Shown here in pieces: positions 1 through 64,000 of a DNA stretch of 64,000 bases. The stretch comes from Candidatus Woesearchaeota archaeon (GTDB lineage Archaea > Nanobdellota > Nanobdellia > Woesearchaeales > JAFGUC01). Under the pieces are notes generated by a model. It was given only the letters and a program-made list of their open reading frames with translations. It did no database searches and was not told where the DNA came from. The position numbers were made by a program, and so were the translations under genes. Where the stretch lies: contig JAFGUC010000006.1 of assembly GCA_016938695.1 (NCBI GenBank), forward strand, positions 186,001-250,000. Direction: 5' to 3'. Position 1 is the first letter of the stretch. The number at the start of each line of letters is the position of its first letter.

Positions 1-3000
1 GAGCTGCCAAATTTTACATCTTTAAGTGTTACATCAGAAGTTGATAATGGTAACAATTATACTTTGCATTTAGACGCATCAGATAATGAGGGTTTATTGC
101 GAGTTGATGTTTTAGAATCTGATTCTGGTTCATTAGTTGTTTCAAGAAAAATTGGAAATCAAAAAGTAATTACTGATTTTTTAGTTCCTAATATCTTTTA
201 TGTTTATGATGGTGTTAAAGATTTTGTTGTAAGAGTTTACGATGTTGTCGGAAATTATGTCGATAAAACAATTTCTTTAGAATTTGATAATAAAGCTCCT
301 GAACCAGCAGGAACATACAAAATTTATGCTTCAACGCGTTTTGATAAAAATTATGATTATGTTTCTTCAAAGGTTGCAATTAAAGGATATATAGGATTTA
401 TTGTTGATGATGTTAATACTATTGATGTTACTTTTTTGGATGCTTCTGGTATTACGATTAATCCTATCAAATCACGAACTTATACTGATTTATCTAAATC
501 TGTAATTTGTAATCCTCAAAATGGAAAACATTTTTGTTATATTTCTAGTGAATTAGAATTTATGGTTTCAGATTTATCTAAAGCATCTTTAAATGTATCT
601 GTTAGGGATTCTTTAGGAAATGTTGAGAATGTTGTTTTAACTCCAGGATATGGTTTAGATAATATTGATCCTGTTCCAAAGACATTAGAGGTTGGTTTTT
701 GTTCTGATATTTATGGTTGTTTCGTAGGAGATGTTTGGCCTAATCCAATTAATGTAAAAATACTTGATGAAGATTCTGGATTTAAAATGTCCTATTGTTT
801 TGTATCATCTGATCTGGGTTGTTCTGTTTATGGTCTAGGTGTTAAAGTTGATGTTTCATCTTGGACTTCAAAAAGTAATCAGCGTTCTGTAATGAGATCC
901 TGTTCTGTTGCTGATAATTTATGGAGTTGTGTTGGTGGTTTTGTTGCAAGTTCTGTTACTGAGAATAGTAGTAGGGTTACGTTTGTATCTGATACTAGAG
1001 ATGATTCTGGAAATAGTTATAGAGGTTTAGATATAATTAAAGGTGTTTCTATTGGAGATTCTCGTGTTCCAGAAATTAAGAGTTTTGTAATTAAACCTTT
1101 AGGTGGTGGAGAAGGAATATCTGGTGGTGATGGAATTCATGTTCGTGAAGGGGATTATGTACGAGTTGAAGCGGAGATTGTTGATTTGAGTCCTCCAACA
1201 ATGAAGCTTGATATGACTAATCTTATTCCTTATGATGGCGTATCTAGCAGAAAATATTATTCGGTTGGTGGAGAACCAAAATATTTAGTCGATGGAACTT
1301 GTGTTCTTGATTCTGCTACAACATATTCTGATGGTACTCCAAGTAGATTATGGAAATGTACTTGGGAATCAAATACTGGAGTTACAATTCCTTTAGTAGG
1401 TGATTATGCCTTTAAGGCAGGTGTATTTTATAATTTTACAGATTCTGTGGGCCATTATGTTTCTGGGATAAATGATACTGATGTGTATTTATTAGCAGAG
1501 AATGATGGAAATTTATTGAGTCTTTTTGTTGATTTAGATAATCTTGTTCCTGGTTATATAAATAGAAGAATGGTTATGTTTGCTCCTGCAAAAGTTAATG
1601 TTCCTTTTGTTATTTCAAAGAATTCACGTTCCGATTTATTTGTTTTATCGCAAAGATTTACTGAATGTACTTTGTTAAATAATGAAGACGTTAATAATAG
1701 TCCTGTTTATATCGAACGTTCTTTTGATGAATTATTTTATTTACCATATCAATTTTTGCAAGGTGCTGCAACAGATTCAATGAATCCAGGTTACAAAACT
1801 AAGTTTAATATGAAAACGGTTTTGAATGAAAATGATAACATCAATGAAGTTGCTGCTTTGAATTTTTCTTGTAAACTTGCTGTATATTATGGTTACTCTA
1901 GTGGTGCACGAAAATATATGTTCAAGGATCCTGAAGTTCATGATTTTAATTGGAGTATTGACTTAAAAGATAGTCTTTTTGAACCAGGTATGAAAATCTG
2001 GGAAGAGATTCAAAGTGTTAATGAATCTGGTATTGTTCAAGGTGCTTGGATTTTCCAAACTCAAAAAATACTTAGTATTGCTGAGAAAACTTGTAATTTA
2101 TTAGAGAACATTAATACTTTCTTAAAACCATTAAATGATTTATTAGCATTGTGGACTAGTATAAACACTGCTTTGGAAGGTCTTAAAGAAATTCCATTAA
2201 TTGGAGATTTTGTTGCTCCTGTGTATGAGATTTCAAATAATGCAGAAGGTGGAGTTCACAAAGGAATAGGTTCAGTTACTGACTTTTTACAAAATAATGT
2301 TTTTAATTTAGGTGTAGATGAAAAAGGTTTAGCAACTTTATCTGATAATACGGATTCAGCTGCAAAGGAAAGACATGACACTGCATTTAAACCAATTAGA
2401 ACTATTTGTGATTTAATCAAATGTTCTCAATGTGAGAAGGGTGACATTTTAACTGGTGGAATTCAACAAAGTCTTTCTGAAGGAATGGCCGATGGATTGA
2501 ATGACGTTGCTAGATTTGGTGATATTCTTCCACCGATTAGTGCAGGCACTGCAGATTGGAAAAATAGTTTTATTGCAAGTGTGAGTTGTGCATGTTTACC
2601 TGGAATTATTGAGAGATTGCAAGAATTAAGACAAATTGAGTGTAACTATATGACTTGTTTGCAAGAGAAAGCGACAATGGGTCTTAGTGTTTCAAGTTGT
2701 CGTGTTGATAGAGCACAATTTACATGTAAATATTGGTCCGGAGAATTAATGGCGCTTGGTCCAATGAGGGTTGTTGATGCTTATATTAATTCGATTGCAG
2801 ATAGTATTTCGCAGTTAGCAATAGACGCCAGTCCTGCTGCTGTTATTTCAGGTTTAGTTATGAAGGTAACCTGTGCTGTATGGAATAAAGAAACTCCAAG
2901 TTCTGCGTTTATCAAAGGAGTAGATACTGTTATGTGTAAAGTTCCTGCAGCAGTTTCAAATGCAAAACAAACAGTTGATTTGTTTAACAGTACTTTGAGT

Positions 3001-3141
3001 TCAATGTTTGGTGGGGACGGTAGTTACTGGAGTAGTTATTTAGATAGTATAACGCCATGGGTTGTTCCAGATGTTGATATGTGTGACCCTTGGGTTAATT
3101 CTGATTTTGGTGATGATGAAGAAGAGGAGACTGAAGAATGA
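1..3141 (+). CDS. Large cell-surface protein, Ig-like N-terminal part, cysteine-rich C-terminal part (5' end missing)
   Basis: The frame is open from the first base, so the gene starts outside the window; at least 1046 residues are visible. I do not recognise a named family. Roughly the first half is rich in beta-strand-like, Ser/Thr/Asp/Gly-rich sequence with repeated phrases such as VVGNYVDKTI and DSLGNVENV, as in Ig-like surface domains. The second half is more helical and holds clustered cysteines (for example CDLIKCSQC and CACLPG). The C-terminus is strongly acidic (DDEEEETEE) with no final membrane helix. The stop overlaps the start of the next surface gene by 4 nt (ATGA), implying translational coupling. 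An exported surface or adhesion role is inferred from composition and neighbours. Confidence 0.8.
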   Translation, partial: ELPNFTSLSVTSEVDNGNNYTLHLDASDNEGLLRVDVLESDSGSLVVSRKIGNQKVITDFLVPNIFYVYDGVKDFVVRVYDVVGNYVDKTISLEFDNKAPEPAGTYKIYASTRFDKNYDYVSSKVAIKGYIGFIVDDVNTIDVTFLDASGITINPIKSRTYTDLSKSVICNPQNGKHFCYISSELEFMVSDLSKASLNVSVRDSLGNVENVVLTPGYGLDNIDPVPKTLEVGFCSDIYGCFVGDVWPNPINVKILDEDSGFKMSYCFVSSDLGCSVYGLGVKVDVSSWTSKSNQRSVMRSCSVADNLWSCVGGFVASSVTENSSRVTFVSDTRDDSGNSYRGLDIIKGVSIGDSRVPEIKSFVIKPLGGGEGISGGDGIHVREGDYVRVEAEIVDLSPPTMKLDMTNLIPYDGVSSRKYYSVGGEPKYLVDGTCVLDSATTYSDGTPSRLWKCTWESNTGVTIPLVGDYAFKAGVFYNFTDSVGHYVSGINDTDVYLLAENDGNLLSLFVDLDNLVPGYINRRMVMFAPAKVNVPFVISKNSRSDLFVLSQRFTECTLLNNEDVNNSPVYIERSFDELFYLPYQFLQGAATDSMNPGYKTKFNMKTVLNENDNINEVAALNFSCKLAVYYGYSSGARKYMFKDPEVHDFNWSIDLKDSLFEPGMKIWEEIQSVNESGIVQGAWIFQTQKILSIAEKTCNLLENINTFLKPLNDLLALWTSINTALEGLKEIPLIGDFVAPVYEISNNAEGGVHKGIGSVTDFLQNNVFNLGVDEKGLATLSDNTDSAAKERHDTAFKPIRTICDLIKCSQCEKGDILTGGIQQSLSEGMADGLNDVARFGDILPPISAGTADWKNSFIASVSCACLPGIIERLQELRQIECNYMTCLQEKATMGLSVSSCRVDRAQFTCKYWSGELMALGPMRVVDAYINSIADSISQLAIDASPAAVISGLVMKVTCAVWNKETPSSAFIKGVDTVMCKVPAAVSNAKQTVDLFNSTLSSMFGGDGSYWSSYLDSITPWVVPDVDMCDPWVNSDFGDDEEEETEE

Positions 3142-6100
3142 GAGCGATTAAATTTTTGGGATTATTTGTAAATTTGTTTTTGTTGTTAGGATTGTTTTCA
3201 GGTTTAGTTTTATCTGATGATACTGTTGAGACAACTTTTAAAGTTCCATATACTGCTGTTAGTTCAAGTCTTTCATCTGATGCTTCACTTTTTTTGCAAG
3301 CAAATGTGGCTCATCGATTTAATGCAACTTACACAGGTCTAAAAAATATAAGATTTGAAGTTGTTGATAATAAAGGAATAACTGCGCAAATGTTCTATAA
3401 ATTAGATGGAATTGCACAAAAGCCAGATTATTTTTTGATTCAGGCAACTCAATCTGATGTTGGAAAAATAATAAAATTAAGAGTTTATGGTTATAAGGTT
3501 TCTGATAATACTAAAATTGAAATTGTTAAGGATTTTAAAATTCAAATTATTAATGATTGTGAAGCAGGTTATGGTACTTGTATTGATACTGATGTTTATA
3601 CATGTCCTGGAATGACTATTTCTTCAAGTTGTTCTGGTGCACAAAATTCAGTTAGTTCAAGTTTTGTAAATAAAGGACAAAACTCTGCTTGTTGTCCATT
3701 TCCTTCTGCTCAAATTAAAGAAAAAGAAGGCGATAAGACAATTGTTGTTCAGTTAGGTGAATTGGCATCACAAATGAGTAAGTTTGATATTTATGTTCGA
3801 AAGCCAGGATTATTTTTTGGTGGAACATCTATTCCGTATTATGGACCAGTAACTGTTGATTGGAATTCTGCTGACGTTGTTATTAAGTTGAAGGATGTAT
3901 ATTCTGGATTATCTTCATCTGAATTTGTGGGTAATATAAATTTGAATTCTTTAGTAGGATCTTATACATATTATGTTCCTAGTAATTTTTTAGATGATTT
4001 TTATTTTAAGAATTTTGTTGTTACATTAAATAAAGCAATAGGTTCAACAGCAAAATATGAATTTTGTTATTATGCAAATGGTAAAAATGATTGTAAAGAT
4101 TTAACAAAGACAACAACATTTTCAAACTTTGTTCCTTTAGGGTCTGATTATGTAGAATTAAAGGAAATTGTTTCAGATAGTGTTACAGTTGTTAGGTCTT
4201 TTTTAGCCAAACCATTTGAACAGTTGGTATCACAAATTGCTTACACTGAACCAAATGCTGCTGATTGTGAATTAATGTTGTCAATAAGTCCTTCAGATTC
4301 TAATGCTGTTGTAAAAATAGATGGTGTTGTTGTTAATGGTGGAACCGCTACTGTTAATGCAAGAGAATCACATACTATTGATGTTTTAGCAGAAGGTTTT
4401 GTGGTTAATAAAATTGAAGGTAAGGATGTTTTAGGAGAAGAAAGTTTTCAAATCTCTTGTGCTGATGGGCCACGAATAGATATTTCTTTATCTGAACAAA
4501 GATATTACTTTGTATTTGGTGATGCGTCTGCTGGAACTTTGTTAGTTTCTGATAGTAATCTTAGAAAAAATACTGATTATGAAGTTAAGTTTAAGCATTC
4601 AGTTTATACGGAAGGTACTGAAGTCTCTTGTGGAACTTATAAAGTTGATTCTGCTTTATCATCAACTGTAATTCCGTTTTCAGATTGTTTAAGTTCTGCT
4701 AGGTCAAATGCAGTTGAATTTAAGATTCCAATTACTGTTAACGATCCTATTGCATTTCAAAGATCAAATCCAACATATAGTAATGGATTTCTGGATGATA
4801 CTAAGTTAGGTGATAAGTTTAAATGTGGTAGTTCTGAAGTTGAAATTACAGAATTGAAAACATATGAATGTACTTTGAATTCAGATGATGATTATGCAAG
4901 AGTAGTTTTTGATGTTGGAAATATTGGAATTTGTTTGGATTATAAAATTGATGGAGAGTTGAACCCAAGTTTAGTTTCACGTGCTCAATCAAGTTATAAT
5001 ATTGAGTTGATTTCAATTTGTCCTTATGTTGGTGTTACTGGTTCTCCATATTCAATGGATTTAGTATCAGACCAAGATTTTGATATTTCAAGAATAATTG
5101 GTCAATATTCAATTAAGTTTAATTTAGATGTTGATTATAATCAAACCCACTCAAAGCAAATATCAATTGATTATGCACCAAATCCAACATTTAACTATAG
5201 ATCCAGAATTGTGGATGTTTTAGCTTTAGATTCATCTCATGATTGTTCAGGAAATTCTATATTTCTAAATGATTTTTTAACAACAGGTAAATTATCTTTG
5301 TCATGTTCATATTCTGTTGGAACTCCATTGAGAGGTTATGGTCAAGAGTATGATTATTTGAGTTTAACTTCATCAACTTTAAAACCTGATGTTGCTGGTT
5401 TGCGTGGAACTGATTTGTATGAATTTTGTACTACTTTGACATTATCATCTGATTCTGGAAGAATGAGTGGTTCTTGTGATGGTGCAATGTTATGCTCAGA
5501 TATTTCTGCACAGAGTTATGAAGTTGATCAAACAACGGTTGAAACACATATATTAAATAATAGAAACATTTTAGATTATTGTTCAATATCTGGTTCACTT
5601 ACTTTTGATTTAGTTTTTAGTTATGCTGTTTTTGTAAAGTCTGTAGGAAGTTTCTCAATTCCTTCAATGTCAATTACTCCAACTGATATTATAACTGTTA
5701 CAGTTGCACAAAGTAATTTGAACGATTTATTTTCTAATGATGATTTTGTAGTTGAATATAAATTTGATTCTGCTGCATCTGCACCAGTACAAACAGTTAA
5801 GATTTCTGATGTTGTTGATGCTATTTCATCTGGAAGAGCAATACAAGTTGCAGTTCCATCAGTTGGTGGAGATTTAACACGAGATAGTGTAACTGTTAAG
5901 CTTTCAGGTGTTGAGAATTATAGATCTTTTGTTGATTTTGTTGCAATATCAGGAGCAGATAAATTTGTATTAACACAAGCAGAAAATGTTTTGCGCGGTG
6001 TTTCCACAATAGATAGAGTTGATTTTAAAGTTAAAAATTCTAAAGTTACTTTGGATTCAGGTTATTTGGAAGCTTGTGGATTAAATAATGATGTTGATGG

Positions 6101-9100
6101 TAGTCCTGCGGTTTATTCTTATACCGTTAATCCTGCATGTACAGATAAGATATTACTTTCTGTTTCACCATTTTCATCTGAAGCTCAATCTTTAGTTACG
6201 AATTCTTTAGGTTCACCAGGAACGTTCAAGATAGAAGGTGTTGAGTATTCTGGAAATAACTTTCCTTTAAATGTTAATGGAAAAACTGCAAAAGTTGTAT
6301 CTGGATCTAGTGAATTAGTTATTGGTCCTGTTAGTTTACAAAGTTATAATCAAGATTTTATTTTTGGAATTGAAGATGTTACTTCATTAGCTAATAGAAT
6401 TGTTGTGAAATTGCAAGGTAAATTTCCTTTGTTATTTGGTCCTGATGCAATTAAGTTTAAAGTTGAAGGTGCAGTTTTTGATAAGAACTCTGCAATTGGA
6501 AATCCAGATGGTCCTTGTGAAGGAAAATTTACTAAAACAAGCAAAGAAGCTTTGTGTAAAGTTGTTCCTAGTTCAAGATATACTGTAGAATTTTATGATG
6601 AAGCAAAACCAGAAGAAATTAAAACAAAATTAATTGTTCCTTCAACAGCAAACGAAGTTTTTGAATTGGATTTGGGCGATTCTTTAACTGAAGTAATTTC
6701 TACAGTTTTACCAGTTGCATATGAAAAAGGTGGAATAGAACTTGTTGGAGATTCTAGTTGTATTGCAGGAAAATGTTATGGTAAAAATAATTTTGAATTT
6801 AAATTTTTATCAAACTCTGGATTATCATATAATGGAAGAAATAAATATACTTTTGCTAAAAAAGATTTTGCAAATGTTGATTCTTTGTTGCAAGATAACT
6901 TAAAATTTGATTTTAATATTGTATTGAGTAATTTGGCTGGTGTTAAAAAGGATAAATTATCTTCTATTACTTTTAACTCAGTTAGTTTGTTGTCTGTAAC
7001 AAATACTAAGAATCCTAATGTTTTAGAAATTGTATCAAAGATTTTTGATGTGTTTGAAGAACTCCCAGCAAATATTTATGATATAGAATTACCAGTTGCA
7101 TTGCGGTATGATTCTGTCGATTATAGTACTAAATTAAAATTTATTGATTTGTTCTTACAAAATTCTTTTGTGATAGATGGACAAGTTCAGACACAAGCTG
7201 ATGGTGGATTGGCATATTTATCCATATTGTCACAGAATTTATTATCTGCTGGAAAGAAGTTTACTATCGTATCTGGTGGTAAACAATATGAAATTTCTGT
7301 TGTAAGTGCATATTCATACAGTGTACCTGCAAGTTATTATGCAGGTCAATTTATACAAGTTAGTCCTTTAAGATTAAAAATTACTAATGTGAACGATGGA
7401 TATTCAACAGAAGTTGATGTTCCTTTAACAAGTTCGGATTTTACTGAAGCATTGGAGAACTCAGATGTTGTTAATTTGTATAAGACTATTACAGCAACAT
7501 TATCGAAAGATGGTGAAGATAAAAGGGTTGAAACAGTTACTCTTAGCCTAACTGGAACAATGTTTACTGCAGTTGGAGAAGGTTCAAGTTCACGAATGAA
7601 TTTTGAAATTTCATCTAATGGAATAACTATACCTTCAAGTGAAGTTTGTTCTTCATTGAATGTTAATTTTAAAGGTGCAGTAATGCACAAAGTTTCTGGA
7701 AGTTGGGTTGAAGTTGACTCAGCTCAAAAGCAAGATTATGTTAACTTGATTGGATATTCTACTGTAGTAACTCCATCTGGTGTTATTAATTCAAATACTC
7801 AGTATGGTTCTATTGTAGTTACTATAACATCAAGTTTGTTTAAGTTTGCAGATGCAACTTCATCTAAAACTCTTACAAATGTAAGAGTATCTGATTCTTG
7901 TTCAGTTGATATATTAGATTCGATTAATTATACTGGAACAGAATCAGATTCACAAGCTTCAGTAAATACTTGTGGAACAGTGGGTGCAACATTTGTGTTC
8001 AAAAAAGGTGATCAAACATTATCATTTGGTTCAGAGTTAATACAACATTTACCAAGTTACAAGGTTTGTGCTTTGGGTACAACACCACTTTGTATTAATG
8101 TTGGAACAGGCACAAAGAATTTTGGTTTGTTTGATTCTACTGGTGCTTCAAAAGTAACTTCAACATATTTTGATTTTACTGATTCAACATCACAAGAATT
8201 AGCGTCTGATTGTAAAATTGCATTTACTGTTGAAGTAAAAGATGTATGTACAAATCTTCCAAGTGGTTATACTGATTCACAAAGCAGAAATTTCTATTTG
8301 GTTGGACATAGATATAGTTTGAATTCTGGTTCTGTAGATTCATTCTATGATATAAAGTCAGTTAATGGAAATGATTGTGTAATTGAAGTTTCACAAGGAC
8401 AGCAAACTGAATGTTCTTTGGATTGTAAGTTGTTAACTATGCCTTCTGATGTAACTTGTTCGGTAGATACTGATTATGCGTCTTCAGCACAAATACCATT
8501 GAAATATACTATTAGGTATGATTCTGAGAAATTTGAGGAAAAAACAGGAGCTATAGGAAATAGTTGTTCTGGAGTTAGTTGTTCTGATGGAACTTTTGAG
8601 ATTTTAAAGAGTTCAATAAATAATTGTTATTTTAATGTTGTAGATTATTTGCGAACACCTGAAACTCCAGTTAATCATTGTTTACTTCCGGAAGGTTTTA
8701 CTGATCCTGAGAATAGAAATTATTACATTATTGGTGAACGGTACAATTTGTGTACTGCTGGAACTTCTGATTGTAAAATATATACTATTTCCTCAGATTG
8801 TAATGCTCAAAGAGGAGAAGTTGATGGTTGTTCTTTTGATTCAACTCAAGATTCAGTTTTACGAAAAGTATTTTCATTAACTTTAGAAAACGGCCAGTGT
8901 AAAGTTGGTGCACGTTTCTTAGGAGATACTAAATATCCTTTTAGTACAGGAACTCCAATAACTTTGGAGATGATTAGAACTGCAGTTGGTTCAAAAACAC
9001 ATTCAGTATATATTGATAAGGTTTTTCCGAGTGTTGCAGATGGTTGTGTTAGAACAAATGTTGGTGATAGTACTCCTGTAGGATGTGTTATTGGTTCTTC

Positions 9101-12100
9101 GTCATTGATTCCTTGTACAAGTTTCCCTGTTTTTTCGGACAGGGATTCTTCAAGTAATTTAATTTACGGGACTGATTTAGTGTTGAAATATGCAGATTGG
9201 GTGGGCGAATCTATTTTTTATTCTTGTAATGATAATGGAGTTTTGAAACGAGATACTGTTGCATTCCATACTAAAGTTAGACTTGATATTAATGTTGCCT
9301 TATTATTAAGTTCTTTGTCAAATTTAGAAGAAGGATATTTACAGATTCCACATTATGCTGATCATTCTAGGACTTATGATTTTAGATATTCTCAAATACT
9401 TAATGTTGCAAATGGTGCAACTCTTTCAAAACTTACATCTGGAACACTAGATGGTTCACGTTCATTCGCAATGGAATGTGATTTGAATTGTAATTTGTTA
9501 AATTTACCAAGTGAAGGAGTAGGAAAAGTGCAATGTTCTGTTGACACAGTCAATAAAAAATATATTTTGAATTATGATTCAGGTTATTACAAAGCATTGG
9601 TTGGAGAATCAACTGGAACATTAGAAGTTACTGATTTTACCAATTGTTATTTTGATTACTCTACAAAATTAGAAGAAAAAGAATCGGTTATTGCACAAGA
9701 AGATACTGAATTGTGTTCTTTACCTGTTGCTTTGCAAGACAAGGTTGATAGAACAGGACAAATTGTTTACATTAAAGGAAACAAGTATGAATTATGTGAA
9801 AATGATATTTGTTCATTGTATACTTTTGGAGATGATTGTTCTGTAACTAAAGTAGATGAATCAACAACAATACCAGTATATGCTTGTGATTCTTATTGTA
9901 ATAAGTTAGCAACTAATGCATTTGGGTTACCAGATACAATTGGTTGTACTTATATTTCAGATAGCACTACTTATTCAATAACTTACAGTAGTGAATTTTA
10001 TGATTGTAAATCTGAATATCAGGAAGTATGTGGAAGTACTAATACATTTACAGTTGCAAGAACTCAAGGTACAGCTTGTTCAATGGATATAACAAAATAC
10101 CTAACTGGGAAAGAATCTGAAATAGAAATTAATGATGATCAAGAACAAGGTGTATTGCAAACGGATGCAAATGGTTGTATTGTTTATAATTTTAGAGGAA
10201 TGAATGCAATTGCTTTTAGTTCAGATGCTACAAAATCTGAATGTTCACATTCACAAGCTTGTTCAGCATATAAAACAAGTGATAATAAACCATTGTCTTG
10301 GAATGACAGATCAAATTGTAATAATATTAATTATCCATTAATTGATCCTGTAACTTATTCTGTATTATTTACAGATTCTCAAGCAGGAAAAATTTGTTGT
10401 ATTCCAAATGTTGTTAGTGATTGTGAAGAGAAAAGTATTCAGTTTCCAAAAGTTCAAGAACAAATAGTTAATGGTGTACGTTCTGTAGCAACAGGAGAAT
10501 GTGAGTATTCATATCCTGAATGTTTATCATATAAAACTACTGATGGTAAAACATATTCTTGGCAAGTTGATGAATATGAAGATTGTGATGAACGTTATGC
10601 TCCTTTAGATTTAGCTAAGGTTTCTCCAACGGGAAAAGGAAATAATAAGGTATGTTGTGTTGCAAGAGATTCTTGTGAAAAAGAGTTTGGATCAGGATAT
10701 TTTAAATTTGATGCAACTACTAGAAAGAATTGTATAAATTCAACAGTTAAAACAGATAAATCCTGTTGTAGAGAAAAGTTGTGTGATGGAACTAAAGATT
10801 GGACAACAACTCAATGTGATGTTAAGGATTATGGTGTTCCTCCAAAAGTTTTACCAAACGGACTTACAATGTACTGTTGTAATAGATCTGTAACTTCTGG
10901 TCTTAGAAATGCTTTGAGTTGGAGTGAAGCAATTGAAGAAGGAATGAGAGATGCTCAAGAGGTTTGTGGTGCTTTAGCAAATACTAACCAAGGTTCTTCA
11001 ACGGATAAAAAAGCTCCAGCAGTATTTTGGGATAATTGTTGGGATGCAATTTCAAGAAGTTCAGTTGATACTGATTTTACTCCTGGTTTGATTAGTCGTT
11101 GTGATGAATGGGGCGGATCACCATATTGTGTAGGTGTTACTAGAAAAGTTAGAGATTTGAAACGAGGTATTTATTCCTATGTCAGTTTGGCAGATAGAAT
11201 TGGAATAGGTGCTGTAAATTCTTGGATTGCAGAAGTTTCAGCAGATTCTGGTTATGTAGACAATATGTTGACTGCAATTGATTGGATTGGTGGTGGAATA
11301 TTACCTGATAATTTCAAGAGTGTTGATGCAATGGATTCTGCATTTAGAGAGACTGCCTTATATCAATCTACTTTAGGTGTTTGGAATACTATGATTGGGG
11401 ATTTGAGTGAATCAATTAGAGCAATGTCGCCATCTGCACAAATAACTGCTTTTTGTGAAGGAGATGGATTTTATGGTTTCCCAACTGATAATTTATTGGG
11501 ATTGACAACAATGACTGATGATTCTAATGATTTAGTTAATTTATTGGTTACAAGGCAACCTTATATGGATGAAATTGGTTCAGAAAAGGATAACCAATCT
11601 TTGTACGTTTACATTTTCACATGGATGATTGGTGGTTTTGAACAAAACATTTCATACAATGTCTGGTTAACAAATGATAATTCAAATAGTGATATTTTAT
11701 CAGAAGATTATTGTTTTAAACGATTGAATGAAACTGAGTATGATGATTCAGGTGTTGTAGTTAACAAAAATACTTGTCTTGGTTTTAATTTAGTTGAGGG
11801 TGATTCACATTCAACTCCTGATACTTTGAAAGGAAGATTCCTTAATACAGAATATACTTATGCTTGCATTAGATATAAGGACCCTGATGGAACCGCAATA
11901 AATGTTCCGGAGAATGATGATACTTCTAATTTATTTGGTGGAAATGCACCTTTCTTTAGTGCAGATTACTGGAGTAGTTTAGGAGATCATTTATCTGGAT
12001 TATGGGGTGGAAATGATTCTTGTATTGCTCAGGCTTTTACACAAAAAGATCCTTTTGAGTATCAAAGAACAAATTCAGGTCAAGGTAATGATTTCATTTG

Positions 12101-12266
12101 TGTTTCAATCAATGACAATGGACTTGGTGTTGATGAAACAGATGGTGATGCTTATGGCGATCCATACTATGTATATTCACATACTGGGGATACTACAACT
12201 GATGACACAAGTTCAAGTGATGATGGAGGTGAGGACTTTGAGAGTACGGACGTTGCGACTGCCTAA
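3138..12266 (+). CDS. Giant secreted cysteine-rich surface protein (3042 aa)
   Basis: The N-terminus is a clear Sec signal peptide: basic MRAIK, then about 20 hydrophobic residues ending near LSDD. The mature part is Ser/Thr/Asp/Val-rich beta sequence to about residue 1690. From about residue 1700 to 2330 a cysteine-rich module repeats with the pattern C-x-LP...D..xRxxYxxGxRYxLC, followed by a C-x-LL-x-(M/L)P-S...CSVD block. At about residues 2370-2560 a second repeat type has YKT-x-D-x-K-x-x-SW, a central C and a terminal CC. The C-terminus is acidic, Ser/Thr-rich and lacks a membrane helix. It overlaps both neighbours in an apparent operon. Disulfide-stabilised adhesin or S-layer-associated protein is inference; no enzyme motif was recognised. 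Confidence 0.88.
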   Translation: MRAIKFLGLFVNLFLLLGLFSGLVLSDDTVETTFKVPYTAVSSSLSSDASLFLQANVAHRFNATYTGLKNIRFEVVDNKGITAQMFYKLDGIAQKPDYFLIQATQSDVGKIIKLRVYGYKVSDNTKIEIVKDFKIQIINDCEAGYGTCIDTDVYTCPGMTISSSCSGAQNSVSSSFVNKGQNSACCPFPSAQIKEKEGDKTIVVQLGELASQMSKFDIYVRKPGLFFGGTSIPYYGPVTVDWNSADVVIKLKDVYSGLSSSEFVGNINLNSLVGSYTYYVPSNFLDDFYFKNFVVTLNKAIGSTAKYEFCYYANGKNDCKDLTKTTTFSNFVPLGSDYVELKEIVSDSVTVVRSFLAKPFEQLVSQIAYTEPNAADCELMLSISPSDSNAVVKIDGVVVNGGTATVNARESHTIDVLAEGFVVNKIEGKDVLGEESFQISCADGPRIDISLSEQRYYFVFGDASAGTLLVSDSNLRKNTDYEVKFKHSVYTEGTEVSCGTYKVDSALSSTVIPFSDCLSSARSNAVEFKIPITVNDPIAFQRSNPTYSNGFLDDTKLGDKFKCGSSEVEITELKTYECTLNSDDDYARVVFDVGNIGICLDYKIDGELNPSLVSRAQSSYNIELISICPYVGVTGSPYSMDLVSDQDFDISRIIGQYSIKFNLDVDYNQTHSKQISIDYAPNPTFNYRSRIVDVLALDSSHDCSGNSIFLNDFLTTGKLSLSCSYSVGTPLRGYGQEYDYLSLTSSTLKPDVAGLRGTDLYEFCTTLTLSSDSGRMSGSCDGAMLCSDISAQSYEVDQTTVETHILNNRNILDYCSISGSLTFDLVFSYAVFVKSVGSFSIPSMSITPTDIITVTVAQSNLNDLFSNDDFVVEYKFDSAASAPVQTVKISDVVDAISSGRAIQVAVPSVGGDLTRDSVTVKLSGVENYRSFVDFVAISGADKFVLTQAENVLRGVSTIDRVDFKVKNSKVTLDSGYLEACGLNNDVDGSPAVYSYTVNPACTDKILLSVSPFSSEAQSLVTNSLGSPGTFKIEGVEYSGNNFPLNVNGKTAKVVSGSSELVIGPVSLQSYNQDFIFGIEDVTSLANRIVVKLQGKFPLLFGPDAIKFKVEGAVFDKNSAIGNPDGPCEGKFTKTSKEALCKVVPSSRYTVEFYDEAKPEEIKTKLIVPSTANEVFELDLGDSLTEVISTVLPVAYEKGGIELVGDSSCIAGKCYGKNNFEFKFLSNSGLSYNGRNKYTFAKKDFANVDSLLQDNLKFDFNIVLSNLAGVKKDKLSSITFNSVSLLSVTNTKNPNVLEIVSKIFDVFEELPANIYDIELPVALRYDSVDYSTKLKFIDLFLQNSFVIDGQVQTQADGGLAYLSILSQNLLSAGKKFTIVSGGKQYEISVVSAYSYSVPASYYAGQFIQVSPLRLKITNVNDGYSTEVDVPLTSSDFTEALENSDVVNLYKTITATLSKDGEDKRVETVTLSLTGTMFTAVGEGSSSRMNFEISSNGITIPSSEVCSSLNVNFKGAVMHKVSGSWVEVDSAQKQDYVNLIGYSTVVTPSGVINSNTQYGSIVVTITSSLFKFADATSSKTLTNVRVSDSCSVDILDSINYTGTESDSQASVNTCGTVGATFVFKKGDQTLSFGSELIQHLPSYKVCALGTTPLCINVGTGTKNFGLFDSTGASKVTSTYFDFTDSTSQELASDCKIAFTVEVKDVCTNLPSGYTDSQSRNFYLVGHRYSLNSGSVDSFYDIKSVNGNDCVIEVSQGQQTECSLDCKLLTMPSDVTCSVDTDYASSAQIPLKYTIRYDSEKFEEKTGAIGNSCSGVSCSDGTFEILKSSINNCYFNVVDYLRTPETPVNHCLLPEGFTDPENRNYYIIGERYNLCTAGTSDCKIYTISSDCNAQRGEVDGCSFDSTQDSVLRKVFSLTLENGQCKVGARFLGDTKYPFSTGTPITLEMIRTAVGSKTHSVYIDKVFPSVADGCVRTNVGDSTPVGCVIGSSSLIPCTSFPVFSDRDSSSNLIYGTDLVLKYADWVGESIFYSCNDNGVLKRDTVAFHTKVRLDINVALLLSSLSNLEEGYLQIPHYADHSRTYDFRYSQILNVANGATLSKLTSGTLDGSRSFAMECDLNCNLLNLPSEGVGKVQCSVDTVNKKYILNYDSGYYKALVGESTGTLEVTDFTNCYFDYSTKLEEKESVIAQEDTELCSLPVALQDKVDRTGQIVYIKGNKYELCENDICSLYTFGDDCSVTKVDESTTIPVYACDSYCNKLATNAFGLPDTIGCTYISDSTTYSITYSSEFYDCKSEYQEVCGSTNTFTVARTQGTACSMDITKYLTGKESEIEINDDQEQGVLQTDANGCIVYNFRGMNAIAFSSDATKSECSHSQACSAYKTSDNKPLSWNDRSNCNNINYPLIDPVTYSVLFTDSQAGKICCIPNVVSDCEEKSIQFPKVQEQIVNGVRSVATGECEYSYPECLSYKTTDGKTYSWQVDEYEDCDERYAPLDLAKVSPTGKGNNKVCCVARDSCEKEFGSGYFKFDATTRKNCINSTVKTDKSCCREKLCDGTKDWTTTQCDVKDYGVPPKVLPNGLTMYCCNRSVTSGLRNALSWSEAIEEGMRDAQEVCGALANTNQGSSTDKKAPAVFWDNCWDAISRSSVDTDFTPGLISRCDEWGGSPYCVGVTRKVRDLKRGIYSYVSLADRIGIGAVNSWIAEVSADSGYVDNMLTAIDWIGGGILPDNFKSVDAMDSAFRETALYQSTLGVWNTMIGDLSESIRAMSPSAQITAFCEGDGFYGFPTDNLLGLTTMTDDSNDLVNLLVTRQPYMDEIGSEKDNQSLYVYIFTWMIGGFEQNISYNVWLTNDNSNSDILSEDYCFKRLNETEYDDSGVVVNKNTCLGFNLVEGDSHSTPDTLKGRFLNTEYTYACIRYKDPDGTAINVPENDDTSNLFGGNAPFFSADYWSSLGDHLSGLWGGNDSCIAQAFTQKDPFEYQRTNSGQGNDFICVSINDNGLGVDETDGDAYGDPYYVYSHTGDTTTDDTSSSDDGGEDFESTDVATA

Positions 12267-14778
12267 AAAATCTCAAGTTACAATCTTCATGATTATTGGT
12301 ATCTTACTAGTTTTTTCATCAGGATTGATTTTTTTCCTTAGAAATTCTGTTTCTGAGGATAGAATCTCTGCACAAATTAAAGCAAGTGCATCAAAGGTTC
12401 CTTTGGATGTTTTACCTGTTAAAGAATTTACAGATACTTGTTTGAGGGATATTAGTATTGAAGCTTTAAATTTTGTTGGTATGCGTGGAGGATATTATAA
12501 TATTAGTTCTTTTGAAGAGGATTATAATAATATTAATTCAGAAATATTAAATGATAAATACGATAATATTCCTTTTTGGTATTATGTTGAACCATGTTCA
12601 TCAAAAGAATTTGGTTGTGGTGCAACAAATCAACCAGCATTAAATAAAGGTGAGGATGATCGTTCTTTACAAGAAGAATTAGAAAATTATGTAGATGATC
12701 ATTTAGAAAATTGTTTATTGGGGTATGAAATTTTTAAAAATCAATACAAAGTTGTGTATGATGCGCCAATTACAACAGTTGTCATTAGAGATAAAGATGT
12801 TTATTTTAAATTAAGTATGCCAATGACTATTACTAATAAGAAAAGTGATACTGTTAAAGCCGATACTTTTGTTCAATCAGTTCGTGTTAATTTGCGTGAT
12901 ATCTATGAGTTTGCAAATGATTTAATTAAATCAGAATCTAGTACTGGTTTTTTGGAAGCTGCAATGTTTAACGCTATGAGTTTGTATATGGGTTATGAAT
13001 TGCCTCCAATTGATGAATTAAGTTTTGAATCTCCACGACATTGGTTAACGTCTGATGTTTATGATATTTTGAATGATGATTTATTTCCAATGTATATTCC
13101 ATTATTACATATTAGTGGAACTTTGGAGGAAACATTATTTAATGCTGGTGATTATGGCAATCAAGCAGTTACGGATATTTCAAATGGTTTCTTTTCATCT
13201 TTGACAAGCAATATTATTTCTGAGAAGGAATATGGAAATTTGAAAGTTGAATTTGAATATGTTCCTGATAAATTATATCTAAGCTTGAATCAAGGTGAAT
13301 TTTTGGTTCAACCTGTTGATATTATGTCTGCAATGCCAAGTGGTAATTTGATTACAATGTTTATGTCTGTATTTAATGTGTATAAAACTCGTTATGATAC
13401 TGTTTATCCAATAATTGTTACAATTACTGATACTCAAGCAGATACTGAAGCATTTAATGACCAAGGTTATTCTTTTAGAATTGCAATGGAGTTAAATTTT
13501 AGAAATAATGAGCCTTATACTGCTGACGTTGTTTTGCATTCATTTAATATTAGTAGAAAATTTGATTTAACAAATAATCCATTGATGTATCCTAATAGAA
13601 CTTTTATCATTGGAACATATAATGCGTGGACTAATGAAATTTTGCCAAACTCCAAAGTAGAATATATTTGTGGTAAGAGATATTATCTAGGAGATACAGA
13701 TGACTTTGGTGTTTTAGTAACTAAAATGCCTGCGTGTATGTCTGGTGGTAAATTTAAAGTTAGAAATGATGGATATTCTTCTCAATATTATTCTTTTTCA
13801 AATAATGAGAATAAACAAGATGGTCTTCTTGCAATTAAACTTTGGCCGATTAAGGAACTTAATGTTTCGATACAGAAATTAATTGTTTCTGAGTTTGTTG
13901 AAGGTGAAACTCCAATTGAAAAAGCTATGTCTGTTTTGACGTTAGGAATAGATAAATTTGCTGATGAAGATGCAAGTTTCTTTGATAAGCTTTCTGGAAT
14001 GGTTTCAACATTGACTGGTATTGGTTTATTAGATTCCATTGGTCAACAATTAGGTGTAACTGAGCGTCCAATTGAACCATTAAGAGATAGAGTTTCGGAA
14101 CTTCAAGTTGCGAATGCAATTTTTGGTGTTGTAAAATCAGCGGGTTCAGTTGCTTTGAATTTTATTCCTGGTTGGGGTACATTAGTTAGTGCTATTGTTA
14201 ATATAGCTTATGAAGGAGTTACGTATGCATTGTCTGAAATGGGTGTTTATTTCCCTGTTCCATCCGCACAATATATTCAAATGGTTCAAGATTTGGATTA
14301 TTACAGAGCTTCATTTTCTTTAGAAGATATTGGAGTAAATGATAGTGTAATTGTAACTGTTAAACCAAATTTTGAACAATCAGTACCAGTTCCTATGGTT
14401 TCAACTTTTATTGTTAACAACACTGTGCTAGTTAGTCCATTAGAATTGATACCCGGAAATTATTCAATTTCAGTTATGGTCGTTAGGAATGAGAATTTTA
14501 CAATGGATCCTATGGATACTTGTAACAGCAATCCTATTTTAAAATCTGCATGTGAGAGTATACTTGGAATGAAATCTGAACCAATTAATTTGTCATCTTA
14601 TGTTACTGGAACAATGAATACTTGGTATGATTTTACTCCTCAAGAACTTTATTCATATAATAAAATGAAGTTGATTGTTTTGGATAGTGGTTTACCACGT
14701 CATACAAAAGATGTTCCTGACGCAGGCTTTGAAAATAGATCTTTGCTTTTAGTTCCTGAGAGAGTGGTTTTAGAATGA
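12238..14778 (+). CDS. Membrane-anchored surface protein with pilin-like N-terminus
   Basis: I place the start at TTG 12238 because a strong GGAGGTGA lies at 12225-12232, 5 nt upstream. The open frame reaches back to 12007, but that part is inside the preceding gene and is low complexity. This gives 846 residues. The N-terminus is basic, then KKSQVTIF and about 20 hydrophobic residues, which resembles an archaeal class III (type IV pilin-like) signal with cleavage before Gln. The extracellular part contains scattered Cys (for example FGCGATN) and Asn glycosylation-like sites. A hydrophobic stretch (SVALNFIPGWGTLVSAIVNI) lies about two thirds along. It is the third member of the overlapping surface-gene cluster and overlaps the gene before it by 29 nt. 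Confidence 0.82.
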   Translation: MRVRTLRLPKKSQVTIFMIIGILLVFSSGLIFFLRNSVSEDRISAQIKASASKVPLDVLPVKEFTDTCLRDISIEALNFVGMRGGYYNISSFEEDYNNINSEILNDKYDNIPFWYYVEPCSSKEFGCGATNQPALNKGEDDRSLQEELENYVDDHLENCLLGYEIFKNQYKVVYDAPITTVVIRDKDVYFKLSMPMTITNKKSDTVKADTFVQSVRVNLRDIYEFANDLIKSESSTGFLEAAMFNAMSLYMGYELPPIDELSFESPRHWLTSDVYDILNDDLFPMYIPLLHISGTLEETLFNAGDYGNQAVTDISNGFFSSLTSNIISEKEYGNLKVEFEYVPDKLYLSLNQGEFLVQPVDIMSAMPSGNLITMFMSVFNVYKTRYDTVYPIIVTITDTQADTEAFNDQGYSFRIAMELNFRNNEPYTADVVLHSFNISRKFDLTNNPLMYPNRTFIIGTYNAWTNEILPNSKVEYICGKRYYLGDTDDFGVLVTKMPACMSGGKFKVRNDGYSSQYYSFSNNENKQDGLLAIKLWPIKELNVSIQKLIVSEFVEGETPIEKAMSVLTLGIDKFADEDASFFDKLSGMVSTLTGIGLLDSIGQQLGVTERPIEPLRDRVSELQVANAIFGVVKSAGSVALNFIPGWGTLVSAIVNIAYEGVTYALSEMGVYFPVPSAQYIQMVQDLDYYRASFSLEDIGVNDSVIVTVKPNFEQSVPVPMVSTFIVNNTVLVSPLELIPGNYSISVMVVRNENFTMDPMDTCNSNPILKSACESILGMKSEPINLSSYVTGTMNTWYDFTPQELYSYNKMKLIVLDSGLPRHTKDVPDAGFENRSLLLVPERVVLE

Positions 14779-15662
14779 ATAAAAAAATGAATAAAATTTT
14801 TGAGACTGTTAAGAAAAGTGTTTTTTTTAATGTGTTTAAGCAAAATTATAAAGTATATGTTGTGCCTATGGCTTACGATATTTTGTTTTTGTTGTCTACT
14901 ATTTTTTTAATTGTTTTTCATAACTTAATTATTAATGTGTTTTTTTCGGATGCTGTTTCAGCTTTTCCAAAAAATGATATAACTTATTATATGTTTAATT
15001 CAGCAACAGCATTGACTAGGATGCAAGTGATTTCTATATCATTTACTCTTGTTTTATTTATGTTGGGTTTGTCAATTTACTTTGCATTTTTAATTTTTAA
15101 TTACTTTAAGTGGGCTTTTTTGACACGTTATACAAAAAGTGTTAAACATTTTTTCAAATATGTTTGGACTGAGTTTAGACTAGATTTACTTATGTTTGTT
15201 GGTCTTTACGTTGTTTCAATTTTTATAATTGGCCTTAAGATAATTGGTGGATCTTTTGGAGATTTATTTGGACTACTTGCAAGCTTTTTGCTTTTTGCAT
15301 TTGTATTATCTGGAATGACGTTTGTTAGAATCTTGTTTTTTAAGAATGAAAATAAGTTATTTTCAAGATTTTTTACATCGTTTAGATTTAGATTTATTCT
15401 AGATTTTATTTTTGTATTTGCGATATATTTTGTTTTGCTTATGTTGTTTTATTTAATATTTGGTTCGTTTTTTAATACGTTTTTGCCAATGTTTTTGATT
15501 TTTATTGGTTTTGTTTGGATTAGGACGTATTACTTTGTTCTTGTTACAAGGGAACTAGATATTAAGTTTGATTTTAATGGCAAAGTGAAAGTATCTAAAA
15601 CAAAGGAAAAAGTTGTTGTTGAGAAATCAAAAACAAAAGTGAAATCTGTAAGAAAAAAGTAA
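14775..15662 (+). CDS. Polytopic membrane protein of the surface cluster
   Basis: A 295-residue protein with about five or six strongly hydrophobic segments. The first is at about residues 33-55, the last at about 225-260, and the tail is lysine-rich (KTKVKSVRKK) and probably cytoplasmic. The start ATG overlaps the stop of the upstream surface gene by 4 nt, so the four genes from 1 to 15662 look like one transcription unit. No family was recognised. By position it could help assemble, anchor or export the large surface proteins, but nothing in its own sequence shows that. The gene is followed at once by T-runs that look like an archaeal terminator. Confidence 0.8.
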   Translation: MNKKMNKIFETVKKSVFFNVFKQNYKVYVVPMAYDILFLLSTIFLIVFHNLIINVFFSDAVSAFPKNDITYYMFNSATALTRMQVISISFTLVLFMLGLSIYFAFLIFNYFKWAFLTRYTKSVKHFFKYVWTEFRLDLLMFVGLYVVSIFIIGLKIIGGSFGDLFGLLASFLLFAFVLSGMTFVRILFFKNENKLFSRFFTSFRFRFILDFIFVFAIYFVLLMLFYLIFGSFFNTFLPMFLIFIGFVWIRTYYFVLVTRELDIKFDFNGKVKVSKTKEKVVVEKSKTKVKSVRKK

Positions 15663-15685
15663 TTTTTTCTTTTTTTCTAATTTTT
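15663..15685 (+). terminator. Oligo-T terminator after the surface-protein cluster
   Basis: Three T-runs (6, 7 and 5 T) follow the stop codon directly, with no needed hairpin, as is usual for archaeal transcription termination. A new TATA-like element (ATATTTAAAA) lies shortly downstream at about 15700, before the next gene. Confidence 0.5.
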
Positions 15686-15736
15686 AGGTGTTTTTTCATA
15701 ATATTTAAAAAAGGATTCTTCCTTTAGAGACGTAGT

Positions 15737-18562
15737 ATGGTAAAGATTGTTTGTATTGGCGGTGGAACTGGTCAGTCTAAGTTGCTTCAAGGTCTACGAG
15801 AAGTTACGACAGATTTGGTTGCAATCGTTGGTGTGACTGATAATGGTCGTAGTACTGGTGTCTTACGTAATGAGTTTGATATGCTTGCACCTGGAGATAT
15901 ACGAAATTGTCTAGTTGCATTGTCAAACTCTCCAAAGGTTCTAAAAGAATTGTTTCAATTCAGATTTACTTCTATAAACGAGGATTCTGCATTTTATGGC
16001 ATGAATTTTGGTAATTTATTGATTGCTGCGTTAACTAAAATTAATAATGATAATTTTGGAGAAGCAATAAAAGAGGTTTCAAAGATTTTAAAAATTGAGG
16101 GTAAGGTTTTGCCATCAACTCTTGCTAATACTCAAGTATGCGCAGAATTATCAACAGGTAAAGTTTTGGTTGGTGAACCAGAAATTGCTCGTGCTTATGG
16201 CACTAAAAAGAAAATTAAACGTTTATTTTTGAAAGATAAAAATGTCAAGGCAAATCAAGATTGTATTGATGAGATAATGTCTGCTGATTTAGTTGTAATT
16301 GGTCCTGGTGGGCTTTATACTTCTGTTATTGTTAATTTGCTTCCAATTGGAATGGTTGAGGCATTGAAAAATACTACTGCAAAAAAAGTTTATGTTGCAA
16401 ATGTTGCAACTCAACAAGGTGTTACTGACGATTTAAATTTATATGATCATGTAAAAGAAATTGAGAAGTATGTTGGTAAAGGAGTTTTAGATGCTGTTGT
16501 TGTTAACAATCGTTCTCCACCAAAACGTTTAGTAGAAAAATATCGTGCGGCTGGTGCATATTTTTTAGAGATTGATGATGCTCAAATCGCAAAGATTAAA
16601 ACAATTTGTAAGAATGTTATTCTAGCAGACATTGTTCAACGAAAATTTGTTGAGGAATTTGGTAAGGCAAATTACATAAGACATAATCCTAAGAAATTAG
16701 CAAGTGTTCTTCTTAGAATTCCACGGAAAAAAGTAAAAGGTGTTATTTTAGTTGCAGGAAAAGGAGAGCGTATGAAACCATTTTCTTTGAATAAATCAAA
16801 AGAAATGATTGAATTCATGGGAAAACCTCTTATTGCTCGTCATGCAACGGAAATGATCAAAAATGGTATTACTGATATTATATTTATTTGTAATGAAGAA
16901 AATATTGGTTACATTAAAGATTATTTCCAGAAGGATTACATTCCAACGATAGAGAAAGATATTGGTATGGGATTGAATGTTAATCTTGAGTTTGTTTTGC
17001 AAATTGAACAAAAAGGTCCTGTTAATGCAATATTATATGCACGTTCATTATTAGAAAAAGATTATTTTGTAATTAAGTATGGTGATAGCCTAGCATCTGA
17101 CGATCAGATAAAACAAATGCTTGCAACATTTGATTCTGACACCAGTGTTGATGCTGTTGCAACACTTAGAAAAGTTACAAAACCTCAAGAGTATGGAATT
17201 GCAAGATTTAATAAAAATAATGAATTAGTTGAGATTGTTGAAAAACCTCAAAAGGATTTTCCTTCTGATCTTGCGAATGTTGGTTTGGCTCTTGTTAATG
17301 GAAAAGTTTTTTTCAATTCTATTGACAGATTTGGTGTTGGTGAGGTTTTACCTCCTGTTGAATATGTATTAAGAAATAAGGGACGTGCAAGTTTTTGGAT
17401 TTTCAAAGGTAAACGAGTTGATGTTGGACGTGTTTGGAATATTCTTGATGCTTACAAATTATTGATAGACAAATTACGAAATTCAAAACCACGAATACTT
17501 TCAAAAAATGTTTCAAATACAGTTAAGATTGGTAAAGGGGTTTACATAGGACGTAATGCTAAAATTGGAAAAAATGTTACACTTGGAGATTATTCTTCTA
17601 TTGATGGTATCGTTGAGGATAATTGTGTTATTTCTAATTCTGTAATTATGGCTGGAACGGTAATTGGTTCTGGTTCTAAAATATCTTATAGTGTCATTGG
17701 TGAAAACACAAAAATAGGAAAGAATTTTTATACCAAAACAAAAAGTTCTGATGTAGAGGTTTTTTGTAAGGATAAATATGTTTTATCTGGAAAAAATACT
17801 TTGGGTTTATTTTGTGCTAATGATGTTGTAATAGGTGACAATCTTTACAGTGAACCAGGAAAAATGATTTTTCCAAATAAAATTGTCAATCAAAATATCA
17901 CAACTGATTTATTATTGAGGGCAATTATTTTTGATGCTGATAATACAATTTATCAAACTAAAGAGGTTGCTAAGTTAGCTGATATGGCTGCAATGACTTT
18001 CTTTTCTGGTCAAACTAATAAAAGTCCTGAATATTTGTATAATTATTGGATTAAGAATATTGTTTCTAAGCTTGTAGCTGATAAGAATCCGATTCGACGT
18101 CACAGAAAGTATTCTTATACTTTATTATGTAATAAGTTTAAGGTTCGAAATATTGATGGTGGTTTTGAAGCATTTTTAGGTTCTTTAACTCAAAATATTC
18201 AATTGAGTCCTGGATTTAGAGAACTTCTTCCTGCTTTGTCTTCATACAAAGTCGCATTATTAACTGAAGATACTCGTGATGTCTTAGATGCTAAGTTGAA
18301 ACGATTTAGATTGAGTAATTTGTTTGATTCTGTTATTTCTTCAACTGAAATTGGTGTTATGAAACCAAGTCAGGAATACTTTGATTCTATTATTAGTAGT
18401 CTTGGAGTTTCACCAAGTGAATGTTTATTTGTTGGTGATAATTATACTAAAGATTTAGCTATTCCTAAGAAAAATGGAACTAATGTTTTATTGTTTTCGT
18501 TAGATGGCAAGGGAGACTTTAAGGATTTTAGTGAACTTGTAAAAATTTTGGCTAAATTGTAG
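15737..18562 (+). CDS. Fusion: YvcK/CofD-like domain + sugar nucleotidyltransferase with hexapeptide repeats + HAD hydrolase
   Basis: Three recognisable parts lie in one 941-residue frame. Residues 1 to about 325 are a YvcK/CofD-type nucleotide-binding domain (CIGGGTGQSKLLQGL, TDNGRSTG, PGDIRNC). Residues about 333-570 are a glucose-1-phosphate nucleotidyltransferase-like domain (LVAGKGERMKPF, then KSKEM, and a YGDSLASD metal site), followed by hexapeptide left-handed beta-helix repeats at about 590-700 (IGKGVYIGRNAKIGKNVTLG). From about residue 728 there is a HAD phosphatase domain with FDADNTIY (DxDxT motif), a later Lys (GVMKPS) and GDNYTKD. YvcK proteins control carbon flow to cell-envelope precursors in bacteria; nucleotidyltransferases activate sugar phosphates. 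A role in nucleotide-sugar supply for the envelope is inferred. I see no stops or degeneration between the domains, so it is probably a genuine fusion. Confidence 0.85.
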   Translation: MVKIVCIGGGTGQSKLLQGLREVTTDLVAIVGVTDNGRSTGVLRNEFDMLAPGDIRNCLVALSNSPKVLKELFQFRFTSINEDSAFYGMNFGNLLIAALTKINNDNFGEAIKEVSKILKIEGKVLPSTLANTQVCAELSTGKVLVGEPEIARAYGTKKKIKRLFLKDKNVKANQDCIDEIMSADLVVIGPGGLYTSVIVNLLPIGMVEALKNTTAKKVYVANVATQQGVTDDLNLYDHVKEIEKYVGKGVLDAVVVNNRSPPKRLVEKYRAAGAYFLEIDDAQIAKIKTICKNVILADIVQRKFVEEFGKANYIRHNPKKLASVLLRIPRKKVKGVILVAGKGERMKPFSLNKSKEMIEFMGKPLIARHATEMIKNGITDIIFICNEENIGYIKDYFQKDYIPTIEKDIGMGLNVNLEFVLQIEQKGPVNAILYARSLLEKDYFVIKYGDSLASDDQIKQMLATFDSDTSVDAVATLRKVTKPQEYGIARFNKNNELVEIVEKPQKDFPSDLANVGLALVNGKVFFNSIDRFGVGEVLPPVEYVLRNKGRASFWIFKGKRVDVGRVWNILDAYKLLIDKLRNSKPRILSKNVSNTVKIGKGVYIGRNAKIGKNVTLGDYSSIDGIVEDNCVISNSVIMAGTVIGSGSKISYSVIGENTKIGKNFYTKTKSSDVEVFCKDKYVLSGKNTLGLFCANDVVIGDNLYSEPGKMIFPNKIVNQNITTDLLLRAIIFDADNTIYQTKEVAKLADMAAMTFFSGQTNKSPEYLYNYWIKNIVSKLVADKNPIRRHRKYSYTLLCNKFKVRNIDGGFEAFLGSLTQNIQLSPGFRELLPALSSYKVALLTEDTRDVLDAKLKRFRLSNLFDSVISSTEIGVMKPSQEYFDSIISSLGVSPSECLFVGDNYTKDLAIPKKNGTNVLLFSLDGKGDFKDFSELVKILAKL

Positions 18563-18928
18563 TTAGAAGTAAAATAAGTATTCTTTATCGATTTTGTTGT
18601 TCTTTATTTTTATTCCTTCTTTTTTGAGAATAGTTTCTTTTTTGGGATTGTGGAAAATTCCAGCGTACGATCCTATATCGAGATTAGTATTAATTACTCT
18701 ATGACAAGGAATAATTATTGGATGTGCATTATTTTTTAATGCAGTTCCAACAGCCCTATATGCTTGGCAGTTTAATTTTTCTGCAATTATTTTATAGGTT
18801 GTAACTTTCCCGCGAGGAATTTTTTCAGTTAAATTTAGAACTTTTTGTGCAAAATTATTTTTTTTTGCTTGTTCTTTTTTTTGGAGAAGATTTTCTTTTA
18901 ACTGGTTTTGTTTCAATTTTTTTAGCAT
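18563..18928 (-). CDS. ogt: Methylated-DNA-protein cysteine methyltransferase-like protein
   Basis: 121 residues, covering only the conserved C-terminal DNA-binding and active-site half of the Ogt/MGMT family. Visible motifs are IPRGKVTTYKIIA (helix-turn-helix region), YRAVGTALKNN and the active-site PCHRV with its cysteine. Proteins of this family remove alkyl groups from O6-alkylguanine by transfer to that cysteine; short versions such as Atl lack the Cys, but it is present here. The first ATG lies 74 nt inside the upstream 60-residue gene in another frame, over a run of A residues, and no later ATG, GTG or TTG exists before the conserved core. The stop abuts the convergent fusion gene. Confidence 0.85.
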   Translation of the reverse strand: MLKKLKQNQLKENLLQKKEQAKKNNFAQKVLNLTEKIPRGKVTTYKIIAEKLNCQAYRAVGTALKNNAHPIIIPCHRVINTNLDIGSYAGIFHNPKKETILKKEGIKIKNNKIDKEYLFYF

Positions 18929-19037
18929 CTTCTTTTTTTGTTTTTTTGTTTTTAGTTAAAGCTAAAATTATTAGTCCGACGAATTCTATGCAAGCAATGC
19001 TTGATAGAATGATTATTATTGTTGTATTTGAAAGCAT
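18855..19037 (-). CDS. Small membrane protein with lysine-rich tail
   Basis: 60 residues: one N-terminal membrane helix (IIIILSSIACIEFVGLIILAL), then a strongly basic tail ending KRTSKKK. The topology suggests a membrane anchor with a cytoplasmic nucleic-acid- or lipid-binding tail. I do not recognise a family. A TATA-like element on the minus strand (GATTTATGAAC, around 19070) sits about 33 nt upstream of the ATG, fitting a short-leader transcript. Its 3' end overlaps the methyltransferase gene by 74 nt in a different frame, through an A-rich stretch. Either the two overlap truly, or a frameshift (biological or sequencing) joins them. Confidence 0.55.
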   Translation of the reverse strand: MLSNTTIIIILSSIACIEFVGLIILALTKNKKTKKEDAKKIETKPVKRKSSPKKRTSKKK

Positions 19038-19128
19038 ATTGAATTTTAACTTTGTGTATTTTGTTCATAAATCTTTTTGTTTTTGTACAAAATAAGCACA
19101 ATCTTTTTAAATGGAAAATGTTTATTTA

Positions 19129-19138
19129 CTTATATATA
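19129..19138 (+). promoter_or_regulatory. TATA box for the 19164 gene
   Basis: CTTATATATA centred about 30 nt upstream of the ATG at 19164. The expected transcription start falls within a few bases of the ATG, which supports a nearly leaderless mRNA and that start choice over the upstream in-frame TTG. Confidence 0.55.
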
Positions 19139-19163
19139 TGAAGTTTGGGGGAATTGTTGTCAA

Positions 19164-19619
19164 ATGGTTAATGTGATTCTTAAATTTACCGAGAATAGAA
19201 AGAAAAAGGGTCAGATGATGGGCTTTGATAACAAAAAAGTTCATTTTGTATGTAATGACTCTAAGTTTAGTGTTAAAGAAGGTGAAATTTGGGAATGTTT
19301 TCTTTGGAGTGAACAGTCTAAATATAATCTAGTTAAACCATTTAAACAAATAGATTCTAATAATGTTCGTGAGGAGGTTAAACGTGTTGAACAGTTTAAC
19401 AAAGAGATTTTACTTCTTGAACGAAAAATTGGTCCTGAGTTTACTAAAGTAGTTTTTGATGAAAGAAATAAACCTTATTTATTATCAACTATGACTTTAA
19501 AACAAACTAGAGATAAATATCCTACTTTTATTGTTAAAAAGTACAAAGAGAGAATTTATGCTAGACCTATTATCACACCCGATGATAGAGTTGAGTGGCG
19601 AGAATCTCAAGTGCTTTAA
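19164..19619 (+). CDS. Uncharacterised basic protein
   Basis: 151 residues from the ATG at 19164, chosen because the TATA box at 19129-19138 places transcription start next to it. Not recognised. The sequence is rich in Lys/Arg and aromatic residues (EIWECFLWSEQSKYNLVKPF, YKERIYARPIITPDDRVEW), soluble, with no membrane segment or signal peptide. A compact, mostly beta N-terminal half and a helical middle are likely. Neighbours are a membrane peptide upstream on the other strand and a helix-turn-helix protein downstream with its own promoter, so context gives no function. Confidence 0.65.
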   Translation: MVNVILKFTENRKKKGQMMGFDNKKVHFVCNDSKFSVKEGEIWECFLWSEQSKYNLVKPFKQIDSNNVREEVKRVEQFNKEILLLERKIGPEFTKVVFDERNKPYLLSTMTLKQTRDKYPTFIVKKYKERIYARPIITPDDRVEWRESQVL

Positions 19620-19730
19620 GCATTAATTTTTTATTTTTGCTTTTAACTTTTCGGCTTTCTTTCTTTGTGTTGTCGGTATAATCTAAAAGTATTTAAAACA
19701 CTAGATACTAATTATTTTAGAGGTGGTTGA

Positions 19731-20234
19731 ATGGAAAAGATTGTTTTAACTGATCTGGAACCAGGAATGAATCCAACAGGTGAAGAGTTAGCTAAGGTGT
19801 TAGTGAGCCGAATGGGTTTAGATCCGCGGAAGACAAATTCTACTCAAGATATGTATCGAACTTTTTTAGAATTCTATGAGCGTGCAAAACAAGCAGCGCA
19901 ACAAAAGGATCCTGAGATTGCTGTTTTAACTGTAGAAGAGATGGCAATATTTGCAAAAATTTCTAGGCAAACTATGTATGATTATTTGCGTCGGTGGACT
20001 AATCTTAATTTTATTGTAAAGACATCTTACATTAAAGATAGTAAAGTCATTATTGGTTACAAATTAAATGGTTCTACACTTGAAACTGCCTTTGAAAAGG
20101 TTCGAGTAAGGATTACAAATAATTTGGAATTGTCACAAAAGTATGTTCAAGAACTTCAAAGAATTTTAAAGAATGAAAAGATAAGTAAATCACAGAGAAG
20201 AAATTCTGATGAAGATTTAGATGAAGAAAATTAG
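19731..20234 (+). CDS. Helix-turn-helix DNA-binding protein, probable transcriptional regulator
   Basis: 167 residues. The middle contains a helix-turn-helix: LTVEEMAIFAKISRQTMYDY followed by LRRWTNLNFIVKTSY, a winged-helix-like arrangement. A C-terminal helical stretch (residues about 115-150) is coiled-coil-like and could dimerise; the tail is acidic (DEDLDEEN). A GAGGTGG ribosome binding site lies about 5 nt before the ATG, and a TATA-like AGTATTTAAAA lies at about 19688. The next gene begins 11 nt downstream, so the regulator and the Yip1-like and AlaX genes probably form an operon. The target is unknown. Confidence 0.75.
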   Translation: MEKIVLTDLEPGMNPTGEELAKVLVSRMGLDPRKTNSTQDMYRTFLEFYERAKQAAQQKDPEIAVLTVEEMAIFAKISRQTMYDYLRRWTNLNFIVKTSYIKDSKVIIGYKLNGSTLETAFEKVRVRITNNLELSQKYVQELQRILKNEKISKSQRRNSDEDLDEEN

Positions 20235-20245
20235 AGGTGAAAATT

Positions 20246-20869
20246 ATGGTTAAGAAAAAAGTTGAGAGTGATTTTGGTTTTAACAACCATCTGGAAAGTT
20301 TCTTTACTAATCCAGAAAGTTTTTTTGAAAGAATCAAAGATGAGAGTTTATTAACGTCTGTGAAATTCTTTGGTGTATTTTTGTTGCTAACAATTCTAGG
20401 AAATGTTGTTTTTGGTAAACCTAGCGATGTTTCATGGGTTATTTTTGGAATTGTTTTAGTTGGCTCATTATTCGTATTGTATTTGTTGTTTCCACTTTTA
20501 TTATGTCTATCTGCTAGATTTTTTGGTTCAAAATTAAAGTTTCCAAAAATTTTAGGATTGTATGGATATAATGTATCCTATTTGTTAGTTGTTAGTATGG
20601 TTTTGAGAATTATCTTTAGTAATTTATTGAGACTTGGAAGTAATATATACTTGAGTTTTTTTGTTTCAGCAGTTCAATTTTTTGTTATAATGTTGTTTTT
20701 AATGATGTTTTTCCATTACACTGTTTTGGGATTGCAAAAGGTTGCTGAACTTGAGAACAAAAATGCATTGTGGTCTTTTATTTTGTTTGTAAAGATTATC
20801 TTTGTATTGGTATTAATTGGTGGATTTGTTTTTTTTAAGGTGATTGGCCTTGGTAGCTCTTTACTTTAA
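20246..20869 (+). CDS. Yip1-like integral membrane protein
   Basis: 207 residues from ATG 20246, which follows GAGGTG (20233-20238) by 7 nt; the upstream in-frame GTG lies inside that ribosome binding site. After a charged N-terminus (about 30 residues) there are five hydrophobic helices, at approximately residues 35-55, 60-90, 105-130, 140-165 and 175-200. The pattern, a short soluble head and five helices with a Gly/Phe-rich core, resembles Yip1-domain proteins. That assignment is by pattern only. The last 20 nt overlap the AlaX gene start. Confidence 0.62.
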   Translation: MVKKKVESDFGFNNHLESFFTNPESFFERIKDESLLTSVKFFGVFLLLTILGNVVFGKPSDVSWVIFGIVLVGSLFVLYLLFPLLLCLSARFFGSKLKFPKILGLYGYNVSYLLVVSMVLRIIFSNLLRLGSNIYLSFFVSAVQFFVIMLFLMMFFHYTVLGLQKVAELENKNALWSFILFVKIIFVLVLIGGFVFFKVIGLGSSLL

Positions 20870-21554
20870 TGATTCGTACTTAAAAGAGTTTACTACTAGT
20901 GTTAAGAGCGTAACAGATGATAAATATGTGGTTTTGGAAGAAACCGCATTTTATCCCGCTTCTGGCGGTCAACCATTTGATACTGGAATAATTAAGTGGG
21001 GTAGTGATGAGTATAAAGTTGTTTTTGTTGGTAAATTCTCTGATTCAATTAGTCATGAGGTAGATAAGCCTGGTTTAAAGAAAGGTGATTCTGTTACTTG
21101 TTTTGTTGATTGGGAAAGACGATACAAACTTATGCGAAGTCACACTGCAGCACATATTCTAAGTTATGTTTTCCATAAAGAGTCTGGTGCAAAGATAACT
21201 GGTAATCAACTTGATCTTGATGAATGTCGAATTGATTTTTCATTAGAAGAATTTGATAAAGACAAAATAAGAGATTATGTTGAGATTGCAAATTCGATTG
21301 TTCGTGAAAATGTGCCTGTTTCTGTTAGTTATTTATCTCGTGAAGAAGCCGAACAAGATTCTAGTTTGTTTAAACTTGCAAAAGAACTTCCAGCAAGTTT
21401 GAAAGAATTAAGAATTGTTTCAATTGGTGAATATGATAAACAAGCTGATGGTGGAACTCATGTCAAGAATACTAGTGAAGTTGGTGAAATTGTAATTACT
21501 AATATGAAGAATAAAGGTGCTGGAAATCGGCGCGTTTATTTTAAATTAATTTAA
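20850..21554 (+). CDS. alaX: AlaX-type alanyl-tRNA editing protein
   Basis: A trans-editing hydrolase of the AlaX family: it removes Ser or Gly wrongly attached to tRNA-Ala. Visible features are the beta-barrel segment ETAFYPASGGQPFDTG, the zinc-binding HTAAH motif in the middle, and DGGTHVKNTSEVG near the C-terminus, which supplies the remaining metal ligand. In alanyl-tRNA synthetase the equivalent motif starts with Cys; here it is Asp, which I believe is common in archaeal AlaX. At 234 residues it fits the AlaX-M class. The start is chosen as TTG 20850: AAGGTGA at 20837-20843 gives a 6 nt spacer, while TTG 20844 would touch the ribosome binding site. It overlaps the upstream membrane protein gene. 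Confidence 0.9.
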   Translation: MVALYFNDSYLKEFTTSVKSVTDDKYVVLEETAFYPASGGQPFDTGIIKWGSDEYKVVFVGKFSDSISHEVDKPGLKKGDSVTCFVDWERRYKLMRSHTAAHILSYVFHKESGAKITGNQLDLDECRIDFSLEEFDKDKIRDYVEIANSIVRENVPVSVSYLSREEAEQDSSLFKLAKELPASLKELRIVSIGEYDKQADGGTHVKNTSEVGEIVITNMKNKGAGNRRVYFKLI

Positions 21555-22477
21555 TTAGTTTTTACTAAAAATACAAAACCTGCTAATAGAAGTGCTGTGA
21601 ATACCAAACTGATTGTTAATATTTCTGTTGGAAAATTCTTTTTTTCTAATATTTTTATTTCTGGAATTTTGAATGTCAATTCTTTTTTTGGTTCTTTAGT
21701 TATATCAACTTCATCTGTATTCTCATTTGTTGTTTCAGGAATAAAATTTTGATTAGGTGTTGAATCTTGTTCAGTTGATTTGCTTGAACTGGATGATGTA
21801 GTTGTACTTGATTGTGAAGTTGTAGAACTTGTTGTTGTTTGTTTGTCTTCTTTATAGCAGATATTATTTTGACATGTATCGCAATTTAGTTGTTCTACAA
21901 TAATTGTTTTGTCTAGAACACATTCAGTTCCACATTCGTTTGGTTTGTAGAATAATCTTGTTGTTATGAGTTTGTTTGAATAACAACTTTCTTCATCGTG
22001 TGTTAATTTATCACATGAAATTGTTGTTTGTTCTTCAATAACTTCACAATTTGTGTAAATTTCAACTTCTTTATTCAGATAAGTTCTTGTTTCTTTTGTA
22101 CATGTCTGAGGTTTTATGCAAACACCTGACCAATTTAGTGGATTGCCACACGCATCAATTGTTTTAAATTCAGTTCCTTGTCCACACATACATGACTTTG
22201 TTTGTGTTGGATCAATTGCTAGGTTGTTGTAGCATGTGCTAAATGAATATGTGCAACTAGTAAAATCTGTTCTTGTTATGAGTGTACATTCTGTGAAAAT
22301 GTTATTATTATATTTTGGATAGCAGTAGTACATTGAATTGCATTCATCTGATGTTGTGTAGCCGTTGTTGTATGAGTCAATACAACTGGTTTCATTCAAT
22401 GTTTCACAAGGATTTGATGTAACTACTTGTACTGTTGTAATAATTAATATTGTAATAAGCAGTAATATTTTTTTCAT
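21551..22477 (-). CDS. Secreted or membrane-anchored cysteine-rich surface protein
   Basis: 308 residues. N-terminal signal peptide (MKKILLLITILIITTVQVV), an extracellular part to about residue 205 with many cysteines in pairs, then a low-complexity Ser/Thr linker (about 210-240), an acidic/Lys segment, and a C-terminal membrane helix (EILTISLVFTALLLAGFVFL) with a short basic end. This is the classic layout of an archaeal cell-surface protein on a glycosylated stalk. Not assigned to a named family. Its 3' end overlaps the convergent AlaX gene by 4 nt. The cysteine style resembles that of the giant surface proteins at the window start. Confidence 0.82.
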   Translation of the reverse strand: MKKILLLITILIITTVQVVTSNPCETLNETSCIDSYNNGYTTSDECNSMYYCYPKYNNNIFTECTLITRTDFTSCTYSFSTCYNNLAIDPTQTKSCMCGQGTEFKTIDACGNPLNWSGVCIKPQTCTKETRTYLNKEVEIYTNCEVIEEQTTISCDKLTHDEESCYSNKLITTRLFYKPNECGTECVLDKTIIVEQLNCDTCQNNICYKEDKQTTTSSTTSQSSTTTSSSSSKSTEQDSTPNQNFIPETTNENTDEVDITKEPKKELTFKIPEIKILEKKNFPTEILTISLVFTALLLAGFVFLVKTN

Positions 22478-22528
22478 ACTTATTTAGATATCTGATTTCT
22501 TTAAAAATTTAACTTTAATATTACTAAT

Positions 22529-22571
22529 AAAAAAAAGAATTTTAGAGGCTTTAGTAGAAAGCCTGCTAAAA
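22529..22571 (-). terminator. Hairpin plus T-tract, minus-strand terminator
   Basis: On the minus strand, CTTTTAGC-AGGCTTT-CTACT-AAAGCCT-CTAAAA forms about 13 base pairs with one bulged base. It is followed after two bases by CTTTTTTTT. The arms on the plus strand are 22540-22552 and 22558-22571. A strong hairpin with a T-tract directly downstream looks like an intrinsic terminator for the short minus-strand transcript that would start near 22780. Confidence 0.55.
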
Positions 22572-22621
22572 GGGGAAAGAGGTGTTTAGTGTGTTAGGTT
22601 GTGCGTTGAAAGAAAATAAAA

Positions 22622-22699
22622 TTAACAGCTAATTGTTAAGCATTTGATTTGCTCAAAAAAAAGCTTTTCTATTGTTGCGTTTGATAAATCGTTATTCAT
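22622..22699 (-). CDS. Candidate 25-residue microprotein
   Basis: The ORF encodes MNNDLSNATIEKLFFEQIKC plus LTISC and ends in TAA. The ATG is preceded by GAGGTGAT (plus-strand 22706-22713) with a 6 nt spacer, the same strong signal used by ribosomal protein genes in this window. A minus-strand TATA-like element lies at 22801-22812 and a hairpin terminator at 22529-22571, so promoter, ribosome binding site, short ORF and terminator are in the correct order. The leader also contains a small hairpin (TGCAC/GTGCA). It could instead be a truncated remnant of a longer gene, or the RNA itself may be the product. Confidence 0.4.
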   Translation of the reverse strand: MNNDLSNATIEKLFFEQIKCLTISC

Positions 22700-22800
22700 T
22701 TGAGCATCACCTCGTTTTTTGCACGTTTGTGCATAATGCTATTATGGTGCTGTAGGTTTAAAAGTGCTGCGCGATGCTGTCTAGTGTCTAGTGATTTTAG

Positions 22801-22812
22801 TTTATATTTAAT
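22801..22812 (-). promoter_or_regulatory. Minus-strand TATA box for the microprotein transcript
   Basis: Read on the minus strand: ATTAAATATAAA. A start about 25 nt downstream would be near 22780, giving a leader of about 80 nt before the ATG at 22699. Confidence 0.35.
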
Positions 22813-22880
22813 AAAAAAATATCTTTTTGTGACTGTCATACAAGAAACGTTTAAATATCCGTTGACTCTTTTATTTATAT

Positions 22881-24599
22881 ATGATTGATGCACTTGAACC
22901 GTTATTTGAGTTGTTTTCTCCTATTCTTGTGTCATTGCAAGATTTTATTCGAACGGGCTCAGGTCAACCTGGTGAGTTTTATGCACGAGTTATTATTTGG
23001 GTCATTTTATTTTTATTATTTAAAATAGGAATTGGATTGTTTTCTGCTAAGTTAGGTGATTCTGCTGTGAAGCCTTTAAAGTGGGTTGCTGCTCTTCTTG
23101 GAATACTTGGTGCAGTTGGGATTCCTGCTGAATTATTATCTACTATGTTTGGTATGTTTGGATTCTTAGTTTTTTTAGGATTTGTTGGATTTTGGATTTA
23201 TATAGGTTTTATGTTGTACAAATTAGTTACAAAAGTTTTTGGTACTAATCCAATGTTTAGTTTTGTTTTTCTTGCAGTTGCACAGGTTCTTCTTGTAATT
23301 TTGCGAAATGTTGTTGTTAAATCATTTTCATCACTGCAATTTATTGACACATTATTTTCACTTTTGATAACTACTATGGGTGCAATAGTATTTGTTAATT
23401 TTTTGCTGGTTTTGGGTCATTTCTTTAGTGGTAGTTCGTTGAGTGGAAAAATAAATTTCAACGGACTAAGAAAAGCGGGAGTTTTTGTTGGTGTTTTGGG
23501 TTCAGGAATGCTAAAAGGATTAAAAAAACTTCCAGGAACAACTGGTAAGGCTTTTGAGTACATTAAAGGTTCAATACCTCAAAAAGATATGCAAAATTTT
23601 TTGACAAAACTCGCACAAGAATTTGTTACCTTTGGAAAATTCATAGTTTATGTTCAACGAAGCAAAGTTCCAGAAATATTAAAAGATTTTTTTGATAGTG
23701 GAAAATTATTAGAAAAAGATTTGAATTCTTATATGAAAGATTTGGGAAAAGTAAGTGAGTCTGAGTTTAAAGAAAAACAGTTTGATGCCATATCAAAAGT
23801 TTTTGAGGTCTTTAAAGAAATTGATTTTACTTCTATGAAAAAGATATTCGAGGATAAAAATGCTGTTTTTGAGTTTTATTCTGAAGATATATTAAAAAAA
23901 TTGTATGCTATTATTCAAGAAAGTTATAAGGTAATTTTTGCAGCTGTAAAAGATCCTAAATTTAGTGAGTATTTTCCTTCAAGAAATGAGTATAAGGCAG
24001 AAGTTACTTTTGCATTTGATTTGAAGAATATTCGTGAGGAATCTGTAAAGGCTGAAAAAAATATTTTTAGTCTAATTGAATATTTAAGAGATTTTCCAAA
24101 AGCGCAAGAGGATGTCAAGAAAGAATTTTCTGATCTTGAACATGAAGCTGTTTTTAGTGAAGAACTGAAGAATGGTATTAAAAATTCATTTGAGAATTCT
24201 GATTTTAGCTATAAATCTGTCGAGCAATTATCAAATATGTTGAAAAATGTGACTTCTATTTCTAAATCTTTAAAGAATTCTGAAAGCAAGAAGGACAAAA
24301 AACAATTTTTGAAAGCTTTTGAGAAACTTAAGAAAATAAAATCTCAAATTGTTTCTTTGAAAGGTATTTTAGAATATTCGTTGAAAAAATTAGATGGTTA
24401 CATTATAGATTCTATAAAAAATTATGAACATTTGCATAATGATGAAATGAGAAACGATTCCTCGATAAAACAAGAGGTAAATAATTTATCTTTATTTGGT
24501 AATCAGATTGAAGAATTGAAAAAAGAAAACTTTGCGGGCTTAGTGCGTATCGACACTTTGAGAACTTTTGCATTGGAGTTAAAGAAGTTCATTGTTTAA
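22881..24599 (+). CDS. Membrane protein with long helical cytoplasmic domain (paralogue of the next gene)
   Basis: 572 residues. The N-terminal 200 residues contain about five membrane helices, including the segment EFYARVIIWVILFLLF and the block ILGAVGIPAELLSTMFGMFG. The remaining 370 residues are highly charged, helical and coiled-coil-like (Lys/Glu/Asp/Phe rich). The next gene has matching N-terminal segments (AFYARFVIFLVVFSLFY; SSVAMPANLLRLLFQYYG), so the two are tandem paralogues with different C-terminal lengths. The start ATG lies just downstream of ACGTTTAAATATCC (about 22847-22860), fitting a leaderless transcript. Function unknown; a membrane-anchored structural or scaffold role is possible. 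Confidence 0.8.
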   Translation: MIDALEPLFELFSPILVSLQDFIRTGSGQPGEFYARVIIWVILFLLFKIGIGLFSAKLGDSAVKPLKWVAALLGILGAVGIPAELLSTMFGMFGFLVFLGFVGFWIYIGFMLYKLVTKVFGTNPMFSFVFLAVAQVLLVILRNVVVKSFSSLQFIDTLFSLLITTMGAIVFVNFLLVLGHFFSGSSLSGKINFNGLRKAGVFVGVLGSGMLKGLKKLPGTTGKAFEYIKGSIPQKDMQNFLTKLAQEFVTFGKFIVYVQRSKVPEILKDFFDSGKLLEKDLNSYMKDLGKVSESEFKEKQFDAISKVFEVFKEIDFTSMKKIFEDKNAVFEFYSEDILKKLYAIIQESYKVIFAAVKDPKFSEYFPSRNEYKAEVTFAFDLKNIREESVKAEKNIFSLIEYLRDFPKAQEDVKKEFSDLEHEAVFSEELKNGIKNSFENSDFSYKSVEQLSNMLKNVTSISKSLKNSESKKDKKQFLKAFEKLKKIKSQIVSLKGILEYSLKKLDGYIIDSIKNYEHLHNDEMRNDSSIKQEVNNLSLFGNQIEELKKENFAGLVRIDTLRTFALELKKFIV

Positions 24600-24698
24600 A
24601 GTGTTACTGGGTTGTGACGTGAAATTTTTATAAACATCTTTTACTATTCAATAGTTAAGTTTGTTTATGTTTATATTATGATATAGGTGATTTTGAGA

Positions 24699-25904
24699 AT
24701 GGATAAAATGAAATTAATGACAGTTCTTGTCGTGTCTCTTCTGTTTGTTGGTGCTTTTGCGCTTGGAGCAGACGGAGAGAAAATGGACATCTTGAGTCCG
24801 TTTTATGATTTGCTTGGTGCACCATTTGAAGGTCTTGCTAGTTTTGTATCGGGCGGTAGTACTGATGCTAAGGCAGCGTTCTATGCTAGATTCGTTATAT
24901 TCTTAGTAGTATTTTCATTATTTTATGCAGCATTAAATCTTGTTTTTACAAAGGTTATGCAAAATCAGAAGAAAGGACCTGTTGTAGCTATTGCATTGGG
25001 TTTAGGTTTGATTTCTTCTGTTGCAATGCCTGCTAATTTATTGAGATTACTTTTCCAATATTATGGATTATTTGTATTTTTGTTATTTTTTGCAGCAATA
25101 TTTGGAGTTATTGGATTTGCATATTTCATGTTAAAGAAAGACGACGGAACAACTCATCCTTGGGTTGCTTTTGGATTGAACTTATTGTTTTTCTTATTTT
25201 TTAGTGCAATGAAATCGTCTTTGTTACAGTATGGCGATAGTAGTTTATGGGATTCGATGGGTTCAATTAGTCAAATTAATTCTATATTGAATATTGTGTA
25301 TACTGTTTTATTTTTAGGATTGTTTTTGACAGGTGGTCGTGCAATTTCAACTACATTTTCAAACAAAAATTCACAAACTCCACTTGATAACTTAGCAAAA
25401 TCTGGCGCTTCAGCAGGAGCAAATTTTGTTAAAAATAAAATTGCTGCTGGTAAAGCTAAAAAAGAAGAACTTGCTAAACAAGAAGAAAGCCAAAAGAAAT
25501 TGAAAGAAACTGAATCTAATTTTGATTTAGCCGTTTCAAGATTCTTTAAACAGTATGAAATTACTAAAGGAAGTCATGCATCTTTTGCAGATGTTTGCGA
25601 TAAGTTAGACAAAACTCCTGCAAAAATGAAAATTCCTGCAGCAAATATGATGAAAGCTTTGGTTTTCTTTAAACAGAATTTGCAAAATGCTTTTGCGTCT
25701 GCAAGTCCTGAACAGAAAAAGAAAATTAAAGGTTTAGCAGAATTAGCTTCTTTGTTTGAAGCTGAGGTTGCAAAGGTTGAGGAATCAATTGATGCTGGAA
25801 CTCCAAAAGTTGATAGACGAGCTATGGCAGTTGCAGAGAGAAACCTTATTAGACAAGTTCAATATTTTGGTTCTGAACTTGACAAAGAAGAAGCTAAAAA
25901 ATAA
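24699..25904 (+). CDS. Membrane protein with helical C-terminal domain (paralogue of the preceding gene)
   Basis: 401 residues from ATG 24699, 8 nt after AGGTGA (24685-24690). The upstream in-frame GTG and TTG overlap or crowd that site. It begins with a signal-peptide-like segment (LMTVLVVSLLFVGAFALGA), followed by four or five membrane helices that align by eye with those of the upstream gene, then a Lys/Ala/Glu-rich helical domain of about 160 residues. Compared with the upstream gene, the signal-like head is extra and the tail is shorter. No known family was recognised. The tandem arrangement suggests duplication and possibly a hetero-oligomer. Confidence 0.8.
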   Translation: MDKMKLMTVLVVSLLFVGAFALGADGEKMDILSPFYDLLGAPFEGLASFVSGGSTDAKAAFYARFVIFLVVFSLFYAALNLVFTKVMQNQKKGPVVAIALGLGLISSVAMPANLLRLLFQYYGLFVFLLFFAAIFGVIGFAYFMLKKDDGTTHPWVAFGLNLLFFLFFSAMKSSLLQYGDSSLWDSMGSISQINSILNIVYTVLFLGLFLTGGRAISTTFSNKNSQTPLDNLAKSGASAGANFVKNKIAAGKAKKEELAKQEESQKKLKETESNFDLAVSRFFKQYEITKGSHASFADVCDKLDKTPAKMKIPAANMMKALVFFKQNLQNAFASASPEQKKKIKGLAELASLFEAEVAKVEESIDAGTPKVDRRAMAVAERNLIRQVQYFGSELDKEEAKK

Positions 25905-25919
25905 TTATTTTTAATTTTT

Positions 25920-26732
25920 TTATTTTATTACTTTTATTAAGATAAATACTAACAGTAAGATTATGTTTATTATCAATCCTTTTCTGATTTCATGTTTTTC
26001 TTTTGATGTTGTTATGAATAATAAGCTAATTAGTAGAGCACCAACGTATCCACCTACGTGTGCTAAATATCCAATTCCATTTGAAACTTGATTGAATACT
26101 CCATTTAGATCAGAATATATGCTAATCCAACCTACTATAAAAATAGGAAGTGGAAGTATTGTCAGGAATGTAAGATAGAATGGTCTAATTAAAATTCCAG
26201 TTATTACAAGTCCACTAATTGCTGCACTTGCGCCTATTCCATATTGAGTAAAGAATATGCTAATTAGACTTCCAATTAACGCGGATGAAAAATAAATTTG
26301 TAAATATTTTTTTTTGATGTATTTTTCAACAACTCTTCCGAAAATTAAGAGAACTAACATGTTTCCAAGAAGATGACTTAAATTTGCGTGCATGAACCAC
26401 GTAAAAATTGTGCAGATGAATTTGTCAATTATTATTTGATTTGTAACTGTTAATTTTAGGTATATGATGTTCTCTAGTGTTTCTTTGGTTAGAAAAAATT
26501 CTCCAATGTAGGCTAGTATGTTGATAATTATTAATGTAGTTGTTATTTTTGTTTCTAACAAGAATTTTTTAACCTCACGAATAGGTTCTTTTATTTTTAA
26601 TCTGGCAGTTTTTGAAAATGGTGCTGCAAGTAACAAAAAAGGTAATTTTATTATGAGAAATATTATTTTAAATCCAAATAGTGCTTCACTTTGAATGTAA
26701 CTATTTGTCTTAGATTCTTTTTTTTCTTTCAT
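25920..26732 (-). CDS. Rhomboid-family intramembrane serine protease
   Basis: 270 residues with a cytoplasmic N-terminal extension (about 75 residues containing one hydrophobic segment) and a rhomboid core of six helices. Catalytic signatures are visible: HANLSHLLGNM (the His and Asn of the oxyanion region), GIGASAAISG with the nucleophilic Ser, and AHVGGYVGAL with the catalytic His in the last helix. The usual GASG is GASA here, a small substitution. Rhomboids cut single-pass membrane proteins inside the bilayer, so surface proteins of the type seen in this window are possible substrates. The gene converges with the membrane-protein pair and is divergent from the PAC2 gene. Confidence 0.88.
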   Translation of the reverse strand: MKEKKESKTNSYIQSEALFGFKIIFLIIKLPFLLLAAPFSKTARLKIKEPIREVKKFLLETKITTTLIIINILAYIGEFFLTKETLENIIYLKLTVTNQIIIDKFICTIFTWFMHANLSHLLGNMLVLLIFGRVVEKYIKKKYLQIYFSSALIGSLISIFFTQYGIGASAAISGLVITGILIRPFYLTFLTILPLPIFIVGWISIYSDLNGVFNQVSNGIGYLAHVGGYVGALLISLLFITTSKEKHEIRKGLIINIILLLVFILIKVIK

Positions 26733-26799
26733 TGCATGAAAAGAAAGTATTAAAAATATTAAACCTTTCCTTTTATTAATAACTTGAGGTGATTGAATT

Positions 26800-27504
26800 A
26801 TGAAAGTAGAATTGTTTAAAGATATACAAAGTCCTCTTATTCTTGAAGGTTTTCCAGGTTTTGGATTGGTAAGTACTATAACGATTGAGTATTTGATTAA
26901 TCATTTGAATACTGAACTTGTTGGAAGAGTTCATTCTAATAAATTGCCTCCAATGGTTGCAGTTCATGAGGGAAAAGTAATTGAACCCATTGGTATTTTC
27001 TATAATAAAGATTTTAATCTTATTTTTGTGTATTCTATGTTAAACCCTAAAGGTTTAGAGTGGGAAGTTACTGAAGCTATTGTTGAAATATCTAACAGAA
27101 CTAATGCTATTGGAATAATTAGTTTAGAAGGTATCAGCAAAGTGACTGAAACAGGCGATCAGGCTTTTATGTTTTGTGTAACGAAGGAAACTGAAGATAA
27201 ATTGGCTGAACAAGGTTTAAAACCGCTTCGTGATGGAATAATTATGGGTGTAACTTCAACTTTGTTGACAAGAAGTGAAAAACCTGTTGATTGTATCTTT
27301 GTTGAAACTAATCCTGAGATTCCTGATTCATTAGGTGCTGCTCGTTTAGTTACAATTTTGGATAAATTAATTGGTTTTAATATTGATACAAAACCTTTAG
27401 TTGAAACTGCTAAGATTTTTGAAGAAAAAATTAAAAAAGTACTTGAAAATTCAAAAGCTGTAGCGTCTCAGAATAAAGGAGAAGATTTCAACTATGTGGG
27501 TTAA
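26800..27504 (+). CDS. PAC2-family protein, proteasome assembly chaperone-like
   Basis: 234 residues with the hallmarks of the archaeal PAC2 family: an N-terminal ILEGFPGFGLVSTITIEYLI, a central LPPMVAVHEGKV, and a later GIIMGVTSTLLT. The C-terminal helical stretch after about residue 200 (KIFEEKIKKVLEN) resembles the proteasome-interacting tail region of archaeal PbaB-type chaperones, although the end here (DFNYVG) does not carry an obvious HbYX motif. Archaeal PAC2 proteins assist assembly or gating of the 20S proteasome. No proteasome gene lies in the window. A TATA-like TTTATTAATAA lies shortly upstream. Confidence 0.85.
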   Translation: MKVELFKDIQSPLILEGFPGFGLVSTITIEYLINHLNTELVGRVHSNKLPPMVAVHEGKVIEPIGIFYNKDFNLIFVYSMLNPKGLEWEVTEAIVEISNRTNAIGIISLEGISKVTETGDQAFMFCVTKETEDKLAEQGLKPLRDGIIMGVTSTLLTRSEKPVDCIFVETNPEIPDSLGAARLVTILDKLIGFNIDTKPLVETAKIFEEKIKKVLENSKAVASQNKGEDFNYVG

Positions 27505-27567
27505 ACTTGTTGAAGAATTAGTACTTTTTGTACTATTTATCATCTTTTTTTTGAAAGTAAACGAAAG

Positions 27568-27577
27568 ATTTATAAAC
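27568..27577 (+). promoter_or_regulatory. TATA box of the ribosomal/RNA polymerase operon
   Basis: GATTTATAAAC with purine-rich sequence just upstream (BRE-like ACGAAA). It is the only good TATA element between the PAC2 gene and rps13, and places transcription start near 27600, about 155 nt before the rps13 ATG. Confidence 0.6.
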
Positions 27578-27599
27578 GGGATGTAGTTTTGTGACTATA

Positions 27600-27756
27600 A
27601 AATATAATGTCCGAATGTACGTTTTGTATGTTTGAGCAAAGACTCTTAAGGTTAAAGGACCTTATGGCATTATAAGAAACTTGTCAATTTATTGATAAAA
27701 TCTGTTTCTTATGATACTTGGTTCTGATATTATAGAGGTAGGGTGAAAGTATAAAA
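27600..27756 (+). promoter_or_regulatory. Long structured 5' leader of the rps13 operon
   Basis: Two hairpins are visible: AAGGT/ACCTT around 27648-27663, and a stronger ATAAGAAAC (27672-27680) with GTTTCTTAT (27704-27712), whose loop holds TCAA/TTGA. The ribosome binding region (GGTAGGGTGAAAG) follows. A leader of about 155 nt is unusual where most genes in this window appear nearly leaderless, so autogenous control by a ribosomal protein or a small RNA is conceivable. The transcription start is inferred, not known. Confidence 0.4.
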
Positions 27757-28212
27757 ATGGTAGAAGAAAATTTCAGACACATTGTTCGAGTAGCGAATAC
27801 TGATCTGGATGGTAATAAGCCTATCTTCATGGCTTTACACAAAATTAAAGGTGTAGGTTTTATGTTTTCTCATGCAATATGTCAAGTATTGAACATGGAT
27901 GCAGGTAAGAAAACAGGACTTTTGTCAGAGAAGGAAGTTGAGCAGTTATCATCAGTAATCAGAACTCCTGAAAGCTACAAAATTCCTTCATGGTTATATA
28001 ACCGACGAAAGGATGTCGAGACTGGCGATGACTTACATTTATCTGGTTCAGATCTTAGCTATACAACTTCAAACGATATTAAAGCTATGATGAAGCTGAA
28101 GACTTACAGAGGAGTTAGACATTCATTCAAACTTCCATCACGTGGTCAGAATACTAAATCAAACTTTAGAAAGAGCAAGGTTAAAAACGCAGCAAAGAGA
28201 AAGCGAACTTAA
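27757..28212 (+). CDS. rps13: 30S ribosomal protein S13
   Basis: 151 residues, the archaeal/eukaryotic-type S13 (uS13) of the small-subunit head. Seen: the N-terminal HIVRVANTDLDGNKPIFMAL and the helix-hairpin-helix GVGFMFSHAICQVL. The C-terminal RNA-binding tail reads TYRGVRHSFKLPSRGQNTKS, then a basic end (NAAKRKRT). Length is typical of archaea. It is the first gene of the S13-S4-S11-RpoD cluster, the standard archaeal order. Confidence 0.96.
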   Translation: MVEENFRHIVRVANTDLDGNKPIFMALHKIKGVGFMFSHAICQVLNMDAGKKTGLLSEKEVEQLSSVIRTPESYKIPSWLYNRRKDVETGDDLHLSGSDLSYTTSNDIKAMMKLKTYRGVRHSFKLPSRGQNTKSNFRKSKVKNAAKRKRT

Positions 28213-28223
28213 GGTGACGAATC

Positions 28224-28922
28224 ATGGGAGATCCAAAAAAAATCAGAAAGAAGTATAACACTCCTGCTCATCCTTGGCAAAAAGCTAGGATTGATGAAGA
28301 AAGAGAGCCAGTTAGAAGATTTGGTCTTAAGAGTAAGAAAGAAATCTGGAAAGCTGCTTCAATTTTAAAGAATTTAACTGAACAAGCAAAATCCTTAGTT
28401 GTTAGACAAGGTCCGCAAGCTGAAGTTGAAATGAAAAATCTTCTTAAGAAGGTCCAATCATTAGGCCTAGGAACTGAAAAAGTAACAATTGATGATGTTC
28501 TTGCATTAAAAACTGAAGATATTTTATCAAGACGACTTCAAACTGTTGTATTCCAACAGCAAAAAGCACGAACTGTTAGTCAAGCAAGACAATTTATTGT
28601 ACATGGTCACGTTACAGTAAATGGTGTTAAATTAACTGTTCCAGCATATCTTGTTAAAGCAACAGATGTTATTGGTTATGCAGAAAATTCAAGTTTAAAT
28701 GACCCTGAACATCCAGAAAGGTACGTTGAAAAACTTACACCTGAAGAAGAAGCTGTTAAAGCAGCAGCTGAATTAAAGGCTAAAAAGAAAAAAGTTGTTG
28801 ACGAAGATTTAGACGTTGATGATTCACTTTTGGCTGTTTCAGATGAAGAAGTTGAGAAAAAAATTACCATACCTTCCGCAGATGATGTTGAAGAAACTGT
28901 TGAGGTAAAGAAAGATGAGTGA
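28224..28922 (+). CDS. rps4: 30S ribosomal protein S4 with acidic/lysine C-terminal extension
   Basis: 232 residues. The archaeal S4 (uS4) core is clear: N-terminal [19 protein letters not shown], the S4 RNA-binding domain [18 protein letters not shown] and [10 protein letters not shown]. After about residue 175 a Lys/Glu/Asp-rich extension of roughly 55 residues follows ([20 protein letters not shown] and onward), longer than the usual archaeal tail. AAGGTGA gives a good ribosome binding site before the ATG. The stop overlaps the S11 start by 8 nt. Confidence 0.96.
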
Positions 28923-29370
28923 GGAAACAGAAACTAAACCTAAGGCTGATTTTCCTAGACGAGAATCTAAGCCTCTGAAGGAAAATGTAAGATGGGGTCT
29001 ATGTTACATATATTCATCTTATAACAATACAATTATCCATATAACAGACATTACAGGTTCTGAAACTATCGCTAAAACTAGTGGTGGTCAAGTTGTAAAA
29101 TCTGATAGAATGGAATCAAGTCCAACAGCAGCAATTATTGCTTCTAAAAAAGCAGCAGAAATTGCAAAAGAAAAAGGAATTACTGGCTTGAACATTAAGA
29201 TAAAAGCTCCAGGAGGACATAACGGTCCAAACAACCCAGGTCCAGGTGCACAAGCTGCAATCAGAGCATTATCAAGAATGAGTATTAAGATTGGAATTAT
29301 TGAAGACATAACTCCTCTTCCACACGACGGTTGTCGTAAAAAAGGCGGAAGAAGAGGACGAAGAGTATAA
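28915..29370 (+). CDS. rps11: 30S ribosomal protein S11
   Basis: 151 residues, archaeal S11 (uS11) of the platform. Core motifs visible are [20 protein letters not shown], the Gly/Pro-rich [20 protein letters not shown], and the C-terminal [19 protein letters not shown] short charged N-terminal extension (about 20 residues) precedes the core. The start overlaps rps4 by 8 nt, consistent with coupled translation. Confidence 0.96.
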
Positions 29371-29391
29371 GTCTAAGAGGGTGAATTTCAA

Positions 29392-30180
29392 GTGAAGATT
29401 GAGCTAATTAACAAAAACAAAGATGAAAGTCAAGCGTCCTTCCTAGTTAAGGGTGTGACACCAGCTTTTGTCAATACTTTACGAAGGTTAATTTTGGAAC
29501 AAGTTCCAACTCTTGCAATAGAAGATGTAGTTTTTAGAAAGAATGGTTCCATTCTTTATGACGAAATCTTGGCGCATAGATTAGGTTTAGTACCATTGGT
29601 AACAGACTTAAAAAGCTATGTTACGCAGGATAAATGTGAGTGTAAAGGTGAAGGTTGTGCTCAATGTTCACTTAAAATAACTTTAGAAAAACAAGGTCCA
29701 TGTGTTGTGTACTCTGGAGATTTAAAGTTTGCTGACCCTGCAATAAAACCAGTTTTTGACAATATTCCTATTGTTAAACTTTTAGAGGGACAAGATTTGT
29801 CTTTAGAAGCAACAGCAATCCTAGGACGAGGAAAAGATCATACAAAATGGGCACCTGGTTACGCACATTTTAGAAACGTTCCTGAAGTAAAAGTTGTAGG
29901 CGATGTTGTTGATCCTGAAAGAATCGCAAGTCTTTGTCATGGTCTTTTCAGTGTTAAAGCTGGAAAACTAGAAGTTAATCAAGATAAATTACTAGATTAT
30001 AATTTAGCATATCTTGATGATGAATTGGGAAATTCCGTACGGATTAACCTTAAAGAAGATGAATTTATCTTCACAATAGAAACTTGGAAACAATTATCTA
30101 TTAAAGACATTTTAACTGAAAGTTTTAATTGCTTGGATTCGTCAATGGATGAATTTGCAGCAAAAATTAAGGAGCTTTAA
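29392..30180 (+). CDS. rpoD: DNA-directed RNA polymerase subunit D
   Basis: 262 residues, the archaeal counterpart of bacterial alpha / eukaryotic Rpb3, which with subunit L nucleates RNA polymerase assembly. N-terminal FVNTLRRLILEQVPTLAIED and LAHRLGLVPLVTD are the dimerisation signatures. The middle has the cysteine loop CECKGEGCAQC followed by VVYSGDL, as in many archaeal D subunits. The extended cysteine domain that binds an iron-sulfur cluster in some archaea is not obvious here. GTG start at 29392 with GAGGGTGA 7 nt upstream. Sits between rps11 and tRNA-Leu, the common archaeal order. Confidence 0.95.
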   Translation: MKIELINKNKDESQASFLVKGVTPAFVNTLRRLILEQVPTLAIEDVVFRKNGSILYDEILAHRLGLVPLVTDLKSYVTQDKCECKGEGCAQCSLKITLEKQGPCVVYSGDLKFADPAIKPVFDNIPIVKLLEGQDLSLEATAILGRGKDHTKWAPGYAHFRNVPEVKVVGDVVDPERIASLCHGLFSVKAGKLEVNQDKLLDYNLAYLDDELGNSVRINLKEDEFIFTIETWKQLSIKDILTESFNCLDSSMDEFAAKIKEL

Positions 30181-30215
30181 ATCCTTAAAGTTTTTGCCGC
30201 GTTGAAACTCTTTTT

Positions 30216-30299
30216 GTGAGGGTGGCAGAGCGGTCAAATGCGCAAGGTTGAGGGCCTTGTCCCTTAGTGGGTTCGCGTGTTCGAATCACGTCTCTCACA
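30216..30299 (+). tRNA. tRNA-Leu (anticodon GAG)
   Basis: A type II (long variable arm) tRNA. The acceptor stem GTGAGGG pairs with CTCTCAC (one G-U); discriminator A at 30299; CCA is not encoded. The anticodon stem CAAGG/CCTTG encloses TTGAGGG, giving anticodon GAG, which reads CUC/CUU. The variable arm has CCC/GGG pairing and the T arm is CGTG-TTCGAAT-CACG. No intron. It lies inside the RNAP/ribosomal operon just before rpl18e, a location known from other archaea such as the haloarchaeal tRNA-Leu-L18e-L13-S9 cluster. Confidence 0.95.
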
Positions 30300-30342
30300 G
30301 TTATAATGTTTGATAAAAAAATTGAACCGAAATGAGGCTAAA

Positions 30343-30717
30343 ATGAAGCTTGGAAAAGTAAAATATGAGCGAAAGAATGAAGCTTTGCAACATGTAGTTG
30401 ATGTTTTGTTCAAAGTAGCTAAAGAAAACAAAATTAATTTTTGGAAAAGAGTCGCAGAAGATTTGCTAAAACCTGCTAGAAAGAGAATTGCAGTTAATAC
30501 TTCAAAGATTGAACAGGTAGCAAATGACAATGACAATGTTGTTGTATGTGGCAAGGTTCTTGGATATGGTACACTAACAAAGAAAGTTACAGTTGTAGCT
30601 TATCAGTTTTCAGATTCAGCAGTTAAGTCAATTGAATCTGCAGGCGGATCTGTTATGAGCATCCAGGATTTTGTTAAGAAAAATCCTAAAGCAACTGGCG
30701 TGAGGATTATAGAATAG
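30343..30717 (+). CDS. rpl18e: 50S ribosomal protein L18e
   Basis: 124 residues from ATG 30343, 5 nt after a GAGG; the upstream in-frame TTG is only 10 nt after the tRNA and gives a poorer start. L18e (eL18) signatures: FWKRVAEDLLKPARKRIAVN, VVCGKVLGYGTLTKKVTVVA and the C-terminal ATGVRIIE. It begins the L18e-L13-S9-RpoN half of the operon, directly after tRNA-Leu. Confidence 0.94.
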   Translation: MKLGKVKYERKNEALQHVVDVLFKVAKENKINFWKRVAEDLLKPARKRIAVNTSKIEQVANDNDNVVVCGKVLGYGTLTKKVTVVAYQFSDSAVKSIESAGGSVMSIQDFVKKNPKATGVRIIE

Positions 30718-30726
30718 GTGATTATC

Positions 30727-31143
30727 ATGATAGTTATAGATGCTACAAACCAGATTTTAGGACGTCTTGCAACTTTTGCAGCAAAGCAAACATTGTTGGG
30801 CGAAGAAGTAAGGATTATTAATTCAGAAAAGGCAGTTATCTCAGGAACAAAAAGTAACATTGTTGCTAAATACACTCGATTGAGGTCAATGGGTATTCCT
30901 GCAAAAGGACCATATTTCCCAAGACTTCCAGACAGATTTGTTCGAAGAGCAATTAGAGGTATGCTTCCACATAATCAAGCAAGAGGACGAGAAGCTTTTA
31001 AACGAGTACTTTGCTATGTTGGCGTTCCAGCAGAATTTGCAGGAAAAGAAACAATTATGCCTGGTGCAGATGCTTCAAAGTTGATCGATACAAAATATAT
31101 GACTGTTAAGGAAATAACTACTATATTGGGTGCTAAACAATGA
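30727..31143 (+). CDS. rpl13: 50S ribosomal protein L13
   Basis: 138 residues from ATG 30727, 5 nt after AGGTGA (30716-30721); the in-frame GTG at 30718 lies within that site. Archaeal L13 (uL13) features: VIDATNQILGRLATFAAKQ, VRRAIRGMLPHNQARGREAF, KRVLCYVGVP. The stop overlaps the rps9 start by 4 nt (ATGA). Confidence 0.95.
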   Translation: MIVIDATNQILGRLATFAAKQTLLGEEVRIINSEKAVISGTKSNIVAKYTRLRSMGIPAKGPYFPRLPDRFVRRAIRGMLPHNQARGREAFKRVLCYVGVPAEFAGKETIMPGADASKLIDTKYMTVKEITTILGAKQ

Positions 31144-31544
31144 AAAAACAAACTGTTGTCCAAACTGTAGGTAAAAGAAAACGAGCAATTGCTCGAGCTA
31201 CTCTTAAGCCTGGTCAAGGAATTATCAAAATCAACAATTACGCACTTGAAACTTTCAATAATGAACTTTTCGTTGGAAAAATTAAAGAAGTTTTAATTTT
31301 GGCTGGCGAAGACGCAGTTAAGTATGACATTAAGGTAAGTGTTGACGGCGGTGGATTTACAGGCCAAGCTGATGCAATTAGACTTGCAATTGGTAAAGCT
31401 TTGGTAGAAGCTAATCCTAAATTAAAGGATGTATTTTTACGTTACAACAGAAACTTCTTAGTTGCTGACACTAGACGTAAAGAAGTTAGAAAACCAAACT
31501 GTGCTGGTAAAGCAAGATCTAAGGTCCAGAAATCTTACCGTTAG
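31140..31544 (+). CDS. rps9: 30S ribosomal protein S9
   Basis: 134 residues, archaeal S9 (uS9). Visible: TVGKRKRAIARATLKPGQGI at the N-terminus, VDGGGFTGQADAIRLAIGKA in the middle, and the basic tail ending GKARSKVQKSYR that reaches the decoding site. ATGA overlap with rpl13; 12 nt before rpoN. Confidence 0.96.
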   Translation: MKKQTVVQTVGKRKRAIARATLKPGQGIIKINNYALETFNNELFVGKIKEVLILAGEDAVKYDIKVSVDGGGFTGQADAIRLAIGKALVEANPKLKDVFLRYNRNFLVADTRRKEVRKPNCAGKARSKVQKSYR

Positions 31545-31556
31545 AGGTGAAATAAA

Positions 31557-31757
31557 TTGATTATACCTGTAAGATGCTGGAGTTGCGGAAAACCAATCGG
31601 ACATTTGTGGGAAGAGTTTGATCAAAGAGTTCATAAAAAAGGCGAAGACGCTAAAAAAGTTATGGACGAATTAGGTCTAACTCGATACTGTTGTAGAGCA
31701 CAAATGTTAGGTCATGTCGACTTGATTGATACTGCAGCTAAATTTAAACGTGGCTAA
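31557..31757 (+). CDS. rpoN: DNA-directed RNA polymerase subunit N (Rpb10 homologue)
   Basis: 66 residues, the small zinc-binding polymerase subunit that joins the D-L platform. Motifs: MIIPVRCWSCGKPIGHLWEE with CxxC, and RYCCRAQMLGHVDLID with the CC pair completing the zinc site. It begins with TTG, 6 nt after GAGGTGA (31544-31550). Last gene of the operon, followed by T-runs at 31758-31775. Confidence 0.95.
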   Translation: MIIPVRCWSCGKPIGHLWEEFDQRVHKKGEDAKKVMDELGLTRYCCRAQMLGHVDLIDTAAKFKRG

Positions 31758-31776
31758 TTTTTTTTTATTTTTCAAT
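31757..31776 (+). terminator. T-tract terminator after rpoN
   Basis: A run of about 9 T followed by further T-rich sequence directly after the rpoN stop, before the LysRS promoter. Archaeal-type oligo-T termination is inferred. Confidence 0.45.
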
Positions 31777-31790
31777 TTTCTTTTAAGCAA

Positions 31791-31800
31791 ACTATATAAA
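31791..31800 (+). promoter_or_regulatory. TATA box for the LysRS gene
   Basis: ACTATATAAA preceded by a purine-rich AAGCAA element. The predicted start is near 31820, leaving a very short leader before ATG 31833. Confidence 0.55.
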
Positions 31801-31832
31801 TTCAAGCTCAGTTCTTTTCTAAGTGAAAAAAT

Positions 31833-33380
31833 ATGCATTGGTCAGATAATTTTGTGAATAGGATTATCGCTGTAATGGGCGATAAAGAAGAATATACGGT
31901 GGCGTCTGGAATTACACCATCAGGAACAATTCACTTAGGAAATTTTAGAGAAGTCATCACTGTTGATTTGATGGCTAGAGCATTGAAAAAACGTGGAAAG
32001 AATGTAAGATTTATTTATTCTTGGGATGACTATGATGTTTTTAGAAAGGTTCCAGTAAATTTACCAGGTCAAGATATTTTGGTTAAGTATTTACGAATGC
32101 CAATTACTGATGTGCCTGATACAACTGGTGAATATTCATCTTTTGCAAAACGAAATGAAGTACTATTTGAAAATCAAGTGGGTGCTGTTGGAATTTATCC
32201 TGAGTACATTTACCAAGAGAAAAAATATCGAAACTGTGATTATGCAGAAGGTATGAAACTTGCTCTTCAAAATAGAACTGAGGTTGCAAAAATATTAAAT
32301 GATTATAGACGAGAACCATTATCTGAAAATTGGTATCCTGCATCTGTATTTTGTGAGAAATGTAAAAAAGATACAACAAAGGTTACTGGTTACGATGGAG
32401 AATATGGATTGTCTTATACTTGTGAATGTGGTTATTCTGATACTTTTGACTTTAGAGAAAAAGGTATTGGAAAATTAGTCTGGAGAATTGATTGGCCTAT
32501 GCGTTGGGATTACGAAAAGGTTGATTTTGAATCTGGCGGAAAAGATCATTACGCTGCGGGTGGATCTCGGGAAACTGGTGAAAGAATTTATACATTACTT
32601 TGGAATGGAAAGATTACTGGTTTTATGTATGACTGGATTTGTGTAAAAGGTGGAAAAGAATTTTCTTCATCAAAAGGAATTGTTGTAACACTTAATGATG
32701 CACTAGAAGTATATGAACCAGAAATTGTTCGATATTTATTTGCAGGAACTAAACCTGGTTCACCTTTTGCAATATCGTTTGATTTAGATGTTCTAAAAAT
32801 CTATGAAGATTTTGATAAATGTGAGAGAATATATTTTAAGACTGAAGAAGCAAAAGAGAAGGATTATGAGAATCAAAAGAGAATTTATGAATTGTCTTCT
32901 ATTGATGAATCAAAGATTCCTACATCTCAACCAATTCAGCCTAAAATAAGGCATTTAACGAATCTTTTACAGATTAACGAACTAGATGTCGAAAAGGTTT
33001 ACAATTTGTTTGAGAAGCCTTCAAATGAGTTTGATGAGAAACGACTTAGAACAAGAATTTCTTGTGCTAAGAACTGGATTGTGAAGTACGCACCTGAAGA
33101 TTTTAAATTCAGTGTTAATACTAATGTAACTGGTGTTTCATTGTCAGATGATGTCAAGAAAGTAATTGCTTTAGTTTCATCAAAACTAGATTCAATTGAA
33201 ACTGATAAGGATCTTCATAATTATTTCTATGAAGCATGTGAATCTTGTGGAGTTGATACAAAAGACTTTTTCCTTGCATGTTATAAGGTTTTAATCGGCA
33301 AAGAAAAAGGACCTCAATTGGCAAACTTTATTTTGACAATAGGTAAAGAACGAGTTAAAGAGTTATTTAACTCTATTTAA
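31833..33380 (+). CDS. lysS: Lysyl-tRNA synthetase, class I
   Basis: 515 residues. Class I LysRS, the type found in many archaea and some bacteria: it charges tRNA-Lys with lysine using ATP. The HIGH-type motif is HLGN at residues 34-37 (TPSGTIHLGNFRE), the KMSKS-type motif is FSSSKG at 277-282, and a zinc-binding-like Cys set (CEKCKKD, CECGY) lies around 170-200. The C-terminal alpha-helical anticodon-binding region follows. Length is normal. Own promoter, 9 nt before a small downstream ORF that is probably cotranscribed. Confidence 0.95.
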   Translation: MHWSDNFVNRIIAVMGDKEEYTVASGITPSGTIHLGNFREVITVDLMARALKKRGKNVRFIYSWDDYDVFRKVPVNLPGQDILVKYLRMPITDVPDTTGEYSSFAKRNEVLFENQVGAVGIYPEYIYQEKKYRNCDYAEGMKLALQNRTEVAKILNDYRREPLSENWYPASVFCEKCKKDTTKVTGYDGEYGLSYTCECGYSDTFDFREKGIGKLVWRIDWPMRWDYEKVDFESGGKDHYAAGGSRETGERIYTLLWNGKITGFMYDWICVKGGKEFSSSKGIVVTLNDALEVYEPEIVRYLFAGTKPGSPFAISFDLDVLKIYEDFDKCERIYFKTEEAKEKDYENQKRIYELSSIDESKIPTSQPIQPKIRHLTNLLQINELDVEKVYNLFEKPSNEFDEKRLRTRISCAKNWIVKYAPEDFKFSVNTNVTGVSLSDDVKKVIALVSSKLDSIETDKDLHNYFYEACESCGVDTKDFFLACYKVLIGKEKGPQLANFILTIGKERVKELFNSI

Positions 33381-33389
33381 TTTTTTAAA

Positions 33390-33611
33390 ATGGAAATTCA
33401 AGAATTATATTCTAAGTTTATGGAAGTCGTAGAGAAATATGGATTTAAAGAAGAATCCCTTGCTACAGAGATTTCTAATTACTTGGCAAAGCAAAAGGTT
33501 GTAAATGCTTCTACTTTTGCAGTTGACTTTGCTATGGAAGAGTCTGATGCTTCGGTGTTTTTAGCTTTTTTGGAAAGAGGATTGGACTTTTATAGTATGA
33601 CTCGTGGTTAA
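33390..33611 (+). CDS. Small uncharacterised helical protein
   Basis: 73 residues, 9 nt downstream of LysRS and likely in the same transcript. All-helical, slightly acidic, with a hydrophobic pattern over LATEISNYLAKQK and FAVDFAMEESDASVFLAFLE. No motif, signal or membrane segment. Not recognised. Confidence 0.6.
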   Translation: MEIQELYSKFMEVVEKYGFKEESLATEISNYLAKQKVVNASTFAVDFAMEESDASVFLAFLERGLDFYSMTRG

Positions 33612-33642
33612 TTATCAAATTGTTTTTTAATTTTCATGTTGA

Positions 33643-33747
33643 AGTAGATACGGTGATTATGGGATATGGACCCCTTATGAAATGAAAGCTCTTACACCAA
33701 AACACCAAAAAAATTTATTCAAGACGTTCAACAAACTATTTCTGTGA
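33643..33747 (+). pseudogene. Coding remnant without a start (plus strand)
   Basis: The frame between two stops reads SRYGDYGIWTPYEMKALTPK and continues HQKNLFKTFNKLFL before TGA. It has protein-like composition (Trp, Tyr, Pro and charged residues in balance), unlike shadow frames in this AT-rich DNA, but has no ATG, GTG or TTG near its beginning and no ribosome binding site. Probably the decayed end of a gene at the border of the accessory island. Confidence 0.3.
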
Positions 33748-33759
33748 AGTAATCTATTA

Positions 33760-33867
33760 TTAGTCTGTTGCGGTACTTGGAAAAACTCTAAAGGTTTTTC
33801 CTAAATTTCTCACCCAAATTTCTTCCGTTCCACTTGAGTCTTGTAGTTTGATAGTTCTTGAGGGACT
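33760..33867 (-). pseudogene. Coding remnant without a start (minus strand)
   Basis: On the minus strand a 35-codon frame between TAG and a triple stop (TAA TAA TAG) includes TIKLQDSSGTEEIWVRNLGK followed by TFRVFPSTATD. It looks like genuine protein but has no start. Upstream of the TAG the same frame continues with NVDNIRISRSF, so one in-frame TAG may have interrupted a longer small gene. It converges with the plus-strand remnant that ends 12 nt away. Confidence 0.3.
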
Positions 33868-33934
33868 CTAGAAACTTCGGCTAATCCTGATGTTATCTAC
33901 ATTTTACTTCCGTTTAAACTTATTGTGTAATTAT

Positions 33935-34001
33935 GTAATAATTATTACTTGTATATAAATCTTTCGATATGTAAACATTTATATATGTCATAATGTAAAC
34001 A
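33935..34001 (+). promoter_or_regulatory. Promoter and likely operators of the RHH-led island
   Basis: A perfect 14 bp palindrome GTAATAATTATTAC (33935-33948) is followed by TATA TTTATATATG (33978-33987). The TATA element is flanked by two direct repeats of ATGTAAACA at 33969-33977 and 33993-34001, 24 bp apart. The gene that follows encodes a ribbon-helix-helix protein, and such proteins usually bind short repeats in their own promoters, so autoregulation is a natural inference. Confidence 0.5.
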
Positions 34002-34007
34002 AAATAT

Positions 34008-34169
34008 ATGGGAGATAAAAAAGATTCAAAAGAATTGGAGACAATTTCTTTTAGGGGGATCAAAGATAAATGGATTGACTTCACATATATTGCTAAGAAG
34101 AAAGGTCATAAGAATGCTTGGTCAGCATTAGAACCGTTAATTAATGAATTTATCAGATCTAAAAAATGA
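34008..34169 (+). CDS. Small ribbon-helix-helix (RHH) DNA-binding protein
   Basis: 53 residues. The layout is that of RHH/CopG-type regulators: a short polar head, a beta-strand (ETISFRGI), helix 1 (KWIDFTYIAKKKG) and helix 2 (AWSALEPLINEFIRS). The ATG lies about 30 nt after the TATA box at 33978-33987, so the mRNA is nearly leaderless. It heads the accessory gene set and has repeat sequences in its promoter that could be its own operators. It is 16 nt upstream of the next gene. Confidence 0.65.
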   Translation: MGDKKDSKELETISFRGIKDKWIDFTYIAKKKGHKNAWSALEPLINEFIRSKK

Positions 34170-34185
34170 AATGACTTAAAAGAAA

Positions 34186-34812
34186 ATGGTAGAAGATGAA
34201 CAAAAAAAGAATGATTTTCTGAATAAGAAATCAATTGAAATATCCTTAAGAAAATTTAATGACTTTGCATCTGATGTATTAAATTCAGATTATGATAATT
34301 TTAGTAATGCCTTCACAATACTGATGAATTTCTTTGAAACAGATTTTGTTTTTAGCAGATTACATAAAGAACTTTCATTAATAGATGTTAATTTTGACAA
34401 ATGGTGGTCTGAAAGACAAGCAACAGGAGGTTCGTTCATTGGAAGTAAACAATGGATTTTACCAATAAACGAAGATGAAAGAATTGCAATTCTATTTAGA
34501 ATTTGTCTTAAAGTACAATCAGGCGATATTGATCCTGCTCAAAATATAGGTAGGGATTTCTTTGCAAAACGCTATGATAATCTTCATGACTATATTCAAC
34601 ATTTCACTGAAAATGTAGTAAGTCCTCTTTTAAGATCAATAGGATATAAAGTTGAAGAAATAGCTGAAAAAATAGAATATGACTATCCCGATGATAGACT
34701 TATACCATCGAATATCATTGTTTTTTATCAAGATAACTCTGTTACTGTCAAGGATACAGAATTTAATGCAGATTCAATAATTGGTGAGGGAAATAAAATT
34801 GACAAAAAATAA
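34186..34812 (+). CDS. Uncharacterised island protein A, helical with beta-repeat tail
   Basis: 208 residues; no family assigned. The protein is mostly helical. A central segment (DKWWSERQATGGSFIGSKQW, then ILPINEDERIAILFRI) looks like a conserved loop-and-helix core. The last 25 residues switch to short beta pattern: NSVTVKDTEFNADSIIGEGN followed by KI. The next protein begins with a clearly related pattern, suggesting that the two proteins dock through it. No catalytic motif or membrane segment was seen. No strong ribosome binding site precedes the ATG, so it may be translated by coupling to the RHH gene. It overlaps the next gene. Confidence 0.7.
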   Translation: MVEDEQKKNDFLNKKSIEISLRKFNDFASDVLNSDYDNFSNAFTILMNFFETDFVFSRLHKELSLIDVNFDKWWSERQATGGSFIGSKQWILPINEDERIAILFRICLKVQSGDIDPAQNIGRDFFAKRYDNLHDYIQHFTENVVSPLLRSIGYKVEEIAEKIEYDYPDDRLIPSNIIVFYQDNSVTVKDTEFNADSIIGEGNKIDKK

Positions 34813-35413
34813 TTCAATAAATATTTCAGGCAAAACCTCTTTCAAAGGCGATGCTATTGTTGGTCATAGAAATAAGGTTTCAAAAACAAATTCCCCCACT
34901 ATTTCTGCTTCAGGAAGTAGTTCAGTTAATGTTAATATTCAAGATGGTGTAAAAAAATATAAAGGAGATAAAATAGATACGTGGATTTATGATAACTTGG
35001 CACCAATACTTATGGGGAAAATTGGTGAAAAGAAGTTAATAATTACAGGAGCCATCTCTTTTCCGATTAGTATTTTAGGAATATTCAGTTACTTCAAGGG
35101 AACTATGAATATAGAGAAATTCTTAGATTTCTTGCCTGGTTTACCATATCAACCAATTATCTATATTTCTATTGTTCTATTCTTCATTGGAGCTATATCC
35201 TTAGGAACTGTTGCATATTTTCATGATAGAAAATGTAAGAAATGTAACACACCCTATGCTTACGAAGAATCAAGATTGCCTGATATTGAGGAAGTAGAAA
35301 CTCGTAAAGGAACACGAATAACTACATTGAGACACTATAAATGTAAACATTGTGGACATGAGGATGATAGAGAATCCTCAACACTTATAGAAAAAGAAGA
35401 TAATTCAAATTAA
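34799..35413 (+). CDS. Uncharacterised island protein B: beta-repeat head, two membrane helices, zinc ribbon
   Basis: 204 residues from TTG 34799, which follows GTGAGGG (34784-34790) by 8 nt; the frame is open a little further upstream. The head, NSINISGKTSFKGDAIVGHR followed by NKV, closely matches the tail of protein A. A Ser-rich stretch follows, then two membrane helices at about residues 83-105 and 122-145 (SIVLFFIGAISLGTVAYF). The C-terminus is a zinc-ribbon-like domain with CKKC and CKHC about 44 residues apart. One end may thus face a partner protein and the other a nucleic acid or nuclease. The combination is not one I recognise. It overlaps protein A by 14 nt and ends one base before the nuclease gene. 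Confidence 0.7.
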   Translation: MTKNNSINISGKTSFKGDAIVGHRNKVSKTNSPTISASGSSSVNVNIQDGVKKYKGDKIDTWIYDNLAPILMGKIGEKKLIITGAISFPISILGIFSYFKGTMNIEKFLDFLPGLPYQPIIYISIVLFFIGAISLGTVAYFHDRKCKKCNTPYAYEESRLPDIEEVETRKGTRITTLRHYKCKHCGHEDDRESSTLIEKEDNSN

Positions 35414-35414
35414 A

Positions 35415-37142
35415 ATGGAATCATTAAATTATCAAGAGTGGCAAGATATCATAGGGGGGATAGATGATCGTCTATTTGAAGAAATATGTTATAGACTTCT
35501 TACTAAATTAGGATATGAAGGTGTAAAACCACGTGGTGGAAGTTCTGATGGTGGTAGAGATCTTGAGGGAATTAAAATAAGATTAGAAGGGGATGGTAAA
35601 ACAAAATATATAGAAAATTATTGGTTTGAATGTAAATGCTATTCATCGACCATACCTTGGAAAGAAATATCTGATAAATTACACTCTGCAAGAGATGAAA
35701 AGGTAAACTCATTTATTATAATGTCAAATCGAGGTTTATCCCCTCAAGCTCAAGATAAAGTTAAGAAGTATAAAGAAAGTTCTCCAGTAAGAGTTATAGA
35801 GTGGAGCGGATTTCCTTTTTTAGATATTTTATTTCAACATAAAGATCTTTGTGATTGGTATTTTCCAGGCTATGAAATTCCCTCAACACCTCCAAGCGAA
35901 ACAAAAGAAAAACACATTATTAAAGCATCGATGAATATCGGACAAGTTTTTGGTATTGAATTAGAAGCTAACATTGATAAAAAAATAGAATTAAATGAAG
36001 AAAATATACGGAAAATTATTTCTGACGCATTAAGAAGCGTAAATTATTCCAAATTAGGAATTCCAGATAAGGAAAAGTCTCAATTATATTCAAGTATTGC
36101 AATGACTTTTCTACAATTTGGTCATTCTTCGGATGCATTGACTTTTATTGATCATGCTTTAAGATTAGAACAAAGTACTAATAATTTAATTAACAAAGGA
36201 ATAATTCTTGAAAACTTAGATTTAATTGAAGATTCAAATAAACTCTATGAAGAAATTTTATCTTTAGAACCAAATAATTCAATAGCACATAATAATTTAG
36301 GTCATAATTACCGAAGACAATATGAACTAAAGAGTGCGTTGGATCATTTCAGTAAAGCTATAGAACAAGATCCAAATTATCTTACAGCAATAAATAACAA
36401 AGCACAAACACTAAAAGACTTAAAGATGTTTGATGAATCTCTTGCATTTGTAGATGAGCAAATTGATGAAAAAAGTTCGTTTGTTTTGCAAAAAACAAAG
36501 ATAGATGTGCTTTTAGAGGCTTTAGACCTAAAGGAGGCATTTCGTCTGAATGACCAATTATTAAAACTATATCCTAATGATATTGATCTATTAAACTACA
36601 AAGGAGTTATTTACGAACATAATGCACAATATCAATATAAAGAAAAATATCTTGAACTTGCATATGATGCATTCGGCGCAACAAGACAGAAAAATCCTAG
36701 ATTTATTCTTGCTATTAGTAACCAAGTTGTTTGTCTAATGAATAAAGGAAATTATGAGTTTGCAGAAATTATTGTCAATGAGGGATTTTCTCAAAATAAT
36801 AATGATCCTTTTCTTTTACATAACAAATCAAAGATTGAATTGTTAAAAGGAAACTTTTCAGTAGCATTAAATTTTGTAGAACGAGCCATACAAAAAAAGT
36901 CCTTAGAAAAATTTTTGTTAACTAAATGTGATGTGCTTCTGAAATTAAGAAAATATTCTGAAGTCGAAAAACAGTGTGATCGTATTTTGAAGAATGACTC
37001 AAAAAATTCATCTGCCTTTTTACTCAAAGCAGAATCTTTAAGAAAAAGACATGAACCAACAAAGGCGAAGCTACTCGTGAAGAAAGCAAATAAATTCCGT
37101 AGAAGCCCAGTAAGTTTACTTGAAGCTTTTAGCTTTATTTGA
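35415..37142 (+). CDS. Mrr-type restriction endonuclease domain fused to TPR repeats
   Basis: 575 residues. The N-terminal 150 residues form a PD-(D/E)xK nuclease of the Mrr_cat type: RLFEEICYRLLTKLGYEGVK, then GGSSDGGRDLEG with Asp49, and WFECKCY with Glu72-x-Lys74, followed by the typical SARDEKVNSFIIMSNRGLS. All catalytic residues are present. From about residue 200 to the end there are TPR-like helical repeats (for example AHNNLGHNYRRQYELKSALD and ISNQVVCLMNKGNYEFAE). Mrr-family enzymes cleave modified or foreign DNA; TPRs often serve as sensor or docking modules in defence proteins. It is the last gene of the RHH-A-B-nuclease run, tightly spaced. Confidence 0.85.
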   Translation: MESLNYQEWQDIIGGIDDRLFEEICYRLLTKLGYEGVKPRGGSSDGGRDLEGIKIRLEGDGKTKYIENYWFECKCYSSTIPWKEISDKLHSARDEKVNSFIIMSNRGLSPQAQDKVKKYKESSPVRVIEWSGFPFLDILFQHKDLCDWYFPGYEIPSTPPSETKEKHIIKASMNIGQVFGIELEANIDKKIELNEENIRKIISDALRSVNYSKLGIPDKEKSQLYSSIAMTFLQFGHSSDALTFIDHALRLEQSTNNLINKGIILENLDLIEDSNKLYEEILSLEPNNSIAHNNLGHNYRRQYELKSALDHFSKAIEQDPNYLTAINNKAQTLKDLKMFDESLAFVDEQIDEKSSFVLQKTKIDVLLEALDLKEAFRLNDQLLKLYPNDIDLLNYKGVIYEHNAQYQYKEKYLELAYDAFGATRQKNPRFILAISNQVVCLMNKGNYEFAEIIVNEGFSQNNNDPFLLHNKSKIELLKGNFSVALNFVERAIQKKSLEKFLLTKCDVLLKLRKYSEVEKQCDRILKNDSKNSSAFLLKAESLRKRHEPTKAKLLVKKANKFRRSPVSLLEAFSFI

Positions 37143-37313
37143 ATTACTTCTTCTAAGAATATAATGATCTGAAGAAAAAACTGTTCTTCTGCCATGCCTC
37201 AAAGTATCATAATAATCTTTCAAAACTTCTTTATGCTCACTCAAAAGATCCTCATCTTGAATGATCAATAGAATTTTTTCCTTCAACTGTAAGTCTTCAG
37301 CTTCTTCCGTCAT
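37116..37313 (-). CDS. Possible small helical protein
   Basis: 65 residues reading MTEEAEDLQLKEKILLIIQD at the N-terminus, then EDLLSEHKEVLKDYYDTLRH. The amphipathic, charged composition looks genuine rather than a shadow frame. The C-terminal part is basic. It overlaps the 3' end of the nuclease gene by 27 nt in convergent orientation, and its promoter is not clear. Function unknown; possibly a regulator or small inhibitor of the island, which is speculation. Confidence 0.4.
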   Translation of the reverse strand: MTEEAEDLQLKEKILLIIQDEDLLSEHKEVLKDYYDTLRHGRRTVFSSDHYILRRSNSNKAKSFK

Positions 37314-37459
37314 ATTACCACTATTTGCGTTTAGTGTATTTATTTCAAATACCTGATTTCATGTGAAAATCAGTTTAAACAGAAGTAGAAGGTGTTTATT
37401 CGTGTAGTTAAACTCAATAAAAAAATTGGCTAAATATAGAACGGAGCAAAAACAAAATC

Positions 37460-38410
37460 CTACTTTTCAAATAACTTAGCATATCCACCTGATACTGCAC
37501 TCTCTAATCCTAAATGTTGTGGAGAAAAGCTGTGTGGTAACCATTCATTAGTGTCTGTTTTAAATATTTTCATTGTCCTATCTTCCCCTACGTTAACTAA
37601 ATATATTGGTAATGGTTGTCCTAATCGCCCATTTAATGATTGCATTGCTACAGCAAATTCTAAAGCATGCTGTCTATCTTTATACATAACATCAGGTATT
37701 CTTCCAGTACTGGCAATTATTATTTCACTTACATCTTTTCTACTTGGATCGTCACTTCCGTCCCGAAAATTACCAATAGCCGCAGAAATTGGCAAATCTG
37801 GATGATAAGCTACCTCTCCTCTAAAACTACCTCTGAAAAAAGTACCGTTCTTACATACAATAACTGCTCCATAGACTGGAGGGCTAGATTTTGCTGAATA
37901 GATGTTATAAGCATTTCTTTCAGCAATAACTGCTTGTTCTATTGCATGCAATCTTGATTTTTCTACTCTTTTGACTTCTTGAAAATCAGCTTTGAAATAT
38001 GCTTGACCAGGAACAACTACTGCTGTCCCTCCTTCTTTTGGAGCATTAATTATTACTAATTTATTGAGATTAGTATATTGTCTTATAGCATCTCTACAAT
38101 TACCACAAGGACTTGCAATTTTACCTTCACTTAGACATGTAAAAGCTATGACTTCAATAGGATCTTCTCTTCCAAACTGTTCCAATGCAGCAGCAATAAC
38201 TGCTTCTTCACCATGGGTTATTGCCATCTCATGATTAGAACCTAGTACTCTATTACCTGCTCTTGTGACACCACCCGTATTTACATGGTATTCTGATTGA
38301 TCAGGCGTAGCCTGAGATGTTAAAGCTACTTCTAATGCAGATACCCATCTTGGATCAACAGATTCTATTAATTGTCTATCCAAACCATTGATAAAATTCC
38401 ATTTTGGCAT
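37460..38410 (-). CDS. Cytidine deaminase, two-domain type
   Basis: 316 residues, the length of two-domain (E. coli-type) cytidine deaminases. The N-terminal domain has the zinc site: HGEE with His66 and catalytic Glu68, and SPCGNC with Cys102 and Cys105. The second domain (about 155-300) repeats the fold with LPISAAIGNFRDGS but lacks zinc ligands, and ends in WLPHSFSPQHLGL, resembling the family's LLPxxF end. The enzyme converts cytidine or deoxycytidine to uridine or deoxyuridine. It lies between the nuclease island and a deoxyribonucleotidase-like gene, so salvage is the simplest role. Codon choice looks somewhat less AT-biased than its neighbours, hinting at transfer. Confidence 0.83.
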   Translation of the reverse strand: MPKWNFINGLDRQLIESVDPRWVSALEVALTSQATPDQSEYHVNTGGVTRAGNRVLGSNHEMAITHGEEAVIAAALEQFGREDPIEVIAFTCLSEGKIASPCGNCRDAIRQYTNLNKLVIINAPKEGGTAVVVPGQAYFKADFQEVKRVEKSRLHAIEQAVIAERNAYNIYSAKSSPPVYGAVIVCKNGTFFRGSFRGEVAYHPDLPISAAIGNFRDGSDDPSRKDVSEIIIASTGRIPDVMYKDRQHALEFAVAMQSLNGRLGQPLPIYLVNVGEDRTMKIFKTDTNEWLPHSFSPQHLGLESAVSGGYAKLFEK

Positions 38411-38647
38411 TTTTATTATTTCCTACCGTTACTATTTTTTTGGTTTATTGTATATATAAATTTAATGTTCTGCCACCTTTTAATTCTTCTAACTGACGGT
38501 GTTTCATACTTGATACACTGATTTTTACTTTGAATTTTTCCTCTGTTTCGCTACAAAACATTACACTTAAATTCAATAAAATGTATTGCCTATACATATC
38601 TTTTAACTTAAGCAATTTTTTTATATACGTGATAAATTCCTAATAAT
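38411..38647. promoter_or_regulatory. Divergent intergenic region between deaminase and nucleotidase
   Basis: 237 bp without a credible gene. A minus-strand TATA-like element (TTTATATATAC, plus-strand about 38450-38460) sits about 40 nt upstream of the deaminase. On the other side TTTTTTATATACG (about 38617-38630) precedes the nucleotidase ATG by about 25 nt. Confidence 0.45.
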
Positions 38648-39220
38648 ATGAAGATTGGAATTGATTTAGATGAAGTCCTTGCAGATTTTTTATCTACATT
38701 AATTGAATATCATAATATAAATTATGGTACTTCTTTAATTAGAGAACAATTCAAATCTTATAGATTTTGGGAAACTTGGGGAGGAACAAGAGAAGATGCA
38801 ATTCAAAAAGTATATGATTTCTACCAAACTCCTTATTTTAAAAATATAAAACCAGTTCTAGATTCTCAAAAAGCAGTCGATATTTTAAAGTTAAATAATG
38901 ATTTAGTTGTTGTAACTTCTAGACAAAATGATATTGCTGAAGCAACAAGAGAATGGATTGCTCAACATTTTCCAAATACGTTTTCTGAAGTTTATTTTGC
39001 AAATCATTATTCACAAAATGGAAGTTCAACAACAAAGAAACAAATATGTGATTCATTAGGAGTTGATGTTTTAATTGAAGATTCGCTAGAATACTCTTTA
39101 GAATGCCTTAATATAAACAGAAAAATTATGCTTCTTAATTGTCCGTGGAATATAAGTTCTGAATTGCCTAAAGAAATTTATCGTGTTAATTCCTGGAAGA
39201 ATATTATTAACTCTATTTGA
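38648..39220 (+). CDS. HAD-family 5'(3')-deoxyribonucleotidase-like protein
   Basis: 190 residues. N-terminal GIDLDEVLADFL carries the HAD motif I with Asp6 and Asp8; VVTSR is motif II, and VLIEDS fits motif IV. The cap-like helical region RFWETWGGTREDAIQKVYDF lies between, as in the NT5C/5'(3')-deoxyribonucleotidase family. Such enzymes dephosphorylate nucleoside 5'- or 3'-monophosphates. Substrate is inferred from resemblance only. It is divergent from the cytidine deaminase gene, and the two may share a nucleotide-salvage or nucleotide-depletion role. A TATA element about 25 nt upstream implies a leaderless mRNA. Confidence 0.75.
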   Translation: MKIGIDLDEVLADFLSTLIEYHNINYGTSLIREQFKSYRFWETWGGTREDAIQKVYDFYQTPYFKNIKPVLDSQKAVDILKLNNDLVVVTSRQNDIAEATREWIAQHFPNTFSEVYFANHYSQNGSSTTKKQICDSLGVDVLIEDSLEYSLECLNINRKIMLLNCPWNISSELPKEIYRVNSWKNIINSI

Positions 39221-39380
39221 TGGTGACACATTTTACTTCTTCGCTCTTTTTAGTCTCTTGGATGCATTGCATTCTTTTTAGCTATTATAATTTTTGAAAA
39301 TTTGCTTACGGCAAAACTTATCTAAATCGCGATGTCATATATATCAAGAAAAAGTATAAATTAAAAAAATTAGAAGAAAT

Positions 39381-39872
39381 TTATTCTTCTTTTTGTTCTT
39401 CAGATTCAGAAACTTCTTCTGCAACAACAGGTTCTTCTTTAGGAGCAGCAGCTTTTTTAGTAGTTTTCTTTGGTTTTTCTTCAGTTACTTCTTTAGCTAC
39501 TTTTTCGGAAAGATCTTCAGCTTTTTTCTTTGCAGTTTTAGTCAATTTTTCTTTGATTTCTTCTGCTTTGTTTGCTGGTTTTTCTTTTTTATCCTGTTTT
39601 TTGTTTTTAATTTCTTTACCTTCTAGTTGAACAAAAACAGTTCCTTCATCATCCTTAAGAACGTCAACTTTAACGTGGTGTGGTGGATTTTTAATACCGT
39701 TTTTCCAAATTAGTTCGTTAAGTTCTTCAGATATGATGATGTTCTCGCTCTTCATGTGTCTAGTCATAAATTGCTTTAGTGCAGTAACTGCTTTTTTAGC
39801 ACGTTTATATCTAGGAGCTTTTAGGAACTCTCTTCTTAAAGGAACGTTGTATGATCTTTTTATTTCTGCCAT
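39381..39872 (-). CDS. rpl31e: 50S ribosomal protein L31e with long charged tail
   Basis: 163 residues from the ATG at 39872, 5 nt after AGGTGA; an earlier in-frame ATG at 39881 directly touches that site. The eL31 core is the first 80-85 residues: IKRSYNVPLRREFLKAPRYK, KKAVTALKQFMTRHMKS and the WKNGIKNPPHHVKVDV block. The rest is a low-complexity Lys/Glu/Ala tail of about 75 residues, roughly doubling the usual archaeal length. Third gene of S19e-L39e-L31e. The ribosome binding site overlaps the stop codon of rpl39e. Confidence 0.93.
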   Translation of the reverse strand: MAEIKRSYNVPLRREFLKAPRYKRAKKAVTALKQFMTRHMKSENIIISEELNELIWKNGIKNPPHHVKVDVLKDDEGTVFVQLEGKEIKNKKQDKKEKPANKAEEIKEKLTKTAKKKAEDLSEKVAKEVTEEKPKKTTKKAAAPKEEPVVAEEVSESEEQKEE

Positions 39873-39881
39873 TTCATTCAC

Positions 39882-40055
39882 CTAAGCTTTAGTTTTAGTT
39901 CTTCTCCAGTTTCTTTTGACAGCTGTCAATCTACCTGGATGGATTTTTTTTCCTGTACCGAACTTTTTAGGAATTGTCCAAAATGGTGCCCATTTAGTTT
40001 GCCTACCTAATTTGATTAGTCTAAGCTTTCTTGATATGTGCTTATTTGTTGCCAT
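39882..40055 (-). CDS. rpl39e: 50S ribosomal protein L39e
   Basis: 57 residues, a very basic small protein of the exit-tunnel region. The N-terminus MATNKHISRKLRLIKLGRQT, the middle WAPFWTIPKKFG and the end RNWRRTKTKA match the eL39 pattern (NK..xKKLRL, PxW, HWRRTKLK). The ATG lies 14 nt inside the S19e gene and follows GGAGG; the stop TAG is part of the L31e ribosome binding site. It is slightly longer than the usual 51 residues, due to an insert before the final RNWRRTK. Confidence 0.93.
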   Translation of the reverse strand: MATNKHISRKLRLIKLGRQTKWAPFWTIPKKFGTGKKIHPGRLTAVKRNWRRTKTKA

Positions 40056-40581
40056 CTTGGCTAGCCTCCTTTTGCTTCTTAGCCTTTGGTTTTTTGGTTT
40101 CCTTTGGCTGTTCTTCTTCTACTTTAGCTATAGGTTCTTCAGGCTTTTCTTCTTTTGATTCTTTTTTGACTGCAATAACTGCTTTGTCTAGAATGGAAAC
40201 TCCTTTAGGACTTGCAACTCTTCCTTTATGAACGCCTTTTTCAGCTTTTTCAATAAGGCCTGATGTTTCAAGTTGTTGAAGAATAACTCTTATAATTTTA
40301 CCTGAAGCTTTTCTAAAGTGGCTACCTGCGTGGCCTAATCTTTTTCTACTTCCGTATTTAATTCTAAGTTTTGATACTCCTATTGGACCATCAATAGCTA
40401 CTTTTCTTAATACTGATGCCGCTCTGAAATACCACCAATCTGCATTTAAAGGCGCTCTCTCCTTATTTGAACCAGTTTTAACAAAAACTGCCCATTCCGG
40501 TTTCTGCATGGTTGGTATTTCCTTCAAAGTGTCTTTTACTTTGCTTATTACTTTCGAAGGGTTTGTGTCGTATAATAACAT
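40042..40581 (-). CDS. rps19e: 30S ribosomal protein S19e with charged C-terminal tail
   Basis: 179 residues. The eS19 fold is clear: KPEWAVFVKTGSNKERAP, DWWYFRAASVLRKVAIDGPI, GVSKLRIKYGSRKRLGHAGS and the C-terminal winged-helix part ending in GKIIRVILQQLETSGLIEKA. After about residue 135 a Lys/Glu/Pro-rich tail of about 45 residues is added. First gene of the S19e-L39e-L31e operon; a minus-strand TATA (TTTATAAA, 40679-40686) lies about 100 nt upstream. Confidence 0.94.
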   Translation of the reverse strand: MLLYDTNPSKVISKVKDTLKEIPTMQKPEWAVFVKTGSNKERAPLNADWWYFRAASVLRKVAIDGPIGVSKLRIKYGSRKRLGHAGSHFRKASGKIIRVILQQLETSGLIEKAEKGVHKGRVASPKGVSILDKAVIAVKKESKEEKPEEPIAKVEEEQPKETKKPKAKKQKEASQDGNK

Positions 40582-40678
40582 TTTTTACCTCATTTAAAAT
40601 TTCTCTGAAAGGCCATAGAGCACTAAAAGTACTGCTATTCTTTCAAATCGAAACCTAATGTCAAAGAAAAATGGCCTC

Positions 40679-40686
40679 TTTATAAA
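40679..40686 (-). promoter_or_regulatory. TATA box for the S19e-L39e-L31e operon
   Basis: TTTATAAA read on the minus strand, followed by GAGGCC. Predicted start is near 40655, leaving a leader of about 75 nt before rps19e with a GAGGTAA-type ribosome binding site. Confidence 0.5.
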
Positions 40687-40770
40687 TCTTTTGGTATTTT
40701 TTGTTTGATTTATGCTCGGAGAATTGGCTTTTTAGTAACTTTTTTATTCTTGCTTCTTTTTTATTAAATT

Positions 40771-42297
40771 ATGCAAATTTTATTGATCGAATCTGTTGTT
40801 TTGTTTTTATTGATTTTTGTCGGTGTTTTGTACTATTTTTTGAAATATCGTGATTTTAAATTAGATTATGTTGCTGTTTGTTTAGGTTTTTTATTTCTGG
40901 CTATCTTGATTTTTAATATCTTTTCAGTTAGAATGATATTTTCTGAAGCTCCGATGTATTATAATTCCGATTTTATTGCAATTTCTAATGGTGTTGATAC
41001 TTCCATTTCTGGTACACATTTAGGTGGTGCTTATTATTTGTTTGTCGTTTTATATGGTTTATTTGGAATTGAGAATTTTTTTCAATCTGTGATGCTGATT
41101 AAGATTGTAGTTATTTTATCGTTGATTTTTATGTTTGTACTGTTGAATTATATTTTCAAGTTTTTCATGGATAAAAAATACAAAAAATTTTCTTCAGCTT
41201 TTTCAGTTATTTTGTTATCTTTAAGTCCTAGTTTTTTCATGATTTCCGATTTTAAGTTTTATTATATCTTTAGTTTTGTTTTTTTGTTATTAAGTTTCTT
41301 TTTTTTAATAGAATCTTGGAATAGTTCAAATCATAGACACAAATTTTCTTTGATTCTTTTTTTCATATCTTTACTTTTTGCAATTCAATCTCGTCCTGAA
41401 TTAGCAGTTTTTTCAATTTATTTCTTATTGCTTGATTATTTTAGAAGTAAGAAGATTAATCCATTTTTGATTATGGTTTCAGGAATTTCTATTTTGATAT
41501 TCTCTTTTTTTATGAAGTTTTATGGAGTTAACTTAATTTTTAGAGAGTCACTTATTGCTATTCTTGTTAAGAACTTGATTATGTCAAGGTTTGTTATTTG
41601 TTTATTTATCTTGATTTTTTTGTTTGGTTTTTTGTTTAAGAAATTAAATTTGTATTATTTAAAATCATCGTTGTTATTTTTATTGTTGTTTTTTGCAATT
41701 AGTTTTTCAAGCGTTAAATATGATAAATTTCTGTTTTCGTTTTATAGTTTAGTTGTTTTTTTTATTGGAATAATTTCTATTTTAAATTGCTTTGTGAACA
41801 AGAATTATCTGGTTAAGTCTTTACTAATAATTGTTACATTGTTTTTTATGGTAATGTTTGTTGTTAATTTTAATCACATTAAATCACGAGCAGAATCATC
41901 TTATCAAAATTATGAGTTTATTGAACAAAATATATCTGAAGTCTATGCATTATATTTGTATCCTTATTACAAATTTATGTTGTCATCTCATATTAAACTA
42001 GATTATTGGATTATTCCTTTGTTAGAGAATAAAAGTAGTTTTGTGTATGCTTTTTATTCTGGAAGTGGAGATTGTTCAAATGAGTATGTTGAATTAGATT
42101 TTGAAAGAATGTTGAGTTCATTAAATGGTGTTGATCTTCAATCATTTTTGATTGCTAGAAAATATCCAACAAATCTATTGAATGCAAGTCTAGATTTTTT
42201 TGAAAATGGTTTTACTTTCTTAGAGCATTTTAATTCAGAATCTTTATTTAGTTCTAGAGGATTTAATGTTTGTAATATCACAATATATAACTCTTGA
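40771..42297 (+). CDS. Polytopic membrane protein, glycosyltransferase-like topology
   Basis: 508 residues with about 11 hydrophobic helices and two larger loops. One loop after the second helix reads SEAPMYYNSDFIAISNGVDT, with the acidic residues expected in the first extracytoplasmic loop of GT-C (PMT-like) glycosyltransferases. The C-terminal 130 residues form a soluble extracytoplasmic domain, also typical of that group. No diagnostic motif was identified, so the call is topology-based. With the surface proteins in the window, a role in protein or lipid glycosylation would fit. The next two genes run in the same direction, each with its own TATA box. Confidence 0.6.
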   Translation: MQILLIESVVLFLLIFVGVLYYFLKYRDFKLDYVAVCLGFLFLAILIFNIFSVRMIFSEAPMYYNSDFIAISNGVDTSISGTHLGGAYYLFVVLYGLFGIENFFQSVMLIKIVVILSLIFMFVLLNYIFKFFMDKKYKKFSSAFSVILLSLSPSFFMISDFKFYYIFSFVFLLLSFFFLIESWNSSNHRHKFSLILFFISLLFAIQSRPELAVFSIYFLLLDYFRSKKINPFLIMVSGISILIFSFFMKFYGVNLIFRESLIAILVKNLIMSRFVICLFILIFLFGFLFKKLNLYYLKSSLLFLLLFFAISFSSVKYDKFLFSFYSLVVFFIGIISILNCFVNKNYLVKSLLIIVTLFFMVMFVVNFNHIKSRAESSYQNYEFIEQNISEVYALYLYPYYKFMLSSHIKLDYWIIPLLENKSSFVYAFYSGSGDCSNEYVELDFERMLSSLNGVDLQSFLIARKYPTNLLNASLDFFENGFTFLEHFNSESLFSSRGFNVCNITIYNS

Positions 42298-42340
42298 GTT
42301 ATAACATTATTTTATATATACTTTTTAATTATTTTACTTG

Positions 42341-42943
42341 ATGGGAAAAGGCTTTTTATTTGTTACTGGCTTGATTTTAGGTATTTTGATGGTTTTAGGT
42401 GGATGCTTTTTCTTCTACACACACTATTATATTTTGTTGTGTGGTGATAATGTTTACAATTTTGATGATTCTGAATTTGTTGATGACTCTGGCTCAACTT
42501 ATTTTGCAGTTAGAATTGTTACTGATTTGTTGTATGATCGTGATAATTTATCTGCAGAGGTTTTGCAGCCATATAGTTTTGTTAAGATTGTTCCAAATAT
42601 GTTAAAATCTGTAACTAAAAAAGATGATTCATATGATTACTATTATTTTACGACTGTAACTGATTCACAACTATTGGTTCATTTTAATATTGAAGATAGT
42701 TCAATTCATTTTGAAGGTGAAGTTCCTATTTCTGCAACTCTTTCAATGTCTCCTATTTCTGTTGTTGTTCAAGAAGACAGACAAGATGTTGTACATAAAA
42801 TAACAGAATTTTTGCTTGTTGTAAAGGATAAGGGCGTAATTGAAAAGATATATGGGCCAAGATATAGAGAAATTGTTGCGAATGATTTTAGGACTTTTGT
42901 TAGTGACTTGGAAAACAAGTACAGTAAAATTTCAACAGAGTAA
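42341..42943 (+). CDS. Single-pass membrane protein with extracytoplasmic domain
   Basis: 200 residues from ATG 42341, about 25 nt after TTTATATATA (42311-42320), so nearly leaderless. One N-terminal helix (FLFVTGLILGILMVLGGCFF) containing a Cys, then a soluble domain rich in beta-strands (STYFAVRIVTDLL, YDYYYFTTVTDSQLLVHF) and a helical end. Not recognised. The GGC after the helix is not a convincing lipobox. Likely faces outside the cell. Confidence 0.65.
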   Translation: MGKGFLFVTGLILGILMVLGGCFFFYTHYYILLCGDNVYNFDDSEFVDDSGSTYFAVRIVTDLLYDRDNLSAEVLQPYSFVKIVPNMLKSVTKKDDSYDYYYFTTVTDSQLLVHFNIEDSSIHFEGEVPISATLSMSPISVVVQEDRQDVVHKITEFLLVVKDKGVIEKIYGPRYREIVANDFRTFVSDLENKYSKISTE

Positions 42944-42978
42944 GAACATTAATATATTTGTTTATCTTTATTCTACTT

Positions 42979-43227
42979 ATGAGCGTTGATTCGATTGTTT
43001 TGAGTATGTCTGCAAGAGGTATTGATGCAACTTATGCATCTTTTTTCAAGAAGGTTGAGCTTGAGAAAAGGATTAAGAGATTTGAAAAAGTTGAAGATGT
43101 TGTAAAGCCGGTTAGTTTTCCAGCAACCGTTATATTAGATATTAGGCAAGAAGAATTTAAAGAAGATGCTGTTCGTTCTTATCGAGTTTATTCATACAAT
43201 AAAGATGGTTCTATGAATTATTTTTAG
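42979..43227 (+). CDS. Small uncharacterised protein
   Basis: 82 residues from ATG 42979, about 27 nt after the TATA-like TTAATATATT (about 42948-42957), so likely leaderless; the frame extends upstream to a TTG that would overlap the promoter. The N-terminal half is a charged helix (KKVELEKRIKRFEKVEDVVK), the C-terminal half is beta-like (ATVILDIRQEEF, VRSYRVYSYNKDGS). Not recognised. Confidence 0.6.
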   Translation: MSVDSIVLSMSARGIDATYASFFKKVELEKRIKRFEKVEDVVKPVSFPATVILDIRQEEFKEDAVRSYRVYSYNKDGSMNYF

Positions 43228-43262
43228 GAATTCTTATAAAGTTTAGATATTGATTTATTTGT

Positions 43263-44075
43263 ATGAAAGTTCATGTGTCAAAATTAATTGGGTTTTGTCC
43301 GGGAGTTAGATTTGCAGTTGAAGGATTAGATTATCTCGTTTTGCAGAATCCTAAAAAACGCTTTTTTTTGTTTGGAGATTTAGTTCATAATAATATAATA
43401 ATGAATGACTTTGTTTTTCGTGGAGTAAATGTAATTACTGATAAATCAAAGGCTATTGGCTATGATTATTTAATTATTCCCAGCCACGGAATTTCTAGTC
43501 TGGTAAAAAATACCTTGAGCCCAACTGTTGTTGATTATACCTGTCAAAATGTCTTGAATTTACGTTTAGCTGTTGAAAATTCAATCAAACAAGGTTATAG
43601 TGTTGTAATTTTTGGAGATTCAAATCATGGCGAGGTTTTGTCAATTGCATTGGATTTTCCAGAAATAATTATTACTCGTAATCCTTTGGATGTTTCTTTT
43701 ACTGAAAAGTTTGTTGTTGTTTCACAAACAACTATGTCTCGTGATGATTTTAATTCATTTGTTTCTAATCTGGGTTTTGATAAAGAAATAATTGTCAAAG
43801 ATACAATTTGTCCTTTTACGGAACAGCGTTTATTTTTTGCGAAGATGTTGTTAAAATCAGTTGATTGTGCGGTTGTTGTTGGTTCTAAGCACTCTTCTAA
43901 TACTTTAAGGATGTTAGAATTGTGTAGAAGTATGGTTCCTTCTTTTATTGTTGAAGATTCTTCTGAATTGAATTCTGATGCTTTTATTGGGTTTAATCAA
44001 GTTGGTGTTTTTTCTGGAACTTCAACAAGTGATAAACAAATAGAAGAAGTAATTGATGTTTTGAAAACATTTTAA
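43263..44075 (+). CDS. ispH: 4-hydroxy-3-methylbut-2-enyl diphosphate reductase (IspH/LytB)
   Basis: 270 residues. IspH reduces HMBPP to IPP and DMAPP in the last step of the MEP isoprenoid pathway using a [4Fe-4S] cluster. The three cluster cysteines are visible: GFCPGV (Cys12), DYTCQN (Cys94) and DTICPF (Cys183). Also present are GDLVHN with His42, PSHG with His75, GDSNHGE with His122 and catalytic Glu124, QTTMS, GSKHSSNT and the terminal VFSGTSTSD. All catalytic residues seem intact, so the gene should be active. It stands alone: no other MEP-pathway gene is in the window. The convergent phosphoesterase gene overlaps its stop by 4 nt. Confidence 0.93.
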   Translation: MKVHVSKLIGFCPGVRFAVEGLDYLVLQNPKKRFFLFGDLVHNNIIMNDFVFRGVNVITDKSKAIGYDYLIIPSHGISSLVKNTLSPTVVDYTCQNVLNLRLAVENSIKQGYSVVIFGDSNHGEVLSIALDFPEIIITRNPLDVSFTEKFVVVSQTTMSRDDFNSFVSNLGFDKEIIVKDTICPFTEQRLFFAKMLLKSVDCAVVVGSKHSSNTLRMLELCRSMVPSFIVEDSSELNSDAFIGFNQVGVFSGTSTSDKQIEEVIDVLKTF

Positions 44076-44761
44076 TATCTGTCTTTTATCAGTTTTATTT
44101 CATTGTTTTCAATTTCTATATGTTGAGCAAATCCATAATTAATGAATCCGTTATTAGCATATTTGTTTTTTAGGTCTAGTTCCGCATAATGACTATGACC
44201 ACAAATAAGAAATTCATTTTCTTTTAGTTTTTCTTTAGCAAATTTTTTCATTCTATAGTTTTGTATTGCAAATATTTTATAGAAATGTTCTTTTAGTATT
44301 TTGGTTGGAATTTTCTCAATACTGCTTTTGTAATAAAATGTATATGTAATGTTTCTTATTTTTTTAGCAAGTTTTAGAATTAAGTTCTTGTCATTTCTTT
44401 GTAGAAATGTTTCTGTTAATGTTGGAATGATGGAATTACCGTGAGTTATTATGTATGTTGTGTTGTCTTCTTGAAATTTGAACTCGTCTGTAATTTCTTT
44501 GAAGTATTGTTTAATTGTATTATTATCTTTGATTTTTTTATCGTGGTTTCCATAGATATAGATTGATTCTTTTTCTTGTAAAATTTTTAGTAAATCAATC
44601 CATTTGGAACTTAGAAATTTTGCAAGTGGTACTTCATCATCCCAAAAATCTCCATTTAAGATAACTCTGTCTGAATTAGAAATAATATTTTTTAGATAAT
44701 TGTATTTTTTTTGATTAAACAAGTAACCAATGTGTGTATCTGAAAAAATAACCGTTTTCAT
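44072..44761 (-). CDS. Calcineurin-like metallophosphoesterase
   Basis: 229 residues with the full metallophosphoesterase motif series: FSDTHIG (D-x-H), LNGDFWDD (GD), YGNHDK (GNHD), ITHGN (H) and CGHSHYAEL (GHxH). These bind two metal ions. The FWDD-type second motif and GHSH ending resemble UDP-2,3-diacylglucosamine hydrolase and related envelope or DNA-repair phosphoesterases, but the substrate cannot be read from the sequence. Soluble, with no signal peptide. Confidence 0.88.
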   Translation of the reverse strand: MKTVIFSDTHIGYLFNQKKYNYLKNIISNSDRVILNGDFWDDEVPLAKFLSSKWIDLLKILQEKESIYIYGNHDKKIKDNNTIKQYFKEITDEFKFQEDNTTYIITHGNSIIPTLTETFLQRNDKNLILKLAKKIRNITYTFYYKSSIEKIPTKILKEHFYKIFAIQNYRMKKFAKEKLKENEFLICGHSHYAELDLKNKYANNGFINYGFAQHIEIENNEIKLIKDRY

Positions 44762-44807
44762 TTCTATTACTGATACTTTATGTTTTATTTATATTGTTTT
44801 GTATAAT

Positions 44808-45281
44808 TTACTTGTCAGGATTGTTTTTTTGAGTTTCCCAGTACTCTTGTTTTTTGGAACTATATTCAATTAGATATGGTTTTATTTCATTCCATAATAC
44901 AACGGAGTCATCTATATATTTTCCTTCTTGTTCTTTATTTTTTGTTAATCCAATTACTGTGTTTTTTGTTATATGTGCCATTAACTTATCAATGTATTTT
45001 GTCATTATTTCTTTTTCTTTTTCAGTGAAAATTTGTGATTCATTGTATGATAATGTATTGTTTGGTAATAGAATATCTTGTAATGATCCAACCCAAGAAT
45101 AGAAGGTATCTCTTATCCTTGAGCAGAGCATTCGTGATAATTTAGGGCTTACAAAGTTTAGTTGTAGAATCATGTCTTTGAAATAGAATATTTCATCCAA
45201 TTCTTCAAAATCTGAATTGAATTTTAGTTCTTTTTTGACTTGTTCAAATTTCAAATGTAGTTCTTCAAGTATTTGAGTCAT
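44808..45281 (-). CDS. Uncharacterised helical protein
   Basis: 157 residues, mostly helical and charged, with a pattern suggesting a helical bundle (ILEELHLKFEQVKKELKF, LSRMLCSRIRDTFYSWVGSL, EKEKEIMTKYIDKLMAHITK). No motif or membrane segment. It is divergent from the potassium channel gene, whose C-terminal part has a similar helical style (possible co-function, weak). Not recognised. Confidence 0.6.
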   Translation of the reverse strand: MTQILEELHLKFEQVKKELKFNSDFEELDEIFYFKDMILQLNFVSPKLSRMLCSRIRDTFYSWVGSLQDILLPNNTLSYNESQIFTEKEKEIMTKYIDKLMAHITKNTVIGLTKNKEQEGKYIDDSVVLWNEIKPYLIEYSSKKQEYWETQKNNPDK

Positions 45282-45363
45282 AAATAATAAGTTTGTTAAT
45301 TGAATATAAAAATCTTGTTAAAAAAATATATTTATATACTTATATTTAGAATATGAGATAGAA

Positions 45364-46236
45364 ATGAAAAAGTATATTCCTGTTGGTGATTGGGTAAAAG
45401 AAGTTCGTTCTAAAAGAATTACTCAATGGATTGATAAGATTTCTTTTGTTCACATTCTTATGCTTTGGATTATGATTATATTGTCTTTTGGTTTATTATA
45501 TCATTTTGCAATTGATAATTCTAATCATTTAGCTTATCAAGATGGAAATATAACTAGAAGTCCAACAGATAGTATATATTTTAGTTTTGTTACTGCAACA
45601 ACAACAGGTTTTGGTGATATATTGCCGATTGGTCTGTTTAAGGTTATAGCAATTGTTGAAGTAATTGTAGGAATGTTGTTGCTAGCATTAGTTACATCAA
45701 AATTAGTTTCCATTAAACAAGATGTAATCTTGAATGAAATTTACGAATTATCTTTTAATGAAAAAATCAATAATTTACGTTCATCTTTGATTTTATTTAA
45801 ACAAAATATTGACCATGTTGCTATGAAAGTTGAAGATGGTACTATAAAAAAAAGAGAATTGAATCAATTGCATATTCTTTATTTTTCTTCATTTGAACAC
45901 ATACTTCATGAGATTGATTATTTCATAGGAAAAACAGGAACAAATCATTTTGTTAAGAGAATTGATCCTGTCCGGATTGAATTGATTCTTGGTAGTATTA
46001 TAACTGCTTTTGAGAAATTAGATGAACTTTTTGGTCTTTTAGATTCTAAAGGTTTAGAATGGAGACGTGATATTACAATTAATCTTTTGAATTCTTGTAT
46101 TGATTTAGCAGATTCAATTTTTGGAAACGTTAGTAAGTCTCAACAGTTGTCAGTTCAGAAATTTAATGAATTGAATTCTAGGAAGTCTTTTGAAATAATT
46201 CGATTAGAAGAAATCATGTTAAAAAAATCAGAATGA
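45364..46236 (+). CDS. Two-helix potassium channel with cytoplasmic helical domain
   Basis: 290 residues. First helix at about 29-50, pore loop with selectivity filter TTGFGD (residues 80-85, the usual T-x-G-[YF]-G-D), second helix about 88-112. This is the KcsA/Kch-like pore. The remaining 175 residues are helical (FNEKINNLRSSLILFKQNID and further) and lack an RCK nucleotide-binding signature, so gating is likely unlike MthK. Expected to pass K+ across the cell membrane as a tetramer. A TATA region (ATATATTTATATAC) lies about 35 nt upstream. Overlaps the convergent SulP gene by 9 nt. Confidence 0.85.
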   Translation: MKKYIPVGDWVKEVRSKRITQWIDKISFVHILMLWIMIILSFGLLYHFAIDNSNHLAYQDGNITRSPTDSIYFSFVTATTTGFGDILPIGLFKVIAIVEVIVGMLLLALVTSKLVSIKQDVILNEIYELSFNEKINNLRSSLILFKQNIDHVAMKVEDGTIKKRELNQLHILYFSSFEHILHEIDYFIGKTGTNHFVKRIDPVRIELILGSIITAFEKLDELFGLLDSKGLEWRRDITINLLNSCIDLADSIFGNVSKSQQLSVQKFNELNSRKSFEIIRLEEIMLKKSE

Positions 46237-47868
46237 TTTTTCTAGATGTTCTAATACGTGTTTTGTTGATTCGAAAAAAACAGCATTGTTTTTTATTAAT
46301 GCTGAGAAATCTTTGTTTTTATTTAATGTTTTTTTAACATTGTTTGTTGTTCCTGAGAGATATACTTTTAGGTCATTTTTTTCTCTATGTTTGATAAATT
46401 CAATTAATCTTACTATTGCAGTAGAATCTATATATGGAACTTTCTCAAGGTTTAATATTATGTGTGGCATTTTTACATCTAAATGTTCTGATATTTTTGA
46501 ATCAAAAATGCTCATTGCACCAAAGAAGAATGGTCCTTCAATATTGTAAACTGCTACATTGTCATATAATTTTTTATTAGTGTTAATCTTATTTCTTATT
46601 ATATCATTGCTTTCAATATCTTTATGATGTGATATTGTTATTGTGTTTGTGAGTCTTATAAATAATAGGAATACTGCACAAACAAAACCAATTTGAACAG
46701 CAAAGACTAAATCTGTTAAAACAGTTAATCCTAATGTTGTGAATAAAACTAATGTTTCTGCTTTACTTATGTGAAGGATTGTTTTCATTTCTTCTATATT
46801 AATCATTTTTACTGAGACAAAAATTAATATTCCTGCAAGAAATGATTTAGGAATATATTGTGCTAGTGGTGCTAAAAAGATTAGTGTTGTAAGTATAAAC
46901 AATGCATGAATAATACCTGCTATTCTTGTTTTAGCACCTTCTCTAATATTTACTGCGCTTCTAGCTACTGCTGCGGTTGCAGGGATTCCTGCAAAAAAAG
47001 GAAGAATTGTGTTAACAATTCCTTGAGAGATTAGTTCTTTATCGCTATTATGTTTAGTTCCAGTCATTCCATCGCAGACAACAGCACATAGTAACGCTTC
47101 AATAGTTCCTAATAATGCAATGGTAAATGCAGATGGTAATACACTTGCAATTAATTCAATATTTATTTTAAAAAAATTAAATGTAGGTAATCCTGAAGGT
47201 ATTGTTCCTATGTTTGGAAGTACAGTAGGATTGTTAATATATACTGCAATTATTGTTGTTGTTATTAAAGCAATTATTGATGCTGGAATTATTTTAAGAT
47301 ATTTTGATTTGTTTAAAATTTTAGGAAGAAATATTAGAATCAATAGTGTTAATGTTGTTATAGTAATTGCAGTTTTACTTACTTTGTTTAGATTGTATAT
47401 TATTTCTAGTAAAGTTTCTCCAACGAATTCGTGTGATTTTATCTTTATTCCTAATGCATTTGGAATTTGTCCAATAAATATTAGTAAACCAATTCCTGCA
47501 GTAAAACCTGATATTACTGGTAAAGGCATGAATTTAACGAATTTTCCAACTTTTATTATTCCAAGAAATATTTGTATTAATCCAGCTAATATTCCTACAA
47601 TAAGTAAACCTTCAAAGCCAAATTTGTTTAGTGTTGCTAAAATTACAACCGTCATTGCACCTGTAGGCCCAGTTATTGAAAATTTTGATCCTCCAAAAAG
47701 TGACCCTAGAATTCCAGCAATAATTGCTGTGTAGATGCCGTTTATGGGATTTACACCTGAAGCAATTGCGAATCCTATTGCTAGTGGTAGTGCTACAACT
47801 GATGTTATGAATCCTGCTTTTAAATCTGAAAGAAAGAATTCTTTGAAGTATTGTTTAACTTTTTGCAC
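46228..47868 (-). CDS. SulP/SLC26-family anion transporter with STAS domain
   Basis: 546 residues. N-terminal DLKAGFITSVVALPLAIGFA and FGGSKFSITGPTGAMTVVI are hallmark sequences of the SulP family. About 12 to 14 membrane helices follow, with AVARSAVNIREGAKTRIAGI in the middle. From about residue 425 a cytoplasmic STAS domain follows (YNIEGPFFFGAMSIFDSKIS, with YIDSTAIVRL). Members carry sulfate, bicarbonate or other anions; the substrate cannot be told. Full-length and intact. Confidence 0.9.
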   Translation of the reverse strand: MQKVKQYFKEFFLSDLKAGFITSVVALPLAIGFAIASGVNPINGIYTAIIAGILGSLFGGSKFSITGPTGAMTVVILATLNKFGFEGLLIVGILAGLIQIFLGIIKVGKFVKFMPLPVISGFTAGIGLLIFIGQIPNALGIKIKSHEFVGETLLEIIYNLNKVSKTAITITTLTLLILIFLPKILNKSKYLKIIPASIIALITTTIIAVYINNPTVLPNIGTIPSGLPTFNFFKINIELIASVLPSAFTIALLGTIEALLCAVVCDGMTGTKHNSDKELISQGIVNTILPFFAGIPATAAVARSAVNIREGAKTRIAGIIHALFILTTLIFLAPLAQYIPKSFLAGILIFVSVKMINIEEMKTILHISKAETLVLFTTLGLTVLTDLVFAVQIGFVCAVFLLFIRLTNTITISHHKDIESNDIIRNKINTNKKLYDNVAVYNIEGPFFFGAMSIFDSKISEHLDVKMPHIILNLEKVPYIDSTAIVRLIEFIKHREKNDLKVYLSGTTNNVKKTLNKNKDFSALIKNNAVFFESTKHVLEHLEKSF

Positions 47869-47977
47869 TTAAAATCACTCCTCATTTTCAAGGCACGAGA
47901 TAGTTTGGATTGCTTTATTAAGATTTGCATTTGATGCAGGAGTTAAATATATAAAGGGTTTAATTTGATTTACAAGA

Positions 47978-49351
47978 ATGGAAGAACATTCAAATATTGA
48001 TATTTTGCATGGATCCGTTGTTAAGACTCTTATTAAGTTGTCATTACCTATTTTAATTGGAATGTTTTTTGAATTGTTGTATAATGTTACTGATACTTTT
48101 TTTGTAGCTCAAATTGATAAGACATCAACTGAGATAATATCGGGAATTGGTTTAGTTTTTCCGTTGTTTTTTTTGGTTGTTGCGCTTGCACAAGGAGTGT
48201 CTTCTGGTGTTGGAACTTTAGTTGCAATTTACGTTGGGAAAAAAGATACTAGACATTTGAATAGTGTTGCGAAAAATGGATTGTTTTTGTCAATTGTATT
48301 TGCAGTATTATTATGGGTGTTATCACGATTTTTTGGAAGTTTTATGATAGATTCAATTGCGGGAAATAATTTATCTGCTCAAACATTAGTTTATGCGAAA
48401 GAATATTTCTTTTGGGTAATTCCATTTGTATTTTTCTTGTTTTCTGCGCAGGTTCTTTTTGCAGTTCTACAAGGAAAAGGTTTTACTAAATATATAGGAA
48501 TTTCAATGGCTCTTGCAACACTAGTTAATATTATTTTGGACCCCATTTTTATTTTTAAGTTTGGTCTTGGTGTTAAAGGTGCAGCTCTTGCGACAGTTAT
48601 TGCTCAGGCTTTTAGTCTTACTTTCGGTTTACTTGTATTTTATTTTAAGTATCATAAAATTAACATTCATTTTAATGTGAAACTTTCATTTGATATGATG
48701 AAAGAGATTTTGAAGCTAGGATTTCCATCGTCACTCGGATTTGTTATCCTGTCTTTTTCATTTATTTTTACTAATTGGATTGTTGGAAATATTGGAAATA
48801 CTGAGATGAATGCTTTTACGATTGTTAATAGATTCGATAACATTTTTGTTACTCCTGTTTTAGCATTTTCTATAGGAATGTCGATTATTCTAGGGCAGAG
48901 TTTTGGAGCAAAAAATAAGCATAGAATATTGGAAACGTATACAAAAACAACGACTTTTTTATTTGTTCTAGTTTTTTGTTTGCTTGTATTGTATAATATT
49001 TTTTCAAGATCAATTTTTTCATTGTTTACTGATGTCCCTCAAGTTTTAGATTTAGCAGTTAAACAGGTTTTGATTTTATCAAGCTTAACTTCAATTGGGT
49101 TTATCTTAGGACTTGTTGCGTCATTTGCATTTCAATCAATAGCAAAACCACTTAAGTCGTTAACTGTGACTTTTTTACGTCAAATTGTTTTTTTGATTCC
49201 AGTTGCTATTTTTGCAAAAATGATTTCTAATATTACAATTCTTTGGATTTTAATTGGATTAGGAATTATTATAGGTGGTTTTGTTGGATTTTTTTGGTGT
49301 CTTAATGATATAAAAAAATTAAACATTTCTGAGGAATTAAAAGAGATTTGA
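47978..49351 (+). CDS. MATE-family multidrug/polysaccharide efflux transporter
   Basis: 457 residues with 12 membrane helices in two similar halves. Signatures: LSLPILIGMFFELLYNVTDT at the N-terminus, the QGVSSGVGTLVAIYVGKKD loop, GVKGAALATVIAQAFSLTFG, and in the second half SIGMSIILGQSFGAKNKHRI. This is the MatE/NorM type of cation antiporter that exports drugs or metabolites. A TATA-like TTAAATATATAAAG about 30 nt upstream suggests a leaderless transcript. The following small membrane protein gene starts shortly after its end. Confidence 0.9.
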   Translation: MEEHSNIDILHGSVVKTLIKLSLPILIGMFFELLYNVTDTFFVAQIDKTSTEIISGIGLVFPLFFLVVALAQGVSSGVGTLVAIYVGKKDTRHLNSVAKNGLFLSIVFAVLLWVLSRFFGSFMIDSIAGNNLSAQTLVYAKEYFFWVIPFVFFLFSAQVLFAVLQGKGFTKYIGISMALATLVNIILDPIFIFKFGLGVKGAALATVIAQAFSLTFGLLVFYFKYHKINIHFNVKLSFDMMKEILKLGFPSSLGFVILSFSFIFTNWIVGNIGNTEMNAFTIVNRFDNIFVTPVLAFSIGMSIILGQSFGAKNKHRILETYTKTTTFLFVLVFCLLVLYNIFSRSIFSLFTDVPQVLDLAVKQVLILSSLTSIGFILGLVASFAFQSIAKPLKSLTVTFLRQIVFLIPVAIFAKMISNITILWILIGLGIIIGGFVGFFWCLNDIKKLNISEELKEI

Positions 49352-49386
49352 ATAGATTTATATATGGGTTTTGCCATTGTTTTCAT

Positions 49387-49635
49387 ATGAAAAAAATTTT
49401 GGCAGGATTTTCATTTGGAGTGTTTTTTTATCTTGTTTTGTACATTTTTGATTTTTCATTGGATTCTTTCTCGCCACTTGCATTCTTTGATGGAGTTTTT
49501 GTAGCATTTGGTTCATTTGCAAGAATTATTACTGTTATTTTGTTTGGAATTGTTGGTGTTGTATTGTTTTTATTATTATTTAACAATAAAGCTGAGATTC
49601 CAGTTAAATCAATAAAAAAGTTTCATAGAAAATGA
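49387..49635 (+). CDS. Small membrane protein with two helices
   Basis: 82 residues from ATG 49387, about 27 nt after TTTATATATGG, favoured over the upstream TTG that overlaps the MATE stop. Two hydrophobic segments (GFSFGVFFYLVLYIFDFS; ITVILFGIVGVVLFLLLF), then a basic tail (KSIKKFHRK). Not recognised. The stop overlaps the next gene by 4 nt (ATGA). Confidence 0.6.
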   Translation: MKKILAGFSFGVFFYLVLYIFDFSLDSFSPLAFFDGVFVAFGSFARIITVILFGIVGVVLFLLLFNNKAEIPVKSIKKFHRK

Positions 49636-50090
49636 GTCAGTATTGTATGTCTGCGGATTCAAGTTTTAGGAATTTGCGTTATGTTATTGATAATTATGTT
49701 TCTGATTATTTGTTTATTCGACTTATGGGTTCTATGGGTGGAGATGTTAAGTTTTCTGAATCTATTGAAAATAAAATTTTGGATTTTAATTCAGATAATT
49801 TATTTAATTTATTTATTGATTCTAGAAAGATATTTAGTTTTACTGAAAAATTTGATGTTAAAGGATTTTCAGTTGAATATCTTGAAGAAAAACCTTTTGG
49901 ATTTTTGATGCCTATAACTTATGATAAAAATCCATTTGATTCTATTCTTGAGTCTTGTACTCATACTAATTTTAGAGCAGTACTTGATTATCATTTACTA
50001 GAAATTACGTTTAAAGGTCGAGTTCGATTAGAATTTGATAGGTGGTGGTATGAACCTAATTTTGCGTTTTGGAATGTTTCTAAAATTTGA
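49632..50090 (+). CDS. Uncharacterised soluble protein
   Basis: 152 residues, no membrane segment. Phe- and Asp-rich with alternating beta-like pattern; the C-terminus is unusually aromatic (FDRWWYEPNFAFWNVSKI). ATGA overlap with the preceding membrane protein suggests they are made together, and the next gene follows 19 nt later. No family recognised. Confidence 0.6.
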   Translation: MSQYCMSADSSFRNLRYVIDNYVSDYLFIRLMGSMGGDVKFSESIENKILDFNSDNLFNLFIDSRKIFSFTEKFDVKGFSVEYLEEKPFGFLMPITYDKNPFDSILESCTHTNFRAVLDYHLLEITFKGRVRLEFDRWWYEPNFAFWNVSKI

Positions 50091-50109
50091 ATTAAATTGA
50101 GGTTGTTTT

Positions 50110-50613
50110 ATGAACAAAAAAATTGTTGTCAATGACTTAATACAAAAAAATTATATTTACTATCTGACAGAACCCCTTGGTAAGAATTTTCATTCTGAGT
50201 TTAAACCAGAATTAACTCCTAAACAAATGTTAGAACTTGGAGTTTTTGGTGGAAAATATATGACTGATTGTAGGGCAGAGTTTCCTTCTTCTTGGTTTAC
50301 TCATGCAAAACTTAATTCTAATTTTCATGATGCATCGCTAAATTATTTTGGTGTTAACGCATCTAAGCCTTTGTCCTATTGGAAGATGAAGGGTTGGATT
50401 TATCTTGAAGATCCTCGTGGATGGTTTCAATGGTATTGTAGATATTATATGGGAAGACGTTGTCAAGATGATTTGAGACAAATAAAAAGGTGGAAAGCTA
50501 TGACGCGTCATATTGGTCAGATAAAAAAGAATTGTCCAGTTGGTTTAATTACTTGTCGACCCAGACAACGACAAGCACTTTTACATTGGGCTTATGATAG
50601 TAGAAAATTTTAA
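50110..50613 (+). CDS. Conserved-looking uncharacterised protein rich in Trp and Arg
   Basis: 167 residues, soluble. Distinct blocks look highly constrained: FKPELTPKQMLELGVFGGKY, MTDCRAEFPSSWF, then WIYLEDPRGWFQWYCRYYMG with RRCQDDLRQIKRWKAMTRH, and a final CRPRQRQALLHWAYDSRKF. The many Trp, Arg and Cys suggest a nucleic-acid-binding or enzyme fold, but I cannot name the family or activity. TTGAGGTTG precedes the ATG by about 8 nt. Last of a short run from 47978. Confidence 0.7.
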   Translation: MNKKIVVNDLIQKNYIYYLTEPLGKNFHSEFKPELTPKQMLELGVFGGKYMTDCRAEFPSSWFTHAKLNSNFHDASLNYFGVNASKPLSYWKMKGWIYLEDPRGWFQWYCRYYMGRRCQDDLRQIKRWKAMTRHIGQIKKNCPVGLITCRPRQRQALLHWAYDSRKF

Positions 50614-50807
50614 TTTTTATGAAAGAACCAAAAGATCCATATAATCCATGTAAACCAAATTAAATACAAGGGATTTTTGGTTTCAAAATATCTAAAACCC
50701 ATCAAAGAATTCAATGATAAAAATCCTAGCATCCATTTTTTATTATTTACTTTAGGATGTTTAGAATCATTTTTGTTGTGATTTTTTTTAATGCTATTTT
50801 CAATCAT
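50610..50807 (-). CDS. Small membrane protein coupled to idi
   Basis: 65 residues: a basic Asn/Lys-rich head (SIKKNHNKNDSKHPKVNNKK) and a hydrophobic aromatic end with two closely spaced helices (WMLGFLSLNSLMGFRYF; LYLIWFTWIIWIFWFF). The ATG overlaps the stop of the isomerase gene by 4 nt (ATGA), indicating translational coupling. The 3' end overlaps the convergent gene by 4 nt. Function unknown. Confidence 0.62.
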   Translation of the reverse strand: MIENSIKKNHNKNDSKHPKVNNKKWMLGFLSLNSLMGFRYFETKNPLYLIWFTWIIWIFWFFHKN

Positions 50808-51280
50808 ACAGAGTATTTAGTTGGATTTGTGTTTATATCTTTTTTTAATTTTGGTATTGAAATCCATTTATGGTTCATGATTTCTTTAGGGTTTGATTTT
50901 GGAACTTCATCAAATTTTCCAAAGAAAACTGTATCGTATTCATTTTCAATTAGTCCGTTGTGAAAACCTGTGTTGTAGATAAATGCAAATTGTTTTTTTA
51001 TTTTACAGTCAAATCCCATTTCTTCTTTAAGTCTTCTGTGTACTGCTTGAACATATGTTTCATTAGGTCTAGGATGGCTACATACTGTATTTGACCATAA
51101 CATTTCTGAATGATATTTTGTTTTTGCTCTTTGTTGAAGAAGAAGTTCTTTTTTTGAGTTAAAGATAAAAATAGAAAATGCTCTGTGTAGCTTTCCTTCT
51201 TTGTGAGCTTTTATTTTTTCTTCAATACCAATCTTTTTGTTGTTTTTATCAATTAAAATTACTTGTTCAATTTTGTTCAT
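50804..51280 (-). CDS. idi: Isopentenyl-diphosphate delta-isomerase, type 1
   Basis: 158 residues. A Nudix-fold enzyme interconverting IPP and DMAPP. Seen: EEKIKAHKEGKLHRAFSIFI, the active-site cysteine in WSNTVCSHPRPNET, the Nudix-like helix RRLKEEMGFDC, and the metal-binding His/Glu set (ENEYDTVFFGKF, HKWIS). Type 1 Idi is the bacterial/eukaryotic type; many archaea use the unrelated FMN-dependent type 2, so its presence with IspH suggests acquired isoprenoid genes. It lies divergent from the ABC transporter operon. Confidence 0.9.
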   Translation of the reverse strand: MNKIEQVILIDKNNKKIGIEEKIKAHKEGKLHRAFSIFIFNSKKELLLQQRAKTKYHSEMLWSNTVCSHPRPNETYVQAVHRRLKEEMGFDCKIKKQFAFIYNTGFHNGLIENEYDTVFFGKFDEVPKSNPKEIMNHKWISIPKLKKDINTNPTKYSV

Positions 51281-51390
51281 ATGGTTGTTTTTATGTGACT
51301 TTAGTATTTATTGTTTTCTGTGCTTCTTGAAAATAGAAACATATATTAAGTTATAATCGCATTTTTGTATTGTGATATCTTGGTGATTGA

Positions 51391-52173
51391 ATGAATTCAA
51401 TATCTGTTAAAAATTTGACAAAAAAATTTGGAAATTTCACTGCTGTTGATGATATCAGTTTTGAGGTTTTGGAGGGTGAAATTTTTGCGTTTCTAGGTCC
51501 AAATGGTGCAGGAAAATCTACGACAATAAAAATGATGACAACTGTTCTTTCTTTGTCAAATGGTTCAATTCATATAAATAATCATGATTCATTAACTCAA
51601 AAAGATTTGGTCAGAAAATCAATTGGAGTTATTTTTCAAGATCATACTTTAGATGATGATTTAACTGCATATGAGAATTTATACTATCATTCTGTTTTGT
51701 ATAAGATTCCTTCAACAATTCGTAAAAAACGAATAGATGAAATGCTGGACTATGTAGGTTTATTATCAAGAAAAAATGATATTGTTAAAACATTTTCAGG
51801 TGGAATGAAACGTAGATTAGAAATTGCACGTGGATTACTTCATTCTCCAAAAATATTGTTCTTGGATGAACCTACTTTGGGTCTGGATGTTCAAACACGA
51901 GCTTTTTTGTGGGCGCATATAAAAAAGTTGAATAAAGATCAGAAAATAACTATTTTTGTTACTACGCATAATATGGACGAGGCTGAAAAAATTGCAACAA
52001 ATATTGCGATTATTGATAAAGGTAAACTTTTGATTAATGGGACTTCGAAACAGATTAAAGCCAGAACTAAAACTAAAACTTTAGAAGATGCGTTTTTGAA
52101 ATTAACAGGATATAGTATCAGAGAACAATCTGGAAGTAATGTTGATAATTTGCGAAAGAGGTTTGGACGGTGA
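51391..52173 (+). CDS. ABC transporter ATP-binding protein (ABC-2 type export)
   Basis: 260 residues with all nucleotide-binding motifs: Walker A GPNGAGKST, Q-loop IGVIFQDHTLDDD, signature FSGGMKRRLEIARGL, Walker B ILFLDEPTLGLD and the switch His in FVTTHNMDEAE. The subclass resembles DrrA/NatA/CcmA ATPases of drug or lipid-linked polymer exporters. Starts with ATG just after GGTGATTGA. The stop overlaps the permease GTG start by 4 nt, so the pair form one transporter. Confidence 0.93.
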   Translation: MNSISVKNLTKKFGNFTAVDDISFEVLEGEIFAFLGPNGAGKSTTIKMMTTVLSLSNGSIHINNHDSLTQKDLVRKSIGVIFQDHTLDDDLTAYENLYYHSVLYKIPSTIRKKRIDEMLDYVGLLSRKNDIVKTFSGGMKRRLEIARGLLHSPKILFLDEPTLGLDVQTRAFLWAHIKKLNKDQKITIFVTTHNMDEAEKIATNIAIIDKGKLLINGTSKQIKARTKTKTLEDAFLKLTGYSIREQSGSNVDNLRKRFGR

Positions 52174-52919
52174 GTAGTGCGATTTTTATTATGTGGCATC
52201 GGCAGGTTAAGAAATATTTTAGAAATAAACAGAGGCTTCTTGCTATGTCCATGCAGCCTTTGTTGTTCTTGATTGCTTTTGGATTTGGTATTGGTGCAAT
52301 GTATGAAAAATCAGGAAACGGTGACTATATGCAATTTTTAATTCCTGGAATTGTCGGTATGAATATTCTTATGAGTTCAACAATGAATGGAATGTCACTT
52401 ATTTGGGATAAACAATTTGGTTTTTTGAAGGAAACTTTAGTTGCACCTGTGTCTAGGATCAGTCTTCTTTTTGGGAGATGTCTTGGTGGGGCAACAACTA
52501 GCGTATTTCAAGGATTTATTGTAATTGTATTTGGTTATTTGATGGGATTTAGAATTACTAATTGGGCATATTTTCCATTTGCAATTTTATTTATGTTTTT
52601 AACTGCATTATTGTTTAATTTAGTTGGAACAAGTCTTGCTTCAAAGTTTGATGATATGCAGTCTTTTCCAACGATAATGAATTTTTTAGTTATGCCTATG
52701 GTATTTATTTCTGGGGCATTGTTTCCATCAAGCAATTTTCCGTTGGTTCTTCAATATGTCGTGAGATTTAACCCGTTTACTTACTGTATTGGATTATTAA
52801 AATATTTTTTTGGAATTTCAGTCGATATTAATGTTCCATTTTATGTTGGAGTTTTATTAGGAATGATTGTGATTGTCGGAATTACTGGAACTTATTTGTT
52901 TAATAAAATGGATACTTAG
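52170..52919 (+). CDS. ABC-2 type transporter permease
   Basis: 249 residues with six membrane helices. Typical ABC-2 features: an N-terminal IMWHRQVKKYFRNKQRLLAM, FLIPGIVGMNILMSS, and the conserved LVAPVSRISLLFGRCLGGAT, FISGALFPSSNFP and RFNPFTYCIGLLKY of DrrB/NodJ-like permeases. GTG start inside the ATPase gene. The ferritin-like gene follows 10 nt after the stop and may be cotranscribed. Confidence 0.92.
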   Translation: MSSAIFIMWHRQVKKYFRNKQRLLAMSMQPLLFLIAFGFGIGAMYEKSGNGDYMQFLIPGIVGMNILMSSTMNGMSLIWDKQFGFLKETLVAPVSRISLLFGRCLGGATTSVFQGFIVIVFGYLMGFRITNWAYFPFAILFMFLTALLFNLVGTSLASKFDDMQSFPTIMNFLVMPMVFISGALFPSSNFPLVLQYVVRFNPFTYCIGLLKYFFGISVDINVPFYVGVLLGMIVIVGITGTYLFNKMDT

Positions 52920-52929
52920 GAGGTAGAAA

Positions 52930-53223
52930 ATGATTCATGAAGATATATCAAAATTGTCTGAAAAGACTCAAAACTTGAAACGTGCAATAGATTCTCTAAA
53001 AGAAGAACTTGAAGCAGTTGATTGGTATAATCAACGAGCTGATGCTTGTACTGATGAGAATCTTAAAAAAATTTTGATTCATAACGCAAATGAAGAAAAA
53101 GAACATGCTGCAATGATTCTTGAGTGGATTAGACAAAATGATTCAAATTTTGCAAAGGAATTAAAAGAGTATTTATTTGCAGAAAGTAATGATGTTGCAG
53201 GACACGAGGAAAAGCAACATTAA
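52930..53223 (+). CDS. Encapsulated-ferritin-like protein (EncFtn family)
   Basis: 97 residues. The sequence follows the encapsulated ferritin pattern closely: EELEAVDWYNQRADACTD, KKILIHNANEEKEHAAMI and LEWIRQND...LKEYLF. Iron ligands expected from the family are present (Glu28, Glu58 and His59 region, Trp32-Tyr33). EncFtn proteins oxidise Fe(II) as ring-shaped decamers and are normally packed in an encapsulin shell. No encapsulin gene is in the window, and the C-terminus (AGHEEKQH) does not show the usual hydrophobic targeting peptide. GGAGGT gives a good ribosome binding site 5 nt upstream; likely cotranscribed with the ABC exporter. Confidence 0.88.
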   Translation: MIHEDISKLSEKTQNLKRAIDSLKEELEAVDWYNQRADACTDENLKKILIHNANEEKEHAAMILEWIRQNDSNFAKELKEYLFAESNDVAGHEEKQH

Positions 53224-53663
53224 TTAATTTTTTTACTTTTTAAGTTTTGAGCAAATCTAAGTAAGTATCCGTCAGGATCCATAACCATGAATTCTTTGTT
53301 TCCTAAAAGTTTGTTATCTTGTCTGTACCAGTTGTCTTTGACTTCTGATTGTAATGGATATTTGTTTTTTTTAAGACGTGTTAAGATTGGTGTAATATTT
53401 TTTACTTCTATTTGAAAATTTATTCCTCTACCTAACGGATATTGTAATTTTCCTGTGATGAATTTATCTGTTTTAGATTTGGGATTTGTTATTTCATCAA
53501 TCATTAGTTGCGACTCTTGCATTGATATTAGCGCGAATTTGTGCTCTTTTTCTTTATCGCCTCTTTTGTATTCTATTTTAAATCCAATAATTTCAGTATA
53601 GAATTGTAGTGATTTTTCAAAGTTTAGTGTTCCAAGTTCAGGAATTAGTTTATTGAATTTCAT
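53220..53663 (-). CDS. VOC-superfamily (glyoxalase/bleomycin-resistance-like) protein
   Basis: 147 residues, one VOC domain pair. N-terminal IPELGTLNFEKSLQFYTEII begins the first module; GRGINFQIEVKNITPILTRL and NKEFMVMDPDGYLLRFAQ form the second. It most resembles bleomycin-resistance-type binding proteins rather than glyoxalase I. The ligand is unknown. The 3' end overlaps the convergent ferritin-like gene by 4 nt. Confidence 0.85.
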   Translation of the reverse strand: MKFNKLIPELGTLNFEKSLQFYTEIIGFKIEYKRGDKEKEHKFALISMQESQLMIDEITNPKSKTDKFITGKLQYPLGRGINFQIEVKNITPILTRLKKNKYPLQSEVKDNWYRQDNKLLGNKEFMVMDPDGYLLRFAQNLKSKKIN

Positions 53664-53740
53664 ATTTTGTTTTTTAGAGTGAATTTCATTTATAATTTTT
53701 GTGAGAAAACTTTATTAAGAATTGTATGTTTCATATATTT

Positions 53741-54220
53741 ATGAAGCATATTGGATGGTGTCTTGATAAAATACAGATGACTATGATGGGTATTCCACGT
53801 GATGTGATTTCAGGGGAAAACAAGGCTCAGGCGAAAAACATACTAAATCAGGTTGAAGAGTATTTGAAAACATTATCTGATATTATTACTAATCCCAATT
53901 TTAAAAAAACAATATCTATGCTAGAGCATACTTCAATTGAAGAAGTCAAATTGCAAGCACACGAAATAGAAGAATTGTTTAAAGACTTGGAACACGCATT
54001 GTATGTGATTGATTTGTATATTAAAGATTTGAATGGGATTATTGAATCTGATCCTTCTCGTTGGAATAAAAAAGCTGACCAAATTGTTTTGATGATTGAT
54101 CAAAAATTTGGTGGTGAACGTGGAGATTTACGTAAAGAATTTCAAGTTGCTTTACACACACAAGAAGAATTACAAAAAATAGTTACGTCAGAAAAGCATT
54201 TGGCAGAATTTCTTTCTTAA
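53741..54220 (+). CDS. Uncharacterised helical protein
   Basis: 159 residues from ATG 53741, about 27 nt after ACTTTATTAAG; ATG 53726 in the same frame is the alternative. Mostly amphipathic helices (AKNILNQVEEYLKTLSDII, VKLQAHEIEELFKDLEHALY, EELQKIVTSEKHLAEFLS), suggesting a coiled-coil or four-helix bundle. No motif was recognised. Confidence 0.6.
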   Translation: MKHIGWCLDKIQMTMMGIPRDVISGENKAQAKNILNQVEEYLKTLSDIITNPNFKKTISMLEHTSIEEVKLQAHEIEELFKDLEHALYVIDLYIKDLNGIIESDPSRWNKKADQIVLMIDQKFGGERGDLRKEFQVALHTQEELQKIVTSEKHLAEFLS

Positions 54221-54239
54221 GTTTTAAACTAAATGCGAA

Positions 54240-54249
54240 GTTTTATATA
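54240..54249 (+). promoter_or_regulatory. TATA box before the zinc-ribbon gene
   Basis: TTTTATATAG, flanked by GAAG and CTTC, predicts a start near 54272. The leader to the ATG at 54357 would be about 85 nt, longer than usual here; no clear structure was found in it. Confidence 0.4.
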
Positions 54250-54356
54250 GGCTTCGTTGTTTTTTTACATTGTAATCGATGATATTCTCATTCTTGTCAT
54301 TATTTCAAGTGTGACTGTTTTGCAGATTTGGTTATAAAATTAACTGGTGATATTAA

Positions 54357-54521
54357 ATGATAACTTGTAGGAAATGTAAGAGTACTAAAATTAAGAGTCG
54401 TAGCAATTATTCACATGGTACAAAGTCTAAGTCTACTACTATGCTTAGTTGTAAAAACTGCGGTTCTACTGACCTAGAGCAAACAGTTGATAGATTTAAG
54501 AAGCGAACATTTAGAAAATAA
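54357..54521 (+). CDS. Small zinc-ribbon protein
   Basis: 54 residues with two CxxC knuckles: TCRKC at the N-terminus and SCKNC about 30 residues later, a single zinc ribbon. The rest is basic (KIKSRSNYSHG; RFKKRTFRK), so RNA or DNA binding is likely. GGTGA with a 6 nt spacer precedes the ATG. It could be a ribosome-associated or transcription-related zinc ribbon; I cannot assign the family. The stop abuts the convergent phosphatase gene. Confidence 0.7.
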   Translation: MITCRKCKSTKIKSRSNYSHGTKSKSTTMLSCKNCGSTDLEQTVDRFKKRTFRK

Positions 54522-55211
54522 TTAGTATTTTACTAAATTAAATTCTTTTAATTTTAATCTACCTTCTGGGTGTTTTTCTGTATCTATAATAAATTCTTCA
54601 ATTCCACAATTAGGAACATCGCCTAACTCTAGTATTTGTTTTTCATTAAGGTGTTCAAATAATGCTCTAAACATTACATATGGAACTTGATGTGTAATTA
54701 CAAGAACGTTTTGTTCTCTATAATCTCTGTGAAGTTTGTCTAAGAAGCTGTGGATTCGGTCTCCAACATCAAGATAATTTTCTCCTCTTGGAAGTCTGTA
54801 ATAAAATTTTCCATCTCTTTGTCGATCTTCAAATTCTTCAGGATACCGCTCTTGTATTTCTTTAGTTGTGTATCCATGTAATCGTCCGAATTCTTTTTCT
54901 CTTATTCTGAAGTCCTCGAATAGTTTTATTTCATAATTAAGGTTTTTTATTATGTTTTCAGCAGTTTGGAGTGTTCTAACGTATGGTGAGACAAAACAAA
55001 TGTCATATTGCTCTTGAGTTGCAAGATATTTTCCTGTTTCTTGTGCTTGCCAAATTCCAATATCTGTTAATTTAATATCTTGGTCTCTGATTTGCTTTTG
55101 TTTTTTTAGTATTTCTTCTAAATTGTCTTGAAATAAATCTAATGCGACATTTTGTTCAGATTGTCCGTGTCTAATTATTGTTAGTTTTTTAGGCCATTTC
55201 ATTTTTATCAT
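54522..55211 (-). CDS. Histidine-phosphatase (phosphoglycerate mutase-like) protein
   Basis: 229 residues (or 226 from the second ATG at 55202). The catalytic RHG motif is in LTIIRHGQSEQNV; VSPYVRTLQTAENI holds the conserved Arg. EKEFGRLHGYTTKEIQERYP carries the acid region, and LVITHQVPYVMFR the second catalytic His. This is the dPGM/alpha-ribazole phosphatase superfamily; the substrate is not clear. The start overlaps the upstream gene by 23 nt, so the two are likely coupled. Confidence 0.87.
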   Translation of the reverse strand: MIKMKWPKKLTIIRHGQSEQNVALDLFQDNLEEILKKQKQIRDQDIKLTDIGIWQAQETGKYLATQEQYDICFVSPYVRTLQTAENIIKNLNYEIKLFEDFRIREKEFGRLHGYTTKEIQERYPEEFEDRQRDGKFYYRLPRGENYLDVGDRIHSFLDKLHRDYREQNVLVITHQVPYVMFRALFEHLNEKQILELGDVPNCGIEEFIIDTEKHPEGRLKLKEFNLVKY

Positions 55212-55476
55212 CTTGATTCATGTATGGTTTACAAATTTCCCACGCTTTGTACATTTCATCACTTGCCTCGTATAATTTATTTGCAGTTTTATACAGTTGC
55301 GTTGCAAGTTTTTTTCTTTGTCTGATGTTTAAGTCATCATTTCCTTGTCTTGTTAAATCATTAGCTAATTTTTCTATAATAGAAGCAGTTTGGTCATATG
55401 TCATATTACCAATTGATTGTGCTAATTCGTCTAATGATCCCTTAAAACCTTTTACAAAAGTTGGATGCTTAGACAT
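55189..55476 (-). CDS. Small uncharacterised helical protein
   Basis: 95 residues, all-helical and amphipathic (SLDELAQSIGNMTYDQTASI, RKKLATQLYKTANKLYEASD). No motif seen. Its 3' end overlaps the start of the phosphatase gene. A minus-strand TATA-like TTCAAAATACC lies just upstream. Confidence 0.6.
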   Translation of the reverse strand: MSKHPTFVKGFKGSLDELAQSIGNMTYDQTASIIEKLANDLTRQGNDDLNIRQRKKLATQLYKTANKLYEASDEMYKAWEICKPYMNQDDKNEMA

Positions 55477-55501
55477 ATTATATTGTAGGTATTTTGAATA
55501 T

Positions 55502-56134
55502 TTAAAATTTGTGTCGGCTAAAAATTAATTTTCTTTTTTTATGATATTCAATTCCGAATAACTTTTCCATTTTGTTTCTTTTCTTGTCTAATTGAAATAA
55601 TATTAAACATCCTGTTAGTGATAAAGTCCCAACTAGAATAAACGTAAATGTAAAACCTAAAAATTGTGATAGTGCTGCACCAATTCCTGCTGTTATTGCG
55701 GTTCCTAGTCCAGATATTGTTGAGTATAAACTCCATTCAAAACTTTCTTTCTTTTTATCAAGGTGTGTACTCCATAATCCTAACCATGTTGGATATGCCA
55801 GTCCACTACCAATTCCGTAAATGAATTGTGCTAAAAATACGAGATATATGTGTTTAGCAAATATATAGATGAATGGTACTGTTGCAATAAGAAACGTTCC
55901 AAAAATTAACCATTTGACTCTTGTTTCGTATTTATGAGAATCAACAAACTTTGAGAATGGGAGTTGTACTAATGATTTTGTCATTAGGAAAATTGTGCTG
56001 GCAAGACCTGCCATTAGGATTGTTCCACCGATAAGATCTTCTTTGAAGAAAATTGCAAGAATTGGATCAATTAAACCAAAGCTTGTAAGAACTAATGTAT
56101 CAGAAATCATTAAAAATTTTATGACTCTATTCAT
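55502..56134 (-). CDS. Half-size major facilitator superfamily (MFS) protein
   Basis: 210 residues from ATG 56134; an open frame upstream of it is AT-rich filler that reaches the divergent gene. Six or seven hydrophobic helices with the MFS N-half motif region (VQLPFSKFVDSHKYETRVKW, a D-x-x-(G)RR-like loop) and GIGSGLAYPTWLGLW. The second half of a normal 12-helix MFS is absent: after LILFQLDKKRNKME there is only a charged tail. Either a true half-transporter that dimerises or a truncated gene. A minus-strand TATA (TTCATATACC) sits about 27 nt upstream. Confidence 0.7.
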   Translation of the reverse strand: MNRVIKFLMISDTLVLTSFGLIDPILAIFFKEDLIGGTILMAGLASTIFLMTKSLVQLPFSKFVDSHKYETRVKWLIFGTFLIATVPFIYIFAKHIYLVFLAQFIYGIGSGLAYPTWLGLWSTHLDKKKESFEWSLYSTISGLGTAITAGIGAALSQFLGFTFTFILVGTLSLTGCLILFQLDKKRNKMEKLFGIEYHKKRKLIFSRHKF

Positions 56135-56213
56135 GATTATATTGATGTTATAGGGGTATATGAAGCTTTTTATTTTAATCAGATTTATATATTTGTGATT
56201 ATTTTGATTTTTT

Positions 56214-56471
56214 ATGAATATCGATGACATTTTAGAACGAAAGGAATTTAGTGGTCTAGATAGATTCTTGACAAATGAGATGAAGAAGTCTGCAGGGTTG
56301 GATTTACTTAACCGGATGAATTATGTATTTGGTTCGAGAAAAAGTACTCGTGATTGGTTTTACTCAAATATTCCTTCTTTAGGTGGCGCTCGTCCTTATG
56401 ATTTGTGCAAGAGTGGTAAACAATTAGATGTTTACGAAGTTTTAGAAAAACTTGAATGGGGATTATATTAG
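56214..56471 (+). CDS. MbcA/ParS/Xre-type antitoxin domain protein (DUF2384-like)
   Basis: 85 residues. The C-terminal 55 residues follow the MbcA/ParS toxin-binding pattern: a helix LLNRMNYVFGSRKSTRDWFY, then LGGARPYDLCKSGKQLDVYE and VLEKLEWGLY, matching the family's W..P...LGG..P..L...G...V...L..I..G order. In known pairs such a protein neutralises a RES-domain toxin. Here no RES-like gene adjoins: the downstream gene is an acetyltransferase with its own promoter. The N-terminal Xre helix-turn-helix is not evident. Confidence 0.65.
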   Translation: MNIDDILERKEFSGLDRFLTNEMKKSAGLDLLNRMNYVFGSRKSTRDWFYSNIPSLGGARPYDLCKSGKQLDVYEVLEKLEWGLY

Positions 56472-56567
56472 AACGATTTTTAATTGTTAATGTTTATTAT
56501 TACTTGATGGTTATTGTTTGGAAGTCTAAAAAATAGGTTTAAATATTTTAACTCTTTTTATTTTTTA

Positions 56568-57047
56568 ATGGAGAAAATTATTCGTTTGAATAGACGTCAT
56601 TTTGATGATATTGTAAATATTGATATTTGTTCTGAACATCAAGGTGATACTTCTAATAATACTTCTAAGCTTGAAATGCGTAAAGATTTAATTTCTCGAT
56701 TTGATGATGGATACGAAATTTTTTTTGGGTTTAAACACGATTCTGAATTGATTGGCTATGTTACATTAAAGCCTTTTTTCCCAGGGTACAAACATTGTGA
56801 GGTTTATTGGTTGGCTGTTAAAAAAAAGTATCAAGGTAAAGGGATAGGTACTAGTTTGATGAAATATGTTGAAGAGTATGCTAAATCTCTTGGATTCAGA
56901 AAAATTTGTTTGTATACTGGAAAAGATATGAATTTGACTCGCAAATTTTATGAGAAAATTGGTTACTCGTTTGTTAATGAATTTCCAGGATATTATGGTT
57001 ATTTAACAGGAAATACAACTGCTGTTTTGTATGCTAAGTTATTATAA
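56568..57047 (+). CDS. GNAT-family N-acetyltransferase
   Basis: 159 residues from ATG 56568, about 27 nt after GGTTTAAATATTTT, so leaderless; an open frame upstream is ignored. GNAT features: motif A VYWLAVKKKYQGKGIGTSLM with the Q-x-x-G-x-G acetyl-CoA loop, then YVEEYAKSLGFRKICLYTGK and NLTRKFYEKIGYSFVNEF. It transfers an acetyl group to an unknown amine. Because it follows an antitoxin-like gene, a toxin role is conceivable, but GNAT toxins usually pair with RHH antitoxins. The 3' end overlaps the convergent gene by 6 nt. Confidence 0.87.
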   Translation: MEKIIRLNRRHFDDIVNIDICSEHQGDTSNNTSKLEMRKDLISRFDDGYEIFFGFKHDSELIGYVTLKPFFPGYKHCEVYWLAVKKKYQGKGIGTSLMKYVEEYAKSLGFRKICLYTGKDMNLTRKFYEKIGYSFVNEFPGYYGYLTGNTTAVLYAKLL

Positions 57048-57464
57048 TTTTTTATACATTATGTCTTCTGGAGTTACAATCGAAATGTCTTGTAATTTTG
57101 TGCAAAGTTCATGTTTGTATGGAATTCTAGTATATTCCATATGTTCCCAAAATTCAGGATTTCCATTGTGAGTTATGAATGAATAGTCGTAATTTGCAAG
57201 TCTTGCAAAACTTTCTGTACCTTCAACCATTTTTCGTCCATTTCCTTTTACTATAAAGGGGTATGCTGTTATTCGTTTTATTACCATTACATTTGTTTTT
57301 GGAAGAAGTAGACTTTCAATGTAATATGCCTCTTGTGTGTTGAATGTTAGAACTAATACTTTGCCTGATCTTTCTATTGAGGTGTATGATTTTGGGTAAC
57401 CTAAATGTAGGTTTCTATTAGTATATTCTTTGTGTGCAATTTCTTCTAGTATTTTAAGTTCCAT
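57042..57464 (-). CDS. Uncharacterised protein
   Basis: 140 residues, soluble, mixed alpha/beta. Segments such as SIERSGKVLVLTFNTQEAYY, VMVIKRITAYPFIVKGNGRK and DYSFITHNGNPEFWEHMEYT look like a small enzyme or an acetyltransferase-like fold, but no signature is clear. Divergent from a small RHH gene. Not recognised. Confidence 0.55.
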   Translation of the reverse strand: MELKILEEIAHKEYTNRNLHLGYPKSYTSIERSGKVLVLTFNTQEAYYIESLLLPKTNVMVIKRITAYPFIVKGNGRKMVEGTESFARLANYDYSFITHNGNPEFWEHMEYTRIPYKHELCTKLQDISIVTPEDIMYKKL

Positions 57465-57554
57465 TTATTTGCCGTTAAAGTTACATTTTAAAAATCTTTG
57501 TTTTAATTACAATATTTTATATATGTTGAGTTCTTATTTTGATTAGGTGATAAC

Positions 57555-57716
57555 ATGGCCGCAAGTTTAAAAGCTGCAAAGAAAATGAAAATTGATTACA
57601 ACATTGATAGAGAAATTTATGATAATTTTGTAAAGGCGTGTACTCGTAAAGGTTTTACTCCTAATGTTATAATTGAAAGACTTATGAAGAAATTTAATGA
57701 TACTGAACAAGTTTAA
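57555..57716 (+). CDS. Small ribbon-helix-helix-like DNA-binding protein
   Basis: 53 residues: basic head (AASLKAAKK), a strand MKIDYNID, helix 1 REIYDNFVKACTRKG and helix 2 TPNVIIERLMKKFND, the CopG/MetJ-like layout. AGGTGA ends 4 nt before the ATG. A hairpin follows the gene. Could be a stand-alone regulator or an antitoxin; no partner is visible next to it. Confidence 0.65.
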   Translation: MAASLKAAKKMKIDYNIDREIYDNFVKACTRKGFTPNVIIERLMKKFNDTEQV

Positions 57717-57737
57717 TTTTTTTGTTTTTTAGATTCT

Positions 57738-57764
57738 ATGAAGTCTTTTAGGACTTCATTTTTG
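57738..57764 (+). terminator. Hairpin with T-tract after the small RHH gene
   Basis: ATGAAGTC (57738-57745) and GACTTCAT (57752-57759) form a perfect 8 bp stem with a 6-base loop, followed directly by TTTTG. It can serve the plus-strand gene; T-rich sequence also precedes it. The minus-strand HAD gene ends 15 nt further on. Confidence 0.5.
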
Positions 57765-57778
57765 TTTGTGTTTCATCT

Positions 57779-58381
57779 TTAGAGTTTTTTCATTATTTTG
57801 TACAATGTATCGCCTTTATCTCTATTAATGTGACATGTTTTTATTCCACATGATACTGCTCCAAGAAGGTCAGTATATATTCTATCTCCTGCCATTATTA
57901 CTTTATGAGGTTCATATTTTAACTTATCTAAAGCAGTTTGATATATCTTACGAGTGGGTTTTTTAATTCCTATATTGCACGATAAAAGTGAGAATTCAAT
58001 TTTTTCATGAAGTTTAAGATTGTATATTGGAGCTATGTATTGTGTTGCAAGATTTGATATTATGCCTATTTTTATATCTTGATTTTTTAAATATTCTATA
58101 ATTGATAATGTTTCTTCATAGTATCTAACAGATAAACATTCTTGCTGTATTAATTCATCATAATACTTATAATTAATCTTAGTGAATATGTTATTTTTAG
58201 TTAAGATATCTTCAATATTTTCATAATCGTTGGTTAGAATTAAATTGTGTAATTTTCTTTTTTCTTTGTTAGATAAACTTAATTCTGATGTTAGTTTAGA
58301 TAACCATTTATTTTTATTTTCAACATAAATTAATGTTCCATACAAATCAAAAAGAACTGCTTTTGTTTTATTAGGTTTCAC
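57779..58381 (-). CDS. HAD-superfamily hydrolase
   Basis: 200 residues. Motif I VLFDLYGTL (D-x-Y-G-T), motif II IGIISNL, motif III Lys in IGIKKPTRKIY, and motif IV MAGDRIYTD. The helical cap lies between motifs I and II, as in subfamily I phosphatases such as pyrophosphatase PpaX or YjjG-like nucleotidases. The usual second Asp of motif I (DxD) is replaced: DLYGT keeps the nucleophile but has Tyr where the acid-base Asp normally sits, as in haloacid dehalogenase-like members. Substrate unknown. It starts 3 nt after the end of the upstream small membrane protein gene. Confidence 0.8.
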   Translation of the reverse strand: MKPNKTKAVLFDLYGTLIYVENKNKWLSKLTSELSLSNKEKRKLHNLILTNDYENIEDILTKNNIFTKINYKYYDELIQQECLSVRYYEETLSIIEYLKNQDIKIGIISNLATQYIAPIYNLKLHEKIEFSLLSCNIGIKKPTRKIYQTALDKLKYEPHKVIMAGDRIYTDLLGAVSCGIKTCHINRDKGDTLYKIMKKL

Positions 58382-58384
58382 AAT

Positions 58385-58588
58385 TTACATTCCTAAATAT
58401 TTCATTAACTGGTATATCAAAAAAACAGGCCAAAATATTGCTTTAACAAATCCTATGACTCCTCCCCAGAAACTCGTAGCTGTTGAGATGTAGTAGAATG
58501 CTGCGCCCATTAGTCCAAATGCATATATTGCTCCACCTTTACATGTGTTTGCAAAATTAGTTTTGCAATGTGTTTTTTCTGCTTTCAT
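58385..58588 (-). CDS. Small two-helix membrane protein
   Basis: 67 residues: a polar head with two Cys (HCKTNFANTCKGG), a helix AIYAFGLMGAAFYYIST, and a second helix WGGVIGFVKAIFWPVFLIYQ ending LMKYLGM. The Gly/Trp-rich pattern is familiar from small conserved membrane proteins, but no function is known to me. Upstream of and close to the HAD gene; probably one transcript. Confidence 0.65.
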   Translation of the reverse strand: MKAEKTHCKTNFANTCKGGAIYAFGLMGAAFYYISTATSFWGGVIGFVKAIFWPVFLIYQLMKYLGM

Positions 58589-58669
58589 TTTTATTGGGTT
58601 AGTGTTGTTTTATTTAAATATTATTTTTTATGATAACTTTTAAATATTCTTTAGTTTTTATTTTTTAAT

Positions 58670-59452
58670 ATGAGACGTCTATATACATTTAATACTGGTT
58701 CTACAATGTATCATCTTGGAATTTCTGGTTCAAATCCTAACGTTATTACTGGTGGAAATCCTGGACGAATTAAGAAGATTGCAGAGTATCTTGATTCTGG
58801 TTACGAATTAATTGAAAGTGAACGTGGTTTAGTTACTGTGCATGGAACATATAAAAATTTACTAGTCACGGCTATGTCAACAGGTATGGGTTCTGCAAGT
58901 GTGTCAATAACTTTACCTGAAATTATTGAAGCTTGCGACGACAAAGATATGATTATTATTAGATTGGGAACCGCTGGTGGTTTGAAAAAACATTTGAATA
59001 TTGGTGATTTTGTAGCTACAACCTGGGTTCAACGAGCAGAAAGTACTAGTGATAAGATTATGGGTGTTGGATATCATGCTGAATCAGATTTTGATGTTAG
59101 GCATGCACTTATTGATTCTGCAAACAAAACCAAGTTTTCATATCAACAAGTGTATGATGGACCAACAAGAGTAACTGATGATATTTATTTCGATGCCTTA
59201 CAAAGTAAAATTATAGATTCTGGCGAGGTTTTAGCAGTATCTATGGAATTTAGTGTATATTGTGCTTTGCGAGATAGATATAATATTGACGACGGACGTA
59301 ATATTCGAGTTGGTAATTTGTTGTGTATTAGTGATAATGTTGTAGCTGAAGTTGAGCATGTTGATGTGTCAGAATTTCAAAGAAGACAAGCCGAAATTGA
59401 GGATTCTCATATTCGTGCAGGATTAGATGCTTTAGTTAGTTTGCGACATTAA
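58670..59452 (+). CDS. Nucleoside phosphorylase (uridine/purine phosphorylase family)
   Basis: 260 residues of the PNP_UDP_1 fold. Phosphate-binding GGNPGRIKKIA, VTAMSTGMGSASVSI (the STGMG loop), IIRLGTAGGL for ribose/phosphate contacts, and LAVSMEFSVYCAL corresponding to the usual VEME ribose-binding Glu. The family splits nucleosides with phosphate into base and ribose-1-phosphate. By the overall sequence a uridine phosphorylase-like enzyme seems most likely. TATA TTTTAAATATTC precedes the ATG by about 28 nt (leaderless). Confidence 0.88.
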   Translation: MRRLYTFNTGSTMYHLGISGSNPNVITGGNPGRIKKIAEYLDSGYELIESERGLVTVHGTYKNLLVTAMSTGMGSASVSITLPEIIEACDDKDMIIIRLGTAGGLKKHLNIGDFVATTWVQRAESTSDKIMGVGYHAESDFDVRHALIDSANKTKFSYQQVYDGPTRVTDDIYFDALQSKIIDSGEVLAVSMEFSVYCALRDRYNIDDGRNIRVGNLLCISDNVVAEVEHVDVSEFQRRQAEIEDSHIRAGLDALVSLRH

Positions 59453-59604
59453 TTATTTCTTTTTATTATTAAGAATATTGTTATGCCTGTAAAACTTAAT
59501 GCTGTTAGTATATATGCTAAAAAATTACTTTCTGGTTCTGGAAAGAAGAAGAGTGTAATTAGTCCTATTGTTATGGTTATTGGTATAAAATGTTTGAATT
59601 TCAT
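59449..59604 (-). CDS. 51-residue two-helix membrane peptide
   Basis: Reads MKFKHFIPITITIGLITLFF, a short polar loop with Pro-Glu-Pro-Glu, a second helix (LAYILTALSFTGITIFLII) and a basic end (KRNN). Codon use is normal, the hydropathy is sharply two-helix, and a TATA element shared with the divergent gene lies 35 nt upstream. Its stop overlaps the convergent phosphorylase gene by 4 nt. Function unknown. Confidence 0.55.
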   Translation of the reverse strand: MKFKHFIPITITIGLITLFFFPEPESNFLAYILTALSFTGITIFLIIKRNN

Positions 59605-59632
59605 TGTTGGTATGTAATTTTTGGAGGAATAA

Positions 59633-59645
59633 ACTTATATATGTG
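59633..59645. promoter_or_regulatory. Shared bidirectional TATA element
   Basis: ACTTATATATGTG lies about 24 nt before the plus-strand ATG at 59663 and about 35 nt before the minus-strand ATG at 59604, and reads as a TATA box on both strands (minus: CATATATAAG). No other good TATA lies between the two genes. Confidence 0.45.
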
Positions 59646-59662
59646 TTTATTACAAGTAAATT

Positions 59663-59905
59663 ATGGGTAAAATTGGCTTATTATCTCAAGAACAGCGTAA
59701 ATTAATGATATCTGAAATAATTTCTTTCTTTAAGGATGAACGTAATGAAGAAATAGGGATTATTGCTGCAGAAGCAATACTTGATTTTTTTGTTAATTTG
59801 ATTGGTCCTACTATATACAATTCTGGTATTAGAGATTCTCTTAATTTAATTAGATCTCGTTTTGGGGATATTGAAGCGGATATTGATTCTTTATTGAAAA
59901 ACTAA
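59663..59905 (+). CDS. DUF2164-like small protein
   Basis: 80 residues. LSQEQRKLMISEIISFFKDE, RNEEIGIIAAEAILDFFVNL, IGPTIYNSGIRDSLNLIRSR and a final DIEADIDSLL match my memory of the DUF2164 pattern (EEIG..AAE..LDFF...GP.IYN.G..D). Function of that family is unknown. Leaderless start expected from the TATA at 59633. It is the last gene before the long non-coding segment. Confidence 0.75.
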   Translation: MGKIGLLSQEQRKLMISEIISFFKDERNEEIGIIAAEAILDFFVNLIGPTIYNSGIRDSLNLIRSRFGDIEADIDSLLKN

Positions 59906-60640
59906 TCTTTATTGTGTAAAACTTTTCTGATTTTATATTTTTAGAATTATGCCTATTTAGGTTGTATTGCTTGAATTTGAGGTGTTTGGGTTTTGTTATG
60001 TTGTTTTTGAATAGTGCCTATTTGTTTATTGCAGTTTTTTGGTTGTTTTTTTAAAATTATTTTTTTGCTTGATTTCTTTTTTCAAGACTTTTTCTCTTGT
60101 TTTTGTATCTAACTATGTAAAATTTGGCGATTTTTTGTGTTTTTTCGGAAAATTTAAATTTGTCTTGTCGGGATAATATTGACTTTTTTATTTATTATTT
60201 AGAATGCTTTTTGTATTTTGTAAACACATTTCGGAATGTTTTTTATAAAATTTGACAAAAAATTTTAGTTTTTATTTTCTTAGAATTTGACTTTTTTTTG
60301 TCGTCGTGATTATGTTCTTTTTTGTTTTATTTTTTTATTTTTTATTTTTTTAGCAATTTATCGTCTTTGTTTTATTTATTTTATTTTAATTAGTTTTTTT
60401 ACTTTGTTTTATCGAGTACGTTTAGTTGTTTTTTATGTGTTGTTTGTTTGTGATCCTGTGTATTTTTTATTTTGTTGAAGTTTAACTTAAAAACCAAGAA
60501 CTAAATATTTTAAGCAAAACTTAAAAGATTTGGTTAGTTTATTGACTAAAATATTTAAGCAAGAATTAAATTTTTTATTTCTTTTCTTCCGTCTGTTATT
60601 CTGTAAAATGTCTCAAAAAATGCTTGTTTTTTGTGGCATT

Positions 60641-60653
60641 CGACATTATGTCG
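60641..60653. repeat. Perfect short palindrome
   Basis: CGACAT-T-ATGTCG, six base pairs around a single base, with partial extension (ATT on the left, GAAT on the right). Confidence 0.5.
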
Positions 60654-60711
60654 GAATTGTTTGAAAAACTAGTTTTTTTGAAAAAGATCAAAAATGACCC
60701 TTTTTGGATAT

Positions 60712-60862
60712 AATCCCGTCCCAGTCGGGATTTTGCACGGGTTTATGTCGTTTTTCCGACAAAACAGTTTAAGGGGGTTTTGTTCGAGAACCCAGGTTGC
60801 TGAGTGTGAATTTGGTGTTTGATGCAAGTTTCGTGTAAAATTCCGTCTCAGTCGGCATTTTG
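60712..60862 (+). repeat. Two near-identical 24-mers, one forming a hairpin
   Basis: Copies at 60712-60735 and 60839-60862 agree at 21 of 24 positions (core CCGTC(C/T)CAGTCGG). The first forms AATCCCG/CGGGATT with a 7-base loop. Between them TGTCG/CGACA (60746-60761) makes another small hairpin. These are the most GC-rich elements in an otherwise T/A-rich region. Confidence 0.6.
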
Positions 60863-61368
60863 TAGAATAATATTTAAACTAAAAACTTTTTGGCGTTGTA
60901 GACGGGAAAATTAGAGATTTTTTGGTATATTTGTATTACTTTTTTTATCTTTCGCGATAGAGCATTATTTTAATTATGACTAAATATTTTCAGCAGTGCT
61001 TAAAATTTTAATTTTTGTTTGAGATTTGATGTTTTTTGATGTTTTTTTAGTCGGTAAAATGCCTTTTTTTGTTTAAATTATTTAGATTTTAATTTTTATA
61101 TTTAAGTGTGTATTTTGTAGAATTTTGTTTATTATAATTACGAATTTGTTATATAAAAATACCGACAAAAATTTTGCTAGCAATTTTTTGTTTTTTAAAA
61201 TATTAGTTTTTTTGATGTAAAATAGGTTAAATTTTACATAATAACTAGTATTTTTACATAGTTTATTGAAATTTGTAATAGGCACTATGTGTTTTTAGGT
61301 TATTTTATTTAAATTCTTGAACTATATGCTTTGTATTCTTAGTTTTTGACTTTAAAATGATTAAAAAA

Positions 61369-61378
61369 GTATATAATC
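61369..61378 (+). promoter_or_regulatory. TATA box for the PAS gene
   Basis: AGTATATAAT about 27 nt upstream of the ATG at 61401, predicting a leaderless transcript. Confidence 0.5.
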
Positions 61379-61400
61379 TTCAATATATTATTTATCAAAC

Positions 61401-61862
61401 ATGGAATCAAATAATCTTAATTTAGCAAAGTTTAATATGGCTGTTTTAGAAGGGAAAGCAACTTGGTGGCAAATGGAATTACCTTCTGGAAATGTTTTTT
61501 TTGGTGATGTCAAGTCAAAAATGTTAGGATATCCTGAAAGTAAATTTAAAAAATATACTGATTTTACTAATCTTTTACATCCAGAAGATTATGATAAGGC
61601 AATGAATGCGATGAAAGAGCATTTAGATGGCTCTAAACCTTTGTACGATGTTATTTATAGAATTCGGTCTAAAAATGGTTCTTATTTAACATTTTATGAT
61701 TGTGGAAAAATTATAAAAAAAAGGGGAGATAATATCACTTTGATGGGTTTTGTTATGTCTGTTGGTGATTTAGATAATATTGATGAACAAATGAAAGATT
61801 TTAAAGATTTAATTTTACATGGTAAGCCTTCCATTATTGATTTAATTTCTAAAATTAAATAA
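61401..61862 (+). CDS. Single PAS-domain protein
   Basis: 153 residues, almost entirely one PAS_3-like fold: ATWWQMELPSGNVFFGDVKS, MLGYPESKFKKYTDFTNLLH with the characteristic HPED, DVIYRIRSKNGSYLTFYDCG and the last strand MGFVMSVGD. It lacks a kinase, GGDEF or HTH output domain, so it would act as a stand-alone sensor or through a partner. A cofactor (haem, flavin) cannot be predicted from the sequence. Confidence 0.85.
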   Translation: MESNNLNLAKFNMAVLEGKATWWQMELPSGNVFFGDVKSKMLGYPESKFKKYTDFTNLLHPEDYDKAMNAMKEHLDGSKPLYDVIYRIRSKNGSYLTFYDCGKIIKKRGDNITLMGFVMSVGDLDNIDEQMKDFKDLILHGKPSIIDLISKIK

Positions 61863-61909
61863 TTTTATTTTGAATAAAAATATATAAATTAAAAGAGTAG
61901 AATCACTTT

Positions 61910-63061
61910 ATGAGACAAGTCACAAAATTTTATGTTGCTTCTTTTTTAAAAAATCAAACATATTTTACTCCAATTCTTATTTTATTTTTACAATTTCAAG
62001 CATTGTCTTTTAAGGAAATATTCTGGGTTTTTACAATTGGAAGTGTTGTTAGTTTTTTAATAGAGATTCCAACTGGAGTTTTTGCTGATTTGTATGGTAA
62101 AAGAAATAGTATTATTATTTCTAAAGCGGGAATTTTTTTATCGTATATTGTTTTTGGTTTTTCAACAAATTTTTATCATTTTGTCTTTGCCCAAATTTTG
62201 TATGAAATTGGTAATGCATTTAGGTCGGGAACTGAGACAGCATATACATATGATTATTTAAATCAAAATAAAAAAGGAAATCCGACGTACACGGAAGTTA
62301 AAGGAAAACAGAAATTTTGGGCACGTGTAGGAGAATCTGCGGCAACAGCAATTGGTGGATTTTTAGCAATTAGATATGGTTATAATTGGGTTTTTTTTAT
62401 AGCGAGTGTTCCAGCTTTTGTTAATTTCTTGGTTTCTTTGAGATGGGAAAAAATTGAAGAGAATAGTTCTAATTTTTCCGTAAGTGATTCGATTTCTCAT
62501 ATTAGAACTTCTTTAAAAGAGTTGAAGAAAAATAATTTATTGAAATTAATGACAAATATTGTCTTATTTAATTCCGTTGTTGCAGCAGTAGAAAAATTTG
62601 TTCAACCGTATATGGTTTCTGCAGGGATTCCTGTTGAATGGTTTGGTATCATTTATGCTGTATCTTTGGGATTGGCTGCTTTTTCAGTGAGGTATTCTTA
62701 TATTTTTGAACAGAAGTTAGGAAATATTCGTTCAATTAATATTTTATCATTGATTGCAGCTGTTAGTGCATTAATTATTGGACTTACTCCTGCTTCTATT
62801 TTTGGAGTTTTATTATTTTTTGTTGTGATTGTTGCAGATAATTTTAGGTCTCCTATTGTTAATAGTGAGTTTCATGATAGAATTTCTTCTAAAGGTCGTG
62901 CAACCTTAGGATCAATTTTAGAGTTATATGTTTCTTTTGGAAAGATTATGATATTGCCTGTTGCAGGTTATTTAGCTGATGCGTTTTCTTTATTAGTTGC
63001 TGTTGTTATGATGAGTGTGTTTTTGGTTGTAAATACTGTTTTCTTGCGTATAATTAGGTAA
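61910..63061 (+). CDS. Major facilitator superfamily transporter
   Basis: 383 residues, 11 to 12 membrane helices. The loop after helix 2 carries the MFS signature GVFADLYGKRNSIIISKAG (G-x-x-x-D-x-x-G-(K/R)R). RSGTETAYTYDYLNQ after helix 4 is typical of a subfamily of bacterial/archaeal MFS proteins. The substrate is unknown. TATA-like AATATATAAAT about 30 nt upstream. Confidence 0.88.
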   Translation: MRQVTKFYVASFLKNQTYFTPILILFLQFQALSFKEIFWVFTIGSVVSFLIEIPTGVFADLYGKRNSIIISKAGIFLSYIVFGFSTNFYHFVFAQILYEIGNAFRSGTETAYTYDYLNQNKKGNPTYTEVKGKQKFWARVGESAATAIGGFLAIRYGYNWVFFIASVPAFVNFLVSLRWEKIEENSSNFSVSDSISHIRTSLKELKKNNLLKLMTNIVLFNSVVAAVEKFVQPYMVSAGIPVEWFGIIYAVSLGLAAFSVRYSYIFEQKLGNIRSINILSLIAAVSALIIGLTPASIFGVLLFFVVIVADNFRSPIVNSEFHDRISSKGRATLGSILELYVSFGKIMILPVAGYLADAFSLLVAVVMMSVFLVVNTVFLRIIR

Positions 63062-63093
63062 TTTTTTTAAACTAGTTTTCATTATATATTTTC

Positions 63094-64000
63094 GTGGAGA
63101 TAAAAAACAAGTTTGCTCTTGGAACAAATAAGTTACGTAAGGATGCTTTGGATATTGTTGAGTTTGGAATTAATTCTGTTCTTCCTTCAAATTTGATTAA
63201 AAAATCGTTGAAATATAATTCTGGAGTAGTTGAGATTGAAGGAGATTCTTTTGAATGCGAAAGAATTTTTGTTGTGGGTGCTGGGAAAGCATCTGGACTA
63301 ATGGCTGTTGAGGTTGAGAAAATACTTCCTGTTGAATACGGTTTTGTTAATTGTAAGGATGATAGGTATATTACTTCTAAAATTAAAGTTGTTCGTGCTG
63401 GTCACCCTTACCCTGATGTTTATAGTATTAATGGAGTTACTGAAATGATTGGAATTAATACTAAATATCATTTGACTTCAAAGGATTTGGTTTTATGCTT
63501 AATTTCTGGCGGTGCATCATCATTGATGGTTTATCCTAAAGCAGGAATTAGTTTTGAAGATTTATCTAAAACTTATGAAATTCTAGTAAAATCTGGAATG
63601 ACAATTAATGAAATGAATATTGTCAGAAAGCATATTTCTAAAATTAAAGGTGGTAAATTTCCTAGTTATTTTGGAGATTCACAATTTGTTAGCTTAATTT
63701 TGTCAGATGTAATTGGTGATGATATTTCAATGATTGGTTCTGGTTTGACAGCTGTTGATAAAACAAGGCCAGATGATGCACTCAATATTTTGATTCGTTA
63801 TGATATTCAGAAAGAAATTCCTAAATCTGTTTTGAATGTGTTACGGGAACCATTTTATGAAAATGTTTGTGATGTTAAAAATTATATTATTGGTAACAAT
63901 AAATTAGCTTTATTATCTATGTTTGAAAAAGCTGCCGTTTTAGGATATAAACCAATTGTTTTGAACTCTAAAGTTATTGGTGATGCTCAAAAAACAGCTG
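63094..64000 (+). CDS. Glycerate 2-kinase (MOFRL family), 3' end missing
   Basis: 302 residues visible, running off the window. N-terminal VVGAGKASGLMAVEVEKIL is the nucleotide-binding-like motif of the GckA/TtuD family; VRAGHPYPD, LISGGASSLM, MNIVRKHISKIKGGK, and LSDVIGDDISMIGSGLTAVD follow in the expected order. These enzymes phosphorylate D-glycerate to 2-phosphoglycerate. The start is set at GTG 63094, about 25 nt after TTTTTTAAAC; the next ATG is deep in the conserved part, so no better start exists. Confidence 0.85.
   Translation, partial: MEIKNKFALGTNKLRKDALDIVEFGINSVLPSNLIKKSLKYNSGVVEIEGDSFECERIFVVGAGKASGLMAVEVEKILPVEYGFVNCKDDRYITSKIKVVRAGHPYPDVYSINGVTEMIGINTKYHLTSKDLVLCLISGGASSLMVYPKAGISFEDLSKTYEILVKSGMTINEMNIVRKHISKIKGGKFPSYFGDSQFVSLILSDVIGDDISMIGSGLTAVDKTRPDDALNILIRYDIQKEIPKSVLNVLREPFYENVCDVKNYIIGNNKLALLSMFEKAAVLGYKPIVLNSKVIGDAQKTA

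Follow-up and report, generated by a model that had tools for sequence, protein, structure and literature searches.

Can two neighbouring genes whose products carry the same short motif at their facing ends form a signalling module in a DPANN-type archaeon? This question is raised by a run of four genes in the window (the whole 64 kb stretch of DNA that was analysed), the second and third of which encode proteins, here called A and B, with such a motif at the C-terminus of A and the N-terminus of B. Prion-like relays between proteins with matching motifs set off cell death in fungi and certain bacteria. Motif pairs of a comparable kind are known from BASS loci, where C-terminal and N-terminal motifs occur in neighbouring genes; in BASS1–10 they are found at the C-terminus of a Bell effector and the N-terminus of an NLR (PMC8086366, PMC7889193). 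One experimentally aggregating peptide, KSRFDQRGQKVIGQQINVAGDATLP from Methanothrix, is archaeal (PMC8086366), and a 2021 review asks whether signalling amyloids occur in NLR-independent pathways and in Archaea (PMC7889193). The locus and its relatives supply concrete and testable cases from tiny archaea, namely three cognate motif pairs together with a membrane protein family that is new. An earlier note on this DNA had read all four genes as a possible defence module with the logic of abortive infection. In the analysis reported here, the defence link is supported for A, and the fixed four-gene module with nuclease output is not.

Gene organization of the locus

The host is an archaeal metagenome bin (G000) of 1.50 Mb in 85 contigs. 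The relatives of the window are DPANN-type archaea, and the records matching the B family are labelled Pacearchaeota and Woesearchaeota. The ORF listing contains four plus-strand ORFs (Table 1), which encode, in order, a 53-residue protein, A, B and an Mrr-TPR protein. Their coordinates bear out the close same-direction packing described earlier: the start of B overlaps the end of A, and 1 nt separates the stop of B from the start of the nuclease gene. A ribosomal/lysS block precedes the run and other housekeeping genes follow it; G+C across the four genes is about 0.27–0.33 versus about 0.35–0.37 in the preceding ribosomal genes. The mechanical ORF start of B is the TTG at 34781 (210 amino acids). 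The TTG at 34799 (about 204 amino acids) appears to be the likelier start because it lies 9 nt after the SD-like sequence GGTGAGG (34783–34789).

The promoter with operator-like repeats that the earlier note described was also found. Two copies of ATGTAAACA (33969–33977 and 33993–34001) enclose the TATA-like box TTTATATA (33978–33985). The first ATG follows about 25 nt downstream, as expected for the TATA box of a leaderless archaeal transcript. Three copies of the 9-mer ATGTAAACA are present on the plus strand and one on the minus strand of the whole 64 kb. The repeats and the TATA-like box are probably the promoter/operator of a leaderless operon. The first gene had been taken to encode a ribbon-helix-helix (RHH) regulator; only the strand-helix-helix look of its product and the upstream repeats speak for this assignment, which searches of Pfam and NCBIfam did not confirm (zero families at E ≤ 1).

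Table 1. Positions of the features of the four-gene run in the window
Feature	Position	Strand	Basis
ATGTAAACA direct repeats (two) around TATA-like box	33969..34001	+	Sequence, 9-mer count; function putative
53-aa putative RHH autoregulator	34008..34169	+	ORF; RHH by appearance only
Protein A, 208 aa, PDC-M14B-like candidate sensor/adaptor	34186..34812	+	PADLOC PDC-M14B, E = 2.9e-11
Helical N-domain of A, akin to that preceding CAP12/Pycsar-type TIR in bacterial proteins	34219..34686	+	Profiles; low-confidence all-helical model
A C-terminal beta-motif QDNSVTVKDTEFNADSIIGEGNKIDK	34729..34806	+	Match to B head
Protein B, with beta-motif, membrane helix pair and zinc ribbon	34799..35413	+	ORF; start from SD-like sequence
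B N-terminal beta-motif KNNSINISGKTSFKGDAIVGHRNKVSK	34805..34885	+	Match to A tail; disordered in monomer model
B two predicted membrane helices, residues about 83–107 and 125–149	35027..35227	+	Sequence, model
B zinc ribbon, CxxC at residues 152 and 188	35228..35392	+	Sequence; three-stranded sheet in model
Mrr-TPR nuclease, 575 aa	35415..37142	+	Mrr_cat E = 4.7e-11, TPRs; relatives elsewhere

Cognate motifs in B and its partners

The last 30 residues of A and the first 35 of B form the sole significant BLASTP stretch (E = 0.001), and their local score of 54 was never reached when either side was shuffled 3000 times, which places the match noted earlier above chance. The arrangement recurs in two further genomes, G243 and G248, in each of which the gene directly upstream of B overlaps it and encodes a protein with the motif of the adjacent B. 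The partner and B motifs are NDSITIGSENEFAGDASFGD and DSSIRIGSKNKFQGDTVIGD in G243 (E = 1e-4) and NSIGVAIGDNINQNVNI and KSIGVAIGKNIKQNINV in G248 (E = 9e-6), the latter locus being cut by the contig end. The motif sequence differs between the three loci and matches within each. When every partner was scored against every B head (3 × 3), the cognate combination always topped both its row and its column, with 54, 58 and 74 versus at most 48, and 0/3000 shuffles reached the observed score at each locus. Among 107 adjacent same-strand gene pairs drawn from the window and the fetched loci, the three cognate pairs took ranks 1, 2 and 3. Where the two motifs of a pair have the same residue, the third codon base is also the same at only 4/10, 4/14 and 7/12 positions, which does not look like a recent duplication.

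The partners at these three loci are largely different proteins, and two of them are not detectably related. B is constant, its partners vary, and the motif is what they have in common. The suggestion in the earlier note that the motif is a docking or co-assembly element is supported, at the level of sequence, by this within-locus matching at three loci. The motifs gave zero matches in Pfam. A scan of 192 genes (61,656 residues) for the RHIM-type core [IV]x[IV]GxxNx[VILMFY] gave two occurrences, and these lie in the two members of the G243 pair (ITIGSENEF and IRIGSKNKF); because the pattern was chosen after the sequences had been seen, this is a lead and not a test. The window pair has only the looser core [IV]GxxNx[IV].

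Protein A and its relatives

Residues 12–167 of A match positions 3–148 of the 267 in the PADLOC profile PDC-M14B. Profile positions 178–251, absent from the A of the window, are matched by the G248 partner fragment (E = 5.9e-6), in which the motif stands directly before that part. Relatives of the A domain include a Polaromonas protein encoded between pglX and pglZ in a BREX locus, and others adjoin DISARM genes. Via the Polaromonas protein, the A domain connects to bacterial proteins that carry it before a CAP12/Pycsar TIR domain (PF10137, E = 1e-40 to 6e-37). Direct comparison of the TIR-linked domain with A by hhalign aligned 126 columns, including the common stretch [GS][GS]xxGSxxxxxP, with E = 1.6e-4 and a probability of 51% from three sequences only. 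The PADLOC match, the bacterial TIR fusions and the BREX and DISARM neighbourhoods together uphold the defence link for A.

The PF10137 TIR domain itself is absent from A in profile searches, and no NTPase domain was found in A, in A′ (the G243 partner), in B or in the G248 partner fragment. The structure model of A is all-helical and of low confidence (56), so that its fold matches carry no meaning; none among solved structures was significant. A common family of A and A′ was considered and dropped, A′ not being detectably related to the A domain, and a PDC-M14B match in G049 proved to be a chance match to a phosphoenolpyruvate synthase-like gene. Single queries with A and B in viral and genome collections returned nothing new.

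Protein B, a small family of putative membrane effectors

Relatives of B were collected by searching archaeal genomes. They constitute a small, rare archaeal family (the window, G243, G248, G062, G316, G215, part of G226 and G322) with a variable Gly/Asn-rich beta-motif followed by two membrane helices and then a zinc ribbon. The two membrane helices and the zinc ribbon that the earlier note had assigned to B are borne out by hydrophobic helices at residues about 84–107 and 120–149 and by CxxC pairs at 152 and 188. Two hydrophobic helices are common to the family, and the zinc ribbon with its invariant Cys residues to all members but G322. The closer members have in common a VKAxDGxKxTTxR-type stretch, and a Gly/Asn/Ile/Val-rich segment lies right before the membrane helices in every full-length B. 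The model of B, built from four sequences, has a mean pLDDT of 68, with residues 1–54 disordered, helices at 83–107 and 125–149, and a three-stranded ribbon whose pLDDT is about 82–91. Disorder of the motif in this monomer model is as expected for prion-type motifs and is not proof of assembly. Compared with solved structures, the model gave no significant fold match and no known toxin among the matches, and B matched zero PADLOC families.

In G062, G316 and G322, B is extended in cis by an extra domain of about 100 residues at its N-terminus. That of G062 has a MarR-type match and those of G316 and G322 were judged winged-helix-like by look, which suggests that a winged-helix-like domain takes the place of the sensor in these proteins. 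The B of G215 carries the motif, and a matching neighbour is absent. Searches near G243 and G248 for further B loci found none. Two weak relatives were excluded from the family, G135, with membrane helices, a zinc ribbon and no visible motif, and G095, in which HNH accompanies the membrane helices and zinc ribbon; a match on a Legionella plasmid was a chance match to an Mrp ATPase.

The Mrr-TPR nuclease

The product of the fourth gene matches Mrr_cat (PF04471) over residues 18–120 and retains D49 and E72-x-K74 of the D…[EQ]xK site; TPRs extend over residues about 220–550 (TPR_17, E = 2e-15). The nuclease domain and repeats recognized earlier are thus confirmed. In PADLOC the nuclease domain matches LmuA only at E = 3.5e-5; no SMC (LmuB) gene lies beside the nuclease, and the window holds no LmuB or LmuC partner of Lamassu. 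Full-length relatives with the linker and HEPTKA-type C-terminus of this nuclease are encoded in G221, between hsdM and hsdS of a type I R-M locus, and in G269, where a contig end cuts off the N-terminus. The neighbours of the G269 gene, in another defence-like locus, encode a helical protein and one that matches PADLOC Aga_Nuclease (E = 2.7e-10). The G269 gene is followed by P0022, a protein with a QQVFNISQTQNQSMDI segment and C-terminal helices that weakly resembles the G248 partner (E = 0.05).

The fixed four-gene module of the earlier note, with the nuclease as output, is not borne out by these neighbourhoods. Mrr-TPR genes are absent from the other B loci, and none of the closest Mrr-TPR relatives adjoins B. 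Inspection of the nuclease linker by eye revealed no third motif copy. The nuclease is probably co-transcribed with A and B and lies outside their conserved core; it is probably a separate, co-regulated adjacent defence effector, or at most an add-on.

Proposed mechanism and alternatives

With about even confidence, we propose that A and B form a two-protein sensor–effector signalling module that relies on motif-driven beta-assembly, with B acting at the membrane and a probable antiviral role. In the mechanism that we infer, A would be the sensor/adaptor and its helical N-domain may respond to an infection cue or cluster on a viral component, as the unrelated N-domain of SpbK does on a phage portal. 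Clustering would gather many copies of the C-terminal motif of A, which would recruit B by homotypic beta-stacking with the same motif at its N-terminus; the stack would most likely be a small fibre of the amyloid type. The membrane helices and zinc ribbon of B would oligomerize and damage or permeabilize the membrane, resulting in dormancy or death. In the bacterial relatives, TIR as the effector is fused in cis to the A-type N-domain; B, in contrast, would be recruited in trans by the motif. Homotypic assembly is suggested because it is the simplest reason for neighbours to keep copies of one motif and not complementary surfaces, and under such assembly the locus-specific motifs would be explained by insulation from cross-talk. 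Against this reading stand the small number of motif-matched loci (three, with G248 cut by a contig end), the placement of the motif at the opposite protein ends from those in known amyloid systems, the motif of G215 with its non-matching neighbourhood, and the lack of a fold match between B and any known toxin.

A stable, non-amyloid A–B complex, in which short beta strands or a small beta-solenoid formed by the paired motifs tether A to the membrane protein B, explains the match and its co-variation equally well, and repeated G-N-D-rich strands can form small beta-solenoids too. B would then be a membrane sensor or scaffold, with no templated polymerization. We regard this as a somewhat unlikely alternative, since two copies of one motif, not complementary ones, favour homotypic stacking, and the cis-fused B proteins keep the motif despite needing no partner. 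These fused proteins also occur without an antitoxin, which counts against a toxin–antitoxin-like operon in which B is a membrane toxin, A silences it via the motif and the RHH-like protein represses transcription. Such an operon would accord with the small size and membrane location of B, with the small regulator encoded first in the run and its repeats around the TATA box, and with G243, where the place upstream of A′ is taken instead by an AbrB-like regulator and another small protein. Nevertheless, the N-domain of A is fused to a TIR effector in bacteria, where it would serve in sensing or clustering and not as an inhibitor; we consider the toxin–antitoxin reading improbable.

It is also quite improbable that A and B are sensor/adaptors switching on the Mrr-TPR nuclease as the effector of a four-gene module. 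The 1 nt spacing, the probable co-transcription and the weak resemblance of P0022 in G269 to the G248 partner would agree with such a module; against these stand the lack of Mrr near other B genes, the position of the closest full-length nuclease relative between hsdM and hsdS, and the lack of a motif copy seen in the nuclease. That the match is coincidental, or left over from a recent duplication of about 75 bp, can draw on the adjacency of the A tail and the B head in the DNA, but we hold either origin of the match to be highly improbable given the shuffles at all three loci, a third-base agreement that is not raised, and the same matching in distant genomes with different motif sequences.

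Returning to the sensor–effector module, a wider proposal is advanced more tentatively: NLR-independent amyloid signalling in DPANN-type archaea, in which a TIR-associated sensor domain activates a new zinc-ribbon membrane effector via interchangeable, locus-specific motifs. If this is true, a sensor domain can swap a fused effector (TIR) for a motif-recruited one, which bears on the rewiring of modular immune systems.

Relation to known systems

Like A–B, BASS1–10 consist of two adjacent overlapping genes with a Gly/Asn-rich beta-type motif at the facing protein ends, several motif families matched within the locus only, and a membrane-active partner (putative here). Unlike A–B, they have an NLR/NACHT receptor and a Bell (HeLo-like) effector, both absent here. 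Known amyloid systems have the motif C-terminally in the effector and N-terminally in the receptor, an order that is reversed in the proposed A–B arrangement, and BASS hosts are multicellular bacteria or Methanothrix-type archaea, whereas A–B hosts are small DPANN-type archaea. With neither of the two defining domains and with the motif at the opposite ends, A–B falls outside the NLR/Bell class; if our reading holds, it would work like a BASS or HET-S signalosome without belonging to the class. The logic proposed for A–B, with a clustered receptor, motif templating and a membrane effector, is that of HET-S/NWD2, HELLP/PNT1 and RIPK1/RIPK3 (RHIM); their effector and sensor domains have no sequence relation to A–B.

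The A-type helical N-domain is common to PDC-M14B and the PDC-S35/CAP12-Pycsar TIR proteins (PF10137); the latter carry TIR where A has its motif in the effector's place. The N-domain of SpbK, a 94-residue four-helix bundle fused to an effector, clusters on the phage portal (PMC12847820), and it resembles A as a helical N-domain sensor by analogy only, the domains being unrelated. The nuclease domain of the fourth gene is akin to those of Mrr restriction endonucleases, Lamassu LmuA and PDC-M58A, and the protein differs from all of these in its roughly 350 residues of TPRs.

Relatives of the window proteins at other loci

In the type I restriction-modification locus of G221, a gene placed between hsdM and hsdS encodes a same-family relative of the Mrr-TPR nuclease, the product of the last of the four packed genes; at that position it could serve as an accessory or replacement nuclease. 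In G269 the Mrr-TPR gene is followed by one for a helical protein containing a QQVFNISQTQNQSMDI segment, and a further protein encoded after the Mrr-TPR gene matches PADLOC Aga_Nuclease (E 2.7e-10).

The G215 relative of B, the membrane zinc-ribbon protein, carries the GNIIQGDKQDFSGSNVAGRDIIQ motif at its N-terminus; no neighbour with a matching motif was found at this locus, and its partner may lie elsewhere in the genome. In G095, an HNH nuclease domain is fused to a TM helix and zinc ribbon weakly resembling those of B.

Loci carrying relatives of the window genes
Source	Coordinates	Feature
G221	L046:899-5303	hsdM, Mrr-TPR, hsdS
G269	L047:2560-6038	Mrr-TPR locus
G215	L057:5551-6117	B-family protein
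G095	L034:8659-9363	HNH fusion
IMG/VR viral contig	L050:580-2759	A-domain + TIR
Polaromonas	L019:3437-8786	BREX cluster
G243	L005:2881-3329	Genes upstream of A'

The helical A-domain of the putative sensor/adaptor recurs in the Polaromonas BREX cluster, which encloses an A-domain protein and an Xre/RES toxin-antitoxin pair. On the viral contig, the A-domain + TIR gene adjoins one for a 94-aa helical protein, and a 243-aa protein, Abi-like in appearance, follows this pair. Upstream of A' in G243, two small overlapping genes occupy the position held in the window by the putative RHH gene; one encodes an AbrB-like regulator, the other a protein of 76 aa.
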